This document shows positions 1 through 64,000 of a stretch of 64,000 nt of DNA, one piece after another. The stretch is from Synechococcus sp. BIOS-E4-1 (lineage in GTDB: Bacteria > Cyanobacteriota > Cyanobacteriia > PCC-6307 > Cyanobiaceae), in the NCBI RefSeq assembly GCF_014279995.1, contig NZ_CP047935.1:2935494-2999493 (forward strand), written 5' to 3'. Positions within the stretch are counted from its first letter, which is position 1. Every line of letters starts with the position of its first letter. The notes under the pieces were generated by a model. It had not been told where the DNA came from. It searched no databases and was given only the letters and a program-made list of their open reading frames with translations. The translations under genes and the position numbers were made by a program.

Positions 1-87
1 AATGACCAGGGGGCTGAAACACCTGTTAGGGAGGGGTCGCTCATGCAGCCCTGACTTGATGTTCGAGCAGGCTACGGATTGCTTGAA

Positions 88-1041
88 TCACAGTTCACCG
101 GGTTGCTGCTCGAAGGCTCCCAGCAAGACATGCGTCCTGAGAAGCATTAATAAGCTCGATCCATAGAGAACAAGCTCACCCCATTCCTGGTCGCGGTTGT
201 GGACGACATCAGACCATGACTCCGTGGCCACGCAATAGGCAAGGCCGACCACCAGCAGAAAGAGTGGCCAGGCGTAAGGAGCAGGCATCAATGCCTGCAC
301 AAGTGTTTTTCGCTGCGCTGACGATCGACGCAGGGCTCTCCTGCAGATCCAAGGAAGCAGCAGTACAGCAGCCAGCAGAGCCAGCGTTGCCAGGAACGTG
401 AAGAGATCAAGACGATCCTGAAACCAGCCGATGTTGTGAATGGTGGTCTCCTGCTGGGCATTGATGGATCGAAGTGATTCCGGCGTCTGCCAGCCAAAAA
501 TCACCTGCCCCCAGGCCAGCTCTTCCAACAGCAACAGACCAAGAAGCAGTGCAAATCCTCTGGCCAGCAGGCATGGAGCTGGGTGCGCCAACTGTCGCCT
601 GAGATCTGCGCCGATCAGCCAGGCCACACGACAGGCTGCGGCCAGAACGAGCACCTGGCTCCACTCGACCAGGCCACCTTCGCCGAAGACAAGCCTTTTG
701 TAGGCATCCATGTCTGCTGCGCTGATCTTCAAAACGGCAATCAACAGAATCGCTGCTGCGACCAGCAACCAAACGGCCAGTCGACGTGCACGATGGGCAG
801 GCTCGTCTGCATCGGCCAGCATTCGCGTCATCCATGGGGAGATGCGCCCCCATGCCATCACGACCGCCAGCGCCAAAGCGAGCAGGAACCAACCTGAATC
901 AGCACTGGCTCCAGAGCCGAACCCAGCGAGCAGAAGCTGGATGAAACCGATCATGAGTGCCAGAACGGCCGCAGATCCCAGACCGACAATCAACCAATGC
1001 GTTAAACGCACTCCCCTGGAATAGCGCATTGAAAATGGCAT
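88..1041 (-). CDS. Multi-pass membrane protein of unknown function
   Basis: About 317 residues with roughly eight hydrophobic membrane segments, so an integral membrane protein. Between segments it carries the patch EELAWGQVIFGW, followed by an HN-containing stretch (TTIHNIGWF). This Glu-Glu / Trp-Gly-Gln / His-Asn pattern resembles one I know from uncharacterised bacterial membrane proteins, but I cannot give a function. The open frame reaches back to 1128, which would put its start inside the psbD terminator. I therefore prefer the ATG at 1041; an ATG at 1029 is also possible. It lies just behind psbD on the same strand but beyond its terminator, so it probably has its own promoter. Confidence 0.7.
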   Translation of the reverse strand: MPFSMRYSRGVRLTHWLIVGLGSAAVLALMIGFIQLLLAGFGSGASADSGWFLLALALAVVMAWGRISPWMTRMLADADEPAHRARRLAVWLLVAAAILLIAVLKISAADMDAYKRLVFGEGGLVEWSQVLVLAAACRVAWLIGADLRRQLAHPAPCLLARGFALLLGLLLLEELAWGQVIFGWQTPESLRSINAQQETTIHNIGWFQDRLDLFTFLATLALLAAVLLLPWICRRALRRSSAQRKTLVQALMPAPYAWPLFLLVVGLAYCVATESWSDVVHNRDQEWGELVLYGSSLLMLLRTHVLLGAFEQQPGEL

Positions 1042-1081
1042 GTCCCAGACGTTAGGAGCATGGGTTCTTCGATCAGACCAC

Positions 1082-1107
1082 AAAAAAAGGGCCCCTTTCG
1101 GGGCCCT
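1082..1107 (-). terminator. Rho-independent terminator of psbD
   Basis: Read on the minus strand this is a perfect 7-bp GGGCCCC/GGGGCCC stem with a GAAA tetraloop, followed by a run of seven T. It starts about 22 bases after the psbD stop codon. The stable GC stem, tetraloop and U-run make this a textbook intrinsic terminator. Confidence 0.93.
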
Positions 1108-1128
1108 GGCATGGATGGTTTGAAACAA

Positions 1129-2184
1129 TCAGAGCGCATTACCGCGAGGTAGAACCTCTTCAGGGAAGACGAAGTTTTCGTGTGGCTGGTCAGCCGGTGC
1201 CATCCAGGCACGCAGACCTTCATTCAGAAGGATGTTCTTGGTGTAGAAGGTCTCGAATTCGGGATCTTCTGCAGCGCGGATTTCCTGTGACACGAAGTCA
1301 TAGGCGCGCAGGTTGAGGGCCAGGCCGATGATGCCGATGGAGCTGGTCCAAAGGCCCATCACAGGCACGAACAACATGAAGAAGTGCAGCCAGCGCTTGT
1401 TGGAGAAGGCGATACCGAAGATCTGACTCCAGAAGCGGTTGGCGGTGACCATGGAATAGGTCTCTTCTTCCTGGGTTGGTTCGAACGCCTTGAAGGTGTT
1501 GGCCTGTTCACCATCCTCAAACAAGGTGTTTTCCACGGTGGCGCCGTGGATGGCGCAGAGCAGTGCACCGCCGAGGATGCCGGCGACGCCCATCATGTGG
1601 AAGGGATTGAGAGTCCAGTTATGGAAGCCCTGCAGGAAGAGCAGGAAACGGAAGATCGCTGCCACACCAAAGGAGGGCGCGAAGAACCAGCTGCTCTGGC
1701 CGAGGGGGTACATCAGGAAGACACTGACGAACACCGCGATCGGACCGGAGAAGGCGATGGCGTTGTAAGGACGGATGCCGACCAGACGGGCGATCTCAAA
1801 CTGACGCAGCATGAAGCCGATCAGGGAGAAGGCACCGTGCAGGGCCACGAAGGCCCAGAGGCCGCCGAGCTGACACCAGCGAACAAAGTCGCCCTGGGCT
1901 TCAGGGCCCCAGAGCAGCAGCAGGCTGTGACCCATCGCATCAGCGGGGGTGGACACAGCAGCTGTGAGGAAGTTGCAACCTTCCAGGTACGAGGAGGCGA
2001 TGCCGTGGGTGTACCAGGAGGTGACAAAGGTGGTGCCTGTGAGCCAGCCACCGATGGCCAGATAGGCCGTTGGGAAGAGAAGAATGCCGGACCAGCCGAC
2101 AAAAACGAAGCGGTCGCGCTTGAGCCAGTCATCGAGGACGTCAAACCATCCCCGCTGTGGCGCGCGTCCTACAGCGATCGTCAT
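1129..2184 (-). CDS. psbD: Photosystem II D2 reaction-centre protein
   Basis: D2 pairs with D1 to form the PSII reaction centre in the thylakoid membrane and binds P680 chlorophyll, a pheophytin, QA and the non-heme iron. The 351-residue protein is full length, with five membrane helices. Key residues in place are His116 (peripheral chlorophyll), Tyr159 (Tyr-D), His196 (P680 ligand), and His213 and His267 (iron ligands). No psbC follows; a terminator comes directly after the stop. This is therefore a single-gene psbD, not the psbD-psbC operon in which the two genes usually overlap. Marine Synechococcus commonly keep such a second psbD copy, so another copy is expected outside the window. Confidence 0.98.
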
Positions 2185-2189
2185 GAGAG

Positions 2190-2203
2190 AGCTTCATGAA
2201 GCT
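2190..2203. repeat. Perfect 14-bp palindrome just upstream of psbD start
   Basis: AGCTTCATGAAGCT is its own reverse complement. It ends six bases before the psbD ATG, where the ribosome-binding site should sit. In the mRNA it could fold on itself or pair between transcripts, or it could be an operator in DNA. The palindrome is seen directly; a regulatory role is inference. Confidence 0.5.
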
Positions 2204-2339
2204 TTACGTGCCGAGCCTAGTTGGAGTCAGCGACTCTGTGGGCAATGATTCAGAAATTGCTTTCGACATGAGTAGAAATGCCCATCACTACACACCCGCC
2301 CTTCATTCGCGAAGATGACCTGAATGAAGAGATCCGACC

Positions 2340-2603
2340 GTGTACGTGATTGAGCTGGCTCTGCGCATGAGCCCCATGCCCGTTTCCGTGCAGCGCAAGG
2401 AGCTTGACGCTGCCGAAGGGCTTTATCAACAGGTGCGGTCGGCCCTTGAGCAGGGGCAACCAAAGTTGCTCGAACTGACTTGCGAAAAGGTTGAAGGCAA
2501 ACGTCTCAGTGTGCTCACCAATGATCTGATGGCAGTGCAGATCTACGAAAAAACAGCGGCTGCGGGTGGAAGCAAGCGTCCGGGCTTCTCTCTGGACGGC
2601 TGA
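2340..2603 (+). CDS. UPF0367 family conserved cyanobacterial protein
   Basis: An 87-residue soluble protein whose start ([20 protein letters not shown]) and central ELTCE stretch match the UPF0367 family, found throughout cyanobacteria and of unknown function. The start codon is GTG at 2340; no upstream alternative gives the conserved MYVI beginning. It is divergent from psbD with about 155 bases between them and ends six bases before the ABC ATPase gene, so the two are probably co-transcribed. Confidence 0.88.
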
Positions 2604-2609
2604 ACCTGC

Positions 2610-3308
2610 ATGAGCCCGGATCAACAGGCCGCGCAGGCAGGACTGAGGTTCGAAAGAGTCAGTTTCAGCTGGCCCTGCGGCACAAAAGCTCTTGATCGCT
2701 GCAGCTTCCAGATTCCCGGACCGGGACTCTGGATGCTTGTGGGCAGCAATGGCAGCGGAAAAAGCACCCTGTTCAGAATCATCAGCGGACTGATCAGCCC
2801 TCAGTCAGGCCTTGTTAGCCATGAGCTGAGGCCAGCCCTTGTCTTCCAGAATCCAGACCACCAACTTTTGCTGCCCAGCTGCGGCAGCGAGCTTCTGCTC
2901 AACCTGCCTTCCGGCTTGAGCCGTCATGAACAGCGTCACAGAATCCATCGACTGATGGAGCAGGTCGGACTGGCAGAGATGGCAGGACGACCGATTCACA
3001 CCCTGAGTGGCGGCCAGAAGCAACGTCTGGCCATCGCCGGTGCGCTGGCCAGCGAAGCAACGCTTCTGCTCCTCGATGAACCCACAGCATTGCTGGATCC
3101 CACCAGTCAGGCAGCCATCCTGAGCACGGTCCAACAGCTCTGCCACCGGTCCAGGTCTCCCTTCACAGCTCTCTGGATCACCCACCGACTTGGAGAATTG
3201 GATCATGCCGATGGAGCCGCCAGAATGGAGCGGGGACGAGTCGGCGCCTGGCAGAAAGGGCCATCGCTGCGAAATCAACTTGAACCCCTTGCGGGACGGC
3301 ATGGCTGA
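2610..3308 (+). CDS. ABC transporter ATP-binding protein
   Basis: A 232-residue stand-alone ATPase domain. It has Walker A (GSNGSGKST near residue 50), a Q-loop (VFQNPDHQ), the signature LSGGQKQR, Walker B (LLLLDEPTALLDP) and the switch His (WITHR). The Q-loop and signature are of the type seen in cobalt/ECF-like importers (CbiO/EcfA), but no membrane partner or substrate-binding gene lies nearby, so the substrate is unknown. It directly follows the UPF0367 gene. The membrane subunit must be encoded elsewhere. Confidence 0.88.
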   Translation: MSPDQQAAQAGLRFERVSFSWPCGTKALDRCSFQIPGPGLWMLVGSNGSGKSTLFRIISGLISPQSGLVSHELRPALVFQNPDHQLLLPSCGSELLLNLPSGLSRHEQRHRIHRLMEQVGLAEMAGRPIHTLSGGQKQRLAIAGALASEATLLLLDEPTALLDPTSQAAILSTVQQLCHRSRSPFTALWITHRLGELDHADGAARMERGRVGAWQKGPSLRNQLEPLAGRHG

Positions 3309-3331
3309 GGGGTAGGTTCTCCACGTCACAT

Positions 3332-3403
3332 TCCTCGGTAGCTCAGCGGTAGAGCGGTCGACTGTTAATCGATTGGTCGCAGGTTCGAATCCCGCCCGGG
3401 GAG
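3332..3403 (+). tRNA. tRNA-Asn (GTT anticodon)
   Basis: A full cloverleaf can be drawn: acceptor arm TCCTCGG with CCGGGGA (one G-T pair), a D arm around GCTCAGCGGTAGAGC, an anticodon stem gtcga/tcgat with a loop carrying GTT, and a T arm GCAGG-TTCGAAT-CCCGC. The discriminator base is G at 3403. The 3' CCA is not encoded, which is normal in cyanobacteria and fits the CCA-adding-type gene at 16884. Confidence 0.96.
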
Positions 3404-3408
3404 TTCTG

Positions 3409-3457
3409 TTCAACAAAAATCACCACGACTCATTGAGTTGTGGTGATTTTTGTTGAA
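3409..3457. terminator. Long perfect hairpin after tRNA-Asn, probable two-way terminator
   Basis: An 18-bp perfect inverted repeat (3409-3426 with 3440-3457). Allowing one G-T pair the stem extends to 23 bp, leaving a three-base ATT loop. A-runs on one arm and T-runs on the other put a U-run in the RNA on either strand. It begins five bases after the tRNA. Termination of the tRNA transcript is the simplest role. The stem is much longer than an ordinary terminator, so a remnant of a small repeat element is an alternative. Confidence 0.7.
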
Positions 3458-3765
3458 AACGTCCCACCGACTCTCACCAGGTTGAGGACTGAACGTTCCA
3501 GCAGCTGAATCCCCTCCCTGAAAATGCCCTGAAAAACGGAATTTCCTTAACAGTTGCCCCTCGAAACCGAAGACTTTCTTTAGAGGCCACGACGTTAAGT
3601 CGTGTCGAATTAGCCCAAAAAACTAGTTATAGCAGCACTTCTCAACCAAGTAATCCTGTTCACTCCCCATCAGGACATCTCTGCAAGCCAGAAAGAACCT
3701 TGAGAGAATCTGTCAAGCAATGACGCGGCATACCCTCGTCCAACTTTTCCTCCGCTGCTCTGTCG
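3458..3765. other. Intergenic region upstream of rpaA
   Basis: About 300 bases without a credible gene. It contains a small inverted repeat (ACGAC-GTTAA-GTCGT, near 3588-3602) and the 18-base motif at 3611-3628 that recurs at 56518. It presumably carries the rpaA promoter and leader; I could not pick out a convincing -10/-35 pair. Confidence 0.6.
3611..3628 (+). repeat. 18-base motif shared with 56518-56535
   Basis: TAGCCCAAAAAACTAGTT; the copy at 56518 differs at one base. It contains the palindrome AACTAGTT. It lies about 140 bases upstream of rpaA, whereas the other copy ends ten bases before a propeller-protein gene. It could be a shared binding site or chance in AT-rich sequence. Confidence 0.35.
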
Positions 3766-4563
3766 ATGAAGCCCTGCATCCTGCTAATCGAAGACGACCG
3801 GGACATGCGTGAACTGGTGAGTGGTCACCTTGAGCACAGTGGCTTCGATGTTCAAAGTGCTGACGATGGGATCAAAGGCCAGGCACTGGCTCTGCAATAC
3901 AGCCCGGATCTGATTCTTTTGGATCTGATGCTGCCCAAAGTCGATGGACTCACCCTCTGCCAGCGTCTTCGACGCGATGAGCGTACGGCGGCAATCCCAA
4001 TCCTGATGCTCACTGCACTTGGTGGAACCAAAGACAAGGTGAGTGGGTTCAATTCCGGAGCGGACGACTACCTGACCAAGCCCTTCGACCTGGAGGAACT
4101 TCAGGTGAGGGTCAAGGCGTTGTTACGCCGCAGCGATCGAGCACCGGTTGGGACAACTAGCAACCATCACGAAATCCTCAGCTACGGACCGCTGACCCTT
4201 GTCCCTGAGCGATTTGAAGCCATCTGGTTTGATCGACCTGTGCGCCTCACTCACCTTGAATTTGAATTGCTGCACTGTCTGTTGCAGCGTCATGGTCAGA
4301 CCGTTGCACCGTCTCTCATCCTCAAGGAGGTTTGGGGATATGAGCCAGACGACGACATCGAAACCATCCGAGTGCATGTAAGGCACTTGCGCACAAAACT
4401 TGAGCCAGATCCCCGTAAACCGCGCTTCATCAAAACTGTTTATGGAGCCGGTTATTGCCTGGAGCTTCCAACCGGAGCCCAGCTCGAAGGTCTTCAAGAC
4501 GTTCTCGCTCAGGCACGCCAGGAGCGTGAACAGAAAGATCAGGAAAGTCGGGCCAGCGCTTGA
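3766..4563 (+). CDS. rpaA: Response regulator RpaA (OmpR type)
   Basis: RpaA is the DNA-binding output regulator of the cyanobacterial clock (partner kinase SasA) and also affects phycobilisome association. The 265 residues comprise a receiver domain (acidic pocket at Glu9-Asp11, phospho-acceptor Asp53 in LLLDLMLP, Lys of TKPF) and a winged-helix domain. The hallmarks are a long conserved stretch ([19 protein letters not shown]) and [21 protein letters not shown], which match RpaA and not RpaB. After the domain ending in [10 protein letters not shown] there is a charged, Gln/Glu-rich tail of about 30 residues. It stands alone on the plus strand, convergent with holB. Confidence 0.95.
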
Positions 4564-4574
4564 TCCGAGGTTGG

Positions 4575-5540
4575 TCAAGTTTCAATCAGGTTGAGTAGTG
4601 CCACCTCCCAGGCCAGCCTGGGTTGAACAAACGACAGCAGATGCTGGCGAAGACGATTCAGCCTTTTCAGACGCTCAGGCTGATTGGATGAATTCCAAAG
4701 TCTGTGCTGCCACCAGTTGATCATCCAGAGCTGCTGATCTCCTTCGAGCTGCTCTGTCACATCTCTCGCCAAAGCGAGAGCTTGCAATGGTGTGGTGGGA
4801 AGGCTTTGAAACCTTTGCCTCAGCTCCTCTGGGATGGTGTTCCAAACCCGCACATGCTCCAGCAGGGCCCCAGGCGATCCACCGGCCAGGGCCAGGAGCT
4901 CTGGATGACTGGCCGCCAGAGCAAGCGCTTGCTCACCTGTCCCGTCCGGCAATTGCACAAGCACTGAGCGCATGCAAACCTCGCTGAGGCGTGTGAAACG
5001 GATCTGCTGACATCGCGATCGAATCGTGGTCAGGAGTCTTTCCGGTGCAGCGGACAACAGAATCAACAGTCCGTGTCCTGGCTCTTCAAGAGTCTTGAGC
5101 AGTGCGTTGGCCGCTCCCTCCGCCATGGCCTCAGGTTGTTCGAGAATCACCAAACCCCTCGGCGACTGCAAAGGCTGACGGGCCAGAAATCTGCTCAGCT
5201 CACGGATCTGCTCCAAGCGCACCTGCGGTGGTGTCCGCTTGCTCACGCCCATGGACTCGGCTTCCGATCGTGGGATCAGACGGCCCTGATGGTTGTAGGT
5301 GGGCTCGACCCAGAGCAAGTCGGGATGGTTGCGTGCTTCAAGCCGCCGGCGTTCGCGTGGAATCGAGTCACCTCCACCCAGCAGACCTTCCAAGAAACGG
5401 AGCGCCGCAAGACGTCGGCCCACTCCATCTGGGCCACTGAACAAATAAGCGGGAGCCAGTCGACGGTTTTGCAGAGCCGCAATGAGCAACCGTTGCGCCA
5501 GCGGCTGACCCTGCAATTCGCCGAACAACATCTCAGTCAC
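4575..5540 (-). CDS. holB: DNA polymerase III delta' subunit
   Basis: A clamp-loader AAA+ subunit of 321 residues that helps load the sliding clamp during replication. The N-terminus (MLFGELQGQPLAQRLL) and the degenerate P-loop GPDGVGRR, which lacks the GKT needed for ATP hydrolysis, are typical of delta'. Further family signs are LLKTLEEPGHG and the arginine-finger SRC motif (TIRSRCQQIRF). It overlaps the end of tmk by four bases, forming a tmk-holB unit with the copper ATPase gene upstream. Confidence 0.92.
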   Translation of the reverse strand: MTEMLFGELQGQPLAQRLLIAALQNRRLAPAYLFSGPDGVGRRLAALRFLEGLLGGGDSIPRERRRLEARNHPDLLWVEPTYNHQGRLIPRSEAESMGVSKRTPPQVRLEQIRELSRFLARQPLQSPRGLVILEQPEAMAEGAANALLKTLEEPGHGLLILLSAAPERLLTTIRSRCQQIRFTRLSEVCMRSVLVQLPDGTGEQALALAASHPELLALAGGSPGALLEHVRVWNTIPEELRQRFQSLPTTPLQALALARDVTEQLEGDQQLWMINWWQHRLWNSSNQPERLKRLNRLRQHLLSFVQPRLAWEVALLNLIET

Positions 5541-6178
5541 AGCGATGCCTTAGCCAACCAATCCCTCAGCCGTCTGCGAATGAGCTGTTGCACCTGATCA
5601 GCGCTCTGGTCCGCCGCCACAGCTGTCCAGCCGCGCTCAGCGGACAGGCGCTGGAAACCCTCAGACACCCGCGCCAGAAAGGCCTCACCTTCGGCTTCGA
5701 TCCGGTCATCGCTGCGTGCACCGCGCCGTTTGAGGCTCTCCTGCAGGGGTAGATCAAGCCAGAACGTGAGATCCGGCGTCACACCAACCGTGGCGATCCG
5801 CTCCAGATCGAGGATGGTCTGCAGATCGAGTCCCCGGCCATCCCCCTGATAGGCGATGGTGGAACCGCTGAAACGATCGCTCAGGACCCAGTCTCCTCGC
5901 TGCAGAGCTGGGCGGATCATGCGTTCAACGTGCTGAGCGCGATCTGCGGCATAAAGCAGCAATTCAGCGGTGGGAGCAGGAGCCGACTCTTGCGGTGGAT
6001 TGAGCAGGAGCTCGCGCAACGCACGACCAAGGGGTGTGCCGCCGGGTTCACGCGTGAGATGCAGCGTGGCTCCGGAAGGCATCAAGCCACTGGCTGGAAG
6101 CCAATCGGCCAGATGGCGAAGCTGCGTGGTTTTGCCACAGCCATCGATGCCCTCAAGCGCCAGAAAACGCCCGACCAT
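5537..6178 (-). CDS. tmk: Thymidylate kinase
   Basis: Phosphorylates dTMP to dTDP for DNA synthesis. The 213 residues are of normal length. The P-loop EGIDGCGKTT is near residue 8, the DR(x) motif is REPGGTPLG, and the lid region contains DRFSGSTIAYQGDGRGLD. It starts two bases after the copper ATPase stop and overlaps holB by four bases. The tmk-holB pair is common in bacteria. Confidence 0.95.
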   Translation of the reverse strand: MVGRFLALEGIDGCGKTTQLRHLADWLPASGLMPSGATLHLTREPGGTPLGRALRELLLNPPQESAPAPTAELLLYAADRAQHVERMIRPALQRGDWVLSDRFSGSTIAYQGDGRGLDLQTILDLERIATVGVTPDLTFWLDLPLQESLKRRGARSDDRIEAEGEAFLARVSEGFQRLSAERGWTAVAADQSADQVQQLIRRRLRDWLAKASL

Positions 6179-6180
6179 GA

Positions 6181-8535
6181 TCAGCGGAGACTCAGGCTGA
6201 GGGCATTCAAAACCACCGACACGGAGCTGAGGGCCATGAGCAGTGCCGCAAGCGGCGGAGACAGCAGCAGATTGAAGCCTGGCAACAGAGCACCTGCAGC
6301 GACTGGCAAAGCGATCATGTTGTAGCCGAATGCCCAGAACAGGTTCTGCCGAATCTTGGCCATCGTGCGTCTCGCCAGAGTCAGGGCTTCCGGCAAAGCC
6401 TCGAGCCGATCGCCAAGCAACACCAGATCTGCGGTGTCCTGAGCAATCTGTGTACCCGTGCCCACGGCGATACCCAGATCCGCCGCGGCCAGGGCAGGGG
6501 CATCGTTAATACCGTCGCCAACCATTCCCACAGTCTCGTTTGCGCGCCAGTGTTCGAGGCGCTCGAGCTTCTGATTCGGGAGGAGTTGCCAGGCCAGTTC
6601 GTCATCAGCGAAGCCGAGCATCTGCGCAATCTTTTCAACGGCCTGACGACGATCACCACTGAGCATTCCCAGTGTCAGCCCCTGATCCCTCAAACGCTGA
6701 AGTGCAACAGGGGCATCGGGCCTGAGGCGGTCATCAATGGCCACCACACCCAGCGGTTCGGCATCAAGACCAACTGCCACGAGCGTCTGTCCTCGTTGCA
6801 GAGCTTCCTCAACAGCCTGCTGTTGCGTTGCAGACCACACCACACCTTCCTGCTGAAGCCATTCAGGAGAGCCCACCCGCAATTGTCCCTTCAGGGACTC
6901 GAGTGTGCCCTTCATACCGGATCCTGGCAGGGTCCGACTGGCCGTCACCGGCAAGAGCGTGAGATTGAGCCGCTGGGCCTCTTGCAACAGCGCATGGGCC
7001 AGAGGATGCCGGCTCGTTTGTTCCAGACTTGCTGCCAGTTGGATCGTGCGGGATGCATCCTCACTCGCCATCACCGCAGCCACGAGCGGACGACCCAGGG
7101 TGAGCGTTCCGGTCTTGTCAAAGACCATCCGCTGGACGGAGGCGGACTGCTCGATCACATCTCCACCTCTGAACAGCCAGCCCTGGCGTGCGGCAAGTCC
7201 TGAGGAGACCGTGATCACTGTGGGCGTTGCCAGGCCGAGCGCACAGGGACAAGCCACCACAAGCACAGCAATGGCCAGTTGAAGTCCGAGGCCGAACGGT
7301 GTCTGAGCTCCGGCTCCAAGGGAGCCATGGAGCGCAGCATCATGGCCATGATCCATGAGCACCACAGGAACCTCCAGGACCTGAGGCCAGAGACGGCTGC
7401 CCAGCTGCCACCAGAACAGGAAGGTGACCAGCGCCAGGCTGACGACGCCGTAGCAAAAACGGCCAGCCACCCTGTCAGCCAGTCCCTGGATGGGAGCTCG
7501 TCTGGCCTGAGCCTCCTCAACAAGGGCAATGATGCGGGCCAGGGCCGTGTCGCTGCCGACACGCTGAACCTCCATCTCCAGATTGGCCTCCAGGTTGAGA
7601 CAACCAGAACTGAGCTCCGTGCCGGGTTCGGCCTCGAGCGGCAGCGGTTCACCGGTGAGACTTGACAGATCAACAGCAGAACAGCCGTTCCGCACCACAC
7701 CATCCACAGGGATCCTGTCTCCAGCAAGCAGCTGGATGCATTCGCCTGGACGGAGCACAGAGACGGGCACCTCGCGAACCGTGTCATCAGCCATCAACAG
7801 ACGCGCTGTATCGGGCTGCAGGGCAGCAAGCTCCTGCAGAGCCCTGCCCGTACGACGGCGTGCACGTTCCTCCAGGAATCGCCCCAGCAGAACGAAACCG
7901 AGAAGCATCACAGGTTCGTTGAAAAAACAGGGCCAGCCCACCGAGGGCCAGATCAGTGCCACAAGACTGGCCAGGTAGGCGCTGCCGACACCGAGGCTGA
8001 CCAGCGTGTCCATGCTGGGAACACCACTGCGCAGCGCAGACCAGCCACTGACCAGGATCGGGCGACCGGGCCCGAGCAGTGCCACCGTGGCCAGGGCAGC
8101 ATGGAAGCTGAGCGTGCCGATCAGCGGCAGAGAGAGCGTCCCAGCTTCAGCAAGGTGACCAAGCACCGACAGCAGCAGCAGCACAAGAGCGACCATCAGT
8201 TGTCGCCACTGCTGCCACCATCCCCTGGTTCGCTCGGGCTCCGTTTCCTTGGAGAAGAGTCCGCTCTGTCGGGGCTGTGCTGGAAAACCTCGGCCACGCA
8301 AGGCCGCTAGCACGTCATCAAGCAACGGCTGAGAGGACGATGTCGCCTCGCCATCAAGTCGCAGCCAGGCACTGCGGGTCACAAGGTTGACACTGGCCTC
8401 TTTCACACCTGGCTGAGCGAGCAGCGTGCGCTCCACTGCACGAACGCACGCCCCACACTTCATCCCCTCCACATCCAGAAGCACAGCATGGGACTGTGCG
8501 GTCGGGTCCAATGGATGGGAAGACGCTGCTGACAC
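6181..8535 (-). CDS. Copper-type P1B ATPase (CtaA/PacS family)
   Basis: A 784-residue heavy-metal pump. Domains in order: an N-terminal metal-binding domain with Cys27-xx-Cys30 (GMKCGAC), membrane helices from about residue 112, an actuator domain with SLTGEPLP, the intramembrane Cys-Pro-Cys at 429-431, the phosphorylation site DKTGTLT at 473, and a hinge MVGDGINDAPALA. The CPC motif points to Cu(I). Cyanobacteria carry a plasma-membrane importer (CtaA) and a thylakoid pump (PacS) that supply plastocyanin and cytochrome oxidase; which one this is cannot be decided here. A His-rich insert (MDHGHDAALH, 394-403) lies in a loop just before the CPC helix. Confidence 0.93.
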   Translation of the reverse strand: MSAASSHPLDPTAQSHAVLLDVEGMKCGACVRAVERTLLAQPGVKEASVNLVTRSAWLRLDGEATSSSQPLLDDVLAALRGRGFPAQPRQSGLFSKETEPERTRGWWQQWRQLMVALVLLLLSVLGHLAEAGTLSLPLIGTLSFHAALATVALLGPGRPILVSGWSALRSGVPSMDTLVSLGVGSAYLASLVALIWPSVGWPCFFNEPVMLLGFVLLGRFLEERARRRTGRALQELAALQPDTARLLMADDTVREVPVSVLRPGECIQLLAGDRIPVDGVVRNGCSAVDLSSLTGEPLPLEAEPGTELSSGCLNLEANLEMEVQRVGSDTALARIIALVEEAQARRAPIQGLADRVAGRFCYGVVSLALVTFLFWWQLGSRLWPQVLEVPVVLMDHGHDAALHGSLGAGAQTPFGLGLQLAIAVLVVACPCALGLATPTVITVSSGLAARQGWLFRGGDVIEQSASVQRMVFDKTGTLTLGRPLVAAVMASEDASRTIQLAASLEQTSRHPLAHALLQEAQRLNLTLLPVTASRTLPGSGMKGTLESLKGQLRVGSPEWLQQEGVVWSATQQQAVEEALQRGQTLVAVGLDAEPLGVVAIDDRLRPDAPVALQRLRDQGLTLGMLSGDRRQAVEKIAQMLGFADDELAWQLLPNQKLERLEHWRANETVGMVGDGINDAPALAAADLGIAVGTGTQIAQDTADLVLLGDRLEALPEALTLARRTMAKIRQNLFWAFGYNMIALPVAAGALLPGFNLLLSPPLAALLMALSSVSVVLNALSLSLR

Positions 8536-8608
8536 TTCAACGGTTCACACCACTCCACGCTAGGCAGCACCTGTTGGGTTCAGGATGGTTTAATCCGTCC
8601 GGCTTTCC

Positions 8609-9130
8609 GTGCCACGCAGCAACCGCAACGACAACTTCATCGACAAGAGCTTCACGGTCATGGCCGACCTGATTGTGAAGCTGCTGCCGATCAATGCCCG
8701 GGCCAAGGAGGCCTACGTGTATTACCGCGACGGACTGTCTGCTCAGAACGACGGTGATTACGCCGAAGCTCTCGAAAACTATGAAGAGAGCCTGAAGCTT
8801 GAGGAGAACCCGATCGATCGCGGAGAAACCCTCAAGAACATGGCGATCATCTACATGAGCAATGGCGAAGAAGACAGGGCAATCGAGACCTATCAACAGG
8901 CTCTGGATGAAAACCCCAAACAGCCCTCCTGTCTCAAAAACATGGGGCTGATCTACGAGAAGCGCGGCCGGATTGCCGAGGAAGAGGGTCGGCGTGATGA
9001 AGCAGACGTGTGGCTAGACAAAGCCGCTGAAGCCTGGACTCAGGCGGTGCGACTGAATCCAGGGGGGTATCTGGACATCGAGAACTGGCTCAAATCCAGC
9101 GGCCGCAGCAACGTGGACGTCTACTTCTGA
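8609..9130 (+). CDS. ycf3: Photosystem I assembly protein Ycf3
   Basis: A 173-residue TPR protein required for assembling PSI at the thylakoid membrane. The conserved N-terminus ([15 protein letters not shown]) and three TPR units (around [37 protein letters not shown], and [16 protein letters not shown]) identify it, as does the ending GYLDIENWL. The start is GTG at 8609, needed to keep the conserved PRSNRNDNF beginning. Divergent from the copper ATPase, convergent with radA. Confidence 0.96.
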
Positions 9131-9144
9131 GGCATCACAGCGAC

Positions 9145-10542
9145 TCAGGTCTCGCCATCCTCGGGGTTCACACCTAGCCCCAGCACGAGGGCTTCGGTGA
9201 TGGATCCCGCCTCCAGCAGTTCCAGATCGAGGCCAGACGCGATCGGACCCAGTCCGCTTCCCCGCGGCACGACCGCACGTCTGAATCCAAGACGCACAGC
9301 CTCCTGCAATCGCAACTCCAACTGTCCTACCGGTCGAAGCTGACCGCCCAGACCAAGTTCCCCGAGCAGGACAGTACCGACCGGCAGAGTCAGGTCCCTG
9401 AAACTGGCCACCACTGCCGCCGCCACTCCCAGATCTGCCGCGGGCTCCTCCACATCCAGGCCACCAGCCACGGCCAGATAGCAATCGAACCGCGAGAGTG
9501 GCAAGCCCATGTGCTTTTCCAGCACAGCCAGGATCTGATGCAGGCGGTTCACGGCGATGCCGGTGGCGGTCCGACGAGGGCTCGCATAGCTGGTGGAGCT
9601 CACCAGGGCTTGCAGGTCAACCACCAGTGGCCGGGTGCCTTCACAGGCAACGATCGTTGCCACCCCATTGGCCCGCTCTCCACTGAGGAACAACTCACTG
9701 GGATTGCCGACCTCCTCGAGGCCCTGACCACGCATCTCAAAGACCCCCAGCTCGTGGGTGGCCCCGAACCGGTTCTTGACAGCCCGAAGCAGGCGATGGC
9801 TGGCGAAGCGGTCGCCCTCGAAGGTGAGCACCGCATCCACAAGGTGTTCAAGCACCTTGGGTCCGGCCAGCGCGCCTTCCTTTGTGACGTGTCCCACAAG
9901 CAGCAGCGCGGTGTTCTGACGCTTCGCCAGTCTCTGCAGAGCCGCAGCACATTCCCTCACTTGAGCGACAGAACCAGGTGCACTGGAGAGTTCGGCGTCG
10001 TGCAAGGCCTGAATGCTGTCGATGATGGCCACATCTGGCCTCAGAGCCTCGAGTTCCTCCAGCACCAGCTCGAGATCCGTCTCCGCCAGCAGCTGCAGAT
10101 CACTGCTGTCAGCAGTGAGCCGCTGCCAGCGCAGCTTCACCTGCTGCGCAGATTCCTCGGCGCTCACGTAGAGCACCACACGATCCCGCGCAATGGCCGA
10201 CGCACTCTGCAGCAGCAGTGTGCTCTTGCCGATACCAGGATCACCCCCAACCAGCACCAGCGATCCAGGGACCAGTCCCCCGCCAAGAACCCGGTTGAGC
10301 TCCCCGTAACCACTGCCGATGCGCTGAAGGGGCTGATCGCCGAGGGATGCCATCGACGTGGAACGACGCGCCTTCGGTGCCGCTGAGGGATCGCCCCCGG
10401 AGCGACGGCGGCGGCCGTCGTCCTTGGGTGCCGATTGCTCCACCAGAGAATTCCAGCTACCGCAGCTGCTACACCGCCCAAAGAACTGCCGTGTCTGGGC
10501 ACCACAGCTCTGACAGACGTAAAAATTGGCCGATCGGGGCAC
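9145..10542 (-). CDS. radA: DNA repair protein RadA
   Basis: A RecA-like ATPase that processes recombination intermediates. The 465 residues are full length. There is an N-terminal zinc finger (Cys10, Cys13, Cys24, Cys27), Walker A GGDPGIGKST near residue 100, the RadA-specific KNRFG motif, and a C-terminal Lon-like domain that begins after the ASPRRTATG stretch. It is divergent from rpaB with a 90-base gap. Confidence 0.96.
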   Translation of the reverse strand: MPRSANFYVCQSCGAQTRQFFGRCSSCGSWNSLVEQSAPKDDGRRRRSGGDPSAAPKARRSTSMASLGDQPLQRIGSGYGELNRVLGGGLVPGSLVLVGGDPGIGKSTLLLQSASAIARDRVVLYVSAEESAQQVKLRWQRLTADSSDLQLLAETDLELVLEELEALRPDVAIIDSIQALHDAELSSAPGSVAQVRECAAALQRLAKRQNTALLLVGHVTKEGALAGPKVLEHLVDAVLTFEGDRFASHRLLRAVKNRFGATHELGVFEMRGQGLEEVGNPSELFLSGERANGVATIVACEGTRPLVVDLQALVSSTSYASPRRTATGIAVNRLHQILAVLEKHMGLPLSRFDCYLAVAGGLDVEEPAADLGVAAAVVASFRDLTLPVGTVLLGELGLGGQLRPVGQLELRLQEAVRLGFRRAVVPRGSGLGPIASGLDLELLEAGSITEALVLGLGVNPEDGET

Positions 10543-10632
10543 GTCGAATGATGAAGAAAGTTGGCGCTACGTGAACGACTGAACCCGCTAATCACCTATT
10601 TGTGAGCACTATCTTCGCTCCTTGCCGGCGAT

Positions 10633-11385
10633 ATGACGGCCTCAGCACCCTCCACCTCCAAGGAAACCATCCTCGTGGTGGATGACGAGGCCAGCATCCG
10701 CAGGATCCTCGAAACCCGCCTCTCGATGATCGGGTACAACGTCGTCACTGCCTGCGACGGGACCGAAGCCCTGGAAAGCTTCCAGGAATGCAACCCGGAT
10801 CTGGTCGTGCTCGACGTGATGATGCCGAAGCTGGATGGCTACGGGGTCTGTCAGGAACTGCGCAAGGAGTCGGATGTTCCGATTGTGATGCTTACAGCGC
10901 TGGGCGATGTCGCTGACCGGATCACCGGTCTGGAGCTCGGAGCGGACGACTATGTGATCAAACCCTTCAGTCCGAAGGAGCTTGAGGCGCGGATCCGCTG
11001 CGTTTTGCGCCGCGTGGAAAAAGAGCACGCTGCCGGCATCCCCAACTCCGGAGTGATCCAGGTCTCAGACCTGAAGATCGACACCAACAAGCGGCAGGTG
11101 TTCCGCAACGACGAGCGGATCCGTCTCACCGGGATGGAATTCAGTCTGCTTGAACTGCTTGTGAGCCGATCGGGCGAACCGTTCAGCCGCGGTGAGATCC
11201 TGAAGGAGGTGTGGGGTTACACCCCTGAACGCCACGTCGACACCCGGGTCGTGGATGTTCATATCTCACGTCTTCGTTCCAAATTGGAAGACGACCCGGC
11301 CAACCCCGAGCTGATCCTCACCGCTCGCGGCACCGGTTACCTGTTCCAGCGCATCATCGATTCTGTTGCCTCCGAAGGATCCTGA
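10633..11385 (+). CDS. rpaB: Response regulator RpaB (Ycf27)
   Basis: The essential OmpR-type regulator of high-light and redox genes in cyanobacteria, which binds HLR1 sites and is the usual target of the NblS kinase. The 250 residues have a receiver domain with Asp61 as phospho-acceptor (VVLDVMMPKLDGYG) and a winged helix (RLTGMEFSLLELLVSRSGEPFSR near 175, ending GTGYLFQRI). Conservation with other RpaB proteins is very high. It overlaps the start of plsX, so it may be co-transcribed with the lipid genes. Note that rpaA lies 6 kb upstream. Confidence 0.97.
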   Translation: MTASAPSTSKETILVVDDEASIRRILETRLSMIGYNVVTACDGTEALESFQECNPDLVVLDVMMPKLDGYGVCQELRKESDVPIVMLTALGDVADRITGLELGADDYVIKPFSPKELEARIRCVLRRVEKEHAAGIPNSGVIQVSDLKIDTNKRQVFRNDERIRLTGMEFSLLELLVSRSGEPFSRGEILKEVWGYTPERHVDTRVVDVHISRLRSKLEDDPANPELILTARGTGYLFQRIIDSVASEGS

Positions 11386-12706
11386 CCTCACCCCGGACGC
11401 TGCGCCGAGGATCAAAGCCCGCCGATCCAAGGCTGTTCGACGCCTTGTGATTTGGTATCGGCGCAATGCTGCAGTGACCAGCCTGGTTGACACCGCAACG
11501 ACTTCAGCCAATGCGGCCGGCAATGTGGCAGGTTCCGTCACCTCAATGGCGGGAACTGTGGTGAACAGTGCCGGAAGCATGGCCGGCTCCGTTCTCCAAC
11601 CCGTGATGGATCCGCTCCGGCGCCTTCAGGGCGGGGTCCCCGGCGAGGAACTCGAAATCGATGACCGTGACCGCGTCTGGGTGGCCGTCGACGGAATGGG
11701 AGGTGACAACGCGCCCGTTCCGATTCTGGAGGGATGCCTCCAGGCCATCGAACGGCTGGCCGTGAAAATCCGCTTCGTCGGCGAAACGGACCGGGTGCTG
11801 GAAGCCGCCTCTACAGCAGGACTGGCTGAAGCATTGAATGCGGCGATCGATACAGGACTGCTGGAACTGATCACCAGCGGCCCCTCCGTGGAAATGCATG
11901 AGGAGGCCACGGTGGTGCGACGCAAACGCGACGCCAGCATCAACGTGGCCATGGATCTGGTGAAGCGAGGCGAGGCCCAGGCCGTTTACTCAGCAGGCAA
12001 CTCCGGGGCTGTCATGGCTTCAGCCATCTTCCGACTGGGACGACTGGCCGGCATCGACCGACCCGCCATCGGTGCCCTGTTTCCCACCAAAGATCCCGGC
12101 CAGCCAGTGCTGGTTCTCGACGTGGGCGCCAACATGGATTGCAAGCCCTCCTATCTGCACCAATTCGCCCTGCTGGGAGACATCTACTGCAGGGATGTGC
12201 TGCAGGTGAGCCAACCCAGGATCGGACTGCTCAACATCGGCGAGGAGGAATGCAAGGGCAACGATCTTTCCGTTCGCACCCATGAGCTGCTCATCGAGGA
12301 ATCACTTCTGCACTTCGCCGGCAACTGTGAGGGGCGTGATGTGCTGTCGGGTGAGTTCGATGTGGTGGTCTGTGATGGCTTTACCGGCAATGTCCTGCTG
12401 AAGTTCCTTGAATCCGTCGGCAGTGTGCTGCTTGGTGTGCTCAGAGCCGAACTGCCACGTGGGCGTCGAGGCAAGGTGGGTTCCGCCTTCCTGCGCAGCA
12501 ACCTCAAGCGCATCAAGAAGCGGTTGGATCACGCCGAACATGGCGGAGCACTGCTTCTGGGCGTGAATGGCATCTGCGTGATCGGCCACGGCAGCAGCAA
12601 AGCCTTGTCAGTGGTCAGTGCCTTGCGGCTGGCCCATTCCGCCGCCAGTCATGGTGTGATGGACCATCTTGCCCAGCTTGGGGCCAAAGCCACCTCCCGG
12701 GCTTAA
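11366..12706 (+). CDS. plsX: Phosphate acyltransferase PlsX with long N-terminal extension
   Basis: PlsX makes acyl-phosphate from acyl-ACP for phospholipid synthesis. The enzyme core begins near residue 104 (VWVAVDGMGGDNAP) and continues through ANMDCKP and the C-terminal VIGHGSS motif. Before it are about 100 extra residues rich in Ala, Gly, Ser, Val and Thr with a repeating pattern (NVAGSVTSMAG, SAGSMAGSV) that could form an amphipathic helix. The start shown is TTG inside the end of rpaB; GTG codons at about 11446 and 11473 are alternatives that would keep part of the extension. Followed by fabH, fabD and plsC, a standard lipid cluster. Confidence 0.9.
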   Translation: MPPKDPDLTPDAAPRIKARRSKAVRRLVIWYRRNAAVTSLVDTATTSANAAGNVAGSVTSMAGTVVNSAGSMAGSVLQPVMDPLRRLQGGVPGEELEIDDRDRVWVAVDGMGGDNAPVPILEGCLQAIERLAVKIRFVGETDRVLEAASTAGLAEALNAAIDTGLLELITSGPSVEMHEEATVVRRKRDASINVAMDLVKRGEAQAVYSAGNSGAVMASAIFRLGRLAGIDRPAIGALFPTKDPGQPVLVLDVGANMDCKPSYLHQFALLGDIYCRDVLQVSQPRIGLLNIGEEECKGNDLSVRTHELLIEESLLHFAGNCEGRDVLSGEFDVVVCDGFTGNVLLKFLESVGSVLLGVLRAELPRGRRGKVGSAFLRSNLKRIKKRLDHAEHGGALLLGVNGICVIGHGSSKALSVVSALRLAHSAASHGVMDHLAQLGAKATSRA

Positions 12707-12830
12707 GCAGCCAGCAGGCTTCAACAGAGCGGAACTCGGCAGTCACAACTCGACTCGCAGAACTGAGGGTCTGATCAACCCCCTTGCCTGACAGGCGTTC
12801 TGGCGGACTGTGATTGACTGACGCCACTGC

Positions 12831-13856
12831 TTGGACCCTCTTTTGGCTGGAGCATCACCGCACTCTCGAGGCGTCGCTCTGGTCGGCAGCGGCAGCGCCC
12901 AGGCAGCCCAGGTGATCACAAACAACCAGCTGGGTCTGCGAGTGGAGACCAGCGATGAATGGATCCGCAGCCGCACAGGTATTTCCACTCGACGGGTGAG
13001 CAGCCCCGATCAGAGCCTGAACGACCTTGCCGCTGAAGCCGGCCGATCTGCTCTGGACATGGCCGGATGGTCCGCCGACAGCCTCGACTTGGTGTTGCTG
13101 GCGACCTCAACTCCGGATGATCTGTTTGGCTCAGCGCCAGCAGTGCAGGCCAGGCTTGGGGCTTCGAATGCCGTGGCGTTTGATCTCACAGCCGCCTGCA
13201 GCGGCTTTTTGTTTTCGCTGGTGACGGCCGCTCAGTACCTGCGCACAGGAGCCATGCGACGGGCGCTTGTGATCGGCGCCGACCAGCTGAGCCGTTTCGT
13301 GGACTGGGATGACCGACGCAGCTGTGTGCTGTTCGGCGATGGAGCCGGAGCTGTCGCCCTTGAAGCTGCCGACAACGATGGACTCCTGGGGTTTCTGTTG
13401 CGCAGTGATGGAGCACGCGGTGGAGTACTCAACCTGCCTGCACTCGACAGCGATAAACCCCTGGCTGCCGATACACGCCATCGACAGGGTGGCTACCGAC
13501 CGATCGAGATGAACGGTCAGGAGGTGTACAAGTTCGCCGTGCGTGAAGTCCCGGCGGTCCTGCAATGCCTGCTTGAACGCTGTGAGATTGGCCCGGAGGC
13601 CATCGACTGGCTGCTGCTGCATCAAGCCAATCAGCGCATCCTGGATGCCGTTGCCGATCGCTTTGCGATTCCCAGGGCCAAGGTGCTGAGCAACCTGGCG
13701 CACTACGGCAACACCTCAGCGGCAACCATCCCTCTGGTTCTGGATGAAGCAGTGCGGGGTGGCCAAATCCGGCCTGGACAGCTGCTGGCAAGCAGTGGTT
13801 TTGGAGCTGGTCTGAGCTGGGGAGCCGCCCTGTTCCGCTGGCAGGGTCCCGCTTAG
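12831..13856 (+). CDS. fabH: Beta-ketoacyl-ACP synthase III
   Basis: Starts fatty-acid synthesis by condensing acetyl-CoA with malonyl-ACP. The catalytic triad is visible: Cys in DLTAACSGFLFS, His in HQANQRI, and Asn in HYGNTSAAT. The N-terminus has the family's DEWIRSRTGI. Length is about 341 residues from a TTG at 12831; a TTG at 12843 is equally plausible and no ATG is available. It lies 124 bases after plsX and 27 before fabD. Confidence 0.95.
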   Translation: MDPLLAGASPHSRGVALVGSGSAQAAQVITNNQLGLRVETSDEWIRSRTGISTRRVSSPDQSLNDLAAEAGRSALDMAGWSADSLDLVLLATSTPDDLFGSAPAVQARLGASNAVAFDLTAACSGFLFSLVTAAQYLRTGAMRRALVIGADQLSRFVDWDDRRSCVLFGDGAGAVALEAADNDGLLGFLLRSDGARGGVLNLPALDSDKPLAADTRHRQGGYRPIEMNGQEVYKFAVREVPAVLQCLLERCEIGPEAIDWLLLHQANQRILDAVADRFAIPRAKVLSNLAHYGNTSAATIPLVLDEAVRGGQIRPGQLLASSGFGAGLSWGAALFRWQGPA

Positions 13857-13883
13857 GCTCCCAGCACCGTTGCGCCACTGTGA

Positions 13884-14780
13884 ATGTCGATCGCCTGGGT
13901 GTTCCCCGGACAGGGATCTCAGAAAAACGGCATGGCCGAGCCCGTCCTCAGCTTGCCTGGCGCGGAGGAACGCTTCGCTCTGGCTTCGAACCTGCTCGGC
14001 AGGGACCTGCTCTCGATCTGCAGAGGTGAGGGAGCAGAGACGAGCGGCCTCTCCAACCTGAACGACACCCGGAACACGCAGCCGGCCCTGTTTGCAGTGG
14101 AATCGCTGATTGTCGATGAGTTGTTGCGTCAGGGCAGGCAACCCGAACTGGTGGCCGGGCACAGCCTTGGCGAACTAGTGGCTCTCTATGCGGCTGGTGT
14201 ATTTGATGCAGCGACGGGCCTGGAGCTCATGCAACGCCGATCAGAGCTCATGGCCAGCGCAGGGGGAGGAGCGATGACGGCAGTGATCGGTTTCGATCGC
14301 AGCCAACTGGAAACCCTTGTGAATGCCACTGAGGGGGTGGTGATTGCCAATGACAACAGCGATGCCCAGGTGGTGCTGTCAGGACGTCCAGAGGCTGTGA
14401 ACGAGCTGAGCCAAGCACTGACCTGCAAGCGGGCCATTCCCCTTGCCGTCTCAGGTGCCTTCCATTCCCCCTTCATGGCGAAGGCGGCAGAGGCCTTCGC
14501 CTCCCATCTCGACGGGGTGGCTTTCGAAGACGCACGCTTCCCGGTCTTCAGCAACACCGACCCCACCCCCAGCCGCGATGCCGGTGAGCTGAAGCAACGA
14601 CTGCGTCGCCAAATGACCACTGGCGTGCGCTGGCGAGAAACGATGGCGGCAATGACCTCTTCCGGTGTGGACACCATGGTTGAAATCGGTCCTGGAAATG
14701 TGCTCAGCGGTCTGGCCAAACGTGCGATGAAAGGGGTCACCACCTCGCAGCTGGCGAGCGCTGGCGACCTGGGTCTGTGA
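13884..14780 (+). CDS. fabD: Malonyl-CoA:ACP transacylase
   Basis: Loads malonyl groups onto ACP for fatty-acid elongation. The 298 residues begin MSIAWVFPGQGSQ (oxyanion GQGSQ). The nucleophile elbow is GHSLGE near residue 93, and the catalytic His lies in SGAFHSPFM. It overlaps plsC by four bases (GTGA), showing translational coupling. Confidence 0.96.
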   Translation: MSIAWVFPGQGSQKNGMAEPVLSLPGAEERFALASNLLGRDLLSICRGEGAETSGLSNLNDTRNTQPALFAVESLIVDELLRQGRQPELVAGHSLGELVALYAAGVFDAATGLELMQRRSELMASAGGGAMTAVIGFDRSQLETLVNATEGVVIANDNSDAQVVLSGRPEAVNELSQALTCKRAIPLAVSGAFHSPFMAKAAEAFASHLDGVAFEDARFPVFSNTDPTPSRDAGELKQRLRRQMTTGVRWRETMAAMTSSGVDTMVEIGPGNVLSGLAKRAMKGVTTSQLASAGDLGL

Positions 14781-15445
14781 ATGTGAGCAGCAACCTTGCA
14801 ACCAACGCCAGCGGCCTGCAGCCACTGAAGACGCCGCGTCCAAGCCTCACTTACAGGCTGGTCAGTGGCCTGCTGGTGTTTCCGGTGTTCAGGATGCTGT
14901 TCCGAGGACGCACCCGCGGCAACATCAACGTGCCGATGGAAGGCCCCCTTGTTGTTGTGGCCAACCATGGGTCCCATCTCGATCCACCCTTGCTCGGCCA
15001 TGCCCTTGGGCGACCGGTGTCGTTCATGGCCAAAGCCGAGCTGTTCCGCATCCCTGTCCTGGGCCATGTGATCCGGGCCTGCGGCGCCTATCCGGTGAAG
15101 CGTGGTGCGAGCGATCGTGAAGCGATCCGGACCGCCACGGCAAGACTCAATGAAGGCTGGGCCATCGGCGTCTTTCTCGATGGAACCCGGCAGTCTGACG
15201 GACGCGTGAACCAACCCATGCCGGGCGCAGCGCTTCTGGCGGCGAGATCAGGAGCCCCACTGCTGCCAGTCGCCATTCTCAACAGCCACAGAGCCCTTGG
15301 CATGGGTCGCAATCTGCCGCGACTGGTGAAGCTTGAAATGCGAATTGGCGAACCCGTTCCCGCACCAAGCAGCAGACGCAAACCAGACCTGGAAGCAGCC
15401 ACACGCGAACTCCAGAGACGCATCAACGCCCTGCTTGATTATTGA
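14777..15445 (+). CDS. plsC: 1-acyl-sn-glycerol-3-phosphate acyltransferase
   Basis: Adds the second acyl chain to make phosphatidic acid at the membrane. The 222 residues contain the NHGSHLDP box (family NHxxxxD), the following block around VSFMAKAELF, and the substrate-binding GTRQSDG and PVAILNS blocks. The start is GTG at 14777 inside the fabD stop. Last gene of the plsX-fabH-fabD-plsC run; it overlaps the convergent DUF218 gene by seven bases. Confidence 0.93.
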   Translation: MNVSSNLATNASGLQPLKTPRPSLTYRLVSGLLVFPVFRMLFRGRTRGNINVPMEGPLVVVANHGSHLDPPLLGHALGRPVSFMAKAELFRIPVLGHVIRACGAYPVKRGASDREAIRTATARLNEGWAIGVFLDGTRQSDGRVNQPMPGAALLAARSGAPLLPVAILNSHRALGMGRNLPRLVKLEMRIGEPVPAPSSRRKPDLEAATRELQRRINALLDY

Positions 15446-16026
15446 GCGCTGAACAGCTGAGGCCAGTTCCTGCGAGCCCAGGGCTTCAAATCACGACCAG
15501 TGATCACCCAGGCAGCAGCACGCAATCCATCTCCAAAACGCTTGCCGAGGCCTTCATCACGGCATTTGGGCTGACAGCTGACGGGAACGCCCGTGAGCCG
15601 GATTCCACGGCTGCCGGCAACGATTCCGCCGACAGCCATTGCCCGGGGCAGATGGTCTTCGCTTGTGACCAAGAGCAGATGATGCACCCCGTCTCGCTCA
15701 AGTTCATCCACCAATGACGTGAAGTTCCCAAGCGTGTCCTCAGCCCTGTAATCCAGTCGAACCCTGTCCTGCGTGAGACCGGCATCACGCACCAGGGACT
15801 GGGCGTATTCAGGATTGGTTCCCCCGCTCACGACCAGAGGCAGGTTCATGCGACGGGCGAGATGCAGACCCATGCGCTCTCGATCAGCATCGCCTCCGAG
15901 AACGAGAATGCGCTGGGGCTGATGATTGGTGAGAGCAGCTTCCACGTAGGGGCGCAGGGGACCCCCCACAGCGGCTCCGGCCACAACCGCAGCACAGAGA
16001 AGCAGCAGGCGACCACCCAACGCCAT
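15439..16026 (-). CDS. DUF218 / YdcF-SanA-like membrane-anchored protein
   Basis: Begins with a hydrophobic N-terminal helix (about residues 4-21), then a DUF218 domain: ILVLGGDADRER, a VVSGGT motif, and a SEDHLPRAM block, typical of YdcF/ElyC/SanA proteins linked to envelope functions. The exact reaction is unknown. The frame is open to 16104, but the ATG at 16026 overlaps the tsaB stop by one base (TGATG) and gives a clean signal-anchor start of about 195 residues, so I chose it. Confidence 0.82.
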   Translation of the reverse strand: MALGGRLLLLCAAVVAGAAVGGPLRPYVEAALTNHQPQRILVLGGDADRERMGLHLARRMNLPLVVSGGTNPEYAQSLVRDAGLTQDRVRLDYRAEDTLGNFTSLVDELERDGVHHLLLVTSEDHLPRAMAVGGIVAGSRGIRLTGVPVSCQPKCRDEGLGKRFGDGLRAAAWVITGRDLKPWARRNWPQLFSAQ

Positions 16027-16643
16027 CAGACTGGCCCCACAGGCGAGGTGGGATAGATCGGGAGGACCGAATCCCATGGGCCTGGGAGATCGCGCTGATG
16101 ACACTCATGGCAACAGCGCAACAGCTGCAGCACATCCGCAGGCACATCCACGGCCATCGCAACAGCTGGTGCAGGCTGATCGCCATTGCTGAGCAAGCGA
16201 GGGGATTCCAGTTCCTCCACCTCTGTGTTCGCAATCCTGTAGCGGCCGGCGACCTTCCCTCTGCGGGGAAGGGTCTGCACAATTGAGAACGGCTTGTCCC
16301 GCTGCGGCTTCGGCAGCTGTTTGCGCAGCCTGGGAGCCATCAAGGCGAAGCTGCTCACTCCATGCAGGGGCGCACCTAACTGCTGAGCCAGCGTGCGGGC
16401 CAGCACAACGGTGAGACGGGTTCCCGTGAACCCGCCTGGTCCCGTAGCCACGGCAAGCCTGCTGATGTCTGCCCACTGATCAGCGGGAAGGAGCTGCTGA
16501 AGCGAAATCACCAGCTCATTGGTGAGAGCTCGTCCAAGCGAACGACAGATCACGCGGGCTTCCTGCATAGGGGCTTCTGCGCCCACCAGTGCGATCCCAA
16601 GAGTTTCTGTGGAGCTGTGCAGAGCGAGCAGCCAGCCGCTCAT
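16026..16643 (-). CDS. tsaB: tRNA threonylcarbamoyladenosine protein TsaB
   Basis: A scaffold partner of TsaD in making t6A37 on ANN-decoding tRNAs. The 205 residues show the YeaZ fold signatures LALHSSTETLGIAL at the start and VATGPGGFTGTRL near residue 68. It overlaps ycf34 by four bases and the DUF218 gene by one, so the order ycf34-tsaB-DUF218 forms a coupled unit. Confidence 0.92.
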   Translation of the reverse strand: MSGWLLALHSSTETLGIALVGAEAPMQEARVICRSLGRALTNELVISLQQLLPADQWADISRLAVATGPGGFTGTRLTVVLARTLAQQLGAPLHGVSSFALMAPRLRKQLPKPQRDKPFSIVQTLPRRGKVAGRYRIANTEVEELESPRLLSNGDQPAPAVAMAVDVPADVLQLLRCCHECHQRDLPGPWDSVLPIYPTSPVGPV

Positions 16644-16891
16644 GTAGGAACCTCCTCACCGGGCCGGAGTCGACTCCAACGACCTCGATCCAGTTGAAAT
16701 GATCCACAGCCGCGCACATCCCATTCCACACCAACCTGCCCGGCCGGCAGGTCCATCACGCTGATGTGGATTCGAGGATCAGCAGGCTTCAGATCAGGAG
16801 TCTCGGCGAGATGAGGAGCTCCATGCTGTCGCTCCACAGCGTGATAGGCCTGACAGCGGTCCACCCAGCGGCAGTCCACACAGATGCACAT
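16640..16891 (-). CDS. ycf34: Ycf34, small cysteine-containing cyanobacterial protein
   Basis: An 83-residue protein with a conserved start (MCICVDCRWVDRC) carrying four Cys (2, 4, 7, 13), and one more Cys in RGCGSF. The Synechocystis homologue has been described as binding an iron-sulfur cluster and affecting photosynthetic electron flow. The frame is open further upstream, but only the ATG at 16891 gives the family start. Its first bases overlap the 5' end proposed for the divergent CCA-enzyme gene. Confidence 0.9.
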   Translation of the reverse strand: MCICVDCRWVDRCQAYHAVERQHGAPHLAETPDLKPADPRIHISVMDLPAGQVGVEWDVRGCGSFQLDRGRWSRLRPGEEVPT

Positions 16892-18167
16892 GCCCCCCCG
16901 CTCCGGTTCGACACCCATTCTGACGGGAGATCGGGACAAGCTGGCAGAAATCATCTGGCAGCGTTTGAAACCGAACAGCTGGCCGGTGCGGCCAACAGAG
17001 CTCCCGAAAGGATCAGTGCTGGTGGGAGGAGCGGTTCGTGATGCCCTCCTGGACAGGCTTTCTGATACCCCTGACCTGGACCTGGTGGTGCCTGACAACG
17101 CTCTTAAGAGCACACGACAGCTCGCCCAGAAGCTTGGAGGTGCCTGCGTTGTGCTCGATGAACAACGGGACATGGCCCGCCTGGTGCTGGGGGGATGGAC
17201 GATCGATCTAGCCCGACAGGAGGGGGAGACGCTGGACGACGATCTGAACCGTCGTGATTACAGGCTGAATGCCATTGCCCTGAGCTTCGACGGATCTCCA
17301 AGACTGCTGGATCCCACTGGTGGCCTTGAGGATCTGCAGGAGGCCAGGATCGTCGCAGTCCGTGAAGCCAACCTTCGGGAGGATCCCCTTCGCTTGTTGA
17401 GAGGCCTCCGCCTGATCGCGGAGCTGAACATGCACCTGGATGATCCAACCTTGGAAATGCTCAAGCGCAACCGTGCCCTGCTTGCCCGTGCCGCGCCGGA
17501 ACGGATCCAGGCCGAACTGGTGCGCCTTGTCGCAGCACCGGCCGCAGACCGCGCCATGGCGACCATCCAGGAACTGGGGCTGCTAGAGCCCTGGACCAAG
17601 CAAGACGCGGCAGCTGGGAACGAACGGCCTGTCAGGGGTGCGCAGACAAGCGAACTGCTGACAGACATGGAACGCAGGCAAGCCCTGCCGCTGGCAAGGC
17701 TCACCCAGCTGCTGCCGGATGTCGGACTGAAAGAGCTCCGCTTCAGTCGCCGGGAGTTACAACGTTGTGAACGTCTGCGTTACTGGATCAAGCGTTCAAC
17801 ATCCAGCGAAGGACGTCCTTGCCCCGAGGAATTGACTGAGCAAGAACGACTGCGGCTGCACATGGATCTTGAACAGGATCTGCCTGCGCTCATCCTGACC
17901 TGGCCTGCAGGACTCCAGCAGCAGTGGCTTGAGCGCTGGAGAGATCTCCAGGACAGCCTCTTCCATCCACGCCCTCCACTGAATGGCACAAGCCTTCAGG
18001 AAGCCCTCAAGATCTCGCCAGGACCAACCTTGGGCGCCCTCCTTCGACACTTGAGCCTTGAGCGTGCGTATGGTCGTGTTTCGACTCGCGAGCAGGCGCT
18101 GAACGCAGCCCGATCCTGGTTGTCCCACCAAGCGGTTCAGACAGACCCGGATGGGTCCTGTGATTAA
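16884..18167 (+). CDS. tRNA nucleotidyltransferase / poly(A) polymerase family (CCA-adding type)
   Basis: Adds or repairs the 3' CCA of tRNAs, needed here because the tRNA gene in this window lacks CCA. The 427-residue reading has the nucleotidyltransferase head (VLVGGAVRDALLDR near 46, then the metal-binding DLDLVV) and the RRDYRLNAIAL motif, followed by a helical body (REDPLRLLRGLRL). The first ATG (16884) overlaps the start of ycf34 on the other strand. Downstream in-frame starts are TTG at 16965 and GTG at 16986, both before the conserved GGAVRD. A two-enzyme split (CC- and A-adding) is possible. Confidence 0.88.
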   Translation: MHMPPRSGSTPILTGDRDKLAEIIWQRLKPNSWPVRPTELPKGSVLVGGAVRDALLDRLSDTPDLDLVVPDNALKSTRQLAQKLGGACVVLDEQRDMARLVLGGWTIDLARQEGETLDDDLNRRDYRLNAIALSFDGSPRLLDPTGGLEDLQEARIVAVREANLREDPLRLLRGLRLIAELNMHLDDPTLEMLKRNRALLARAAPERIQAELVRLVAAPAADRAMATIQELGLLEPWTKQDAAAGNERPVRGAQTSELLTDMERRQALPLARLTQLLPDVGLKELRFSRRELQRCERLRYWIKRSTSSEGRPCPEELTEQERLRLHMDLEQDLPALILTWPAGLQQQWLERWRDLQDSLFHPRPPLNGTSLQEALKISPGPTLGALLRHLSLERAYGRVSTREQALNAARSWLSHQAVQTDPDGSCD

Positions 18168-18231
18168 CTGCCCTTGCAGTGACGACAACGATCGGCCTGA
18201 CACGCAGTCTTCCGTTTCCCTTCCCCGTTTC

Positions 18232-18666
18232 ATGAGCGTGCGTCTTTACATCGGCAACTTGCCGCAGAATTTTGAGAGCAAAGAGCTTGAGGCTCAGCTC
18301 ACCAGCGTTGGGGAGGGAGTTCGCTTCAAAGCAGTTCTCGACCGCGAAACCGGAGCCTGCCGGGGATTCGGTTTCGCCAACGTCGATGACGAAAAAGTCG
18401 CTGATGCCGTGATTGAGCAGTTCAACGGCAAGGAGTTCGGAGGAAATGCACTCCGTGTCGAGCGCTCGGAGCGACGAGACAGCAATGCCGGCGGCGGCGG
18501 TGGCCGACGCGGACAGGCCGGCGGCCACGCACCGGGCTCAGCGCGCAAAGCTGTCAACAAGGTTGTTCACAGCGATGCCAAAGCTGAAGAAGCCCCCGAT
18601 CCTCGTTGGGCTGGTGAACTGTCCAAGCTCAAGGACTTGCTTGCCGATCAGAAAACGGCTGTTTGA
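18232..18666 (+). CDS. RNA-binding protein with one RRM domain
   Basis: A 144-residue member of the cyanobacterial Rbp family. RNP2 is LYIGNL (5-10) and RNP1 is RGFGFANV (44-51). After the RRM comes a Gly-rich stretch (87-99) and a charged tail of about 45 residues, longer than in the small Rbp proteins. Many Rbp proteins are cold-induced and bind mRNA; some guide thylakoid mRNAs. The start ATG at 18232 gives the family MSVRLYIGNL. A strong terminator follows. Confidence 0.9.
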   Translation: MSVRLYIGNLPQNFESKELEAQLTSVGEGVRFKAVLDRETGACRGFGFANVDDEKVADAVIEQFNGKEFGGNALRVERSERRDSNAGGGGGRRGQAGGHAPGSARKAVNKVVHSDAKAEEAPDPRWAGELSKLKDLLADQKTAV

Positions 18667-18685
18667 AACACGTTCAACTTTCCCG

Positions 18686-18715
18686 ACCGGTCATCTGAGA
18701 TGACCGGTTTTTTTT
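18686..18715 (+). terminator. Rho-independent terminator of the RRM gene
   Basis: A perfect 9-bp stem ACCGGTCAT/ATGACCGGT with a five-base loop, followed by eight T. It lies 20 bases after the stop codon and 13 bases before the end of convergent crtB. Confidence 0.95.
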
Positions 18716-18727
18716 GTTCATCACGCT

Positions 18728-19636
18728 CTAGCGAGACTGAGCGAGGACAAAGGAGCGAGGAAGATCAAGCAGCTTGTTGAGCTTTCCCACATAGGCACGC
18801 TTATTGAAGACGTCGTAGTCGTGGCGCTCAATGACATCGAGAATTCCCCTGTAGAGGCGCAGAGAGGTCCAGACAGGCCATCGGGCATCACGGGACAACC
18901 AACGCACCCCGGCCTCGGAGCGATCAAACCACTCACGGGCGCGACGCAGTTGAAACGCCATCAGATCCTTCCAGGCCTGATTCATACGACCTGCCATCAG
19001 ATCATCTTCGCTGTAGCCGAAGTGCTCGAGATCCTCTAACGGCAGATAGATCCGACCACGACCGCGATCTTCTCCGACATCACGGAGAATGTTCGTGAGT
19101 TGATTGGCGATTCCCAGGGCAACGGCGGCATCTGAAGTGTCTGGCCGATCACTCCAAGGAGCAGAGCTGTAGGCCTGATCCAAACCCATGACCCCCTGAG
19201 TCATGAGGCCAACTGTTCCTGCAACCCTGTAGCAGTACAACCTGAGATCATCAAAACGGGGATAGCGAGTCCAGGTGAGGTCCATCCGCTGACCCTCGAT
19301 CATGTCGAGATAGGGCTGAATGCTCTGGGGGAACCTCTCGAGCGTGTCGACCATCACCGCATCGAGCTCATCGTTGACATACCCCTTGAACAGATCGCGG
19401 GTTTTCAACTCCCAGCGATTCAGACGATCAGCCAGCTCCTCGACAGGACGAGCCTGAGCCTCCGGACTATCCATCAGCTCATCCGTGCGCCTGCACCAGA
19501 CATAGATCGCCCAGATGGCCCGACGCTTCTCATAGGGGAGCAGCAGCGTTCCGAGATAGAACGTTTTGGCCCACTCGGCGGTCTCCCGACGACAGGCCTC
19601 GAAGGCTGCGTCGAGGTCCGGAGCTGCGAGAGGCAT
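18728..19636 (-). CDS. crtB: Phytoene synthase
   Basis: Condenses two geranylgeranyl diphosphates to phytoene, the first step of carotenoid synthesis. The 302 residues carry both Asp-rich motifs, DELMD (near 52) and DVGEDRGRGRIYLP (near 187), that bind Mg-diphosphate, and YCYRVAGTVG. It starts three bases after the crtP stop, forming a crtP-crtB operon. Confidence 0.97.
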   Translation of the reverse strand: MPLAAPDLDAAFEACRRETAEWAKTFYLGTLLLPYEKRRAIWAIYVWCRRTDELMDSPEAQARPVEELADRLNRWELKTRDLFKGYVNDELDAVMVDTLERFPQSIQPYLDMIEGQRMDLTWTRYPRFDDLRLYCYRVAGTVGLMTQGVMGLDQAYSSAPWSDRPDTSDAAVALGIANQLTNILRDVGEDRGRGRIYLPLEDLEHFGYSEDDLMAGRMNQAWKDLMAFQLRRAREWFDRSEAGVRWLSRDARWPVWTSLRLYRGILDVIERHDYDVFNKRAYVGKLNKLLDLPRSFVLAQSR

Positions 19637-19639
19637 GAC

Positions 19640-21085
<1,446 letters not shown>

Positions 21086-21091
21086 TTAAAA

Positions 21092-21108
21092 GGAGAGGTC
21101 TCCTCTCC
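21092..21108. other. Small inverted repeat between crtP and ndhM
   Basis: GGAGAG-GTCTC-CTCTCC, a 6-bp stem in the 108-base gap between the divergent genes. No T-run follows it, so it is not an intrinsic terminator. It could be a 5'-leader hairpin of crtP or an operator. Confidence 0.3.
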
Positions 21109-21166
21109 GCTTCCTAAAGTCACCGCCAATACGCCTGTGCGATGTCCACATCGCTCCGCTTGATTC

Positions 21167-21514
21167 ATGGCCGAGACTCTGCTGAAGAGCACCACCCGTC
21201 ACGTGCGCCTGTTCACGGCAAGGGTCGAGAATGGTGATCTGGTCGCCGACCCGAGTCAACTCACCCTCGACCTGGATCCCGACAACGAATTCGTCTGGAC
21301 TGATCACACCATCGAGATTATCCAGCAACGCTTCCGCGAGCTGGTCAAAAGCCATGACGGCCAAGCTCTGAATGACTACAACCTGCGTCGCATCGGCACA
21401 GAACTCGAAGGATGTATCCGGGAGCTGCTCCAGGCCGGAAAGTTGAGTTACAACCCCGACTGCCGCGTCCTCAACTATTCGATGGGTCTTCCCAGAACCC
21501 CTGAACTGCTGTGA
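21167..21514 (+). CDS. ndhM: NAD(P)H-quinone oxidoreductase subunit M
   Basis: A subunit of the peripheral arm of the cyanobacterial NDH-1 complex, which takes electrons from ferredoxin for cyclic flow. The 115 residues include the family features [20 protein letters not shown] and [15 protein letters not shown]. It overlaps the DUF3172 gene by four bases (GTGA). Confidence 0.95.
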
Positions 21515-22143
21515 GTCGTTCGCCCTACGACCGTTCCGGCTCCGGCTACGACCGGAGAAACGGTGAACGTCGCCGTGATCAGCCTCGCAGGGATGACCCT
21601 CGAGACGGTCGAGGCTATGGAGGACCACCACCACCCCCAAAGACAGGTGGCAACGGCATGAGCTTGAACACAGCCACCATTGCGGTTCTGGCTGGAGTGC
21701 TGATTGTGGGGATCGGGATCGGTAGTGCAGTCACCAGCACCACTCAGGGCGACCAGGGCAACATTGCCAGCTCCCAACAGCTCGACATGGCGGTTCCAGA
21801 CCCGGAGTTCTGCAGACAGTGGGGGGCCAGTGCCTTTGTGATGGATATCGAGATGTACACGACGCTGAATCCGTCCAGCAGTTTTGTCACCCAGCCGACC
21901 CTGCAGCCTGGTTGCGTGATTCGAAGAGAGAACTGGGCGGTGCTGCGCAAGGAAGGGGCCATCACTTCAGCTCAGGAGCGTGAATGCAAACAGCGCATGA
22001 ACACTTTCGCCTACATCGGTTCAGTGCGGGACAAACCTGTTGTGCGCTGCGTCTATCAGACCGACATCACACAGAACAAGTTCCTGACCCGGGGCGTGGC
22101 GGATGACACCGTGGGAATCACTCCGGAAGCTGATCAGTTCTGA
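21511..22143 (+). CDS. DUF3172 family membrane-anchored protein
   Basis: A 210-residue cyanobacterial protein of unknown function. It has an Arg/Asp/Gly-rich N-terminus (about 1-35), a Pro-rich PPPPP stretch, one membrane helix (about 54-74) and a C-terminal domain with three Cys (in [22 protein letters not shown]) that probably lies on the far side of the membrane. GTG start coupled to the ndhM stop. The 3' end overlaps convergent rbcR by ten bases. Confidence 0.85.
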
Positions 22144-23138
22144 CCGCTTTCGACAGCGTCTTCGGAGCTGATCTCCTGAGGCAGGGCGTTGGTCCTTCCC
22201 TGGCGCAAGGGGCTGTCCGCACTGGCAAAGACCGGAAGCACATCTCTGCGAAATGCTTCGGCTGCCCTTGAGCAGTAGCGGGATGGATTCGTGATCAACT
22301 TGAGCTGACGACGCACCTGAAGGTCCACGACGCTGGGGCGCAACAAAGTCCCGGCGGTAAGTTCCCGCTCGATCGAGACCACTGGCAGGAAAGCAGCACC
22401 CAGGCCAGCCTGGACCGCGTTCTTGATCGCTTCGAATGAATTCAGTTCCATCTCGATGCGCAGCCGCTGCACATCCAATCCGGAACGGCCCAGCAACTGA
22501 TCAACCATCTTGCGGGTGGTTGACTGCGCATCCAGGCTCACAAATCCGAGCCGGTAGAGGTCATCCTTGCTGAGCTCCACCAGACGCGCCAGAGGGTGCT
22601 TCACCGGCAGCACCAGAGCAAGCTCATCACTGGCGTAGGGGACGACCTGCAGCAATTCATTCAATTCAGCTGGAAGTTCCCCTCCGATGATCGCCAGATC
22701 GATCTGTCCATTGGCGACACTCCAACCGGTGCGTCGAGTGCTGTGCACATGCAACTGCACAGCCACATCAGGGAATTTCTGACGAAACAAACCGATCATG
22801 CGAGGCATGAGATAAGTCCCGGTGGTCTGGCTGGCACCGACCAGCAGAGACCCACCCTTGAGATCGTGAAGATCGTCCAGTGCCCTGCACGCCTCATGGC
22901 ACTGGCTGAGAATTCGATCGCAGTAGCTGAGCAGAAGGTGGCCTGCTTCTGTGAGCTGTGCCTTGCGACCGCCACGGTCGAACAAGGCCACCTCCAGCTG
23001 CTTTTCCAGGTTCTGAATCTGCAGGCTCACCGCCGGCTGAGTGACGTAGAGGCTGTCGGCCGCCTTTTTGAAACTGCCCTCACTGACGATGGCCCGCAGG
23101 ATGCGCAGCTGATCCAGGGTGAAGGGCAGATCGGCCAT
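22134..23138 (-). CDS. rbcR: LysR-type regulator RbcR (Ycf30)
   Basis: A transcription factor linked to RuBisCO and carbon-concentrating genes in cyanobacteria. The 334 residues start with the helix-turn-helix ([20 protein letters not shown]...[14 protein letters not shown]), followed by the co-inducer domain. Stretches such as [18 protein letters not shown] and [24 protein letters not shown] are characteristic of RbcR/Ycf30 rather than CmpR or NtcB. The C-terminus has a divergent tail of about 30 residues. Confidence 0.93.
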
Positions 23139-23229
23139 GAAAAGCTGCCCGGCAAACAGCGGAAGCCCGAAAACTGTAGGGGTCCTCTCCCCTGCTGAAC
23201 GCCAGAATCACGGCTCCCGCAGCATCTCG

Positions 23230-23973
23230 TTGGCTGACGCAACAGCAGGCATCCATCACAGCAGCCTGGTGATGCTGGGATTGCTCGTTGTCTTCGCAGT
23301 GATCCACAGCGGTGGGGCAGCCTTGCGTACCCGGGCTGAGGCCAAGATCGGCGCGCGAGCCTGGCGGCTGATCTTTGCAGCCCTGAGCATCCCGTCAGCC
23401 GTGGTGGTGATCGCCTACTTCCTGGCCCACCGCTATGACGGCATCCGAATCTGGAATCTCCAGGGTGTGCCGGGGATGGTGCCTTCCATCTGGGTCGTGA
23501 CGGCGATCAGTTTTCTGTTTCTCTATCCAGCCACTTACAACTTGCTGGAAATCCCGGCGGTGCTCAAGCCTCAGGTCCGCCTCTATGCCAGCGGAATTAT
23601 TCGGATCAGCCGACATCCTCAGGCTGTTGGTCAGATTCTCTGGTGCATGAGCCACGCCCTCTGGATCGGCAGCAGCTTCATGTTGGTCACCTGTACGGGC
23701 CTGATTGCGCATCATCTATTCGCCGTCTGGCATGGCGACCGACGACTGAAAGCCCGCTTCGGGGAAGCTTTCGACAGGCTTCAGGCCGAAACATCTGTGA
23801 TGCCTTTCGCTGCTGTGATCGATGGCCGCCAGCAGCTGGTGTTGAGCGAACTTGTCCGACCGGCCCAGCTGGGCATCGCCATCGCCGTGGGGGTGTTCTG
23901 GTGGGCGCATCGCTACATCCCCAGAGGGGGCATGGCCTTTCTGCACTCGCGTCTCGGAGAGCTGTTGAGCTGA
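23230..23973 (+). CDS. NnrU-family membrane protein, probable 15-cis-zeta-carotene isomerase
   Basis: About 247 residues with six or so membrane helices and the NnrU pattern: an early VIHSGGAALR, the SGIIRISRHPQAVGQILW block with its RHPQ, and LIAHHLFAVWHGDRRL. Plant Z-ISO and its cyanobacterial relatives are heme-containing NnrU proteins that isomerise the 15-cis bond between the PDS and ZDS steps. Proximity to crtB-crtP supports this. The frame is open to 23119, but that start would lie inside rbcR; TTG at 23230 or ATG at 23272 fit better. Other NnrU functions cannot be excluded. Confidence 0.78.
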   Translation: MADATAGIHHSSLVMLGLLVVFAVIHSGGAALRTRAEAKIGARAWRLIFAALSIPSAVVVIAYFLAHRYDGIRIWNLQGVPGMVPSIWVVTAISFLFLYPATYNLLEIPAVLKPQVRLYASGIIRISRHPQAVGQILWCMSHALWIGSSFMLVTCTGLIAHHLFAVWHGDRRLKARFGEAFDRLQAETSVMPFAAVIDGRQQLVLSELVRPAQLGIAIAVGVFWWAHRYIPRGGMAFLHSRLGELLS

Positions 23974-24007
23974 GCTGCCTACACTCGTCACAAGCTGTTT
24001 TGTCTGG

Positions 24008-26020
24008 ATGCCCTCGGCTGCCGACTCCGCCTGGTTGATTCCAGTGCTGCCCCTGTTCGGGGCCCTGATCACCGGTCTTGGTCTGATCAGCTTCAACCGC
24101 ACCATCAACCGATTGCGAAAACCGGTGGCTCTGCTGCTGATCAGCTGCATCGGTGCTGCCGCGGTGATCAGTTATGCGGTGCTGTTGGAGCAAATCGGAG
24201 GCGCACCCCCGGTTGAACACCTGTTCGTGTGGGCCAGCGCTGGTGATTTCATTCTGCCGATGGGTTACGTGATCGACCCGCTGGCCGCAGTGATGCTGGC
24301 GCTGGTCACCACAGTGGCCCTGCTGGTGATGATCTATTCACACGGCTATATGGCGCACGACAAGAGTTACGTGCGCTTCTTCACCTACCTGGCCATCTTC
24401 AGCAGTTCGATGCTGGGGTTGGTGGTGAGCCCCAACCTGCTCGAGATCTACGTGTTCTGGGAGTTGGTGGGTATGTCGTCCTATCTGCTGGTGGGCTTCT
24501 GGTACGACCGTGATGGTGCCGCACATGCGGCTCAGAAAGCATTTGTGGTCAACCGGGTTGGCGACTTCGGCCTCTTGCTCGGCATCCTCGGCCTGTTCTG
24601 GGCAACAGGCAGTTTTGACTTCCAGGGAATTGCGGATGGGCTTTCAGCGGGTGTGAGCAGCGGCATCGTGCCTGGCTGGGCAGCACTGCTCCTCTGTCTG
24701 TTTGTCTTTATGGGCCCGATGGCGAAATCGGCCCAGTTCCCTCTGCACGTGTGGCTACCGGATGCGATGGAAGGGCCCACACCCATCTCTGCACTGATCC
24801 ATGCCGCCACGATGGTGGCTGCAGGCGTGTTCCTGGTGGCACGTCTGGAACCGCTCTACAGCCAGTTCCCGAGCGTTGGAGTGTTCATCGCCGTGACCGG
24901 CACGATCACCTGCTTTCTGGGGGCCTCGATCGCCCTCACCCAGATGGACCTGAAAAAAGGACTGGCCTACAGCACCGTTTCCCAGCTGGGTTACATGATG
25001 CTGGCCATGGGCTGTGGAGCCCCTGTGGCCGGCATGTTTCACCTGGTGACCCATGCCTTCTTCAAGGCCATGCTCTTCCTGGGATCAGGATCCGTGATTC
25101 ACTCCATGGAGGATGTGGTGGGCCATGAACCTGTGCTCGCCCAGGACATGCGACTGATGGGCGGTCTGCGCAAAAAAATGCCGATCACAGCCATCACTTT
25201 TCTGATCGGCTGCATCGCCATCAGTGGCATCCCGCCGCTGGCAGGTTTCTGGAGCAAAGACGAGATTCTTGGCCAGGCCTTCGGCACATTCCCTCTGCTC
25301 TGGGTGGTGGGCTTTCTCACCGCTGGCATGACCGCTTTCTATATGTTCCGCCTTTACTTCCTCACCTTCGAGGGAGAGTTTCGTGGCAACGACGAAGCCA
25401 TGCAGGCCAATCTCATGGCTGCCGCGGGCAAAGCGGTGGATGAGGAGCATGCCCACCATGCGGGCAGCCTGCATGAATCCCCTTGGCCGATGACCCTGCC
25501 ACTGGTGGTGCTCGCCGTCCCATCCGTCTTGATCGGTCTGCTCGGAACCCCCTGGAACAGCCGCTTCGCCGGACTGCTCGACCCCGAAGAAGCCCTTGAG
25601 ATGGCGGAGCACTTCAGCTGGGGAGAATTCCTGCCTCTGGCAGGAGCCTCCGTTGCCATCTCCTTGATCGGAATCAGCGTTGCTGTGCTCGCTTATGCCC
25701 TACGCCGAATCGACCTGGGTGAGCTGGTGGCAGCTCGTTTCCCAGCCGTTAATGCCTTCCTGGCCAACAAATGGTATCTGGATGACATCAACGACAAGCT
25801 GTTCGTCCGCGGCAGCCGCAAGATTGCTCGAGAGGTGCTGGAAGTCGACGCCAAGGTGGTTGACGGGGTCGTGAACCTCACCGGTCTGCTCACACTGGGC
25901 AGCGGTGAGGGTCTCAAATACTTCGAAACCGGCCGCGCTCAGTTCTATGCCCTGATCGTGTTCGGCGGTGTCATCGGACTGGTGGTTCTCTTTGGTGTGC
26001 TTGGTGGCCCAATCAGTTGA
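24008..26020 (+). CDS. ndhF: NAD(P)H-quinone oxidoreductase subunit 5
   Basis: An antiporter-like, proton-pumping subunit at the distal end of the NDH-1 membrane arm. The 670 residues have the usual helices and the conserved blocks FWELVGMSSYLLVGFW, HVWLPDAMEGPTPISALIHAATMVAAGV and VTHAFFKAMLFLGSG, plus the C-terminal lateral-helix region. The type matches the respiratory/cyclic form (NdhF1); no cupA/chpX CO2-uptake gene is nearby. ndhD follows after a 535-base gap. Confidence 0.96.
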   Translation: MPSAADSAWLIPVLPLFGALITGLGLISFNRTINRLRKPVALLLISCIGAAAVISYAVLLEQIGGAPPVEHLFVWASAGDFILPMGYVIDPLAAVMLALVTTVALLVMIYSHGYMAHDKSYVRFFTYLAIFSSSMLGLVVSPNLLEIYVFWELVGMSSYLLVGFWYDRDGAAHAAQKAFVVNRVGDFGLLLGILGLFWATGSFDFQGIADGLSAGVSSGIVPGWAALLLCLFVFMGPMAKSAQFPLHVWLPDAMEGPTPISALIHAATMVAAGVFLVARLEPLYSQFPSVGVFIAVTGTITCFLGASIALTQMDLKKGLAYSTVSQLGYMMLAMGCGAPVAGMFHLVTHAFFKAMLFLGSGSVIHSMEDVVGHEPVLAQDMRLMGGLRKKMPITAITFLIGCIAISGIPPLAGFWSKDEILGQAFGTFPLLWVVGFLTAGMTAFYMFRLYFLTFEGEFRGNDEAMQANLMAAAGKAVDEEHAHHAGSLHESPWPMTLPLVVLAVPSVLIGLLGTPWNSRFAGLLDPEEALEMAEHFSWGEFLPLAGASVAISLIGISVAVLAYALRRIDLGELVAARFPAVNAFLANKWYLDDINDKLFVRGSRKIAREVLEVDAKVVDGVVNLTGLLTLGSGEGLKYFETGRAQFYALIVFGGVIGLVVLFGVLGGPIS

Positions 26021-26093
26021 AGCGCTCAGCATGAACAAGCCTCAACGGGTTGGTCGCGCTCGAAGTGCCGGTTCTGTGTGAGAAGCCTTCGCC

Positions 26094-26249
26094 TTGCAAT
26101 CGTTCCAGCAACTGCTGGTTACTCCCGCTGACCAGGGCCTTTTGGCTGATGTTGTTGATGATCCACCTGAACTCCATATTGCCGGTGTTTCTGATCTGAG
26201 GTCTGCAGATCTCTATCGATTGTTCGACCACTTCAAGCTGCTTCAATGA
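26094..26249 (+). CDS. Possible small protein of 51 residues
   Basis: From a TTG at 26094 the frame reads LQSFQQLLVTPADQGLLADV, then a Pro/Asp/His stretch, ending LYRLFDHFKLLQ. The composition is that of a folded acidic protein rather than random sequence. The stop falls in the loop of a terminator, as expected for a last gene. In the same frame upstream is ATG 26031 with a TGA at 26079, so this could also be a longer gene broken by one stop codon. No family recognised and no clear ribosome-binding site. Confidence 0.35.
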   Translation: MQSFQQLLVTPADQGLLADVVDDPPELHIAGVSDLRSADLYRLFDHFKLLQ

Positions 26250-26261
26250 GGAAGCTTTTTT
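26240..26261 (+). terminator. Rho-independent terminator downstream of ndhF
   Basis: A GCTTC/GAAGC stem with a six-base loop followed by six T. The stem is short (5 bp), so this is moderate evidence. It would end ndhF or small-gene transcripts before ndhD. Confidence 0.6.
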
Positions 26262-26555
26262 GTTGCTGGACCGAGTGGTTCTTTGCTTCTGAAAACAACG
26301 ACCTGGTCCCACTGAATCCTGAGAAGCGATCTGGATCGACCACTGAGGACTTGAAGATGAATGCAGCGAACATGTCATCAACCCCACAAGTTGTGGTTAC
26401 AGAAAGGATCAACCTTTTCCTGTTGTTCAGGGTTCTGGAGAGGGCTGATCAGCAGATCAGCACATCAATCCGGGTTATGTGTGTCAACGCCTATCGACTC
26501 AGTGCCAGCACAGCCAGGATTTCTACACTCCGAATAGTGGTGAAAGGCCTTTTCG

Positions 26556-28226
26556 TTGCTGGAGTTTGCCGTCAGTGCTCCCTTTGACCCTGCAGCTGAT
26601 ATCGCAGCAGGAATCATTCCAGCTCAGTTTCCTTGGCTGAGTCTTTCCATCCTGTTCCCGATCGTGGGCGCGTTGATCGTCCCCTTCATCCCTGATCAGG
26701 GAGAAGGGCGACAGGTCCGCTGGTTCGCTCTTGGCATCGCCCTGATCACCTTTCTGATCACTGTGGCTGCCTATCTGAGCGGTTATGACCCCAGCTTCAG
26801 TGGCCTGCAGCTCTCCGAACGTGTCAGCTGGCTGCCGAATCTGGGACTCACCTGGGCCGTTGGTGCAGATGGATTGTCCATGCCTCTCATCCTGCTCACC
26901 AGCTTCATCACCGCTCTGGCGGTGCTGGCCGCCTGGCCGGTCACCTTCAAACCCAAGCTGTTCTTCTTTCTGATTCTGGCCATGGATGGTGGCCAGATCG
27001 CGGTCTTCGCAGTCCAGGACATGCTGCTGTTTTTCCTGGCCTGGGAGCTGGAACTGCTGCCTGTTTATCTGTTACTGGCCATCTGGGGCGGCAAGAGGCG
27101 TCAGTACGCTGCCACAAAATTCATCCTCTACACAGCAGGCAGTTCGTTGTTCATCCTGCTCGCGGCTCTGGCCATGGGCTTCATGGGAGGCGGCACCCCA
27201 AACTTCGAATACAGCGTGCTGGCACAGAAAGGATTCAGCACAGGATTTCAGCTGCTCTGTTATGCCGGTCTGCTGATCGCCTTCGGAGTCAAACTACCGA
27301 TCGTTCCGCTGCACACCTGGCTACCGGATGCTCACGGGGAAGCGACAGCACCAGTGCACATGCTGCTGGCGGGAATCCTGCTGAAAATGGGCGGCTATGC
27401 CCTGATGCGCTTCAACGCAGAAATGCTGCCTGAAGCGCATGCCCAGTTCGCACCACTGCTGGTGGTTCTGGGTGTGGTCAACATCATCTATGCAGCACTC
27501 ACATCCTTCGCTCAGCGCAACCTCAAACGCAAAATTGCCTACAGCTCCATCAGCCATATGGGTTTTGTGCTGATTGGCATCGGCAGCTTCAGCGCTCTGG
27601 GAACGAGCGGCGCGATGCTGCAGATGATCAGCCATGGCCTGATCGGCGCCAGCCTGTTTTTCCTTGTGGGTGCCACGTATGACCGTACCCACACCCTGCA
27701 GCTCGATGAGATGGGTGGCGTGGGCCAGAAGATGCGGGTCATGTTTGCGCTTTGGACCGTCTGCTGCCTGGCATCGCTCGCACTCCCAGGCATGAGTGGA
27801 TTTGTCAGTGAATTGATGGTGTTCACAGGCTTCGCCACCGACGAGGCCTACACGCTCAGCTTCAGGATCGTGATCGACGGACTGGCCGCGATCGGTGTCA
27901 TCCTGACGCCGATCTATCTGCTCTCCATGCTGAGGGAAATTTTCTTCGGCAAGGAGAACGCCCAGCTCACCACCAACACCAACCTGGTGGATGCGGAGCC
28001 CCGTGAGATCTACATCATTGGCTGCCTGCTGGTGCCAATCATCGGCATCGGTCTCTACCCGCGTCTAATGACTGACAGTTACCGCACAGCGATCGAAGCA
28101 CTGGTTGACCGAGATGTTGCAGCCATGGAGGTGATCAGCCGTCCGACTGCACCGCTGATTCGCAGTGGCACTCTGGCGCCAGCCATGCTCAAGGCGCCTC
28201 AGCTGATTTCCCACAACGGATCCTGA
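26556..28226 (+). CDS. ndhD: NAD(P)H-quinone oxidoreductase chain 4
   Basis: A second antiporter-like subunit of the NDH-1 membrane arm. The 556 residues contain [52 protein letters not shown] and the Lys/His residues of the proton channel. The N-terminus ([12 protein letters not shown]) matches how I remember marine Synechococcus NdhD, which supports the TTG start at 26556. Together with ndhF it belongs to the NDH-1L form. Confidence 0.95.
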
Positions 28227-28324
28227 TCCTTGACGCGGCCAGGAAGCTGAGGAGCTGAAGCCGCGAGGGGCTGGCCCGATCAATCCATCACCGGTATTTT
28301 TCCTGAAGACGGCCACAGGCTGAG

Positions 28325-29224
28325 ATGGATGCCGGGCTGAGTCAGAGAGCTGATGCCGGGGCCAGGCTCGCCATTCGTCTCCTTCAGGATGCTGCTCAGC
28401 AGGGTGATCTCGATCCATGGGATGTGGATGTCATCGCTGTGGTCGACGGCTTTCTGGATCAGCTGAAACAACGGATCGAAGTTCCTCGCCAGGTGGAGGA
28501 AGCCTTGAAGCGACGTGGCGGAAGCTATGAACGTGACCTGGCCGACAGCAGTGAGGCCTTCCTGGCAGCGTCTGTGCTGGTGGGCCTGAAGGCGGAAGTG
28601 CTTGAAGCCAGCACGTTTCCGCCACAACCAGACGTGGAGGAGATGTTTGAAGCGGATTTTGCTGACCAGGGCTGGCTTGATCCAAGCTTCGATATTCCTC
28701 GCCACCCCGAGCGGCACCTGCAACGCCGACCGGTGGCTCCACCACCGCTGCGGCGCCCGGTGACGCTTGGGGAACTGATTGAACAACTGGAATCGATTGC
28801 GGAACAGCTCGAATCAGACGAACTGGAAATGCGCCGGCGTCAGCGTCAGAAGCGCTATTCCAATAAGGAAGCGATCGCTCAAGTGGCGGCTCTTGCTCAC
28901 CGGGAGAAACTGCCTGAAACCACAGCTGCCATGAGTGTCTTTCTGAACAGCTGGGAGGCAGCCCTGCAATGGGTCAATTTCGAACACCTGGTGACACAGT
29001 GGCATGACGTTGCCGACGACGACCTGGACAAGGACCGCGTGGGCGTCTTCTGGGCGCTCCTTTTCCTGTCCTCACAAGGCCAGGTCGAGCTGGAGCAGAT
29101 GGACTCCCTGCATGGTCCGATCCGACTCAAACGCCTGCTCGCTCCAGGCACCATGGCCCAAATGCCTCTAGCCAGCATTGACGTGCCAGCTGTCATGCCG
29201 GCCGAGGGGGCCGTGGCCGCCTAA
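28325..29224 (+). CDS. scpA: Segregation and condensation protein A
   Basis: The kleisin that bridges SMC heads with ScpB in chromosome segregation. The 299 residues begin with the ScpA N-terminal block AIRLLQDAAQQGDLDPWDVDVIAVVDGFL and end with a winged-helix region (VGVFWALLFLSSQGQVELEQ). The middle is charged and helical. Located 98 bases after ndhD and 44 before the nucleotidyltransferase. Confidence 0.92.
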   Translation: MDAGLSQRADAGARLAIRLLQDAAQQGDLDPWDVDVIAVVDGFLDQLKQRIEVPRQVEEALKRRGGSYERDLADSSEAFLAASVLVGLKAEVLEASTFPPQPDVEEMFEADFADQGWLDPSFDIPRHPERHLQRRPVAPPPLRRPVTLGELIEQLESIAEQLESDELEMRRRQRQKRYSNKEAIAQVAALAHREKLPETTAAMSVFLNSWEAALQWVNFEHLVTQWHDVADDDLDKDRVGVFWALLFLSSQGQVELEQMDSLHGPIRLKRLLAPGTMAQMPLASIDVPAVMPAEGAVAA

Positions 29225-29268
29225 CCACACCCTTATGTTGGCTTATCCGTTGTAAGCCTGTAACGCCG

Positions 29269-30447
29269 ATGAAGGCGATGATCCTGGCCGCGGGCAAAGG
29301 AACAAGGGTTCAGCCGATCACGCATGTGATCCCTAAACCGATGATTCCGATCCTGCAGAAGCCGGTGATGGAGTTCCTGCTGGAACTGCTCAAGGAGCAT
29401 GGTTTCACAGAGGTGATGGTCAATGTGTCCCACCTGGCCGAGGAGATCGAGAACTACTTCCGGGACGGCCAGCGATTTGGTGTTGAAATCGCTTATAGCT
29501 TCGAAGGCCGCATCGAAGATGGCGAACTGATCGGAGACGCTCTGGGCTCCGCTGGCGGGCTCAAGAAAATCCAGGATTTCCAGACGTTCTTCGATGACAC
29601 CTTCGTGGTGTTGTGTGGCGATGCGCTGATCGACCTTGATCTCAGCGAAGCGGTGAGACGACACCGGGAGAAGGGTGCTCTCGCCAGCCTGATCACCAAG
29701 CGTGTGCCGAAGGAACAGGTCAGCAGCTACGGCGTTGTCGTGAGCGATGCAGAAGGACGCATTCAGGCTTTCCAGGAAAAGCCGAAAGTGGACGAAGCCC
29801 TCAGCGACACCATCAACACAGGCATCTACCTGTTCGAACCAGAGATTTTTGAACACATCCCTTCGGGTGAGTCCTTCGATATCGGCTCGGATCTCTTCCC
29901 AAAGCTGGTTGAGGTCGGTGCACCGTTCTATGCCTTGCCCATGGAGTTCGAATGGGTCGACATCGGCAAGGTTCCCGATTACTGGCGGGCGATCCGCAGT
30001 GTGCTTCAGGGTGACGTTCGCCAGGTGGGCATTCCTGGCAAAGAGGTTCGTCCCGGGGTCTACACCGGTCTGAATGTGGCGGCCAACTGGGAGCGGATCG
30101 ACGTTCAGGGGCCCGTCTACGTCGGTGGCATGACCAAGATCGAAGACGGCGCAACGCTGATTGGTCCCACGATGATCGGGCCCAGCTGCCACATCTGCGA
30201 AGGTGCCACGATCGATAATTCGATCATCTTCGACTACTCACGCATCGGCGCAGGCGTCCAGCTCGTTGAAAAGCTGGTGTTCGGCCGCTATTGCGTCGGC
30301 AAAAATGGCGACCATTTCGATCTTCAGGAAGCTGCTCTCGACTGGTTGATCACCGATGCCAGGCGCCAGGATCTGGTTGAACCCTCTCCTCAGCAGAAAG
30401 CGATGGCCGAACTGCTCGGGACTGATCTCACGACTGCTGCGAGCTGA
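29269..30447 (+). CDS. Sugar-nucleotide pyrophosphorylase with C-terminal left-handed beta-helix
   Basis: 392 residues. The N-terminal nucleotidyltransferase domain starts MKAMILAAGKGTRVQPIT (the GxGTRxxP loop) with PKPMIPILQKPVMEFLL and GDALIDLDL. From about residue 250 a hexapeptide-repeat helix follows (VYVGGMTKIEDGATLIGPTM). This is the architecture of mannose-1-phosphate guanylyltransferase-like and glucose-1-phosphate nucleotidyltransferases, so it probably supplies activated sugar for envelope polysaccharide. The sugar and nucleotide cannot be told. It overlaps convergent metF by 20 bases. Confidence 0.88.
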   Translation: MKAMILAAGKGTRVQPITHVIPKPMIPILQKPVMEFLLELLKEHGFTEVMVNVSHLAEEIENYFRDGQRFGVEIAYSFEGRIEDGELIGDALGSAGGLKKIQDFQTFFDDTFVVLCGDALIDLDLSEAVRRHREKGALASLITKRVPKEQVSSYGVVVSDAEGRIQAFQEKPKVDEALSDTINTGIYLFEPEIFEHIPSGESFDIGSDLFPKLVEVGAPFYALPMEFEWVDIGKVPDYWRAIRSVLQGDVRQVGIPGKEVRPGVYTGLNVAANWERIDVQGPVYVGGMTKIEDGATLIGPTMIGPSCHICEGATIDNSIIFDYSRIGAGVQLVEKLVFGRYCVGKNGDHFDLQEAALDWLITDARRQDLVEPSPQQKAMAELLGTDLTTAAS

Positions 30448-31330
30448 GCCCAGCGCGTTCCAGCACCTCAGGAATCCGCTCTTCCGCTCTCACGGCCATC
30501 ACGTGAACGCCATGAGCAATCCCGGCAAATTGACGGACCTGCTCAGCCGCGATGGCGATGCCCTCGGCCGCAGGATCTGAGGCGGCATCCAGTCGCGCGA
30601 TCAGGCTGTCTGGAATGTTGGCTCCAGGGACCTTCTGATTGATGAAGCTGGCATTCCTGGCCGATTTGAGCAGAAACACCCCTGCCAGAACAGGCATCTC
30701 CATCGGAGCAGCCATCTCACGGCAGAAACGCTCCAGCACCTGCGGGTCCATCACCATCTGGGTCTGAACAAAACGAGCACCTGCTTCGCGTTTACGCTCC
30801 AGCCTGCGCTTGAGCCCCGACCAGCTTGCACAGTGCGGATCAGCGGCAGCTCCAGCAAACAAGGCTGTGGGGCCGTCGGGCAGGCTCTCCTTGACTGGGT
30901 CCTCACCCCGGTTGAAAGCGCTCACCTGCTGCAGCAGCCGCACCGACTCCAGTTCATGCACCGGGCGAACGGCAGGTTGATCACCAGCCTTCACTGAATC
31001 GCCCGTGAGACAAAGCAAATTTCGGATGCCGAGCGCATGGGCACCGAGTAGATCCGCCTGAATCCCGATGCGATTGCGATCACGCCCAGCCATCTGCAGC
31101 ACAGGTTCAAGGCCAACGTCCAAAAGCAAGCGGCACACCGCAAGACTGCTCATGCGCATCACAGCCCGGCTGCCGTCAGTGACATTGATGGCCTGAACCC
31201 AGTCGCGCAGGAGATTGGCCATGGCGAGGGTATGACTGGGATCTCCCCCTCGGGGCGGCATCACCTCAGCCGTGACGGTGACGGCACCAGCCTCAAGACT
31301 GCGCTGCAGCGCTGAACCCAAACCCTTCAA
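30428..31330 (-). CDS. metF: Methylenetetrahydrofolate reductase
   Basis: Reduces 5,10-methylene-THF to 5-methyl-THF for methionine synthesis. The 300-residue TIM-barrel flavoprotein has the family blocks TAEVMPPRGGDP, NVTDGSRAVMRMSSL, QMAGRDRNRIGIQADL and NLLCLTGDSVKAGD. FVQTQMVMD and the PVLAGVFLL strand are also typical. Divergent from pedR. Confidence 0.92.
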   Translation of the reverse strand: MKGLGSALQRSLEAGAVTVTAEVMPPRGGDPSHTLAMANLLRDWVQAINVTDGSRAVMRMSSLAVCRLLLDVGLEPVLQMAGRDRNRIGIQADLLGAHALGIRNLLCLTGDSVKAGDQPAVRPVHELESVRLLQQVSAFNRGEDPVKESLPDGPTALFAGAAADPHCASWSGLKRRLERKREAGARFVQTQMVMDPQVLERFCREMAAPMEMPVLAGVFLLKSARNASFINQKVPGANIPDSLIARLDAASDPAAEGIAIAAEQVRQFAGIAHGVHVMAVRAEERIPEVLERAGLSSQQS

Positions 31331-31373
31331 ATGCTTCTGAAGGACACTATGGAAGATCGCCGGTCAGGAATGA

Positions 31374-31691
31374 ATGCCTAGGATGGGGCTGGAAGAATCG
31401 TCGGTGTCCAGCATGGTGAATGGCGATGGACATGGGTCCTCGAACATCTCACTCTCGACCCGGGAGGTTGAAATCATCGAACTGGTGGCAGAGGGACTGA
31501 CCAACCAGGAGATTGCAGAGCGGCTCACCATCAGCAAACGAACGGTCGACAATCACGTCAGCAACGTGTTCACCAAAACTGGCTCCAAGAACAGAGTCGC
31601 CCTGCTCAATTGGGCCATGGATCACGGAAAAATCTGCCGCGACGGCTTCAACTGTTGCCTGCTCCCGGAATCATCCGTTGACGCGTCCTGA
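31374..31691 (+). CDS. pedR: PedR-like LuxR-family regulator
   Basis: 105 residues, almost entirely a LuxR helix-turn-helix (LSTREVEIIELVAEGLTNQE, then ERLTISKRTVDNHVSNVFTK). No receiver domain is present. The tail GKICRDGFNCCLLP, with its Cys residues, matches cyanobacterial PedR, which senses electron-transport activity through thioredoxin and adjusts photosynthesis genes on light shifts. Alternative starts are ATG 31383 or 31413. A small reading frame runs antisense across its 3' end. Confidence 0.85.
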   Translation: MPRMGLEESSVSSMVNGDGHGSSNISLSTREVEIIELVAEGLTNQEIAERLTISKRTVDNHVSNVFTKTGSKNRVALLNWAMDHGKICRDGFNCCLLPESSVDAS

Positions 31692-31833
31692 CCGCCAGCG
31701 GCAGAGGCACAGGCAGATCCATCAGGGAGCACCTGGCCAGAGAAAGATCGAACAGCTCGGCATACGCGACACAGGCCTCCCGGTCCAGTCCGATGAACCG
31801 CAGAATTCCGTCGTGGTCGTAAAGGCCGTGCAC
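31648..31833 (-). CDS. Small conserved-looking protein antisense to the pedR end
   Basis: 61 residues from a GTG at 31833, starting MHGLYDHDGILRFIGLDREA and continuing CVAYAELFDLSL. The pattern D-x-x-G-x-L-R-F with Cys-x-AYAELF resembles small hypothetical proteins I associate with marine picocyanobacteria. The last 44 bases overlap the 3' end of pedR on the other strand. Function unknown. It could be a chance frame, but the composition argues for a real one. Confidence 0.5.
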   Translation of the reverse strand: MHGLYDHDGILRFIGLDREACVAYAELFDLSLARCSLMDLPVPLPLAVRTRQRMIPGAGNS

Positions 31834-31907
31834 GAGTCACTTCACCATTCCCAATCCAAATCTAAAGGAAAACCAAAGACTCTTTCAAGAGTCGTGGGGT
31901 GATTGTT

Positions 31908-32414
31908 TTAAGTCAGCTCCAGGCCATGGCGCTGTCTCATCTCCAGAGACCAGCTTGAAATCGGCTGATAAGCCAGTGCTGCATTGCTCCACAGGCCCTC
32001 GCCGGTGACCTCCTGACCACACCACTCGGGTGGGTCAAAAAGATCTGAGGCGTCACTGAGCTCCACCTCCGCCAACACAAGCGGTGCATTACCTCCTTTA
32101 AAGCAATCCACCACCCAGTCGCCACCAGGCAGTGACAAGGCAAAACGGGTCTTGATCAACCGATGAGGCGCAAGCGTCCAAAGGGCTTCGGAATCGGTAG
32201 ACGGCAGTTCGTATTCGAATTCATGGCGAGCGATTCCCTCCGCCGGTGCCTTGAGCGTGAGCCAGGCTTTTCCATCCGCCCGAAGCCGCACCCGCACGGT
32301 GAAACCTTCCTCACTCGAAGCCAGGTAACCCTGCCTGAGGTGCTGTGGCTCTCCGGCATGGGCACGCCAGCCGGACCCTGTCACCAGGAAACGGCGTTCG
32401 ATTTCAAGGGGCAT
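31908..32414 (-). CDS. CYTH-domain triphosphate tunnel enzyme
   Basis: A 168-residue single-domain protein. It begins with the diagnostic ExExK-like signature MPLEIERRFLV and shows the alternating basic and acidic strands of the tunnel (TVRVRLRADGKAWLTLKAP, HEFEYELP, VLAEVELSD). Members hydrolyse tripolyphosphate, thiamine triphosphate or make cAMP; cyanobacterial stand-alone forms usually act on short polyphosphates. It follows nadK by ten bases on the same strand. Confidence 0.88.
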   Translation of the reverse strand: MPLEIERRFLVTGSGWRAHAGEPQHLRQGYLASSEEGFTVRVRLRADGKAWLTLKAPAEGIARHEFEYELPSTDSEALWTLAPHRLIKTRFALSLPGGDWVVDCFKGGNAPLVLAEVELSDASDLFDPPEWCGQEVTGEGLWSNAALAYQPISSWSLEMRQRHGLELT

Positions 32415-32424
32415 CGCTGAGCTG

Positions 32425-33366
32425 TCAGTTGGGCGAGGGCATGGTGTCCACCAGGCTCCCAGCCCAGTGCAACTTGCGTGAAAGGGTGCGGTAGTAGGAA
32501 GGCGACTGCTCCAGCTGAACCATCAGCGCATGGTGAGGAGCCCTTTGAATCACGCAGCATTCACCAGGACACAGCACCGGCCCACTGGCGCCGTCCTTCC
32601 AGAGCTTCACCGGTCGGTATCCATCTCCAAGGGGCCAGATCACCAATCTCGATCTGGGTGGAAGCACCACCGGACGGCTGGAAAGACTCATCGGACAGAT
32701 GGGGCTCACGATGATGGCGTCGATTCCTGGGTGAAGGATGGGTCCTCCTGCCGCCATGGCATAGCCGGTTGAACCGGTTGGTGTCGCCAGGATCAGACCA
32801 TCACCCCGCACCTGATCGACCACTTCCCCATCAATCTCAAGTTCCAGGGTGCAGGTGGGCGCAAGATCTTCCTGACAGGGACGCAGATACAGATCATTCA
32901 GAGCCCAGTGACGCTCAGTCTCATCCTCGGCCTGGCCTCCTTCTCCAGACACGGAACAGTGGAGGTCATCCGCGCGATTCACGACAGCCTCCAGCATCAT
33001 GCGGCGCTCCATCGCGAAATGATCATCCTGCAGGCGACGCCACAAACCATCACGCCGAATCAGCCCAGGTTCATGGGTGAGGAAGCCGAGATGACCACCA
33101 ACGTTGAAACAGAGAATCGGCACGTCGTATACAGCCAGATGCCTTGCAGCACCAAGAACTGTGCCATCGCCTCCAAGCACCACCGCCAGATCAGGGAGTT
33201 CCGGTTCCGACGCGAGAAGACCTGGGAAGGGATCGGCAGTAAGACCGCTCATCGCAACGGACACTGTCACGCCTAGAGACTCCAGCGTCTTGGCGCAGGC
33301 CTTGGCCTCTTTCAGAGCCAGAGGGCTTTCAGCCCTGTAGATCAACCAGACCCGTTGCAGACGCAT
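32425..33366 (-). CDS. nadK: NAD kinase
   Basis: Makes NADP from NAD and ATP or polyphosphate. The 313 residues show the GGDG motif ([16 protein letters not shown] near 62) and the second site [17 protein letters not shown]. It ends the minus-strand run that starts with the NDH-1 genes, 16 bases after ndhE. An adjacent CYTH enzyme may hint at polyphosphate use, but that is inference. Cyanobacteria normally have two NAD kinases. Confidence 0.95.
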
Positions 33367-33382
33367 AATGAGGGCGCCGGCC

Positions 33383-33715
33383 CTACCAGCGCAGAAGATT
33401 GAAGCGTTCCATGTCCACTGTGACGCGATTGCGATAGAGCGACAAAAGAATGGCCAAACCGACTGCAGCTTCAGCAGCCGCCACGGTGATCACAAACACT
33501 GAAAAAATCTGACCACGGATCAACTGGCCATCCACATAGGAGGAGAACGCCATCAGGTTGATGTTCACACCATTGAGCATCAGCTCGATGCTCATCAGCA
33601 CCCTGACAGCATTGCGGCTGTTGATCAGCCCCCAGACGCCAGTGCAAAAAAGCACTGCCGCGACAAGCAGATAAGCCTCAAGAGGAACGGAACCGGACAG
33701 CAGCTCGGAGAGCAT
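33383..33715 (-). CDS. ndhE: NAD(P)H-quinone oxidoreductase subunit 4L
   Basis: A small membrane-arm subunit of 110 residues with three helices. The conserved [22 protein letters not shown] and the C-terminal [13 protein letters not shown] contain the two buried Glu of the proton path. Last of the four ndhA-I-G-E genes. Confidence 0.96.
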
Positions 33716-33733
33716 GAGAAGAAGCAGGTGAGG

Positions 33734-34333
33734 TTAGGAAGGTGGTTGATCAACCAGCAGGGGAGTCCGAGCCTTTTCAATCAGGCCTTGGTCGGCGATT
33801 TCGCCAGTTCCTGGATCGACGGCCTGAACATCACGTCGAGCCAGCACAATGGCTCCGATCATGGCCATCAGCAGCAGAACTGAGGCCAGCTCAAAAGGAA
33901 GCAAATAATCAGTGAAGAGATGCTCACCGATTCGAACCGTGGCATCTTCTCCGATCGGCTCCGGCCCTTCTGCCCACGGGGTGGTGAGAACAACCCTTGT
34001 CAACAGGGCGAAAAGGCCGGCGCAGACCCCACCTGAAAGCAGTCGGCGCAAGGTCAACCCTGGAATCGGGGCAAGGTCTTCCTTTTTGTTGACGAGCATG
34101 ATCGCGAACAGGATCAGCACGTTCACAGCACCGACATACACCAGCACTTGGGCTGCCGCCACGAAACTGGCATTGAGCAGCAGATACAGACCAGCCACCG
34201 CCAGGAACACGCCCCCAAGCAGAAAGGCGGAATAGACGATATTGCTGAGCAGAACCACTCCGAGGGCTCCCAGCACAACCACAGAGCTGAGCACCAGGAA
34301 GCAGATCAGCTGCGTCGATGCTGCAATCGTCAT
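33734..34333 (-). CDS. ndhG: NAD(P)H-quinone oxidoreductase chain 6
   Basis: 199 residues with five membrane helices; [18 protein letters not shown] is the conserved third-helix block. The C-terminal tail after residue 160 is soluble. It overlaps the end of ndhI by four bases and precedes ndhE by 18. Confidence 0.95.
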
Positions 34334-34986
34334 TCGGCACCCTCCTTGCGATCAGTGGACGCTGTGGTCGATTCTCCCGCATCCACTGTTGTCAAAGCTG
34401 CAGCTGACTTCATGGCCGCCAACACCTGTTCGGGGCGCTGACCGGCACGAGGACGATCAGGGTCCACAACATGGGGATCCAGCTCTCCGGCCGGAAGGTA
34501 AGCAAGTTCGCGCAAAGGCAGAACTGAGGGGTCGGTGGTCACGCTGGTGGGGAGACGCCCCAGTGCGACGTTGTCGTAATTGAGGCTGTGACGGTCAAAT
34601 GCAGCCAACTCATACTCCTCAGTCATCGAGAGGCAGTTGGTGGGGCAGTACTCCACGCAGTTGCCACAGAAGATGCAAACGCCGAAATCGATTGAGTAGT
34701 TGCGCAGCTCCTTCTTCTTGGTGGCCTTGTTCATCACCCAGTCGACCACGGGAAGATTGATCGGGCAGACCCGCACGCACACTTCGCAGGCAATGCACTT
34801 ATCGAACTCGTAATGGATGCGCCCCCGGTACCTCTCAGAGGGGATCAGCTTCTCGTAGGGGTACTGCACCGTCACAGGACGGCGCTTCATGTGGTCGAAG
34901 GTAACGGCCAGACCCTGGGTGAGATTGCGCGCCGCATCCACGGCATCTCTGGTGTAGTCACCAACCTGTTTGAGAAAACCGAACAT
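34330..34986 (-). CDS. ndhI: NAD(P)H-quinone oxidoreductase subunit I (two 4Fe-4S)
   Basis: The ferredoxin-like subunit linking the peripheral arm to the membrane. Two 4Fe-4S motifs are visible: [12 protein letters not shown] and [12 protein letters not shown]. The ATG at 34986 ([15 protein letters not shown]) gives the family N-terminus; the frame is open to 35070 but that is not conserved sequence. The tail from about residue 170 is longer and more acidic than usual. Confidence 0.96.
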
Positions 34987-35041
34987 GGCCTGAGGGAGGG
35001 AAGACGGAAAGACCGCTGAACAAGAGCCTAGGTAATTAAAC

Positions 35042-36202
35042 CTAACCCCCGAAGGCGACCGGGAAGGCAAGTTTCAGAGCTGCGGTCACGAGCAGGTTCA
35101 CCAAGGCCAGTGGCAGCAGGAACTTCCAGCCGAGATCAAGAAGCTGGTCAATACGCACCCGCGGCGTCGACCAGCGCAGCAGGATTGCGATGAACACAAG
35201 CAGATAGGCCTTCAGCACAGTCATCACAATGCCTGTGGTTCCTGTGATCACCTGAACCAGGGGAGCATCGACCGATTGCCCCAGCCAGCCGGCCAGCCAT
35301 TCCACGGGCAAGGGGAAGCCCCAGCCCCCTAGATACAACACTGAAACCAGCAGAGCTGACAGCACCAGGTTGATGTAGCTGCCGAGGTAGAAGAGAGCGA
35401 ACTTCATCCCGGCGTACTCAGTCTGGTAGCCGGCGACCAGCTCCTCCTCCGCCTCAGGGAGGTCGAAGGGAAGGCGTTCACATTCCGCCAGGGCACAGAT
35501 CCAGAAAATCAGAAAGCCAACAGGCTGACGCCAGATGTTCCAGCTGAGGATGCCCGCTCCGGTTTGCTGGTCGACAATGTCGACGGTGCTGAGAGAATTG
35601 CTCATCATCACAACCGCAAGCACGGCGAGCGCGAGAGGAATCTCGTAGCTGATCGACTGTGCAGCTGCCCTGAGACCGCCAAGCAAGGAATACTTGTTGT
35701 TGGAGGCGTAACCACTCATCAGCAGACCGATCGGCTGAACGCTGCTGAGGGAAATCCACAGAAAAATGCCCACTCCCACATTGCTGATCAGCAGGTTCTG
35801 ACCGAAGGGGACGATCAACCAGGACAGAATCACTGGAACGACGACCAGAACCGGGCCGAGAGTGAACAACAGACTGTCCGCCCTGGCAGGAATGATGTCT
35901 TCCTTCACCAGCAACTTGAGGCCATCAGCAAGGGGCTGAAGAACGCCGAGCGCACCCGCATATTCAGGTCCAATGCGCTGCTGAACCGCTGCTGAGATTT
36001 TGCGCTCGAGCCAAACGGTGACAAGAACCCCCACCACTGCCGCCACCAGCACCAACAGCATGGGTAGTGGCAGCCAGATCAATCGAGCGGCCTGCTCAGA
36101 CAGACCGAAACCTTCAAGAGCCTGACTGAAACTTCGTTCAAGATCCAGGCCTGGACTGACCAGAGCCGGTGCGCTGGTGGCGAGGAAAGTCACCATGAGC
36201 AA
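35042..36202 (-). CDS. ndhA: NAD(P)H-quinone oxidoreductase subunit 1
   Basis: Forms the quinone-binding entrance of NDH-1. About 386 residues with eight helices and the conserved loops [19 protein letters not shown] and [24 protein letters not shown] (split here by the family's Glu-rich motif). ATG 36196 is an alternative start. First of ndhA-I-G-E, 18 bases after gltA. Confidence 0.95.
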
Positions 36203-36220
36203 AGGTGTGATGAATGTAAC

Positions 36221-37411
36221 TTAAGTGGTGATGGTTGGAACACGCGCCTCCAATGGCGACCATTGGCGCAGATCACTGCCTGTGTAGATCTGAGATGGTC
36301 GGAAGATCCGATTGGCACCAAGCTGTTCACGCCAGTGAGCAAGCCAGCCGGCGACTCTTGCAATGGCAAAGACCGGAGTGAACAGATCTCTGGGAATACC
36401 CAGCTTGCGGTACACAAGTCCGGAATAGAAATCCACATTGGGATAAATCCCTTTTGGGCCAAGACGGGTTTCCGCCGCTGCCTCCAGAGCTCTGGCCACG
36501 TCGTACATCTCATCGTGACCGAATCGCTTGAACATCTCTTCCGCAAGAGCCTGAAGAATCACAGCACGAGGATCCTTGACGCGGTATTCACGGTGACCGA
36601 ATCCCATGATCTTGCGCTTGCTGGCCATGGCCTCATCGAGGTAGCCAGCTGCCAGATCTGGCGTACCGATCTCCTCCAGCATCGCCAGGACGTCTTCGTT
36701 GGCTCCGCCATGAAGAGGGCCCGCCAGCGTGCCGACAGCTGAGGCGACAACCGCGTAAGGATCGGTGAGTGTGCTGGCGGTGACGCGAGCACTGAAGGTG
36801 CTTGCATTGAGACTGTGTTCCGCATGCAGGATCAGGCACTGATCAAAGATCCTTGAGGCCATTGGATCCGGCTCACGCTCCATGAGCATGTAGAGAAAGT
36901 TGGCGGAATAGGCAAGATCATCCCTGGGCTGGATGGGGTCCTGGCCTTTGCGGATCAGCTGAAAGGCAGCGACCATCGTTGGGATCTTGGCGATCAACCG
37001 GACGACCGCGTCATAGATGTACTGAGGGTCGTCGATGGCACGACGGGAATAAAACAGACCAAGAGACGCAGCACTGGACTGCAGAGCATCCATCGGATGC
37101 CCATCGGATGGGAAGCACTTCATCATGTCCCTGACGCGGAAACTCACGCGTCGGTGCATCTGCACTTCGTCCTCAAAGTCGCGCAACTGCCGAGGAGTCG
37201 GCAATTCCCCCCAGATCAGCAGATAGGTGGTTTCAAGAAAGCTGCAGTGGGTGGCCAGATCGTCGACGGGATAGCCGCGATAGGACAAGCAGCCCGCATG
37301 ACCGTCGATGTCACAGATGGACGACTGGGTGGCAGGCACCCCCTCAAGTCCGGGGCGGAACACCAGACCGGTTCGCTCATGACGGATCTCGGCACCATCG
37401 TTCTGACTCAC
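36221..37411 (-). CDS. gltA: Citrate synthase
   Basis: Condenses oxaloacetate and acetyl-CoA; it feeds 2-oxoglutarate for nitrogen assimilation in cyanobacteria. The catalytic residues are in LHAEHSLNAST (His), GPLHGGANE (His) and NVDFYSG (Asp). No ATG fits the N-terminus: GTG at 37411 (SQNDGAEIRHERTG) is used here, TTG at 37426 is the alternative. It lies in a row with sixA upstream and ndhA downstream, probably one transcript. Confidence 0.95.
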   Translation of the reverse strand: MSQNDGAEIRHERTGLVFRPGLEGVPATQSSICDIDGHAGCLSYRGYPVDDLATHCSFLETTYLLIWGELPTPRQLRDFEDEVQMHRRVSFRVRDMMKCFPSDGHPMDALQSSAASLGLFYSRRAIDDPQYIYDAVVRLIAKIPTMVAAFQLIRKGQDPIQPRDDLAYSANFLYMLMEREPDPMASRIFDQCLILHAEHSLNASTFSARVTASTLTDPYAVVASAVGTLAGPLHGGANEDVLAMLEEIGTPDLAAGYLDEAMASKRKIMGFGHREYRVKDPRAVILQALAEEMFKRFGHDEMYDVARALEAAAETRLGPKGIYPNVDFYSGLVYRKLGIPRDLFTPVFAIARVAGWLAHWREQLGANRIFRPSQIYTGSDLRQWSPLEARVPTITT

Positions 37412-37438
37412 CAACCTCCGCTTCAACGCAAGGGCAAC

Positions 37439-37939
37439 TTAAACGGAGCGCGGGAGCAAAAGACGAGGCCTGAGCAATGCCTGGAGTTCCGCCTGACCAC
37501 GAGGATCGCTCAGATGAGCCGGCCAACTGAGATGGCAGTATCCGGCCTTACGCAGACGCAGGCTCCCTAAGGGTGCTCCAATCAGGTTCGCCGCAAGAGT
37601 GCTCAGATCCGGCTCATGGCCGACGAACAGGCAACAGCCGGACAAGCGGGAGACAAGAGGCCACGGGTCACCGCCTGGCTTCAGGGCTGAATCCAGACAG
37701 ATCGACTGCGCCAGCCCAGCCTGGATCGCCAGCTCAGCGGTCTGCCTGGCTCGCCGGTAAGGACTGCTGATCAGCGAATCCGCCTGCACATCCAGCATCC
37801 GCAGTTGACGGACCACCTCCAGGGTTCGCCGCATGCCGCGATCGGTCAGGGGGCGATCCGGATGATCACGGCCCGACACACGTTCTGCGGCAATGCCATG
37901 GCGCAGGAGAAGAAGATCAACCGAGCTGGAGTCGCGCAC
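37439..37939 (-). CDS. SixA-type phosphohistidine phosphatase
   Basis: A 166-residue histidine phosphatase. The catalytic LLLRHGIAAER sits near residue 11 and the second His in FVGHEPDLS; the arginine of SSPYRRARQTA completes the site. SixA removes phosphate from histidine of phospho-transfer proteins; a substrate is not evident here. GTG start, overlapping the end of the DUF3352 gene by 23 bases. Confidence 0.87.
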   Translation of the reverse strand: MRDSSSVDLLLLRHGIAAERVSGRDHPDRPLTDRGMRRTLEVVRQLRMLDVQADSLISSPYRRARQTAELAIQAGLAQSICLDSALKPGGDPWPLVSRLSGCCLFVGHEPDLSTLAANLIGAPLGSLRLRKAGYCHLSWPAHLSDPRGQAELQALLRPRLLLPRSV

Positions 37940-39572
37940 GCAGACGCAAGCTGCTCACACGTTCATCCTGCACGGAGCCGGCGTTCTGGTCAGCCCCAGC
38001 GGCGATGGACAACCCTTTCACAGCCGGCAGCAGTGATCGACCCGCCACACCCTGCACCAGCCCCCAGGGTCGCCACTGACCCAGGTGTGAGCGACTGGGG
38101 GCCGCAGCGAATGCCAGTTGCTGAGCCAGCCCTGACTGGCTCGCAGAATCGAGCTCCTGCAACTGCTGCTGTCGCTGAATCAGATCACCACTCTCACCGC
38201 GACGGCGCAAACCATCCAGCGTCTCTGCCCACCAGTTCACACCGGCATGGCGTTCCAGAGCGACAGCGAGCTCAGCCTGCAGCGACTCCTCGCCGCGACG
38301 GCGCTGACGGGCAAGACGGGTCCAGACCTGAACAGACTGGCCTTCGCTGTCGAGGGTTGAGCCTGTCAATCCGAGCTGCTGAAGCTTCCCATCCACCATG
38401 TCGGGATCGGGACGGTTAGGCCGGGTGCCCAGCACCCAGCCCTGCGGCCCCTGTTGCCAGAGCATGGGCCCCTCGTCAAGTCCGACGACCGCAGCCGCGG
38501 CCCCGGTCGGAACGGATTCCAGCGACTGCCGCAGAAGGGGAGCAATCCACTGGGCCAGGGGCTCATTGGCATCGGCAGCCAGCAGAGCTGCAGGGTTCGT
38601 CAGCAGTGCGACTGTCTCCGCATCACCGCCGGCATCTCTCAGTAATGCATCGCTGTCGGTCATCTGAGACACCACAGGAATCCGAGGCTCACGGAAGTGG
38701 ACCACGGCATCAAGCGCCAGATCAGAGCCCTGCGGTGTCAGCGCTGCCACCAGCCCCTGCAGGTCTTCGCGGGCCGTGATCACGGAGGGGACCCCCAGCC
38801 AGCGGTCCATGGCAGCAGGGTTGGCAATCAGAACAGCGGCACCGCGACCGAAGCTCTGCAGATCAGATGCCAGAACAGGGTCTCCAAGCTGATGCTGACT
38901 TTCCAGCTGGGAGACATCAAGCGCCTGTTCAAGCACACCTCGCCCTGAAGCCAGCAACAGCAGATCGTCATCAATCAAGGCCGTGGCGATCGGTTGTGGA
39001 TCCCTTCCCAGCAGGGCACCACGACCGCTGATCAGTCCCATGCCGCGGTAGCGGGAAATCTGCAGATCCGTGCCTGCCAGGCTGCGGGTCTGCCAGAAAC
39101 GCTGCAGAAAGCGTTTGGCCCCGTCTTGATCGCGGCTCGACAGTGCCAGGACCCAGCCCTCCTTGGGTTGTTCACCGGACTGCTGAGCCGGAGCGTCCAG
39201 CAGGGCAAAGCTGACCTCGGGCCCAATCCAGCCGGCCAGCTCCGTTTCGAAGTCAAGTCCGGCCAGAGCAAAAACACCATCTCTGAGCTGACGGGTGCTT
39301 TCATTCACCACGTGGCGTTGGCGAACTGGTGCAACAGCCTGGGCATAGGCAGGTACCTGACGTGGATCAACCAGCCAATGCAAGGTCAGGGCTGCATCAC
39401 TGGGCATGAAACGTGCAGCCCGGGGCAACTCAAGTGACCGGTCCATGATCCGCAGCGGGCTCTGACGAGCCATGGCCCACCAGAACCCCAGTGCGAGCGT
39501 GAGCAGCACCATGGCCACGGCGACCAGAGCCAACAGGAACGAGCGCCCTTTCATGAACAGGCGGTGAAGCAC
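37917..39572 (-). CDS. DUF3352 family membrane-anchored protein
   Basis: 551 residues: an N-terminal signal anchor (about 8-34) and a large extracytoplasmic domain of alternating strands and helices, with repeated LALSSRDQDGAKRFLQRFW and LIDDDLLLLASGRGVLEQAL type units. This is the DUF3352 pattern, widespread in cyanobacteria, of unknown function. An ATG at 39554 (MKGRSFLLALV) is an alternative start. It heads the minus-strand run down to the CYTH gene. Confidence 0.83.
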   Translation of the reverse strand: MLHRLFMKGRSFLLALVAVAMVLLTLALGFWWAMARQSPLRIMDRSLELPRAARFMPSDAALTLHWLVDPRQVPAYAQAVAPVRQRHVVNESTRQLRDGVFALAGLDFETELAGWIGPEVSFALLDAPAQQSGEQPKEGWVLALSSRDQDGAKRFLQRFWQTRSLAGTDLQISRYRGMGLISGRGALLGRDPQPIATALIDDDLLLLASGRGVLEQALDVSQLESQHQLGDPVLASDLQSFGRGAAVLIANPAAMDRWLGVPSVITAREDLQGLVAALTPQGSDLALDAVVHFREPRIPVVSQMTDSDALLRDAGGDAETVALLTNPAALLAADANEPLAQWIAPLLRQSLESVPTGAAAAVVGLDEGPMLWQQGPQGWVLGTRPNRPDPDMVDGKLQQLGLTGSTLDSEGQSVQVWTRLARQRRRGEESLQAELAVALERHAGVNWWAETLDGLRRRGESGDLIQRQQQLQELDSASQSGLAQQLAFAAAPSRSHLGQWRPWGLVQGVAGRSLLPAVKGLSIAAGADQNAGSVQDERVSSLRLRARLQLG

Positions 39573-39631
39573 ATGGTGCTCATCTTCTATCCATCCACGG
39601 AGCTGTGCCAGCCCGACGCCAGACTGAAGCG

Positions 39632-39982
39632 ATGAATGGACCCACCCCCAAACCCCTTAAAGCCAGGGAACTGAACGACTGGCTCAGCCAGAACGCCGAT
39701 TTGACCGTTGTGGATGTGCGGGAGCAACAAGAGTTGGCGATCGCTCCATTTCCACATCCGGTCCGGCATTTGCCCCTGAGTGATGCTGAAAACTGGATGG
39801 GCAGCATTGATGAGCTGCTGCCAGAGGATGGCTCGATCGTGGTGCTATGCCATGCCGGTGTACGCAGCTGGAATTTCGGTTGCTGGCTGCTCGAGAATCG
39901 GCCGTCACTGGACGTGTGGAACCTCGAGGGTGGCATTGACGCCTGGAGCGTCATGGTGGATTCGGCAGTGCCGCGCTACTGA
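39632..39982 (+). CDS. Single-domain rhodanese-like protein
   Basis: About 116 residues. The active-site loop VLCHAGVRSW contains the catalytic Cys, and VDVREQQELAIAPFPHPVRHLPL is the domain's substrate-side signature; GGIDAW closes it. Probably transfers or handles sulfane sulfur. I chose the ATG at 39632 over the GTG at 39605, whose extra residues are not family-like. The stop codon is the first of a series of 15-base repeats. Confidence 0.88.
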   Translation: MNGPTPKPLKARELNDWLSQNADLTVVDVREQQELAIAPFPHPVRHLPLSDAENWMGSIDELLPEDGSIVVLCHAGVRSWNFGCWLLENRPSLDVWNLEGGIDAWSVMVDSAVPRY

Positions 39983-40035
39983 ACACCGCCCCACTGATCG
40001 CCCCGCCACTGATCGCTGCGCTACTGATCGTTGCG
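39976..40035 (+). repeat. 15-base tandem repeat at the rhodanese stop codon
   Basis: ACTGATCG or close variants recur exactly every 15 bases at 39978, 39993, 40008 and 40023, and the surrounding bases (CGCC/CGCT before) also repeat. The first unit contains the rhodanese stop TGA, and each later unit repeats TGA in the same frame. This is a small minisatellite formed by slippage. Confidence 0.8.
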
Positions 40036-40122
40036 CCAGTCAGCCCAACAGCGTGCATTCATGACAGGAACGAATCGTCGTTTCGGATTCTTCGTAGGAT
40101 CGACACCTGCAAGGTGCTCCCC

Positions 40123-41115
40123 GTGAAGCCGCTGCCCCGTCGACAGCAGGAGGTCCTTCAGGCCACGGTCCACCATTACGTCGACACCATCGAACCGGTG
40201 GGCAGCAGAGCCTTGGTGCAGCGATTCGGGATCAAGGCCAGTTCGGCCACGGTGCGCTCGGCCATGGGAGCTCTCGAGCAACGTGGACTCCTGACTCAAC
40301 CCCACACCTCGGCGGGTCGGGTTCCAAGCCCCCAGGGCTACCGCCACTATGTGGACTGCCTGCTGCCCGAACCCGGCGCGGGGGCCCATCACCTGGAGCG
40401 GGAATTGACCCAGCTGAGTCTGCGCTGGGCGGCACTGGATGATCTGCTGCTGCAGCTGGCGCGCCGGCTGACGGATTTCACAGGACTGATGAGCCTGATC
40501 AGCCCGCCGCAACGATCCCAGAGCCAGCTCCGAACCATTCGCCTGGTCCGCAGTGAAGATCGCCTGCTGGTGATGCTCGTGGGCGATTCCAGCCAGGCCG
40601 ATCACCTCAATCTGCGGCTGCCCCACGGCTGTGCCGGTCAGGTGGAAGCCCTGGAACGCTGGACCTCAGACCAGCTTTTGCAGGCCGGGACACTGGACTG
40701 GAGCTCTCTTCCACAGCAGCTGCAACCCTGTGGGAAGGCACTCAAGGATGCCCTGGAAAACGGGAATCCCTCTCATCGCCCGATCGAGCAGGCACCTCTG
40801 GTGCATGGGGTGTCGAGGCTGGTGGCCGAACCCGAATTCAGTGACAGCGCCAGAGTGAGACCTCTTCTCGACCTCATGGACAGCGATCCGGCAGCATTTG
40901 TTCCCGCGCCTGCCTGGTCCGACGGAAGAGTCTGGATCGGCCAGGAGCATCCGCAGACAGCACTCAGCCGCTGCTCAGTCGTGCATGCCAGCTATCGCAG
41001 CGGTGACGGAGGTGTGGGACAGGTTGCCCTGATCGGGCCGATGCGGATGGCCTACGCAACAGCCCGTGCAGCCGTGAACTCCGTCGCAGTCACCCTGGAG
41101 CGCTTGCTTAGCTGA
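40123..41115 (+). CDS. hrcA: Heat-inducible transcription repressor HrcA
   Basis: Represses groESL and other chaperone genes by binding CIRCE elements. About 330 residues: an N-terminal winged helix (LPRRQQEVLQATVHHYVDTIEPVGSRAL, split by the turn, and SSATVRSAMGALEQRGLL), then PHTSAGRVPSPQGYR, and a C-terminal GAF-like domain ending VALIGPMRMAYATARAAVN. GTG at 40123 (KPLPRRQQ) is preferred; GTG 40114 is also in frame. No CIRCE element was seen nearby. Confidence 0.93.
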   Translation: MKPLPRRQQEVLQATVHHYVDTIEPVGSRALVQRFGIKASSATVRSAMGALEQRGLLTQPHTSAGRVPSPQGYRHYVDCLLPEPGAGAHHLERELTQLSLRWAALDDLLLQLARRLTDFTGLMSLISPPQRSQSQLRTIRLVRSEDRLLVMLVGDSSQADHLNLRLPHGCAGQVEALERWTSDQLLQAGTLDWSSLPQQLQPCGKALKDALENGNPSHRPIEQAPLVHGVSRLVAEPEFSDSARVRPLLDLMDSDPAAFVPAPAWSDGRVWIGQEHPQTALSRCSVVHASYRSGDGGVGQVALIGPMRMAYATARAAVNSVAVTLERLLS

Positions 41116-41132
41116 GCATGCGCTCTGACACT

Positions 41133-42383
41133 TCAGAGTGCGTCGCCAAGCTGATCAGCGACCGTGTTCACGTCCTTGTCACCACGTCCAGAGCAGTTCA
41201 GCACAACTTCAGTGCCGTCCGGCAGGGTTGGACAGAGGATCTCTAGCCAGGCGAATGCATGGGCTGTTTCAAGGGCAGGAATGATGCCCTCCAGTCGACT
41301 CACAAGTTGCAACGCATGGAGCGCTTGCGCATCAGTGACGGCGCCGTACTCGGCCCGTCCGATCTCGCGCAGATAGCTGTGTTCAGGACCGACCCCGGGG
41401 TAATCCAGGCCGGCGCTGATCGAATGAGCTTCCTGCACCTGCCCGTCCTGATCCTGCAGCAACAGGCTCATGGCACCGTGAAGCACTCCGACCGTGCCTT
41501 CAGTCATCGTGGCGGCATGACGGCCTGTGGAGACACCATCACCGGCAGCCTCAACTCCGATCAGACGCACATCGCTGCACTCCACGAAGGGATGAAACAG
41601 CCCCATGGCGTTGGAACCCCCACCAACACAGGCCATCAGCACGTCCGGCAAACGGCCGAACGCTTGCTGACACTGTTCCCTTGCTTCCTCGCCGATCACC
41701 GCATGGAAGTCGCGGACCAGCATCGGATAGGGATGGGGACCCGCCACTGATCCGAGGATGTAATGCGTGGTCTCCACATTCGTCACCCAGTCACGAATGG
41801 CCTCACTGGTGGCGTCCTTGAGTGTGGCTGTGCCGGCGGTGACAGGCTGAACGCTGGCACCAAGAAGACGCATGCGGAACACATTCAGAGCCTGACGGCG
41901 CATGTCTTCAGCACCCATGTACACCACACACTCCAGGCCGAAGCGGGCGCAGACCGTGGCCGTGGCGACCCCGTGCTGACCAGCTCCTGTCTCCGCAATG
42001 ATCCGCTTTTTGCCCATTCGCAAGGCCAGCAGCGCCTGCCCCAGTGCATTGTTGATTTTGTGAGCACCGGTGTGGTTAAGGTCCTCACGCTTCAACCAGA
42101 TCCTGGGTCCGCCGTCACTGCGGCGGTAGTGCGCAGTGAGCCGCTCCGCCTCATAAAGAGGTGTGGCCCTGCCCACGTAGTTGCGCAACAGGCGGTTGAG
42201 CTCGGCTGTGAAAGCCGGATCGTTCCAGGCCTCCGCCGCGGCCTTCTCGAGCTCAGCCAGGGCAGGCATCAGAGTCTCAGGCACGTACTGACCACCGAAA
42301 CGGCCGAAACGACCGGAGGAGGCTGGCCTGGAGCTGACGGCCAGGTCCTGAGCAGTGGGCTTGGGTGGCAGGGTGCTGGTCAA
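41133..42383 (-). CDS. trpB: Tryptophan synthase beta chain
   Basis: Joins indole and serine to tryptophan. 416 residues with [27 protein letters not shown] and the PLP-lysine motif [16 protein letters not shown]. The phosphate-binding loop is [12 protein letters not shown]. The N-terminal 30 residues (before GRFGRFGG) are variable. trpA is not adjacent, usual in cyanobacteria. Confidence 0.97.
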
Positions 42384-42422
42384 GATGCAGCTGACCGCGC
42401 GCGCGGCCTTTGAAGCGTCGGT

Positions 42423-43385
42423 TCAGCGTAAGCAGGCAATCACGCGATGCCGTGGATCACAGGCAGTGATTTGAAGATTCCGGAACCCTGCTGCCCGCAG
42501 AGCCGCCGCCATGTCGAGGCTGAAGTACTGCTCGATGTAGGGCTCGGTGCTTTTCAGCAATGTGGCGACCGCCGCCGGCAGGCGCTGAAGAACGGAAGAG
42601 GCGGGATCCTGGTCAACCATCAACAAAGCACCTCCTGGCCGCAGCAAGCGCGCAGCTTCCCCCAAAACGGCGTGGGTGGCGTCCTGAGGCAGCTCATGGC
42701 AGACGAACTGGAGGCTGATCAGGTCAAAGGACGCATCCGCCAAACCTGTGTCCTCCGCGGCTGCATGCAACCAGCCATCCACCAGTCTCTCCCGATCCCG
42801 CACCCGGGCGACCGCGAGCATGTCGGGTGAAAGATCCAGACCCTGAATCCGAGGTGCGGGCTCTTGGCGCTGCTCAGCCCGCTCACGCAACCAGCGGCCG
42901 AGATGCAGGGTGCTCACACCCACTGAACAGCCAAGATCGAGCACCTGATCAATGGAGTCGTTCAGGAAGGGCGCCACGACGCGATGGATCTCATCCCTCA
43001 GGCGGGTCTGCGCCACGGACGGCGCCAGCGATTCCTCCGGCCAGATGCGCAGGGCCATGGCATCGGTGGCCTGCTCCGCTTCGGCAGCAGCCTGCCAGCA
43101 GAGGTTGCCCTGTTCATAGGCATGGAAACGCGCCACGTAATAGGCCGGCGGCACAAGGCCGGGAGTGATGGTGCTCGACAACAACGGCGCTGCAGCCTGC
43201 TGCAGTTCCCGGCGACGGACTCTCCAGGGAATGCCGTTACGTTCTGCAGTGCGAATAATCAGCTGTCGTGCCTGGAAGAACAGGGGACGCCTCAGCAGAG
43301 CGATACCGATCAGACGTTCGATCCAGCGACCAAGGCCCTGGCTTGAGTCAGCCCATCGAGGCGTAGACGCAGAGTCGGTCATCAC
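42423..43385 (-). CDS. SAM-dependent methyltransferase
   Basis: 320 residues. The Rossmann methyltransferase domain occupies about 140-290, with motif I VLDLGCSVGVSTLHLG, an acidic loop (IQGLDLSPDML) and LRPGGALLMVDQDP. Before it is a helical region of 130 residues without a recognised fold. The substrate is unknown. Divergent from the SUI1 gene and behind trpB. Confidence 0.82.
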   Translation of the reverse strand: MMTDSASTPRWADSSQGLGRWIERLIGIALLRRPLFFQARQLIIRTAERNGIPWRVRRRELQQAAAPLLSSTITPGLVPPAYYVARFHAYEQGNLCWQAAAEAEQATDAMALRIWPEESLAPSVAQTRLRDEIHRVVAPFLNDSIDQVLDLGCSVGVSTLHLGRWLRERAEQRQEPAPRIQGLDLSPDMLAVARVRDRERLVDGWLHAAAEDTGLADASFDLISLQFVCHELPQDATHAVLGEAARLLRPGGALLMVDQDPASSVLQRLPAAVATLLKSTEPYIEQYFSLDMAAALRAAGFRNLQITACDPRHRVIACLR

Positions 43386-43420
43386 GAGAACGGCAGGATG
43401 GTGTCGGATGCGCAGAAGCG

Positions 43421-43747
43421 ATGCCGAAAGGCGGGTGGCAGGAATTCGGTAACACAGACAGTCTGCAGCGGCCGAGCGGCCCAGGGAAGCAACCGACCGC
43501 GAAAGCCCAGCAGATGGTTCGAGTGCAGCCGACCCGAGGTGGAAAGGGCGGCAAGACAGTGACAGTGATCCGCGGTCTGGAGCTCAACCAAGAAGGCCTC
43601 AAAGCACTGCTGAAGAAACTCAAGACACGCATCGGCAGCGGTGGCACCGCAAAAGACGGCCTGATCGAACTTCAAGGCGATCAGGTGGAGATGGCGCTGG
43701 AACTGCTCAACAAAGAGGGGTACCGACCCAAGCGAGCTGGGGGCTGA
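43421..43747 (+). CDS. SUI1/YciH-family translation factor
   Basis: 108 residues, an eIF1-like domain at about 38-108: TRGGKGGKTVTVIRGLEL, KKLKTRIGSGGTAKDG, IELQGDQVEMALELLNKEGY. Bacterial YciH proteins act on start-codon selection and initiation. The N-terminal third is basic and disordered. Followed 65 bases later by cysC. Confidence 0.92.
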   Translation: MPKGGWQEFGNTDSLQRPSGPGKQPTAKAQQMVRVQPTRGGKGGKTVTVIRGLELNQEGLKALLKKLKTRIGSGGTAKDGLIELQGDQVEMALELLNKEGYRPKRAGG

Positions 43748-43812
43748 GGCCAATGCAGGCTTGGAGAGATACAAGCTGAGGGACAATGGCGGCCCGAGAC
43801 CGCCGGATCCCC

Positions 43813-44460
43813 ATGACCGCTTCGTCCAGCTACGGCAAGCTCACCAACCAGGGTGCGTCCACCAACATCGCCTGGCATCAGGCATCGGTTGACCGAGCAG
43901 CCCGCGCTGAACAACGGGGACACCGCAGCGCCATCCTCTGGTTCACAGGCCTGAGCGGTGCAGGCAAGAGCACACTCGCCAATGCGGTCAATCAGGCCCT
44001 GTTCAAGCGGGGACTTACCACCTACGTGCTCGACGGCGACAACATTCGCCATGGCCTCTGCAAGGACCTGGGTTTTTCCGATGCCGACCGCGAGGAGAAC
44101 ATCCGCCGCATCGGAGAGGTATCCAAACTCTTTCTGGATTCCGGTGCCATCGTTTTGACGGCATTCGTCTCGCCGTTCCGTGCTGACCGCGACAAGGCAC
44201 GCAACCTGGTGAGCGAAGGTGATTTCATCGAAATCTTCTGTGCCGCTGATCTGAACGTGTGCGAACAGCGCGATACCAAAGGTCTCTATGCGAAGGCACG
44301 TGCTGGCGAAATCAAAGAATTCACGGGGATCTCAAGCCCCTATGAAGCACCAGAGACCCCGGAACTCTCTGTCGACACCGGCGCAGCAGACCTCGCCAAC
44401 TGCGTGGATCAGGTTGTGAACGAGCTGATCTCCCGGCAAATCATTCCGGCCCAGCACTGA
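43813..44460 (+). CDS. cysC: Adenylylsulfate kinase
   Basis: Makes PAPS from APS for sulfate assimilation or sulfation. The P-loop GLSGAGKST is near residue 36, followed by [10 protein letters not shown] and [29 protein letters not shown] closes the family. The ATG at 43813 gives [16 protein letters not shown]; the frame is open to 43786. It overlaps the convergent exporter gene by 20 bases. Confidence 0.95.
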
Positions 44461-45523
44461 CGTCACTGACGACCGCGTGGATGCCCTGATGCTCTGCCCA
44501 GGCATCCACAAACGTCTTGAGGCAGCTGGCGACAGGCACTGCCAGAAGCAGACCCAACAGATCTCCGAGGCCGTAAAGGTCTCCGGCCTTCGCTCCCAGG
44601 GGCAGGGCAATCAGCAGCCAGGCTGGCTGCAGCCCCACGATGCTTCCCATCAGACGCGGCTGAATGACCTGATCGACGATCTGACCCACCACGATCGCGG
44701 CCACCAGAGTCTCGAGGCCTGTACTGGGATTCTGAAAAGCGAGTAAGCCACTCACAGCGACGATGGTCAAAGCGCTGGCATAGGGGATCAGGGTTGTGAA
44801 ACCGATCAGTACTGCAAACAGCACTCCATAGGGGATCTCAAGAAGGGTGAAGACCACGATCTGACCCAGCGTCAGGATCAGCGCCAGGATCACTTGACCG
44901 CCGAAGTAACCACGGAAGGTGCGAACCAGCGTGCTGGTCACCAGAGCACGCCATTCATCAGGCAGCCAGCGAGCCAGGCCCTTCGTGATCGAGTCGCTTC
45001 CGATCAGGAAGAACACCGCCAAAACAAGCACGATCACCGTGTTGATCGTGGTGCCGAGTGTGGCCCCGAGGATGCTCAGCAAGCTCTGACTGAGCTGACT
45101 GGCCACGGTGCTTGCACGGGAGAGCAGATCACTGCTGAGGTCTCCAAACTCAGTGGGCAGTCCACGCATTGATGCCCACTCCTGAAGACGGTTGACCCAC
45201 TCCTGAGCCGCCAGGAGCAGTCCAGGCAAAGCATTGATCAACTGACCAAGCTGCTCAATCAGCAGCGGCACCAGGGTCAGCGCAGCGAAGACCAGTGCAC
45301 CGATCGTGGCGAGGGTGACGAACACGATCGCCACCCAGCGGCGAATCCCCCGACCGGTGAGCCAGCGGCAGGGAATATCCAGCAGGAACGCAATCAACGC
45401 CGCGGTGAGGAACAGGCCCGGAAACGGAGCCAGCGGCAGGAGAAGCTGACGGATTACGAACAGGTTGAGGGTCAGCAACGGCAGCACCAATCCCCAGCGA
45501 ATCCAGGCTGGCCAGGACGTCAT
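44441..45523 (-). CDS. AI-2E/PerM family membrane transporter
   Basis: 360 residues with about eight helices: an N-terminal pair, a long periplasmic amphipathic section (about 100-180), and a C-terminal cluster with [20 protein letters not shown] and [15 protein letters not shown], which are the AI-2E_transport signatures. Some members export autoinducer-2 or act as Na+/H+ antiporters; the substrate here is unknown. Confidence 0.86.
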
Positions 45524-45542
45524 CGATGACAGGAGCTGCAGA

Positions 45543-46166
45543 TCAAATTGAGCTCAGCTTTGATGTGGCATTGACGTAATGGCACCAGAAGGCGAGCCAG
45601 GCCGCAATACCGAGGAATTTTGCTCCCTCCTCAAACAATTGAACGGTTTCATAGGAAGCCGGGAAGATTCCTTGGAAAGCGTCAATCAAAACCGAAGACC
45701 CCAGGAAAACCACTGAGAGCAGGAATGAGTCTCCAGCAAACCTCTTCAAAGGTTCACGGAAACAGACGAGAAGCAACACCGTGAAGACGCTGTAAGTGAC
45801 GTAGAGGAACGATTGACCCAGATAACGATCATGGACCAGAAACATGTCATCAAGGCAGAGCCACAACGAAAAACCACCACCGCAGAATGCAAACTGACTA
45901 TTAACACTGGACCCTCTTATCAGATGCGTTGATGCTGCAAATAAAGCAATCGCAGCCGCAGCCATCCAGAGCAGATAGCCAACACTCGATAAAAATCCCT
46001 GACCCAATGGGGCATCGCAGGCCTGAGCCAGATCACGCAACACCTTCGTTGAGCTGATGTCCTCAGCAGCACTCCAAGCCAACGCAATCCAATACAGCAA
46101 GGCCGCTGGAAGAAGCGTTATCAAAACCGTCGAACGAATGGTCGGCCGAGATCCTGTTTGCATCAT
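45543..46166 (-). CDS. Multi-pass membrane protein of unknown function
   Basis: 207 residues with five or six membrane helices. Two conserved-looking motifs are [13 protein letters not shown] (Asp-Asp then His-Asp) and [21 protein letters not shown] (Glu-Glu-Gly then a membrane His), which could form a metal or proton site. Such paired acidic/His motifs are seen in uncharacterised membrane families. Its start overlaps the purE stop by four bases (ATGA). Confidence 0.7.
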
Positions 46167-46750
46167 TCCATTCGCTCGAGATACTCACGACTGCCCAGAT
46201 CCTTGAGGCGGGCATCCTTATCCACAACGGTGTCATGCAGCTGCTGGCGATAGGCCTCAAGTCGTTCCGCCAGCTCACCACTCTCGACGGCGAGGATCTG
46301 TGCAGCCAGCAAGCCGGCATTCAGACCACCGCCGATCGCCACCGTGGCCACCGGAATACCCCCAGGCATCTGGACGATCGAATGCAGAGAGTCGACACCG
46401 GAGAGTGCTTTGCTCTGCACCGGCACCCCGATCACAGGCAAGGTTGTGAGTGCGGCCACCATTCCTGGCAGATGGGCGGCACCGCCGGCTCCGGCCACAA
46501 TCACAGCCAGACCGCGCTGGCGAGCCTGCTGGGCGAAGCTGACCATCTCCAGAGGCGTTCGGTGGGCGGACAGCACCCGCACCTCCACCGCCACGCCCAA
46601 TTCTTCCAGCACCAGCACGGCAGGCTGGAGGCTGGGAAGGTCGGAATCGCTGCCCATGATCACGGCGACCCTGGGCGCGGCACCGGGATCAATGGGGGGC
46701 GATGGCAACTCGGCCACAGGCAAGAACCGGAAGGACAGCGAGACTGCCAT
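46163..46750 (-). CDS. purE: N5-carboxyaminoimidazole ribonucleotide mutase
   Basis: Rearranges N5-CAIR to CAIR in purine synthesis. The 195-residue protein has [10 protein letters not shown] near residue 32, the active-site SAHRTP and [11 protein letters not shown]. The ATG at 46750 gives about 26 residues before the domain; the frame is open to 46870, across the start of nagA, which is unlikely. Divergent from nagA by 33 bases. Confidence 0.95.
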
Positions 46751-46783
46751 CGTCCCGCACCGGCCTGAGGCCGGCCCAACCGC

Positions 46784-47938
46784 ATGCGTCGGATCACCGA
46801 TGTGCGTCTGCCCTGGCGCCCCGGAAGCAACGACCCTGACGGTCTGTCCTGGCTCACCCTGAATGATCACAATCTGATCACAGCTGCCGGGCCCATGCCC
46901 GCCGGTGGAGCGATGGCCGGTGAAAGCTGGCAGGGGGACAGACTCAGTCGTCGGGGGATCGACCTGCAGATCAATGGGGGGCTTGGCCTGGCCTTCACGG
47001 AACTTACGCAGCAGGATCTGCCAAGGCTCTTGCAGTTGCTGGAGCTGCTTTGGCGCGATGGCGTTGAGGCGATCGCTCCGACCCTGGTCACCTGTGCAGT
47101 GGCCCCATTACGCCAATCCCTGGCCGTGCTCCGGCAGGCCCGTGAACGGCATCAAGCCGGCCGCTGCCAGCTGCTGGGAGCACACCTGGAGGGCCCGTTC
47201 CTAGCGGAAGCACGGCGAGGTGCACACCCGCTGGAGCACATTGCTGCTCCCAGCGTCGCAGCCCTGGAGGCACGGATCGCCGGATTTGAAACCGACATCA
47301 GCCTGATCACCCTGGCGCCGGAGCAACCGGGCGCTCAGGAGTTGATCAGCCAGCTGAAGAAGCTCGGCATCCATGTGGCTCTGGGTCACAGCACAGCAGA
47401 TGCCGATCAGGCAGCCCTGGCTTTCAGGCAGGGCGTCGAGATGATCACGCATGCTTTCAATGCCATGCCGGGACTGCACCACCGCGCTCCGGGACCATTG
47501 GGGGAAGCCTGCCGACGCGGAGACATTGCTCTTGGGCTGATTGCCGACGGCGTGCATGTGCATCCCACCACTGCGGTGTTGCTGCAGAGGCTGGTGGGGA
47601 ATCAGCTGGTGCTGGTAAGTGATGCCCTGGCTCCCTACGGACTGGCTGATGGTGAACATCGCTGGGACGAGCGCGTGCTCCTGGTGAAAAACGGCACCTG
47701 TCGGCTTGAAGACGGCACCCTGGCCGGTGTGACCCTGCCTTTGCTCGAAGGGACCTGCAGGCTGGCCAGCTGGAGCGGTGATGCGGATGGCGCGATCTGG
47801 GCCGCCACCATGGCGCCCAGAGAAGTGCTCCAAGAGAGTCTTCAAGACTGCTTTCTGATTGGAGACGTACTGAGCAATCTGCTGCGCTGGCAATGGAACG
47901 AATCGGAACGCAAGCTGGCCTGGCGGCAGGCTGCTTAA
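46784..47938 (+). CDS. nagA: N-acetylglucosamine-6-phosphate deacetylase
   Basis: Removes acetate from GlcNAc-6-P in amino-sugar recycling. 384 residues of the amidohydrolase fold with HLEGPFL (metal site), LGHSTAD and [16 protein letters not shown], and a DGVHVHP loop. In a phototroph it probably serves cell-wall recycling; no nagB or PTS gene is near. ATG start, 33 bases from divergent purE. Confidence 0.92.
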
Positions 47939-47962
47939 GATTCCGCCGCTGCGAATGAATTG

Positions 47963-48676
47963 ATGGCCCCCGAGCAACTGCTGAATGACAAGCAGGCCGA
48001 GAAAAAGGAGGTGAAGGGCTATTTCGAGACGACGGGCTTCGATCGCTGGAACCGGATTTACAGCGACAGCAATGACGTCAACAAGGTCCAGCGCAATATC
48101 AGAATCGGGCACCAGAAAACCGTTGATGAGGTGTTGGCCTGGATCGAGGAGAGTGGCCAGTTCCACGACGTGCGTTTCTGCGATGCCGGTTGCGGCGTCG
48201 GCAGTCTGAGCATCCCCCTCGCAGGGATGGGAGCCGGTTTCATCCATGCCAGCGACATCTCTGAAGCGATGGCCGAGGAAGCGGAGCGCCGGGCACGTGA
48301 TGCAGGCCTGGACATGTCCAAGCTCCAATTCGCGGCCAGCGATCTGGAAAGTCTCAGCGGCTCGTTCCACACCGTGTGCTGTCTGGATGTGTTCATTCAC
48401 TACCCCCAGGAGGCTGCGGAAGAGATGGTGCGACACCTCTGCTCTCTCACCGAACAGCGCCTGATCGTGAGCTTCGCGCCCTACACACCGCTCCTGGCAG
48501 CTCTGAAAGGCATCGGCCAGTTGTTCCCAGGCCCCAGCAAAACCACCCGCGCTTACACCCTCAAGGAAAAAGGGATTGTGGCGGCCGCGGAAGCCAGCGG
48601 CTTCAAATCCGTAAGGCGCAGCCTCAACAAGGCGCCTTTTTACTTCTCAAGGCTGATCGAATTTCACAAGGCCTAA
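47963..48676 (+). CDS. chlM: Mg-protoporphyrin IX methyltransferase
   Basis: Methylates Mg-protoporphyrin in chlorophyll synthesis. 237 residues: motif I is CDAGCGVGSLSIPLAGMGA, with KKEVKGYFETTGFDRWNRIYSD upstream (split across the family's aromatic stretch) and the C-terminal TLKEKGIVAAAEASGF. The ATG at 47963 is preferred over the TTG three bases before it. Confidence 0.95.
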   Translation: MAPEQLLNDKQAEKKEVKGYFETTGFDRWNRIYSDSNDVNKVQRNIRIGHQKTVDEVLAWIEESGQFHDVRFCDAGCGVGSLSIPLAGMGAGFIHASDISEAMAEEAERRARDAGLDMSKLQFAASDLESLSGSFHTVCCLDVFIHYPQEAAEEMVRHLCSLTEQRLIVSFAPYTPLLAALKGIGQLFPGPSKTTRAYTLKEKGIVAAAEASGFKSVRRSLNKAPFYFSRLIEFHKA

Positions 48677-48681
48677 ACAAC

Positions 48682-48707
48682 GCCTCGAACAGGCCATGGC
48701 TCGAGGC
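48682..48707. terminator. Possible hairpin between chlM and the lipoprotein gene
   Basis: GCCTCGA/TCGAGGC, a 7-bp stem with a 12-base loop, in the 34-base gap between convergent genes. No T-run follows on either strand, so a terminator role is weak. Confidence 0.3.
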
Positions 48708-48710
48708 CCA

Positions 48711-49286
48711 TCAGGAAGGGAACTGACTGTGCAGCTTGAGCAGCGCGTAGGGAGGGGTGGCACTGACAAAGTCAGCCGACCCCACATAGCCACTGAAAGC
48801 GCCTCCCTGACCGATCAGGGTCGCACCGTGATTACTGGGGAAGAGATCTCCAAGCGGCAGTTGCATGGATCCTGATTCCAGACTTGGTGTCACACCGGCA
48901 CTGAGCTGAAGCGAGCCAAGAGAGCGGGTCTGGATGTTGCCGTCCTTGAAGGTCAGGGTTCCCTGGGCATGAGTCAGAAACACGGTTTCGCCGTCATGGA
49001 CTCGTCGTTCGATCACCTCTTCGAGCCCATAGAACGAACCGTTCGGCTGTTCACAGCTCTGCACAGCTCCACCCAGCCGGGCCACGGCCAGTCTGTAGCT
49101 GACCGAATCCCCCACCGACAGGACTGAATCACGATTGGCATCGATGAAGGTGCCTGACTTCACGTTGCAGAACAACACCTTGAGCTGTTTGGACTGCCGT
49201 TGATCAGCTCCGGAACCGCCGGTGGAACAGCCCGCCAGCAGACACAGCAGCGACCCAAAAACAACTGCGGAAACCGACCTCGGCAT
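48711..49286 (-). CDS. Putative lipoprotein
   Basis: About 191 residues. From ATG 49286 there is a signal peptide with lipobox LAGC (Cys20). The mature part starts with a low-complexity Ser/Gly stretch, then a beta-rich domain with GTFIDANRDSVLSVGDSVSYRLAV and a repeated GxxxF/GDG-type strand pattern, somewhat like dirigent/allene-oxide-cyclase barrels. I do not recognise a family with certainty. The frame is open to 49343, but that removes a clean signal peptide. Confidence 0.7.
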   Translation of the reverse strand: MPRSVSAVVFGSLLCLLAGCSTGGSGADQRQSKQLKVLFCNVKSGTFIDANRDSVLSVGDSVSYRLAVARLGGAVQSCEQPNGSFYGLEEVIERRVHDGETVFLTHAQGTLTFKDGNIQTRSLGSLQLSAGVTPSLESGSMQLPLGDLFPSNHGATLIGQGGAFSGYVGSADFVSATPPYALLKLHSQFPS

Positions 49287-49342
49287 GGCATCAACGTCTG
49301 AACTCACTCGATGCTGACAACGCATGGTGAATCTGAGCTGCA

Positions 49343-50302
49343 TCAGAACGTTGATGGCGGCTCACAACAGAGATGCAGATCATTCAGCTGCAGACGCCAG
49401 GCATGAAGGCGATAACCCCCGTTTCCTGGAGTGGCCAGATCGCTGATGCGCTGGTCGTTGAGGTAAAGCGGATCACCGAGCAGGGGAGACCCCAGTTGCG
49501 CGAGATGAATGCGGATCTGGTGAGGTCGTCCCGTTGTGATCGCCACCTGCAGACGGTCTCCCTGCGGACAGCGGTCCAGCAGCTTCAGTTCACTGTGGGC
49601 TGTTCGTCGTCGCCGGATCAACCCATCCGATTGGGGCAGCGGCCCCCAGACCCAGCCCAGCAAGGCATGGGGCCGCTCAACCACATCCGTCTTCACCACA
49701 AGAGACTTACCGAACTCGAGCCCTGCAACACGCTGTGACCAGGCGTGATAGAGCTTGCGGGTTCCTGAAGCAGGCTGAAAAGATCGCGAGAGGGCGGCTC
49801 TGGTGGTCGGCTGGCGTGCACAGACCTGCAGTCCGGAGGTGAAGCGACCAAGACGATGCACGGGCTTTGGAACCAGGGGCTCACCCAGCAGCCGACTGCG
49901 CTGATCCAACAGCGTCGCCAGCGTGTGCTGCAGAAAGCCTCCACCCGGCATCACCGGCAGTCCGGAGGGTTTGTTGATCACCAGCAGATCCCCATCGTCA
50001 TATTCCACCGACCAGCTGTCGGGGATCGCTGGCTCGATCCATCCAGGACGGTGCCAGAGCAGCTCCGCCTGGGCGGGCAGCGGTCGATCCTTGAACAGAA
50101 GCTTTCCGTTGAGTCGGATTTCACCCGCTGCGATTCGGCGAAGCCAGACGTCTTCGCAGGAGTGGGGATAACGCTCGGCCAGCAGCGCACTGATCAGAGT
50201 TCCTTGGTTACCAAGGTGCGTGATGTCCCTGTACATCCATCCCTGATTGAGTGCGGCTGCACGCCAACCCTCAGGCAAAGGCTCTGCCTGTTGGCAGGTC
50301 AC
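49343..50302 (-). CDS. RluA-family pseudouridine synthase-like protein
   Basis: 319 residues. An N-terminal S4-like region (LRRIAAGEIRLNGKLL, near 52) is followed by the RluA domain (DLLVINKPSGLPVMPGGG; TGRPHQIRIHLAQLGSPLLGDPLY). The motif that normally reads HRLDxxTSG, whose Asp is the catalytic nucleophile, reads HRLGRFTSGL; the codon is GGT. Either activity is lost, or this subfamily differs. Overlaps the rre1 stop by four bases. Confidence 0.88.
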   Translation of the reverse strand: MTCQQAEPLPEGWRAAALNQGWMYRDITHLGNQGTLISALLAERYPHSCEDVWLRRIAAGEIRLNGKLLFKDRPLPAQAELLWHRPGWIEPAIPDSWSVEYDDGDLLVINKPSGLPVMPGGGFLQHTLATLLDQRSRLLGEPLVPKPVHRLGRFTSGLQVCARQPTTRAALSRSFQPASGTRKLYHAWSQRVAGLEFGKSLVVKTDVVERPHALLGWVWGPLPQSDGLIRRRRTAHSELKLLDRCPQGDRLQVAITTGRPHQIRIHLAQLGSPLLGDPLYLNDQRISDLATPGNGGYRLHAWRLQLNDLHLCCEPPSTF

Positions 50303-51084
50303 TCCACCAGACGATGCTGCAAGGCGTAACGCACCAGCTCGGTTCTGCTGGATGTACCGGTTTTGATGAACAACCTGCTCACATATTTCTCCACATTGCG
50401 GATTGATGTCTCCAACTGGCGGGCGATTTCCTTGTTCATCAACCCTTCCGCCACCAGTTGCAGAACACTGGATTCCCTGGGCGTGAAATTGTGCTGCACA
50501 GGCTCGCTGGAAGGCAGTGCCTCCGCCTGGGCCAGCAGAGAGCGAATCTCAGTGATCTGTTTTGCCATCTGCCCCATGTCGGCATCTGCGAAGCGGGCTG
50601 CTTCCTGCAGCAGCCGCTGCTGACGCTGGGCCACGTTGCTCACGCGCGCCACCAGCTCATCCGGGTCAAAGGGTTTGGGGATGTAATCGTCCACACCCGC
50701 CAGATAGCCCTGGGTGCGATCCGCCGTCATGCCCTTGGCCGTGAGGAAAATCACAGGGGTGCCACCCAAGCGCTCATCAGCTCTGAGCTTGTTGAGCAGC
50801 CCGTAGCCGTCGAGCCTGGGCATCATCACGTCGCTGATCACCACATCCGGCAGCATCTGCTGCGCCTTGGCGAAACCATCCTCACCATCAACAGCAGTCG
50901 TGACATCAAACCCCTCATCCTCGAGGTAGGCCTGCACGGCAGAACGTAGTCCAGGTTCATCATCCACCAGCAGCAGGCGAACTGTTGGCTGTTCTGACTG
51001 AGCCAGCTGTTCTGATTGGGTTGGCTGTTCAGTCTGAGAGGACTGCTCGGGCTGAGAGGGTTGTTCGGGCTGGGAGGTTGTCAA
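50299..51084 (-). CDS. rre1: Response regulator Rre1 / Ycf29 (LuxR type)
   Basis: 261 residues. Residues 1-34 are a Gln/Glu/Ser/Pro repeat; a receiver domain follows (LLLVDDE at 37, Asp85 phospho-acceptor, KPFDPDEL) and a LuxR helix-turn-helix at about 196-261 (FTPRESSVLQLVAEGLMNKE...VEKYVSRLFIK). This order and sequence match Ycf29/Rre1 (Synechocystis slr1783), a stress regulator associated with Hik2/Hik34. Coupled to the RluA-like gene by a four-base overlap. Confidence 0.88.
   Translation of the reverse strand: MTTSQPEQPSQPEQSSQTEQPTQSEQLAQSEQPTVRLLLVDDEPGLRSAVQAYLEDEGFDVTTAVDGEDGFAKAQQMLPDVVISDVMMPRLDGYGLLNKLRADERLGGTPVIFLTAKGMTADRTQGYLAGVDDYIPKPFDPDELVARVSNVAQRQQRLLQEAARFADADMGQMAKQITEIRSLLAQAEALPSSEPVQHNFTPRESSVLQLVAEGLMNKEIARQLETSIRNVEKYVSRLFIKTGTSSRTELVRYALQHRLVE
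50983..51072 (-). repeat. Tandem 18-base units encoding a hexapeptide repeat in rre1
   Basis: Five imperfect units encode the pattern S/T-Q-P/S/T-E-Q-P/S/L (SQPEQP, SQPEQS, SQTEQP, TQSEQL, AQSEQP) at residues 4-33 of Rre1. The repeat is directly before the receiver domain. Confidence 0.85.
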
Positions 51085-51117
51085 GGCCTGACCTCATCTG
51101 GCCGGAATCTAGGGGCG

Positions 51118-51633
51118 TCAGGGCGCAGGCAACCGCAACACTTCCTGGGACTCGATCAACTCAGTGGAATAACCGAGCTCTCTGGCCTTGTCCGAGAGAC
51201 CTGCTGGATCCTGGCCAGCGAGGTCGGGATGACAAGCCGCCCACCAGACCAGATGGTCTTCGCGCGTGGACGCACGCCTGGTCCCCCCTGGATTGAGCTT
51301 GCGGACATAAATGGCTTCGCTGTCCCTCGTGACCCGCAACGGCTCCTCGCGACTGCAGTTCACCGATTCGGAGGGAATCACAAGATTGTCGGCGGATTCC
51401 TGCCAAAGCTTGAACCTGCGTATTTCAGGATCAGCAGGGTCTCCCGAAACCGCGAAGATCCCCAACGTGTACTCCTCGGCCCCCTCGCTCTGATCGAGGA
51501 CCACCAGATCAACCGGACGCATCGCTTTCATCTGCTCAAGCAGCTGTTCCCGATTCACGGCCTCAGCAACAGCTGGCTGAAAAGCAGCTGACGCAACCAG
51601 GCCCAAACTGAAGATCCAACGGATGGAGTGCAT
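51118..51633 (-). CDS. Exported protein of unknown function
   Basis: About 171 residues. ATG 51633 gives a signal peptide (RWIFSLGLVASAAFQPAVAEA, cleaved after about residue 23-25). The mature protein is mixed alpha/beta with two Cys (VNCSREE, AACHPDL) that may form a disulfide. No family recognised. The start region is only about 60 bases from the divergent cysteine desulfurase start. Confidence 0.68.
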   Translation of the reverse strand: MHSIRWIFSLGLVASAAFQPAVAEAVNREQLLEQMKAMRPVDLVVLDQSEGAEEYTLGIFAVSGDPADPEIRRFKLWQESADNLVIPSESVNCSREEPLRVTRDSEAIYVRKLNPGGTRRASTREDHLVWWAACHPDLAGQDPAGLSDKARELGYSTELIESQEVLRLPAP

Positions 51634-51694
51634 CGCGACAATCCGAGAGTCACACCATGCTGACCCCACACACCCTCCTAAGCGCAGTGAAGTT

Positions 51695-52834
51695 GTGATC
51701 AACCTCGATCACCAGGCCACCACACCCTGTCACCCCTCTGTGATCCAGGCGATGGAGCCCTGGTGGCGAGAGCAATGGGGCAATCCGTCGAGCCGCCAAC
51801 ATCGGCTTGGCCTGACAGCCGCAGCTGCAATCGGCTCAGCCAGAGAGCGGCTTGCGGGCAGCCTGGGCATCAGATCCGATGAACTGATCTTCACCAGTGG
51901 TGCCACCGAAGCCAACAATCTGGCGCTGCTGGGCCACGCCAGGGCCAGGGCACTGTCCGACGGTGAACCAGGGCATCTGATCAGCGTGGCCAGTGAGCAT
52001 CACGCGGTGCTCGACCCTCTGCTGCAGCTGAAGCAGGAGGGATTTCAGATCACGCTGCTGACTCCGCAAACGAACGGACTGCTCAAGCCGGAACAGCTGG
52101 AACAGGCCCTTCAGACCAACACCCAGCTGATCAGCGTGATGGTGGCCAATAACGAGATCGGTGTGATCCAACCGATCCGGGAACTCAGCGACCTCTGCAG
52201 CAACAACGGCATCACCATGCACACCGATGCGGCCCAGGCCTACGGGCATCTTCCGCTGGATGCCGAAGAGCTGGGATGTGCGCTGATCAGTCTCAGCGCA
52301 CACAAATTCAATGGCCCGAAAGGCATCGGTGCCCTTGTGGTCAGGGGTGGCACAGAGCTGCAACCGCTGCAGTGGGGTGGAGGACAAGAGCAGGGCCTGC
52401 GGGCGGGGACCTTGCCAGTGCCGCTAATCATGGGCATGGCTGCGGCAGCCGAGCTGTCAATTCAAGACCTGGAAGAGCGTCAGGCTCGGCTCCAGGCCTT
52501 GAGGAATCAGCTGTGGACGGATCTCAAAGATCAGAATCCAACAATCGAGCTCAACGGCGCGCTGCAACCGCGACTGGCCCACAACCTCAACATCACTGTT
52601 CCCAATGTCTCAGGCAGCCGCCTGCAACGGGCTCTGCGGCCAAGACTGGCCTGCAGCAGCGGTTCTGCCTGCAGTCGTGGTGAGCCATCTCACGTTTTGC
52701 AATCCATTGGCCGAAGCCGTGTCGAGGCGGAAGGATCATTGAGGCTGAGCCTCGGACGCGACACAACAGCCAAGGACATTGACGGAGCCATCGAGGTGAT
52801 CACATCCGCAATCAGGACATTGACCCAGCACTGA
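51695..52834 (+). CDS. Cysteine desulfurase (NifS/IscS family)
   Basis: A PLP enzyme that takes sulfur from cysteine for Fe-S clusters and thiolation. About 379 residues from GTG 51695 (INLDHQATTPCHPSV). It has the PLP-Lys motif SAHKFNGPKG, HTDAAQAYGHLPLD, and the catalytic-Cys loop SGSACSRGEPSHVL. The ATG at 51623 would overlap the start of the divergent exported-protein gene, so GTG 51695 is preferred. Whether it is IscS or a NifS-like form cannot be decided. Confidence 0.92.
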   Translation: MINLDHQATTPCHPSVIQAMEPWWREQWGNPSSRQHRLGLTAAAAIGSARERLAGSLGIRSDELIFTSGATEANNLALLGHARARALSDGEPGHLISVASEHHAVLDPLLQLKQEGFQITLLTPQTNGLLKPEQLEQALQTNTQLISVMVANNEIGVIQPIRELSDLCSNNGITMHTDAAQAYGHLPLDAEELGCALISLSAHKFNGPKGIGALVVRGGTELQPLQWGGGQEQGLRAGTLPVPLIMGMAAAAELSIQDLEERQARLQALRNQLWTDLKDQNPTIELNGALQPRLAHNLNITVPNVSGSRLQRALRPRLACSSGSACSRGEPSHVLQSIGRSRVEAEGSLRLSLGRDTTAKDIDGAIEVITSAIRTLTQH

Positions 52835-52911
52835 AACCAAAAGACGCGTGACACAACCTCTGGAAAAAAGTGTCAGGGAAGCTACCTTCCGCGCAAGTTC
52901 CAGAGTGATTC

Positions 52912-53682
52912 ATGACTGAGACACCGGCCAACCAGCCGCTACATGTGCTTCAAGCCATCGAAGACGGATGGAATGCCTTCGCAAAGGCTCCCTGGACTTT
53001 CCTGCTCTTTCAAGCACTTGTTGCTGTCATCGCCCTGCCTTTCGCAGCTTTGACAGCAGTTTGCTCAGCACGAATCGCGTCTGTTCCAGGCATCCCTGAT
53101 ATTCATCCTATAGGTGCTGGGATACTGCTGGTCGTGGGCCTTGTTGGCTACATCATTGTGGTTCTTTGGGGGGTCGTGGGACTGATCCGAGGCTCCTGGC
53201 AGTGCCTTGAGGGAGTCAAACCCGATTTCAATACTTTTACACGCTGGGATGGCGAAGCCACAGGTCGCTTATTCATCAGAGCGATTGAACTTTTCGTCCT
53301 CTTTGCCGTGATCGGCTTGATCTGCTCCCTTGTTGGATTTGGGCTTGTGCAAATCAACCAGGCACTCGCCATTATCCCGCTGATCATTGCTCTTGTTTTC
53401 TTCATTTACCTCTCCATCAATCAGAAGTTCCTCCCCTTTATCGCTCTGTTTAAAAACAACGGTTCCTTTGAAGCCATTCAGACGGGACGCTCCGTTGTTG
53501 ATCCTTCTTGGTGGACAGTTCTCTGGTTCTTCATCGTCGAAGCGATCATTAATGCAATCGCCGCCGCATTCCAGTACGGAGGATTGTTTGTCGTGGTGCC
53601 CGTCCTGATCTGCATCTCCACTGCTGCCTATCGCCAACTGTTTGGGAGCGAAGATCAGACAGGTTTGATTAGTGGAAACTGA
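52912..53682 (+). CDS. Six-helix membrane protein of unknown function
   Basis: 256 residues with about six membrane segments, arranged as two or three Gly/Ser-rich pairs. The start AIEDGWNAFAKAPWTFLLFQ and later SFEAIQTGRSVVDPSWWTVLWF resemble DUF975- or YciC-like membrane proteins that repeat a W-x(6)-P-W unit. Function unknown. AT content is higher than in neighbouring genes. Its end overlaps the convergent DUF456 gene by 14 bases. Confidence 0.75.
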   Translation: MTETPANQPLHVLQAIEDGWNAFAKAPWTFLLFQALVAVIALPFAALTAVCSARIASVPGIPDIHPIGAGILLVVGLVGYIIVVLWGVVGLIRGSWQCLEGVKPDFNTFTRWDGEATGRLFIRAIELFVLFAVIGLICSLVGFGLVQINQALAIIPLIIALVFFIYLSINQKFLPFIALFKNNGSFEAIQTGRSVVDPSWWTVLWFFIVEAIINAIAAAFQYGGLFVVVPVLICISTAAYRQLFGSEDQTGLISGN

Positions 53683-54217
53683 GAATCACAAAACCGGCAA
53701 GACCGAACAGAGCCATCAAAAACTGGGCAATCTTGCTGATTAAAAGGCCAGCCACCACCGCCAGACCAACGACTGATCCCTGGCGCAACGCCTCAAGCCA
53801 CCCCAGATTCCGGGGTGGCTTTGTTGTGAACCAGGTTTCAACCAGGGTTGCTCCCAGCCATGGACCAAACAAAGCCCCCAGAAGCGGCCCTCCAAACGGG
53901 AGTGCCGGCAGCAGGCCCAGCACGCCAACGAGCAAACCCACACCAGCTCCCGCAGCAGACCAGCGGCTGGCCTTCAGACGTGCAGATGCGAGACCCAGAG
54001 CCAGCAGATCCGCGATGAGACCCAACCCGAAAAGCACTGTCGCCAGGATGAACTCAGGCCATGCCTGAGCCCAGCCAACAGCCCCCATCCAGACAAGAGA
54101 TCCCACCGGCAACCAAATCAGACCTGGAAGAAGGGGTAAGAACGTGCCAGGAATCGCCAGCAGCTGAACCAGCAGGGCAATCCACCACACGCCATCGGGG
54201 GTCCAGAACCAGCTCAT
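53669..54217 (-). CDS. DUF456 family membrane protein
   Basis: 182 residues with about four helices, Gly/Leu-rich. [24 protein letters not shown] at the start and the Gly-rich [14 protein letters not shown] motif are the DUF456 signature (small-molecule or unknown transport role). Coupled to rsmH by a four-base overlap. Confidence 0.82.
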
Positions 54218-55146
54218 GCCTCAGACCTCGACTCAGTCGGGCGGCGTCGGGCAATTCTCAGCTTGGCGCTGCGACTGCGCGGATTGGATTGCTGCTCAGC
54301 CGCGTCAGCTCTCAGCGGCTTGCGAGTGACGCGCTGCAGGCGCTCGTCGCTGACAAAGGCGGTCTTCACGCGCCGGTCCTCAAGCGAATGGAAACTGATG
54401 ATTGCCAGCAGACCATCGGGCTGGAGCCAGTCAGGGGCTTGTTGCAACAAGCGGTCCAGAACAGCAAGCTCATCATTGACCGCGACCCGCAGAGCCTGAA
54501 AGGTGCGCGTGGCGGGATGAATGCGACCACGGCGGGCCTTGGGTGGATAACAGCCAGCGACTGCATAGGCCAGCGCGGCCGTACCGGTATAGGCGCCGTT
54601 TGCGTCCAGATCAGCTTTGATCCTGCGTGCAATCCGCCGTGACAAGCGTTCCTCGCCGTAGGCATAGATCAGATCCGCCAAGGCCGACTCGTCCAGCCTT
54701 GTGATCAGCTCAGCGGCAGTTTCTCCTCCCCCTGCTGGATTCATCCGCATGTCGAGGGGACCATCCAGCCGAAAGCTGAATCCCCGCTGGGCCACATCCA
54801 GCTGAGGGCTGCTCACGCCAAGATCCACCAGGACCAATGCAACCGGGTGAGGAGGGATGTAATCAGCGAAGTTGGTCGCCACGATCGTGACGCGATCTGC
54901 GTAGTGCTTGAGCCGCTCGGCCGCTGCCAGACGCGCGGTTTCATCGTGATCAAGCCCGATCAGTCGCAGCTGCGGATAACGCTCCATCAGCAGACCGCTG
55001 TGGCCGCCTCCACCCAGCGTTGCATCAATCAACACCCCAGATTGCCTGTGATCACTGAACTCGGTGGCCAGCGTCTGCATCAACGGTTCAGCCAGAACCG
55101 GCACATGCATGAAGCCCAGGGCGTGACTGGATGGCAGATCGGGCAT
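54214..55146 (-). CDS. rsmH: 16S rRNA (cytosine-1402 N4)-methyltransferase
   Basis: 310 residues; the SAM site is [14 protein letters not shown] near residue 41, and [30 protein letters not shown] and [10 protein letters not shown] are family blocks. The 5' end overlaps the extended ndhH frame but not the chosen ndhH start (55191). The ATG at 55110 ([11 protein letters not shown]) is an alternative start. Confidence 0.95.
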
Positions 55147-55190
55147 GGGTCCTTCCTAAGATCCCAACACGAATGTTCTGCCACGGCCCC

Positions 55191-56375
55191 ATGACGCAGC
55201 TGGAAACGCGCACGGAGCCGATGGTGGTCAACTTTGGCCCCCACCATCCCTCAATGCACGGGGTGTTGCGCCTTGTGGTGACTCTCGATGGAGAGGATGT
55301 CGTGGATTGCGAGCCCGTGATCGGCTACCTGCATCGCGGCATGGAGAAGATCGCCGAGAACCGAACAAATGTCATGTTCGTGCCTTACGTGAGCCGCATG
55401 GATTATGCAGCGGGCATGTTCTACGAAGCGATTGTCGTCAACGCCCCTGAAAGGCTGGCGAATATTTCTGTGCCCAAGCGAGCGAGTTATATCCGGGTTC
55501 TGATGCTGGAGCTCAATCGCATCGCCAATCATTTGCTTTGGCTGGGACCCTTTCTTGCTGATGTCGGGGCCCAGACCCCGTTTTTCTACATCTTCCGTGA
55601 ACGGGAGATGATCTATGACCTCTGGGAGGCGGCCACAGGGCAGCGCCTGATCAACAACAACTACTTCCGTATCGGCGGTGTGGCAGCCGATCTACCTTGG
55701 GGGTGGCTTGAAAAATGTCGCGATTTCTGTGACTGGTTCGGCCCCAAAATCGATGAATACGAAAAGCTGATCACCAACAACCCGATCTTCCGTCGACGCA
55801 TTGAAGGTCTGGGAGTGATCGGCAAGGAAGAAGCCATCAATTGGAGCCTTTCCGGCCCGATGCTGAGGGCTTCCGGAGTGGCCTGGGACCTGCGCAAGGT
55901 TGACCACTACGAGTGCTACGACGACTTCGACTGGGATGTGGTCTGGGAGAAAGAGGGCGACTGCTTCGCCCGTTACAGGGTTCGTGTCGAGGAAATGCGC
56001 CAGTCCCTCAAGATTCTTCGCCAGGCCTGCGACATGATTCCCGGTGGCCCGACGGAAAACCTGGAAGCCAAACGCATGGCCGAAGGCAAAGACAGCGATT
56101 TCGCCGGCTTCGACTACCAGTATGTGGCCAAGAAGGTGGCACCAACATTCAAGATCCCCAACGGCGAGCTCTACACCCGACTGGAATCAGGGAAGGGCGA
56201 GATCGGGGTCTTCATTCAGGGAAACAACGACGTGACACCCTGGCGTTTCAAGATCCGTGCCGCAGACAGCAACAACCTGCAGATCCTTCCTCACATCCTC
56301 AAGGGACACAAGGTGGCTGACATCATGGCGATCCTTGGCTCCATCGACGTGATCATGGGCTCCGTGGATCGCTGA
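55191..56375 (+). CDS. ndhH: NAD(P)H-quinone oxidoreductase subunit H
   Basis: The 49-kDa-type subunit at the quinone site of NDH-1. 394 residues from ATG 55191 ([20 protein letters not shown]); the conserved [24 protein letters not shown] and the C-terminal [20 protein letters not shown] are all present. The upstream ATG at 55131 would start in rsmH and add non-conserved sequence. Confidence 0.97.
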
Positions 56376-56545
56376 TTCATTCTCAGTCTCTTGCCATGGA
56401 TGCTGACCAGAAACGCACATCTGCAGCACACAACCGGAAGAGATTTCTTGAGGAAGCCAGACAAGCGAAGTAAAATAAAAAAAAGTTGAAACATTCACCA
56501 CTTATTCACAATGCTACTAGCCTAAAAAACTAGTTTTAACCGAAA
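56376..56545. other. AT-rich gap after ndhH
   Basis: 170 bases with a sharp rise in A+T from about 56460 (a run of AAAATAAAAAAAAG), then the shared 18-base motif. No gene seen. The AT-rich tract could be a promoter UP-like region for the propeller gene. Confidence 0.5.
56518..56535 (+). repeat. Second copy of the 18-base motif at 3611
   Basis: TAGCCTAAAAAACTAGTT, 17 of 18 bases identical to the copy upstream of rpaA. It ends ten bases before the ATG of the propeller-protein gene. Confidence 0.35.
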
Positions 56546-58435
56546 ATGCCGACACTTAAAGGGCATTTAATTTCTGGCGACCAAGGCTTCAAAAGCAGAG
56601 ACGTCAAACTTTACGAAATCCCAGACACTCCGCTCGAAAAACCCAAGTTAATTGCATCCACATCAAGCAATTCAGGAGGCCTATTTGAGTTCTATGGAAT
56701 CAACATTTCGCCCAAGAATACGTATTATATTTTAGCTTCAGATGGCTCCAACAAACTCCTGGGGCTGTTGCAAAGCAACGACACCCAGGGACTAACAATC
56801 AATGACCTCTCAACCGCTGCGAGCGCCTATACATTCAATCGATTCATCAATGGAGAGGGCCTGACCGGCAACAAGCCTTCACTTCGCTCAGGCTGGATGA
56901 CCTACCAAAACCTGGTCAATCCGAATGGAACCATCGATCAAGTTGCACTTAACAATGCCGCCACTGCTGAGCGGCTTAATTTACTGGCCAATCTCAATGC
57001 AGAAGCAATCTCCAATCCCGCATTCCGGAAGATACTTTTAAATCTCACATCTTCAATCGAAAGAGAATCGAACCAAACTAATCTCGAAGCCCTCATATCA
57101 ATCGGACAAAGCCCTGCCAACAACGCAAGGCAACTCTTTGAACTGGCCGAATCCGCCCCAGCCATTTATCCCGCAGACAGCTGGAGTATTTCCCAACGCG
57201 ACTCCTGGCTTCTGTATTTCGAGCACTTTGGAGCAGCCGATGAATCAGAGTCCATCTTTTTTGGACCGGGAAATATTGCAATTGACAGCCATGGTGATCT
57301 CTGGATTGCCAACAACTTCAAACCTGGATCCGAACAGTTTGACCCCCCACTTCCAGGCACCACCTTGCCTCGATTGAAACCCAGCGGGGAATTGGTCGGA
57401 GGCGAACCTTTACAAGGCGGTGGCCTCTATGGGGCAGGATTCGGGATCGGCATTGACCCCGAAGGTCAAGTATGGATCGGCAATTTCGGATTCGGAGCCT
57501 CGAACATTCCCCTGCGCGGCAACGGGAACAGTGTGTCGCTCTTCTCAAAGGAAGGCGAAGCACTTTCACCGAATCGATCACGGCGTGCACCCCGCAAGCC
57601 ATCCGGTGGTTACACCGAGGGCGAGCTGCTCGGCGTGCAGGGTGTAACCAGCGATCAAGAGGGCAACATTTGGATCGCCAGCTTTAGAGATACCGCTGCA
57701 ACGCCAAGCAAAATTGTGGTTTATGAAAATGGCCAACCGAAGAAATTTGACAGCTTCCAACACCCTGAGCTGACATCACCTTTCGATATTGCCATTGATG
57801 CCTCTGGGGATGCCTGGGTGAGCTACAGAAGTGGCGGTCGCAGCGGCCAGGGAGGGATTGGCCACTTCAGCTTCGACTCAAAGGATGGAATCAGACTGAT
57901 TCAAACGATTGAGTCCCGAGACCTGAATGTTCCCTTCGGAATTGCAACCGCATCGGATGGGAGTATTTGGGTCGCCAACAACGGTGGGCCTCCTCGCTAT
58001 AAATCCAGAACCGTATGCAAAATCGACCCGATCACCGGAGAAGTGGAAACATTCTCCATCAATGCATCAAAGGAATCGGGCCCTTGGGGCCTCAACCTTG
58101 ACGGCGCGAACAATGTCTACGTTGCCAACTTTGAAGATCTCTCCATTTCCGTGCTGAATGGATCCGGCGTCGATTCACTTTACGGTCATGAACCAGGCAC
58201 AGCACTCTCACCCGAGGGTGGATATGACTTTGACGGCAACATCATGCGTCCAACAGGGTTGGAAGTGGATAGTGCTGGGAACGTCTGGGTCGCCAACAAT
58301 TACAACGAAAAAGCTGACCTCTATGGCCAGCACAGCGTGTTTCAGGCCATAGGCCTTGCAGACCCAGTGAAGACGCCACTCATTGGCCCAGTGGAACCAC
58401 TGCTCTGGACAACAACGCCTCAATCTCTGGTCTGA
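56546..58435 (+). CDS. Seven-bladed NHL/Vgb-like beta-propeller protein
   Basis: 629 residues. Residues 1-75 look like a prealbumin-like sandwich (VKLYEIPDTP, SNSGGLFEFYGI); 80-200 are helical, including LTINDLSTAASAYTFNRFI. From about 235, seven units carry the pattern G/P-x-(I/L)-x-(I/V)-D-x-x-G-x-(L/V)-W-(I/V)-A-N (such as IAIDSHGDLWIANN and LEVDSAGNVWVANN), as in virginiamycin B lyase-like and NHL propellers. No signal peptide. Function unknown; propellers of this type bind ligands or act as lyases. Base composition is more AT-rich than ndhH, so it may have been acquired. Confidence 0.82.
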   Translation: MPTLKGHLISGDQGFKSRDVKLYEIPDTPLEKPKLIASTSSNSGGLFEFYGINISPKNTYYILASDGSNKLLGLLQSNDTQGLTINDLSTAASAYTFNRFINGEGLTGNKPSLRSGWMTYQNLVNPNGTIDQVALNNAATAERLNLLANLNAEAISNPAFRKILLNLTSSIERESNQTNLEALISIGQSPANNARQLFELAESAPAIYPADSWSISQRDSWLLYFEHFGAADESESIFFGPGNIAIDSHGDLWIANNFKPGSEQFDPPLPGTTLPRLKPSGELVGGEPLQGGGLYGAGFGIGIDPEGQVWIGNFGFGASNIPLRGNGNSVSLFSKEGEALSPNRSRRAPRKPSGGYTEGELLGVQGVTSDQEGNIWIASFRDTAATPSKIVVYENGQPKKFDSFQHPELTSPFDIAIDASGDAWVSYRSGGRSGQGGIGHFSFDSKDGIRLIQTIESRDLNVPFGIATASDGSIWVANNGGPPRYKSRTVCKIDPITGEVETFSINASKESGPWGLNLDGANNVYVANFEDLSISVLNGSGVDSLYGHEPGTALSPEGGYDFDGNIMRPTGLEVDSAGNVWVANNYNEKADLYGQHSVFQAIGLADPVKTPLIGPVEPLLWTTTPQSLV

Positions 58436-58560
58436 TGATCTTCATCGGATCAAGGTCACATCGCCATCATCTGGTCACTGACCAACTCATACGCAGATGC
58501 TCACTCTGGCTGAGCCGTTGGGTTTGTGATGCACTGATGCCAAGGTGAGAGTGCGGTTCA

Positions 58561-59034
58561 GTGATCTCAACACCCTTGATCATGTTGCCAGCCTGGCTCA
58601 ACCTCACCAGAACAGTGCGTTTCGGCGACACCGATGCTGCCGGCGTGATGCATTTCCATCAGCTGTTGCGCTGGTGCCATGAGGCATGGGAAGAGAGCCT
58701 GGAGCTCTATGGAATTGAAGCCAAAACGGTTTTTCCTGGATGTCGTGACCAAGAACGCTGGCCCGACACTGCACTCCCAGTGGTGCAATGCAGCGCCAAC
58801 TTCAAAAAAGCGGTGCATGGGGGAGATCGGCTCGTCGTAAGACTGACTCCACAACGGATTGATCAGGGATGTTTTGAAGTTCGCAGCCAATTTCTGCTGA
58901 ACGAACAGGAAGTCGCCAATGGCTTGATCAGACAGCTGGCCATCAATGTGCCAACGCGGCGACGCTGCCCGTTACCTGATGCAATCTCACGCTGGCTCGA
59001 GGCTGCAGAAATCGGACAAATCAAAGAACTCTGA
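58561..59034 (+). CDS. Hotdog-fold thioesterase, probable DHNA-CoA hydrolase
   Basis: About 157 residues. The 4HBT start RTVRFGDTDAAGVMHFHQLLRWCHEAWEESL (the D-x-x-G-x-x-H/F catalytic region, split here for length) matches the cyanobacterial 1,4-dihydroxy-2-naphthoyl-CoA hydrolase of phylloquinone synthesis, and menE-menC-menA lie 2 kb downstream, in support. GTG 58561 or ATG 58582 as start. Confidence 0.82.
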   Translation: MISTPLIMLPAWLNLTRTVRFGDTDAAGVMHFHQLLRWCHEAWEESLELYGIEAKTVFPGCRDQERWPDTALPVVQCSANFKKAVHGGDRLVVRLTPQRIDQGCFEVRSQFLLNEQEVANGLIRQLAINVPTRRRCPLPDAISRWLEAAEIGQIKEL

Positions 59035-59232
59035 GCCCACAACTCAGCCAACCTCCAAACCGGGACAGTGTCGGATCGACGCCAGCCCCCGAAAGCCGTT
59101 GGCGGCACAATTGCGACATCGACAAGTTCAAGAATCAGCTCACGCATCAGGCATCCGCAACGCAGGCAACCGTCAAAGAACACTGAAAATATTTGCACCA
59201 AAGCTAATTTGTGGGTCGTTTTCCAAATTCCG

Positions 59233-59367
59233 ATGGATTTGAGAATTCTGATTGTGGCTTTGCCTATTCTTCTTGCCCTGAGCTGGGCAGCCTTCAACAT
59301 TGGCAGAGCCGCAACCAGCCAACTACAAATTGCGATTAAGCAATACAAAATCAACCAAACATACTGA
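59233..59367 (+). CDS. psbY: Photosystem II protein PsbY
   Basis: A 44-residue single-helix PSII subunit at the edge near cytochrome b559. From ATG 59233 it reads MDLRILIVALPILLALSWAA then FNIGRAATSQLQ; the MD-R-x-(L/I)-IV start and the (S/T)WA-x-(F/I)NIG block are the PsbY signature. It sits between the thioesterase and the ferredoxin genes. The frame extends upstream, but only this start gives the family protein. Confidence 0.88.
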   Translation: MDLRILIVALPILLALSWAAFNIGRAATSQLQIAIKQYKINQTY

Positions 59368-59453
59368 AAGATATTCCTCAACCCCATTCAATTACATCAT
59401 TCATCACCTCTTTAACAATTGAAGTTGTCCTGCAGCATTTTAAAAGTCTCAAG

Positions 59454-59467
59454 GCTCAACATTGAGC
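59454..59467. other. Small hairpin between psbY and the ferredoxin
   Basis: GCTCAA/TTGAGC around a CA loop, 6 bp. No T-run follows. It lies 48 bases upstream of the ferredoxin ATG, in the leader region. Confidence 0.3.
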
Positions 59468-59514
59468 AAAGATTGCCAGGCTTCTCGATTCGCAAGTGAT
59501 ACCAGCTCTCCACA

Positions 59515-59895
59515 ATGTTCGACACCTCTGCGGCATTTACAGCATCTTCAGACGCTGAAACGACGTTTGACACTTCGGCTGCATTTACCGCACCGTCTCA
59601 CAACATCACGCCACCTTCAGGCCTGGAACCCTGCCTCGGCGGCGAACTGAGATTGCAGGCCATCTGGGTCGATGAAAAAGTGTGCGTCGGATGTCGATAT
59701 TGTGCCCACGTGGCAACGAACACCTTCCTGATGGATCAGGACACGGGAAAGTGCAGAGCAATTCGCCAAGACGGTGATTCAACCATGGTGATCAACGAAG
59801 CTATTGACACCTGTCCAGTGGACTGCATCCATTGGATCAGCTTCGAAGAATTGATTGAAAAGAAAAAGGAAGAAATGGCTAAAGCTGCCTATTAA
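59515..59895 (+). CDS. 4Fe-4S ferredoxin with repeated N-terminal leader
   Basis: 126 residues. The cluster ligands are Cys57, Cys60, Cys63 (CVGCRYC) and Cys100 (CPVDC), with AHVATNTF and EAIDTCPVDCIHWIS; this is the single-cluster 4Fe-4S type found in cyanobacteria and algae (in some algae fused to DnaJ domains). Residues 1-40 are extra and hold a direct duplication of FDTSAAFTA (2-10 and 18-26). The electron partner is unknown. It is tail to tail with the phycobilisome linker gene, five bases apart. Confidence 0.85.
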   Translation: MFDTSAAFTASSDAETTFDTSAAFTAPSHNITPPSGLEPCLGGELRLQAIWVDEKVCVGCRYCAHVATNTFLMDQDTGKCRAIRQDGDSTMVINEAIDTCPVDCIHWISFEELIEKKKEEMAKAAY

Positions 59896-59900
59896 ACAGC

Positions 59901-60635
59901 TCAGCCCACCACAAAAATACTAGTAAAGACTTTCACAATTCCAACAACAATCAATCCCGAAAGAATCACGAAGGATGGAATGATATAACGGAACGCCTTA
60001 TCCGAGGGTCTCTCATACAATACTTTCTCTGCGAACGACTTTGTAGGGCCGAAATTCAGGTGATCTTCAATTGACATCATCATGTCGTTTGAAGTTAACT
60101 TCTCTTGCCAATCGTAAGAATATCGCGGGAATTCCTGATAAACAGGGGCTTCACCAACAGCTCGGCCGGGCAAAACTCTTGACATCTCAAGAGGCACACT
60201 GTCGTAGCCAAACCTCTGCATGTACTCCTCACTGTTGAGGACCAGATCAACAAAAGTCTCGAATCCCTTTTCAGCAATGACGATCGAATAAGTTAACTTT
60301 TCGGTGTTATCTTTCACCTTGCGACCTAAAGCCCTGCCGATGACCTGTTCAACAAGGCGATAATTACTATTACAAGCAACATAACCCCGCAAAAAACGGT
60401 CCGAAAGCAACAGACCGCGAATGAAATCTCTTACCGTAATTGAACCATTTCTAAGCTGAGATTCAAGATAGCGATCTCTGTCGCTACTCATTGCATGAAA
60501 ATAGATCTGGCGATAACAACGGTTAATGACATCGCCAGCGTTATCAACAACATCCCCTTCCATGGAGGGAGCAGCAATTGTGCTCACACGAATATTTTGA
60601 GAAGCAGGTCGAAAGGGCCGAAGGGGAACTGGCAA
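59901..60635 (-). CDS. cpcL: Phycobilisome rod linker of CpcL (CpcG2) type with membrane helix
   Basis: 244 residues. The N-terminus (LRPFRPASQNIRV) and the PBS linker domain at about 15-145 (RQIYFHAMSSDRDRYLESQL, then RNGSITVRDFIRGLLLSD, SNYRLVEQ) mark the CpcG family. Residues 216-240 form one hydrophobic helix (YIIPSFVILSGLIVVGIVKV). CpcG1-type rod-core linkers lack such a helix; CpcL/CpcG2 use it to anchor phycobilisome rods to the membrane next to PSI. Length also fits CpcL (about 249 in Synechocystis). TTG start at 60635 keeps the conserved beginning. Confidence 0.82.
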   Translation of the reverse strand: MPVPLRPFRPASQNIRVSTIAAPSMEGDVVDNAGDVINRCYRQIYFHAMSSDRDRYLESQLRNGSITVRDFIRGLLLSDRFLRGYVACNSNYRLVEQVIGRALGRKVKDNTEKLTYSIVIAEKGFETFVDLVLNSEEYMQRFGYDSVPLEMSRVLPGRAVGEAPVYQEFPRYSYDWQEKLTSNDMMMSIEDHLNFGPTKSFAEKVLYERPSDKAFRYIIPSFVILSGLIVVGIVKVFTSIFVVG

Positions 60636-61095
60636 CGAAGAAACCCAGCAAAACTCAGAAAATTACACTAAGAGTTTGCCGATATGCCAGCGGGAAAAAC
60701 CGCAAACTAATTCACAATTCAGGCACCAAAACAGGGGGGTGAAATTAATTTGATACGCGCATCTGTGGCAAAGACAACGTTGCCTTTTGCTGCTTTCTTC
60801 TTGTGCGCGAATACACCGGGCAAGGTCAAGGCATCAGCCAAAGGCACTCGAGCAGATCACTGTCCAGGCCTGGGCGATTCTCGCCATCACGTCAAACGGC
60901 TTAACAGGCAGATTCATCGGCCATTCGGTTGAGCGCACCATTTGTCCCAACTTCACAAACATCCCAGTCTCCGGTGGATAAAACGGAGCAGATCCGCCTC
61001 AAGATTGACAGTGAAAATGCAACCAAGCAGCAAGGAAGTTCATCTCAGTGCAAATCCTTGCGGATGAATCTGGGATGAATCACTTCGGCACGGAT
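60636..61095. other. Intergenic region between cpcL-like and menE
   Basis: 460 bases in which I see no convincing gene. Two short plus-strand frames exist (60750-60932, 60787-60981) but lack family signs. The AT-rich part at 60655-60760 probably includes the promoter of the linker gene. The right part precedes the 3' end of menE. Confidence 0.6.
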
Positions 61096-62361
61096 TCAGA
61101 ACAGCTGAGCTGATGACTGAGCTGATTGTTGAGCTGTCAACCAGTTCTGCCATCGCGGACGCTCCCACTTCCCTGCTGCAGAGCATTGCAACTCCTGGCA
61201 CTGAACCCAGTAGAGAGGGCGTTCCGGTGCGGGCCAGTCGGACACCAATCTGTGCAAGCGGTCCCAACCGTCCGACGGCTCGTCCACCGACGACCAGCGA
61301 ACAAGAGCCACCAGACGTTGTCCCCATTCACGGTTCACCACCCCGAGCAACAGCACGGCATCAAGCGGTAACCCTTGCTTGCGAGCCTCCATCAGCAGTC
61401 TTTGCTCCAGTTGTGAAGGGAACACCGTGACCCCACCGGACTGGATGGCGTGATCGATTCGCCCCAAGAGATGCAGCTGGGGATCAGTTGATGAGCCTTC
61501 AAGTTCCGCCAGATCAGCTGAATGCCACCAACCGTCCCCATCCGACAATGCACAGAGCACCCCTGCATCATCCAGCCTGGCCACAGCTAACCGATTGCAG
61601 TGCACCGCCAGAGCGCCCTGCTGATTCACTCGCAGACGAACACCGTCAAGGGGGCGACCACAACCACCCATCCCCGCCAGAAAATCAAGCGGTGCCTGGG
61701 CCGTCACCATGGCGGCCGTCTCCGTCGCGCCGTAACAGGGGGCAAGCCTGATGCCCAGGTCGCGGGATTGATCGGCCAGCTCATCTGGCAATGCTGCACC
61801 CCCAACCCAGATCAGCGCCATCTCACATAACCAGGCGCGACCACAGGGTTCGGCCAGCAGCCGACGCAGTTGGGTGGGCACCAGCGACAGCACCATCGGC
61901 CGCTGTTGCCAGCCTGGATGGCAACGGCTGTGTTTGAGAAGTTGCGCCGGCTGTTTAATCAGAGCGGGCGAGATCCAGGCGTGATCTGCGCCCCACTGAC
62001 GGGCACGCCACCAGGGCATCAGACCGCTCACGTGCTGAAACGGCAGGGGGTTCCAAACCAGAGTTGAGGCTGGATCCAAGCCGATCGTCTTCAGCCACGA
62101 CCCGCAGGCCCGGGCAGAACGATCCAGATTCGACAGGGGATGGAGGCAGAGCTGTCGTCCGCCGCTGCTTCCACCAGTTGACAGCACCAGCCCTGGTCCA
62201 GGCGGCCAATCCAGGCCATCAGCATCCAGGACTTGCCGCTCAGGCTGAACTCCGGAACCGATCAGACGCACCCAAACCTGATCGGCCAGGGCCAGCTCGA
62301 GAGCAGCAGCAGCCTGACCAGGCTGAGCAGGGTCACAGTGCAGATCCCTCAGGCCAACCAT
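61096..62361 (-). CDS. menE: 2-succinylbenzoate-CoA ligase
   Basis: Activates o-succinylbenzoate in phylloquinone synthesis (the PSI A1 cofactor). 421 residues of an ANL enzyme: P-loop LSTGGSSGGR, FQHVSGLMPWWRA, CYGATETAAMV (the aryl-CoA ligase YG-x-TE) and a C-terminal lysine block AAGKWERPRW. Shorter than most MenE but complete. Its ATG overlaps the menC stop by one base. Confidence 0.9.
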   Translation of the reverse strand: MVGLRDLHCDPAQPGQAAAALELALADQVWVRLIGSGVQPERQVLDADGLDWPPGPGLVLSTGGSSGGRQLCLHPLSNLDRSARACGSWLKTIGLDPASTLVWNPLPFQHVSGLMPWWRARQWGADHAWISPALIKQPAQLLKHSRCHPGWQQRPMVLSLVPTQLRRLLAEPCGRAWLCEMALIWVGGAALPDELADQSRDLGIRLAPCYGATETAAMVTAQAPLDFLAGMGGCGRPLDGVRLRVNQQGALAVHCNRLAVARLDDAGVLCALSDGDGWWHSADLAELEGSSTDPQLHLLGRIDHAIQSGGVTVFPSQLEQRLLMEARKQGLPLDAVLLLGVVNREWGQRLVALVRWSSVDEPSDGWDRLHRLVSDWPAPERPLYWVQCQELQCSAAGKWERPRWQNWLTAQQSAQSSAQLF

Positions 62362-63338
62362 CAGCGGCCCAACTCAGCGGCGGCCCACACCTGCGCAGGA
62401 TCAGAGCTGAACAGGCGACCTTCAGGACACCAACCTGGCGCCAGCCCGGGAGCCACGGGAGTAGGACCTCGCTGCTGAAGCCCTGCCATTAACGCCAGCC
62501 AGCGGAAGCCGATACCGGTTTCGAAAACAGTGCTGAGCATCAGCCGCGGCCGGCCTTCCTGCAACTGGCGCAGCAGAAGTCGAGGATCTCCCTCCAGCAG
62601 GGGTCGCCGCACCTGCCAACCCTGCCACTGCTCCCGCAGAGCAGGCTGCTTCAGCAACGACTCATCCAGAGCGACCGGCACACGCTTCGCCAAATCCCCC
62701 AGGCCTTGAAGATCGTCCACTGCCAGTGGCTGCTCCAGCCAATCCAGACGGGGATCACCCTCCAGCACTCCAGCCCATCGATCCGCCTCAAACCGATCCC
62801 AGCCGGCATTGGCGTCCAGGCGCAGACGCGCCTCTGGTGGAAGACGGTCCAGAAGCCTGGAGAGCAATGACCATTCCAGATCCGCATCCATTGCGGCCAC
62901 CTTCCACTTCACAGTGATGGGATGCCCGACTGGATGAGTCGCCAGCAGCTGGTCCAGCGTCGTAAGCATGGCCGGACCAGCGGGCAAAAGACAGGCCGAG
63001 CTCGGAGCAGGAAGCCATGCCTGAACAAGGCCATCCAGCTCTGCCAACGCAGCGCCGAGCGCAAAGGCGACTTCAGCCGGCAGCTTCGGCAGAAGAGCCT
63101 CAAGCTGGTCCCGTTTGCACTCCATATCCACAGAGTTCTGCCATTGCGACAAAGCCCGCACACAGGCCGGACGGTCTGCTGGATCGAGCGGAGCCACCTC
63201 CCCCCATCCCACGCGGCCGGAGATCGCACAGGTCAGACGCAGCAACCAACCCTCACGCTGCTGCCAAGCGCCAGAAGCGGTTCTCAGCGGACCCGACAGG
63301 GAATAGGCATAGGAGCGGATCGCCAGTTGCAGCGCCAT
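62361..63338 (-). CDS. menC: o-Succinylbenzoate synthase
   Basis: An enolase-superfamily enzyme, 325 residues. The catalytic Lys lies in TVKWKV, and the metal ligands are on strands with LRLDANAGW, DWLEQPL and VALDESL. It is coupled to menE (1-base overlap) and starts four bases after the menA stop. Confidence 0.9.
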   Translation of the reverse strand: MALQLAIRSYAYSLSGPLRTASGAWQQREGWLLRLTCAISGRVGWGEVAPLDPADRPACVRALSQWQNSVDMECKRDQLEALLPKLPAEVAFALGAALAELDGLVQAWLPAPSSACLLPAGPAMLTTLDQLLATHPVGHPITVKWKVAAMDADLEWSLLSRLLDRLPPEARLRLDANAGWDRFEADRWAGVLEGDPRLDWLEQPLAVDDLQGLGDLAKRVPVALDESLLKQPALREQWQGWQVRRPLLEGDPRLLLRQLQEGRPRLMLSTVFETGIGFRWLALMAGLQQRGPTPVAPGLAPGWCPEGRLFSSDPAQVWAAAELGR

Positions 63339-63342
63339 TCAC

Positions 63343-64000
63343 TTAACCCGGCAGCAGAACAGGGGAGCCAAACCATGGCCCCAGGCCCAGACCGATACTC
63401 AGACCGAGGCCATTCAGTGCCTGGAATCGCAATGCGAGGAACTTGCTGCCAGTGATGCGTTCAGGCTCGTCATGATGCCAGCGAAGCAAGCGAATCAACG
63501 CTGAGGCCGCAGGTAACCCCAGGGCTCCGAGAAGTGCGGTGGGTGGCCAATCGCCATGCAGCACGGGGGCCCACTCCAGGGCAAGAGTCCCAGCAACGAA
63601 CCACGGCACCAGAGACGCCGCCCGCGCAGTCCCCATGCGTACAACAGGAGACTGCTTGCCGTGTGCCGCATCCTGCTCGACCTGATGAAAATGCGAGCAG
63701 AACAACACCAGCGTGGTTGCCAGAGCAGGGCCGGAGCCGAGGAGCAGGGCGGTGTCCCAGGGCACGACATCCGTTGAAGGGGCGATGACCAACAACGCAG
63801 CTGCCGTGGCGAAAGGGCCAAAAGCGAGCCAACACAGTGGTTCACCCAGCCCCTGGTACCCGAGACGGAAGGGAGGTCCTTGATAGAGGTACCCGAGACC
63901 ACAGCTCACCAGCACCAGCACCAGCACCGCAAGACTGCTCCTCAGCGCAATCCACAGCATCAGGATCAGTCCCGTCAGCAACGCAAGCATGGCCAGCTGC
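63343..64000 (-). CDS. menA: 1,4-Dihydroxy-2-naphthoate phytyltransferase, partial
   Basis: Prenylates DHNA to form the phylloquinone precursor in the membrane. The frame stays open to the window edge, so the N-terminal part (first Asp-rich motif) is outside. What is present are helices 3-9 and the second Asp-rich loop (HFHQVEQDAAHGKQSPVVRMG), typical of the UbiA/MenA family. First of the menA-menC-menE run. Confidence 0.9.
   Translation of the reverse strand, partial: QLAMLALLTGLILMLWIALRSSLAVLVLVLVSCGLGYLYQGPPFRLGYQGLGEPLCWLAFGPFATAAALLVIAPSTDVVPWDTALLLGSGPALATTLVLFCSHFHQVEQDAAHGKQSPVVRMGTARAASLVPWFVAGTLALEWAPVLHGDWPPTALLGALGLPAASALIRLLRWHHDEPERITGSKFLALRFQALNGLGLSIGLGLGPWFGSPVLLPG

Follow-up and report, generated by a model that had tools for sequence, protein, structure and literature searches.

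The gene at positions 59901..60635 of the window, the 64,000-nucleotide stretch of the Synechococcus sp. BIOS-E4-1 genome analysed here, fits cpcGIII, a gene class recorded in 2007 (Six et al. 2007, PMC2246261), and on balance we favour the view that its product, CpcGIII, is one more membrane-anchored rod linker of the CpcL type, after CpcGII, which serves when iron is limiting and probably works at photosystem I (PSI). The class itself is known already; what looks new is the pairing with a ferredoxin gene, the iron context, and the anchor of CpcGIII together with its difference from that of CpcGII. The open-licence literature, covered mostly at title level, yielded for marine Synechococcus neither an anchored CpcG nor a cpcG gene associated with isiA or a ferredoxin gene, and the name cpcGIII turned up in one paper. 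The gene and its parts are as follows:

59901..60635, minus strand: cpcGIII, encoding a CpcL-type linker of 244 aa from a TTG start, stop codon included (ORF, Pfam, tree)
60189..60539, minus strand: PF00427 linker domain, residues 33-149 (Pfam)
59904..59999, minus strand: C-terminal hydrophobic segment, residues 213-244, a predicted membrane helix without the GxxExxR of CpcGII (hydropathy, AlphaFold)
60636..60800, minus strand: stretch upstream of cpcGIII with blocks conserved across eight orthologues, limits approximate

The reading frame, on the minus strand, opens with a TTG at 60635 and closes with the stop codon at 59901; this TTG is kept at the same position in 8/8 close orthologues, and no ATG was found in the 30 bases 5' of it. 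The upstream stretch is probably the gene's own promoter and leader, and among eight orthologues cpcGIII is under purifying selection, with a dN/dS of 0.04 over the whole gene and of 0.06-0.10 in the helix. An earlier note, made from the sequence alone, had credited the protein with a CpcG start, a single linker domain and, at the C-terminus, one hydrophobic helix, which is the CpcL layout, and all of this was borne out: the CpcG-type N-terminus is present, a single PBS_linker_poly (PF00427) domain was found by Pfam (E 7.7e-35), and hydropathy and AlphaFold agree on the helix. The NCBIfam CpcG1-CpcG4 models were also tried as a means of naming the protein and proved unusable, CpcGIII scoring 121-132 bits against cut-offs of 420-440.

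Three of the 13 PF00427 matches in the genome of the window (3.31 Mb, one contig) are of CpcG type: CpcGI, with a hydrophilic C-terminus; CpcGII, of 240 aa, predicted to be anchored and encoded within the rod gene region; and CpcGIII. The separate cpcG1 whose presence the earlier note had proposed to check therefore exists, in the form of the soluble CpcGI. The window gene is the third copy, away from both the rod gene region and the cpcGI locus, and in this it resembles the cpcGIII of Six et al. (2007), who distinguished the classes cpcGI, cpcGII and cpcGIII and recorded the last in BL107, CC9902, CC9311 and CC9605: there too it is a third copy outside the rod gene region, present in part of the strains and sharing the genome with cpcGI- and cpcGII-type copies. 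In contrast, the accessible text of that study (PMC2246261) mentions for it neither an anchor nor a function, nor a neighbouring ferredoxin or isiA gene. In our survey, CpcGIII occurs in 16/31 genomes of the genus of the window (g1), one truncated copy included, and in 17/34 genomes of a second genus (g5); the truncated gene, at a contig end in G027, enters the co-occurrence counts (33 genomes) and stands outside the 32 loci discussed below. Among 400 genomes of the family, no CpcGIII was found in other genera at E<=1e-62, and the lone outside match, in genus g25, covers the linker domain only.

The earlier note had doubted that the CpcL layout is a standard feature of marine Synechococcus, and this doubt falls because CpcGII has this layout throughout the genus, with a predicted anchor in 29/29 full-length copies from the 31 g1 genomes (G018 has no CpcGII match and G030 a fragment). 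Judged from the sequences, marine Synechococcus thus normally has an anchored CpcG, namely CpcGII, which may be the general CpcL of these organisms. The CpcGII of the window's genome (L039:14870-15592, minus strand) has long been listed as a rod-core linker, yet it has a hydrophobic helix with GxxExxR. According to PMC2246261, CpcGII went undetected by mass spectrometry in the phycobilisomes of four strains, having been seen earlier in WH8102, and its putative anchor offers a reason for its absence from the phycobilisome fraction of those four.

The hydrophobic C-terminus of CpcGIII is conserved across the class. In the window protein the Kyte-Doolittle hydropathy, averaged over 19 residues, is at least 1.7 at all starts from residue 213 and reaches 2.42, and the AlphaFold model (23 aligned sequences, mean pLDDT 68, pTM 0.52) has one helix at 212-241, with mean pLDDT values of 66 (residues 211-220), 84 (221-230), 82 (231-240) and 53 (241-244). 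For one sequence such a tail is an event of about 1%, since 218 of 20,000 shuffles of the window protein matched its hydropathy maximum, and it is the conservation across rows that makes it more than chance: the maximum is at least 2.06 in 30/30 CpcGIII rows, one per genome, row L124 being counted apart with 1.62 on account of its undetermined letters. The corresponding values in the genus of the window are at least 1.62 in 29/29 full-length CpcGII rows and at most 0.98 in 28/28 CpcGI rows. By sequence and model, CpcGIII thus has the C-terminal hydrophobic helix that is used as a CpcL criterion in PMC9415938. It is conceivable that the tail is no membrane anchor and that CpcGIII is soluble, a rod-core linker with its C-terminal helix packed on the phycobilisome core, a notion with which the roughly 1% of equally hydrophobic shuffles would agree, as would the fold, which matches CpcG chains as well as CpcL (Foldseek with the CpcGIII model retrieved both alike, CpcL 8hfq_n at rank 9). 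However, the tail is hydrophobic in every one of the 30 rows measured, the KVPYRS-type tail of CpcGI is missing from CpcGIII and the linker domain lies inside a clade of anchored linkers, and we hold a soluble linker to be very improbable. Neither the hydrophilic core-binding C-terminus of a rod-core linker (CpcG1-type) nor a grouping with CpcGI was found.

The grouping comes from a tree built on the linker domain only, with 122 rows and 189 columns. It includes 12 of the 28 CpcGI rows and omits repeat entries of the same locus, seven near-copies of other rows (six of CpcGII and one of CpcGIII), some Cyanobium rows and short, open-ended or weak rows of other families. The 30 CpcGIII rows form one clade (support 100/99) and, with CpcGII and Cyanobium-type anchored linkers, make up an anchored clade of 76 rows (100/99), which the CpcGI clade (12 rows, 100/99) adjoins. 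CpcGIII accordingly groups with CpcGII and apart from CpcGI, and the placement with CpcG1 that the earlier note had named as contrary evidence was not seen. Nine anchored linkers of other families are split between two further clades, one with a member whose best single-domain PDB match is the Synechocystis CpcL 8hfq_n and the other with a member that best matches the CpcL chains 9wd5, 9w4j and 9w7k; the solved CpcLs are placed here through these best-matching rows and are themselves absent from the tree. The CpcL reading of the earlier note stands as to layout, and a clade shared with the best matches of the solved CpcLs did not emerge; shared descent with the characterised CpcLs, which lies outside the published definition of CpcL, was not found. 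Since anchored linkers stand in three separate clades, three or more independent gains of the anchor are probable, or else repeated losses, and a similar conclusion was reached by another group, in whose account CpcL is mixed with CpcG (PMC10053587).

With the characterised CpcLs, Synechocystis CpcG2 and Anabaena CpcG3 (PMC10322944), CpcGIII shares the CpcG-type N-terminus, one PF00427 domain and a C-terminal hydrophobic helix, but its linker domain belongs to another clade and its helix is unrelated by sequence. In the alignment, R16, R112, R181, Y182 and F139 of Synechocystis CpcL are common to the window protein, and N55, Q57, Q58 and P137 are missing from it. F139 is among the residues that the authors of the Synechocystis work connect with a red-shifted bilin (PMC10322944), and a phenylalanine occupies this position in 29/29 CpcGIII, 30/31 CpcGII and 1/12 CpcGI rows.

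CpcGII is likewise an anchored linker and forms the clade nearest to CpcGIII, with 58% identity over 157 residues within the window's genome. The two differ in that CpcGII is encoded in the rod gene region and has GxxExxR in the helix of 31/31 rows, whereas CpcGIII is encoded elsewhere and an E..R within the last 30 residues occurs in 0/29 of its rows. Charged residues within a membrane helix usually have a reason, and because GxxExxR is found in the CpcGII helix only, CpcGIII and CpcGII probably meet different partners, or the same partner in different ways. Searches of the PDB with C-terminal pieces of one CpcGII and of CpcGIII returned one unrelated match each (E 0.34 and 1.3), and homology of the anchor with solved structures was dropped from consideration, the helix having no detectable relative there.

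In the window, cpcGIII is followed tail to tail by a ferredoxin gene, with 5 bp between the two stops:

59515..59895, plus strand: second Fed7-type single-cluster [4Fe-4S] ferredoxin (Fer4_13) (Pfam, tree)

A Fed7-type ferredoxin gene adjoins cpcGIII in 21/32 complete loci, in several genomic settings: it is convergent in 8/8 loci of the window's group, lies on the same strand directly downstream in 2/2 (G009 and G029) and in 11/17 loci of g5, and adjoins in 0/5 of the remaining g1 loci. In an unrooted ferredoxin tree of few columns (115), whose unlinked rows are a selection with duplicates, the 21 linked ferredoxins fall on one side of a branch (98/99) and 55 unlinked ones on the other. Over the 400 family genomes, a second ferredoxin match was present in 17/33 genomes with cpcGIII against 3/367 others, and within g1 and g5 the figures are 17/33 against 1/32. 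When one linked ferredoxin of g5 was used as query at E<=1e-46, a threshold of which the linked ferredoxins of g1 fall short, 11/400 genomes were matched, all of them with cpcGIII; ten of these matches adjoin the gene, and that of G322 is on another contig.

The neighbour ferredoxin has the Pfam domains and the five-cysteine CxxCxxC...CPVDC pattern of Fed7 (sll0662) of Synechocystis (PMC4284462). It differs from it in that the other Fed7-type copy of the window's genome, a separate gene, follows genes for DUF2997 and DUF1257, and in that the cpcGIII-linked copies form a group of their own. Because that other copy holds the place of fed7 in the DUF2997-DUF1257-fed7 cluster described in PMC4284462, the neighbour of cpcGIII is, on gene order, a paralogue and not Fed7 itself. 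Fed7 is required under iron limitation in Synechocystis and, with FTR and glutaredoxin, forms part of a redox pathway (PMC4284462).

In the window the pair of genes occupies an insertion site that is flanked on both sides:

58561..59034, plus strand: thioesterase (Pfam 4HBT_2), which we take to be menI-like, left flank of the insertion site
61096..62361, minus strand: AMP-binding enzyme (Pfam AMP-binding), presumably menE-like, right flank of the insertion site

The cpcGIII-ferredoxin pair lies between menI and menE in 7/28 genomes of the genus with menE; of the 21 genomes without the pair there, 20 have menI and menE in facing orientation no more than 1.5 kb apart (in G005, at a second menE copy). 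Nearness to ndhH, psbY and the phylloquinone genes was considered as functional evidence and rejected, since the pair sits at an old insertion site. Between the menI-like gene and the ferredoxin gene there is a small psbY gene (59233-59367, plus strand; PF06298, E 2.6e-14), and between ndhH and the menI-like gene a 629-aa NHL/propeller-repeat protein is encoded (56546-58435, plus strand), for which there is no space in most genomes with an empty site. On the opposite strand near cpcGIII, small proteins lacking any Pfam match are encoded (L119:4406-4822 and L120:4218-4529, both minus), one type upstream of the gene in 13 g5 genomes and another in some g1 loci.

Where no ferredoxin adjoins cpcGIII, isiA is frequently close by, lying at most 1.8 kb away in 6/11 such loci. 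Three of them (G208, G284 and G322) carry on one strand a solute-binding protein (Pfam SBP_bac families), which we take to be futA-like and of the iron-binding type, followed by ferritin, cpcGIII, a plant-type ferredoxin (petF) and isiA, and at the remaining three cpcGIII and isiA stand together with a gene for a small protein. Neither ferredoxin nor isiA adjoins cpcGIII in 5/32 loci, as judged over the approximately 4 to 24 kb searched around each locus; at one of these, in G024, isiA is 11.8 kb off. In the window's genome, where the ferredoxin gene does adjoin cpcGIII, isiA is 220 kb away. Further neighbours are psaL, which in three genomes of g5 lies 0.6-0.7 kb upstream of the cpcGIII-ferredoxin pair (e.g., L121:3915-4421, plus strand), and a flavodoxin gene 2.4-2.5 kb upstream of cpcGIII in four genomes. 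The model behind the isiA calls, TIGR03041, represents a wider family, Pcb proteins included. Its matches are called isiA here because of the organisms concerned and of PMC9124967, in which isiA is reported in all CRD1 strains and IsiA is described as a known extra PSI antenna under iron limitation.

The presence of cpcGIII and isiA agrees in 57/65 genomes of the two genera (both 30, cpcGIII only 3, isiA only 5, neither 27; Fisher p 4e-10, kinship ignored). With the set restricted to the 43 genomes that are at least 90% complete, these counts become 20, 0, 4 and 19 in the same order (Fisher p 1e-8, kinship again ignored), that is, isiA is present in 20/20 with cpcGIII against 4/23 without it. 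One g5 genome, G279 (98% complete), has isiA and a single CpcG match, of CpcGI type, and seems to be without both anchored linkers. Kinship was taken into account by independent pairs on a tree of CpcGI and CpcGII covering 59/65 genomes, on which each gene needs 13 changes; 6.1 pairs changed in the same way against 0.7 (median p 0.07), and 5.8 against 0 in the reverse test (median p 0.03), so that the association survives the correction, at modest strength. A scan for Fur sites with the E. coli consensus was not discriminating, the scores being 9-11 of 19 upstream of cpcGIII and 11-12 upstream of isiA.

An ordinary spare CpcL with no tie to iron, found together with isiA because both genes collect in the same open-ocean lineages, would account for a layout like that of CpcGII, for the frequent changes of the two genes and the modest outcome of the kinship-corrected test, and for the five loci without an iron or ferredoxin neighbour. 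It fits poorly, however, with two kinds of linkage, a distinct ferredoxin clade at 21/32 loci and a nearby isiA at six others, and with a helix unlike that of CpcGII in 29/29 rows, and we consider it unlikely, though not negligible. Less probable still, in our estimation, is that CpcGIII anchors rods at NDH-1, PSII or some other membrane partner that is not PSI, in the service of cyclic electron flow or energy spill-over, with the ferredoxin serving NDH-1 or redox signalling. The helix without the GxxExxR of CpcGII would suit such a partner, as would the NDH-PSI supercomplexes with CpcL rods (PMC10322944) and the redox pathway of Fed7 (PMC4284462), but isiA at six loci and psaL in three genomes are neighbours that point to PSI.

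A rod linker at PSI is the reading that we prefer. Against it weigh the five loci where neither the ferredoxin gene nor isiA adjoins, the remote isiA and the insertion-site setting in the window's genome, the modest kinship-corrected association, the four CpcL residues missing from the window protein, a helix that has neither the CpcGII motif nor a PDB relative, and the Fur scan. In Synechocystis, CpcL keeps a rod without a core attached to the membrane and the energy of the rod goes to PSI, and NDH-PSI supercomplexes include CpcL rods (PMC10322944). An accessory rod antenna of PSI under iron limitation is the simplest reading for CpcGIII because it keeps company with isiA, genes for iron binding and storage, PSI electron acceptors and a Fed7-type ferredoxin, circumstantial genomic evidence that points to PSI as the partner. 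The linker domain would be seated in a rod's basal phycocyanin hexamer, and the C-terminal helix would tie this rod to the thylakoid membrane in the absence of the allophycocyanin core. Most likely, CpcGIII would put phycoerythrin/phycocyanin rods on PSI, or on a PSI-NDH-1 complex, when PSI is scarce, presumably on induction by iron shortage, with CpcGII serving as the general CpcL alongside it. Like isiA, and often a dedicated Fed7-type ferredoxin gene, cpcGIII would then belong to the accessory genes with which some lineages meet iron-poor water. More tentatively, one may picture an iron-stress rod antenna of PSI in Synechococcus of such water, in which CpcGIII-anchored phycoerythrin rods would stand beside the IsiA ring, separate from the general CpcGII system, and the dedicated ferredoxin would be a PSI acceptor or a redox sensor.

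Much of the ocean is limited by iron, and PSI is the most iron-costly photosynthetic complex. If our reading is true, a phycobilisome-based counterpart of IsiA would give a primary producer of global importance another means of enlarging its PSI antenna, one that can draw on green and blue-green light, and cpcGIII, on record since 2007, would have a function.
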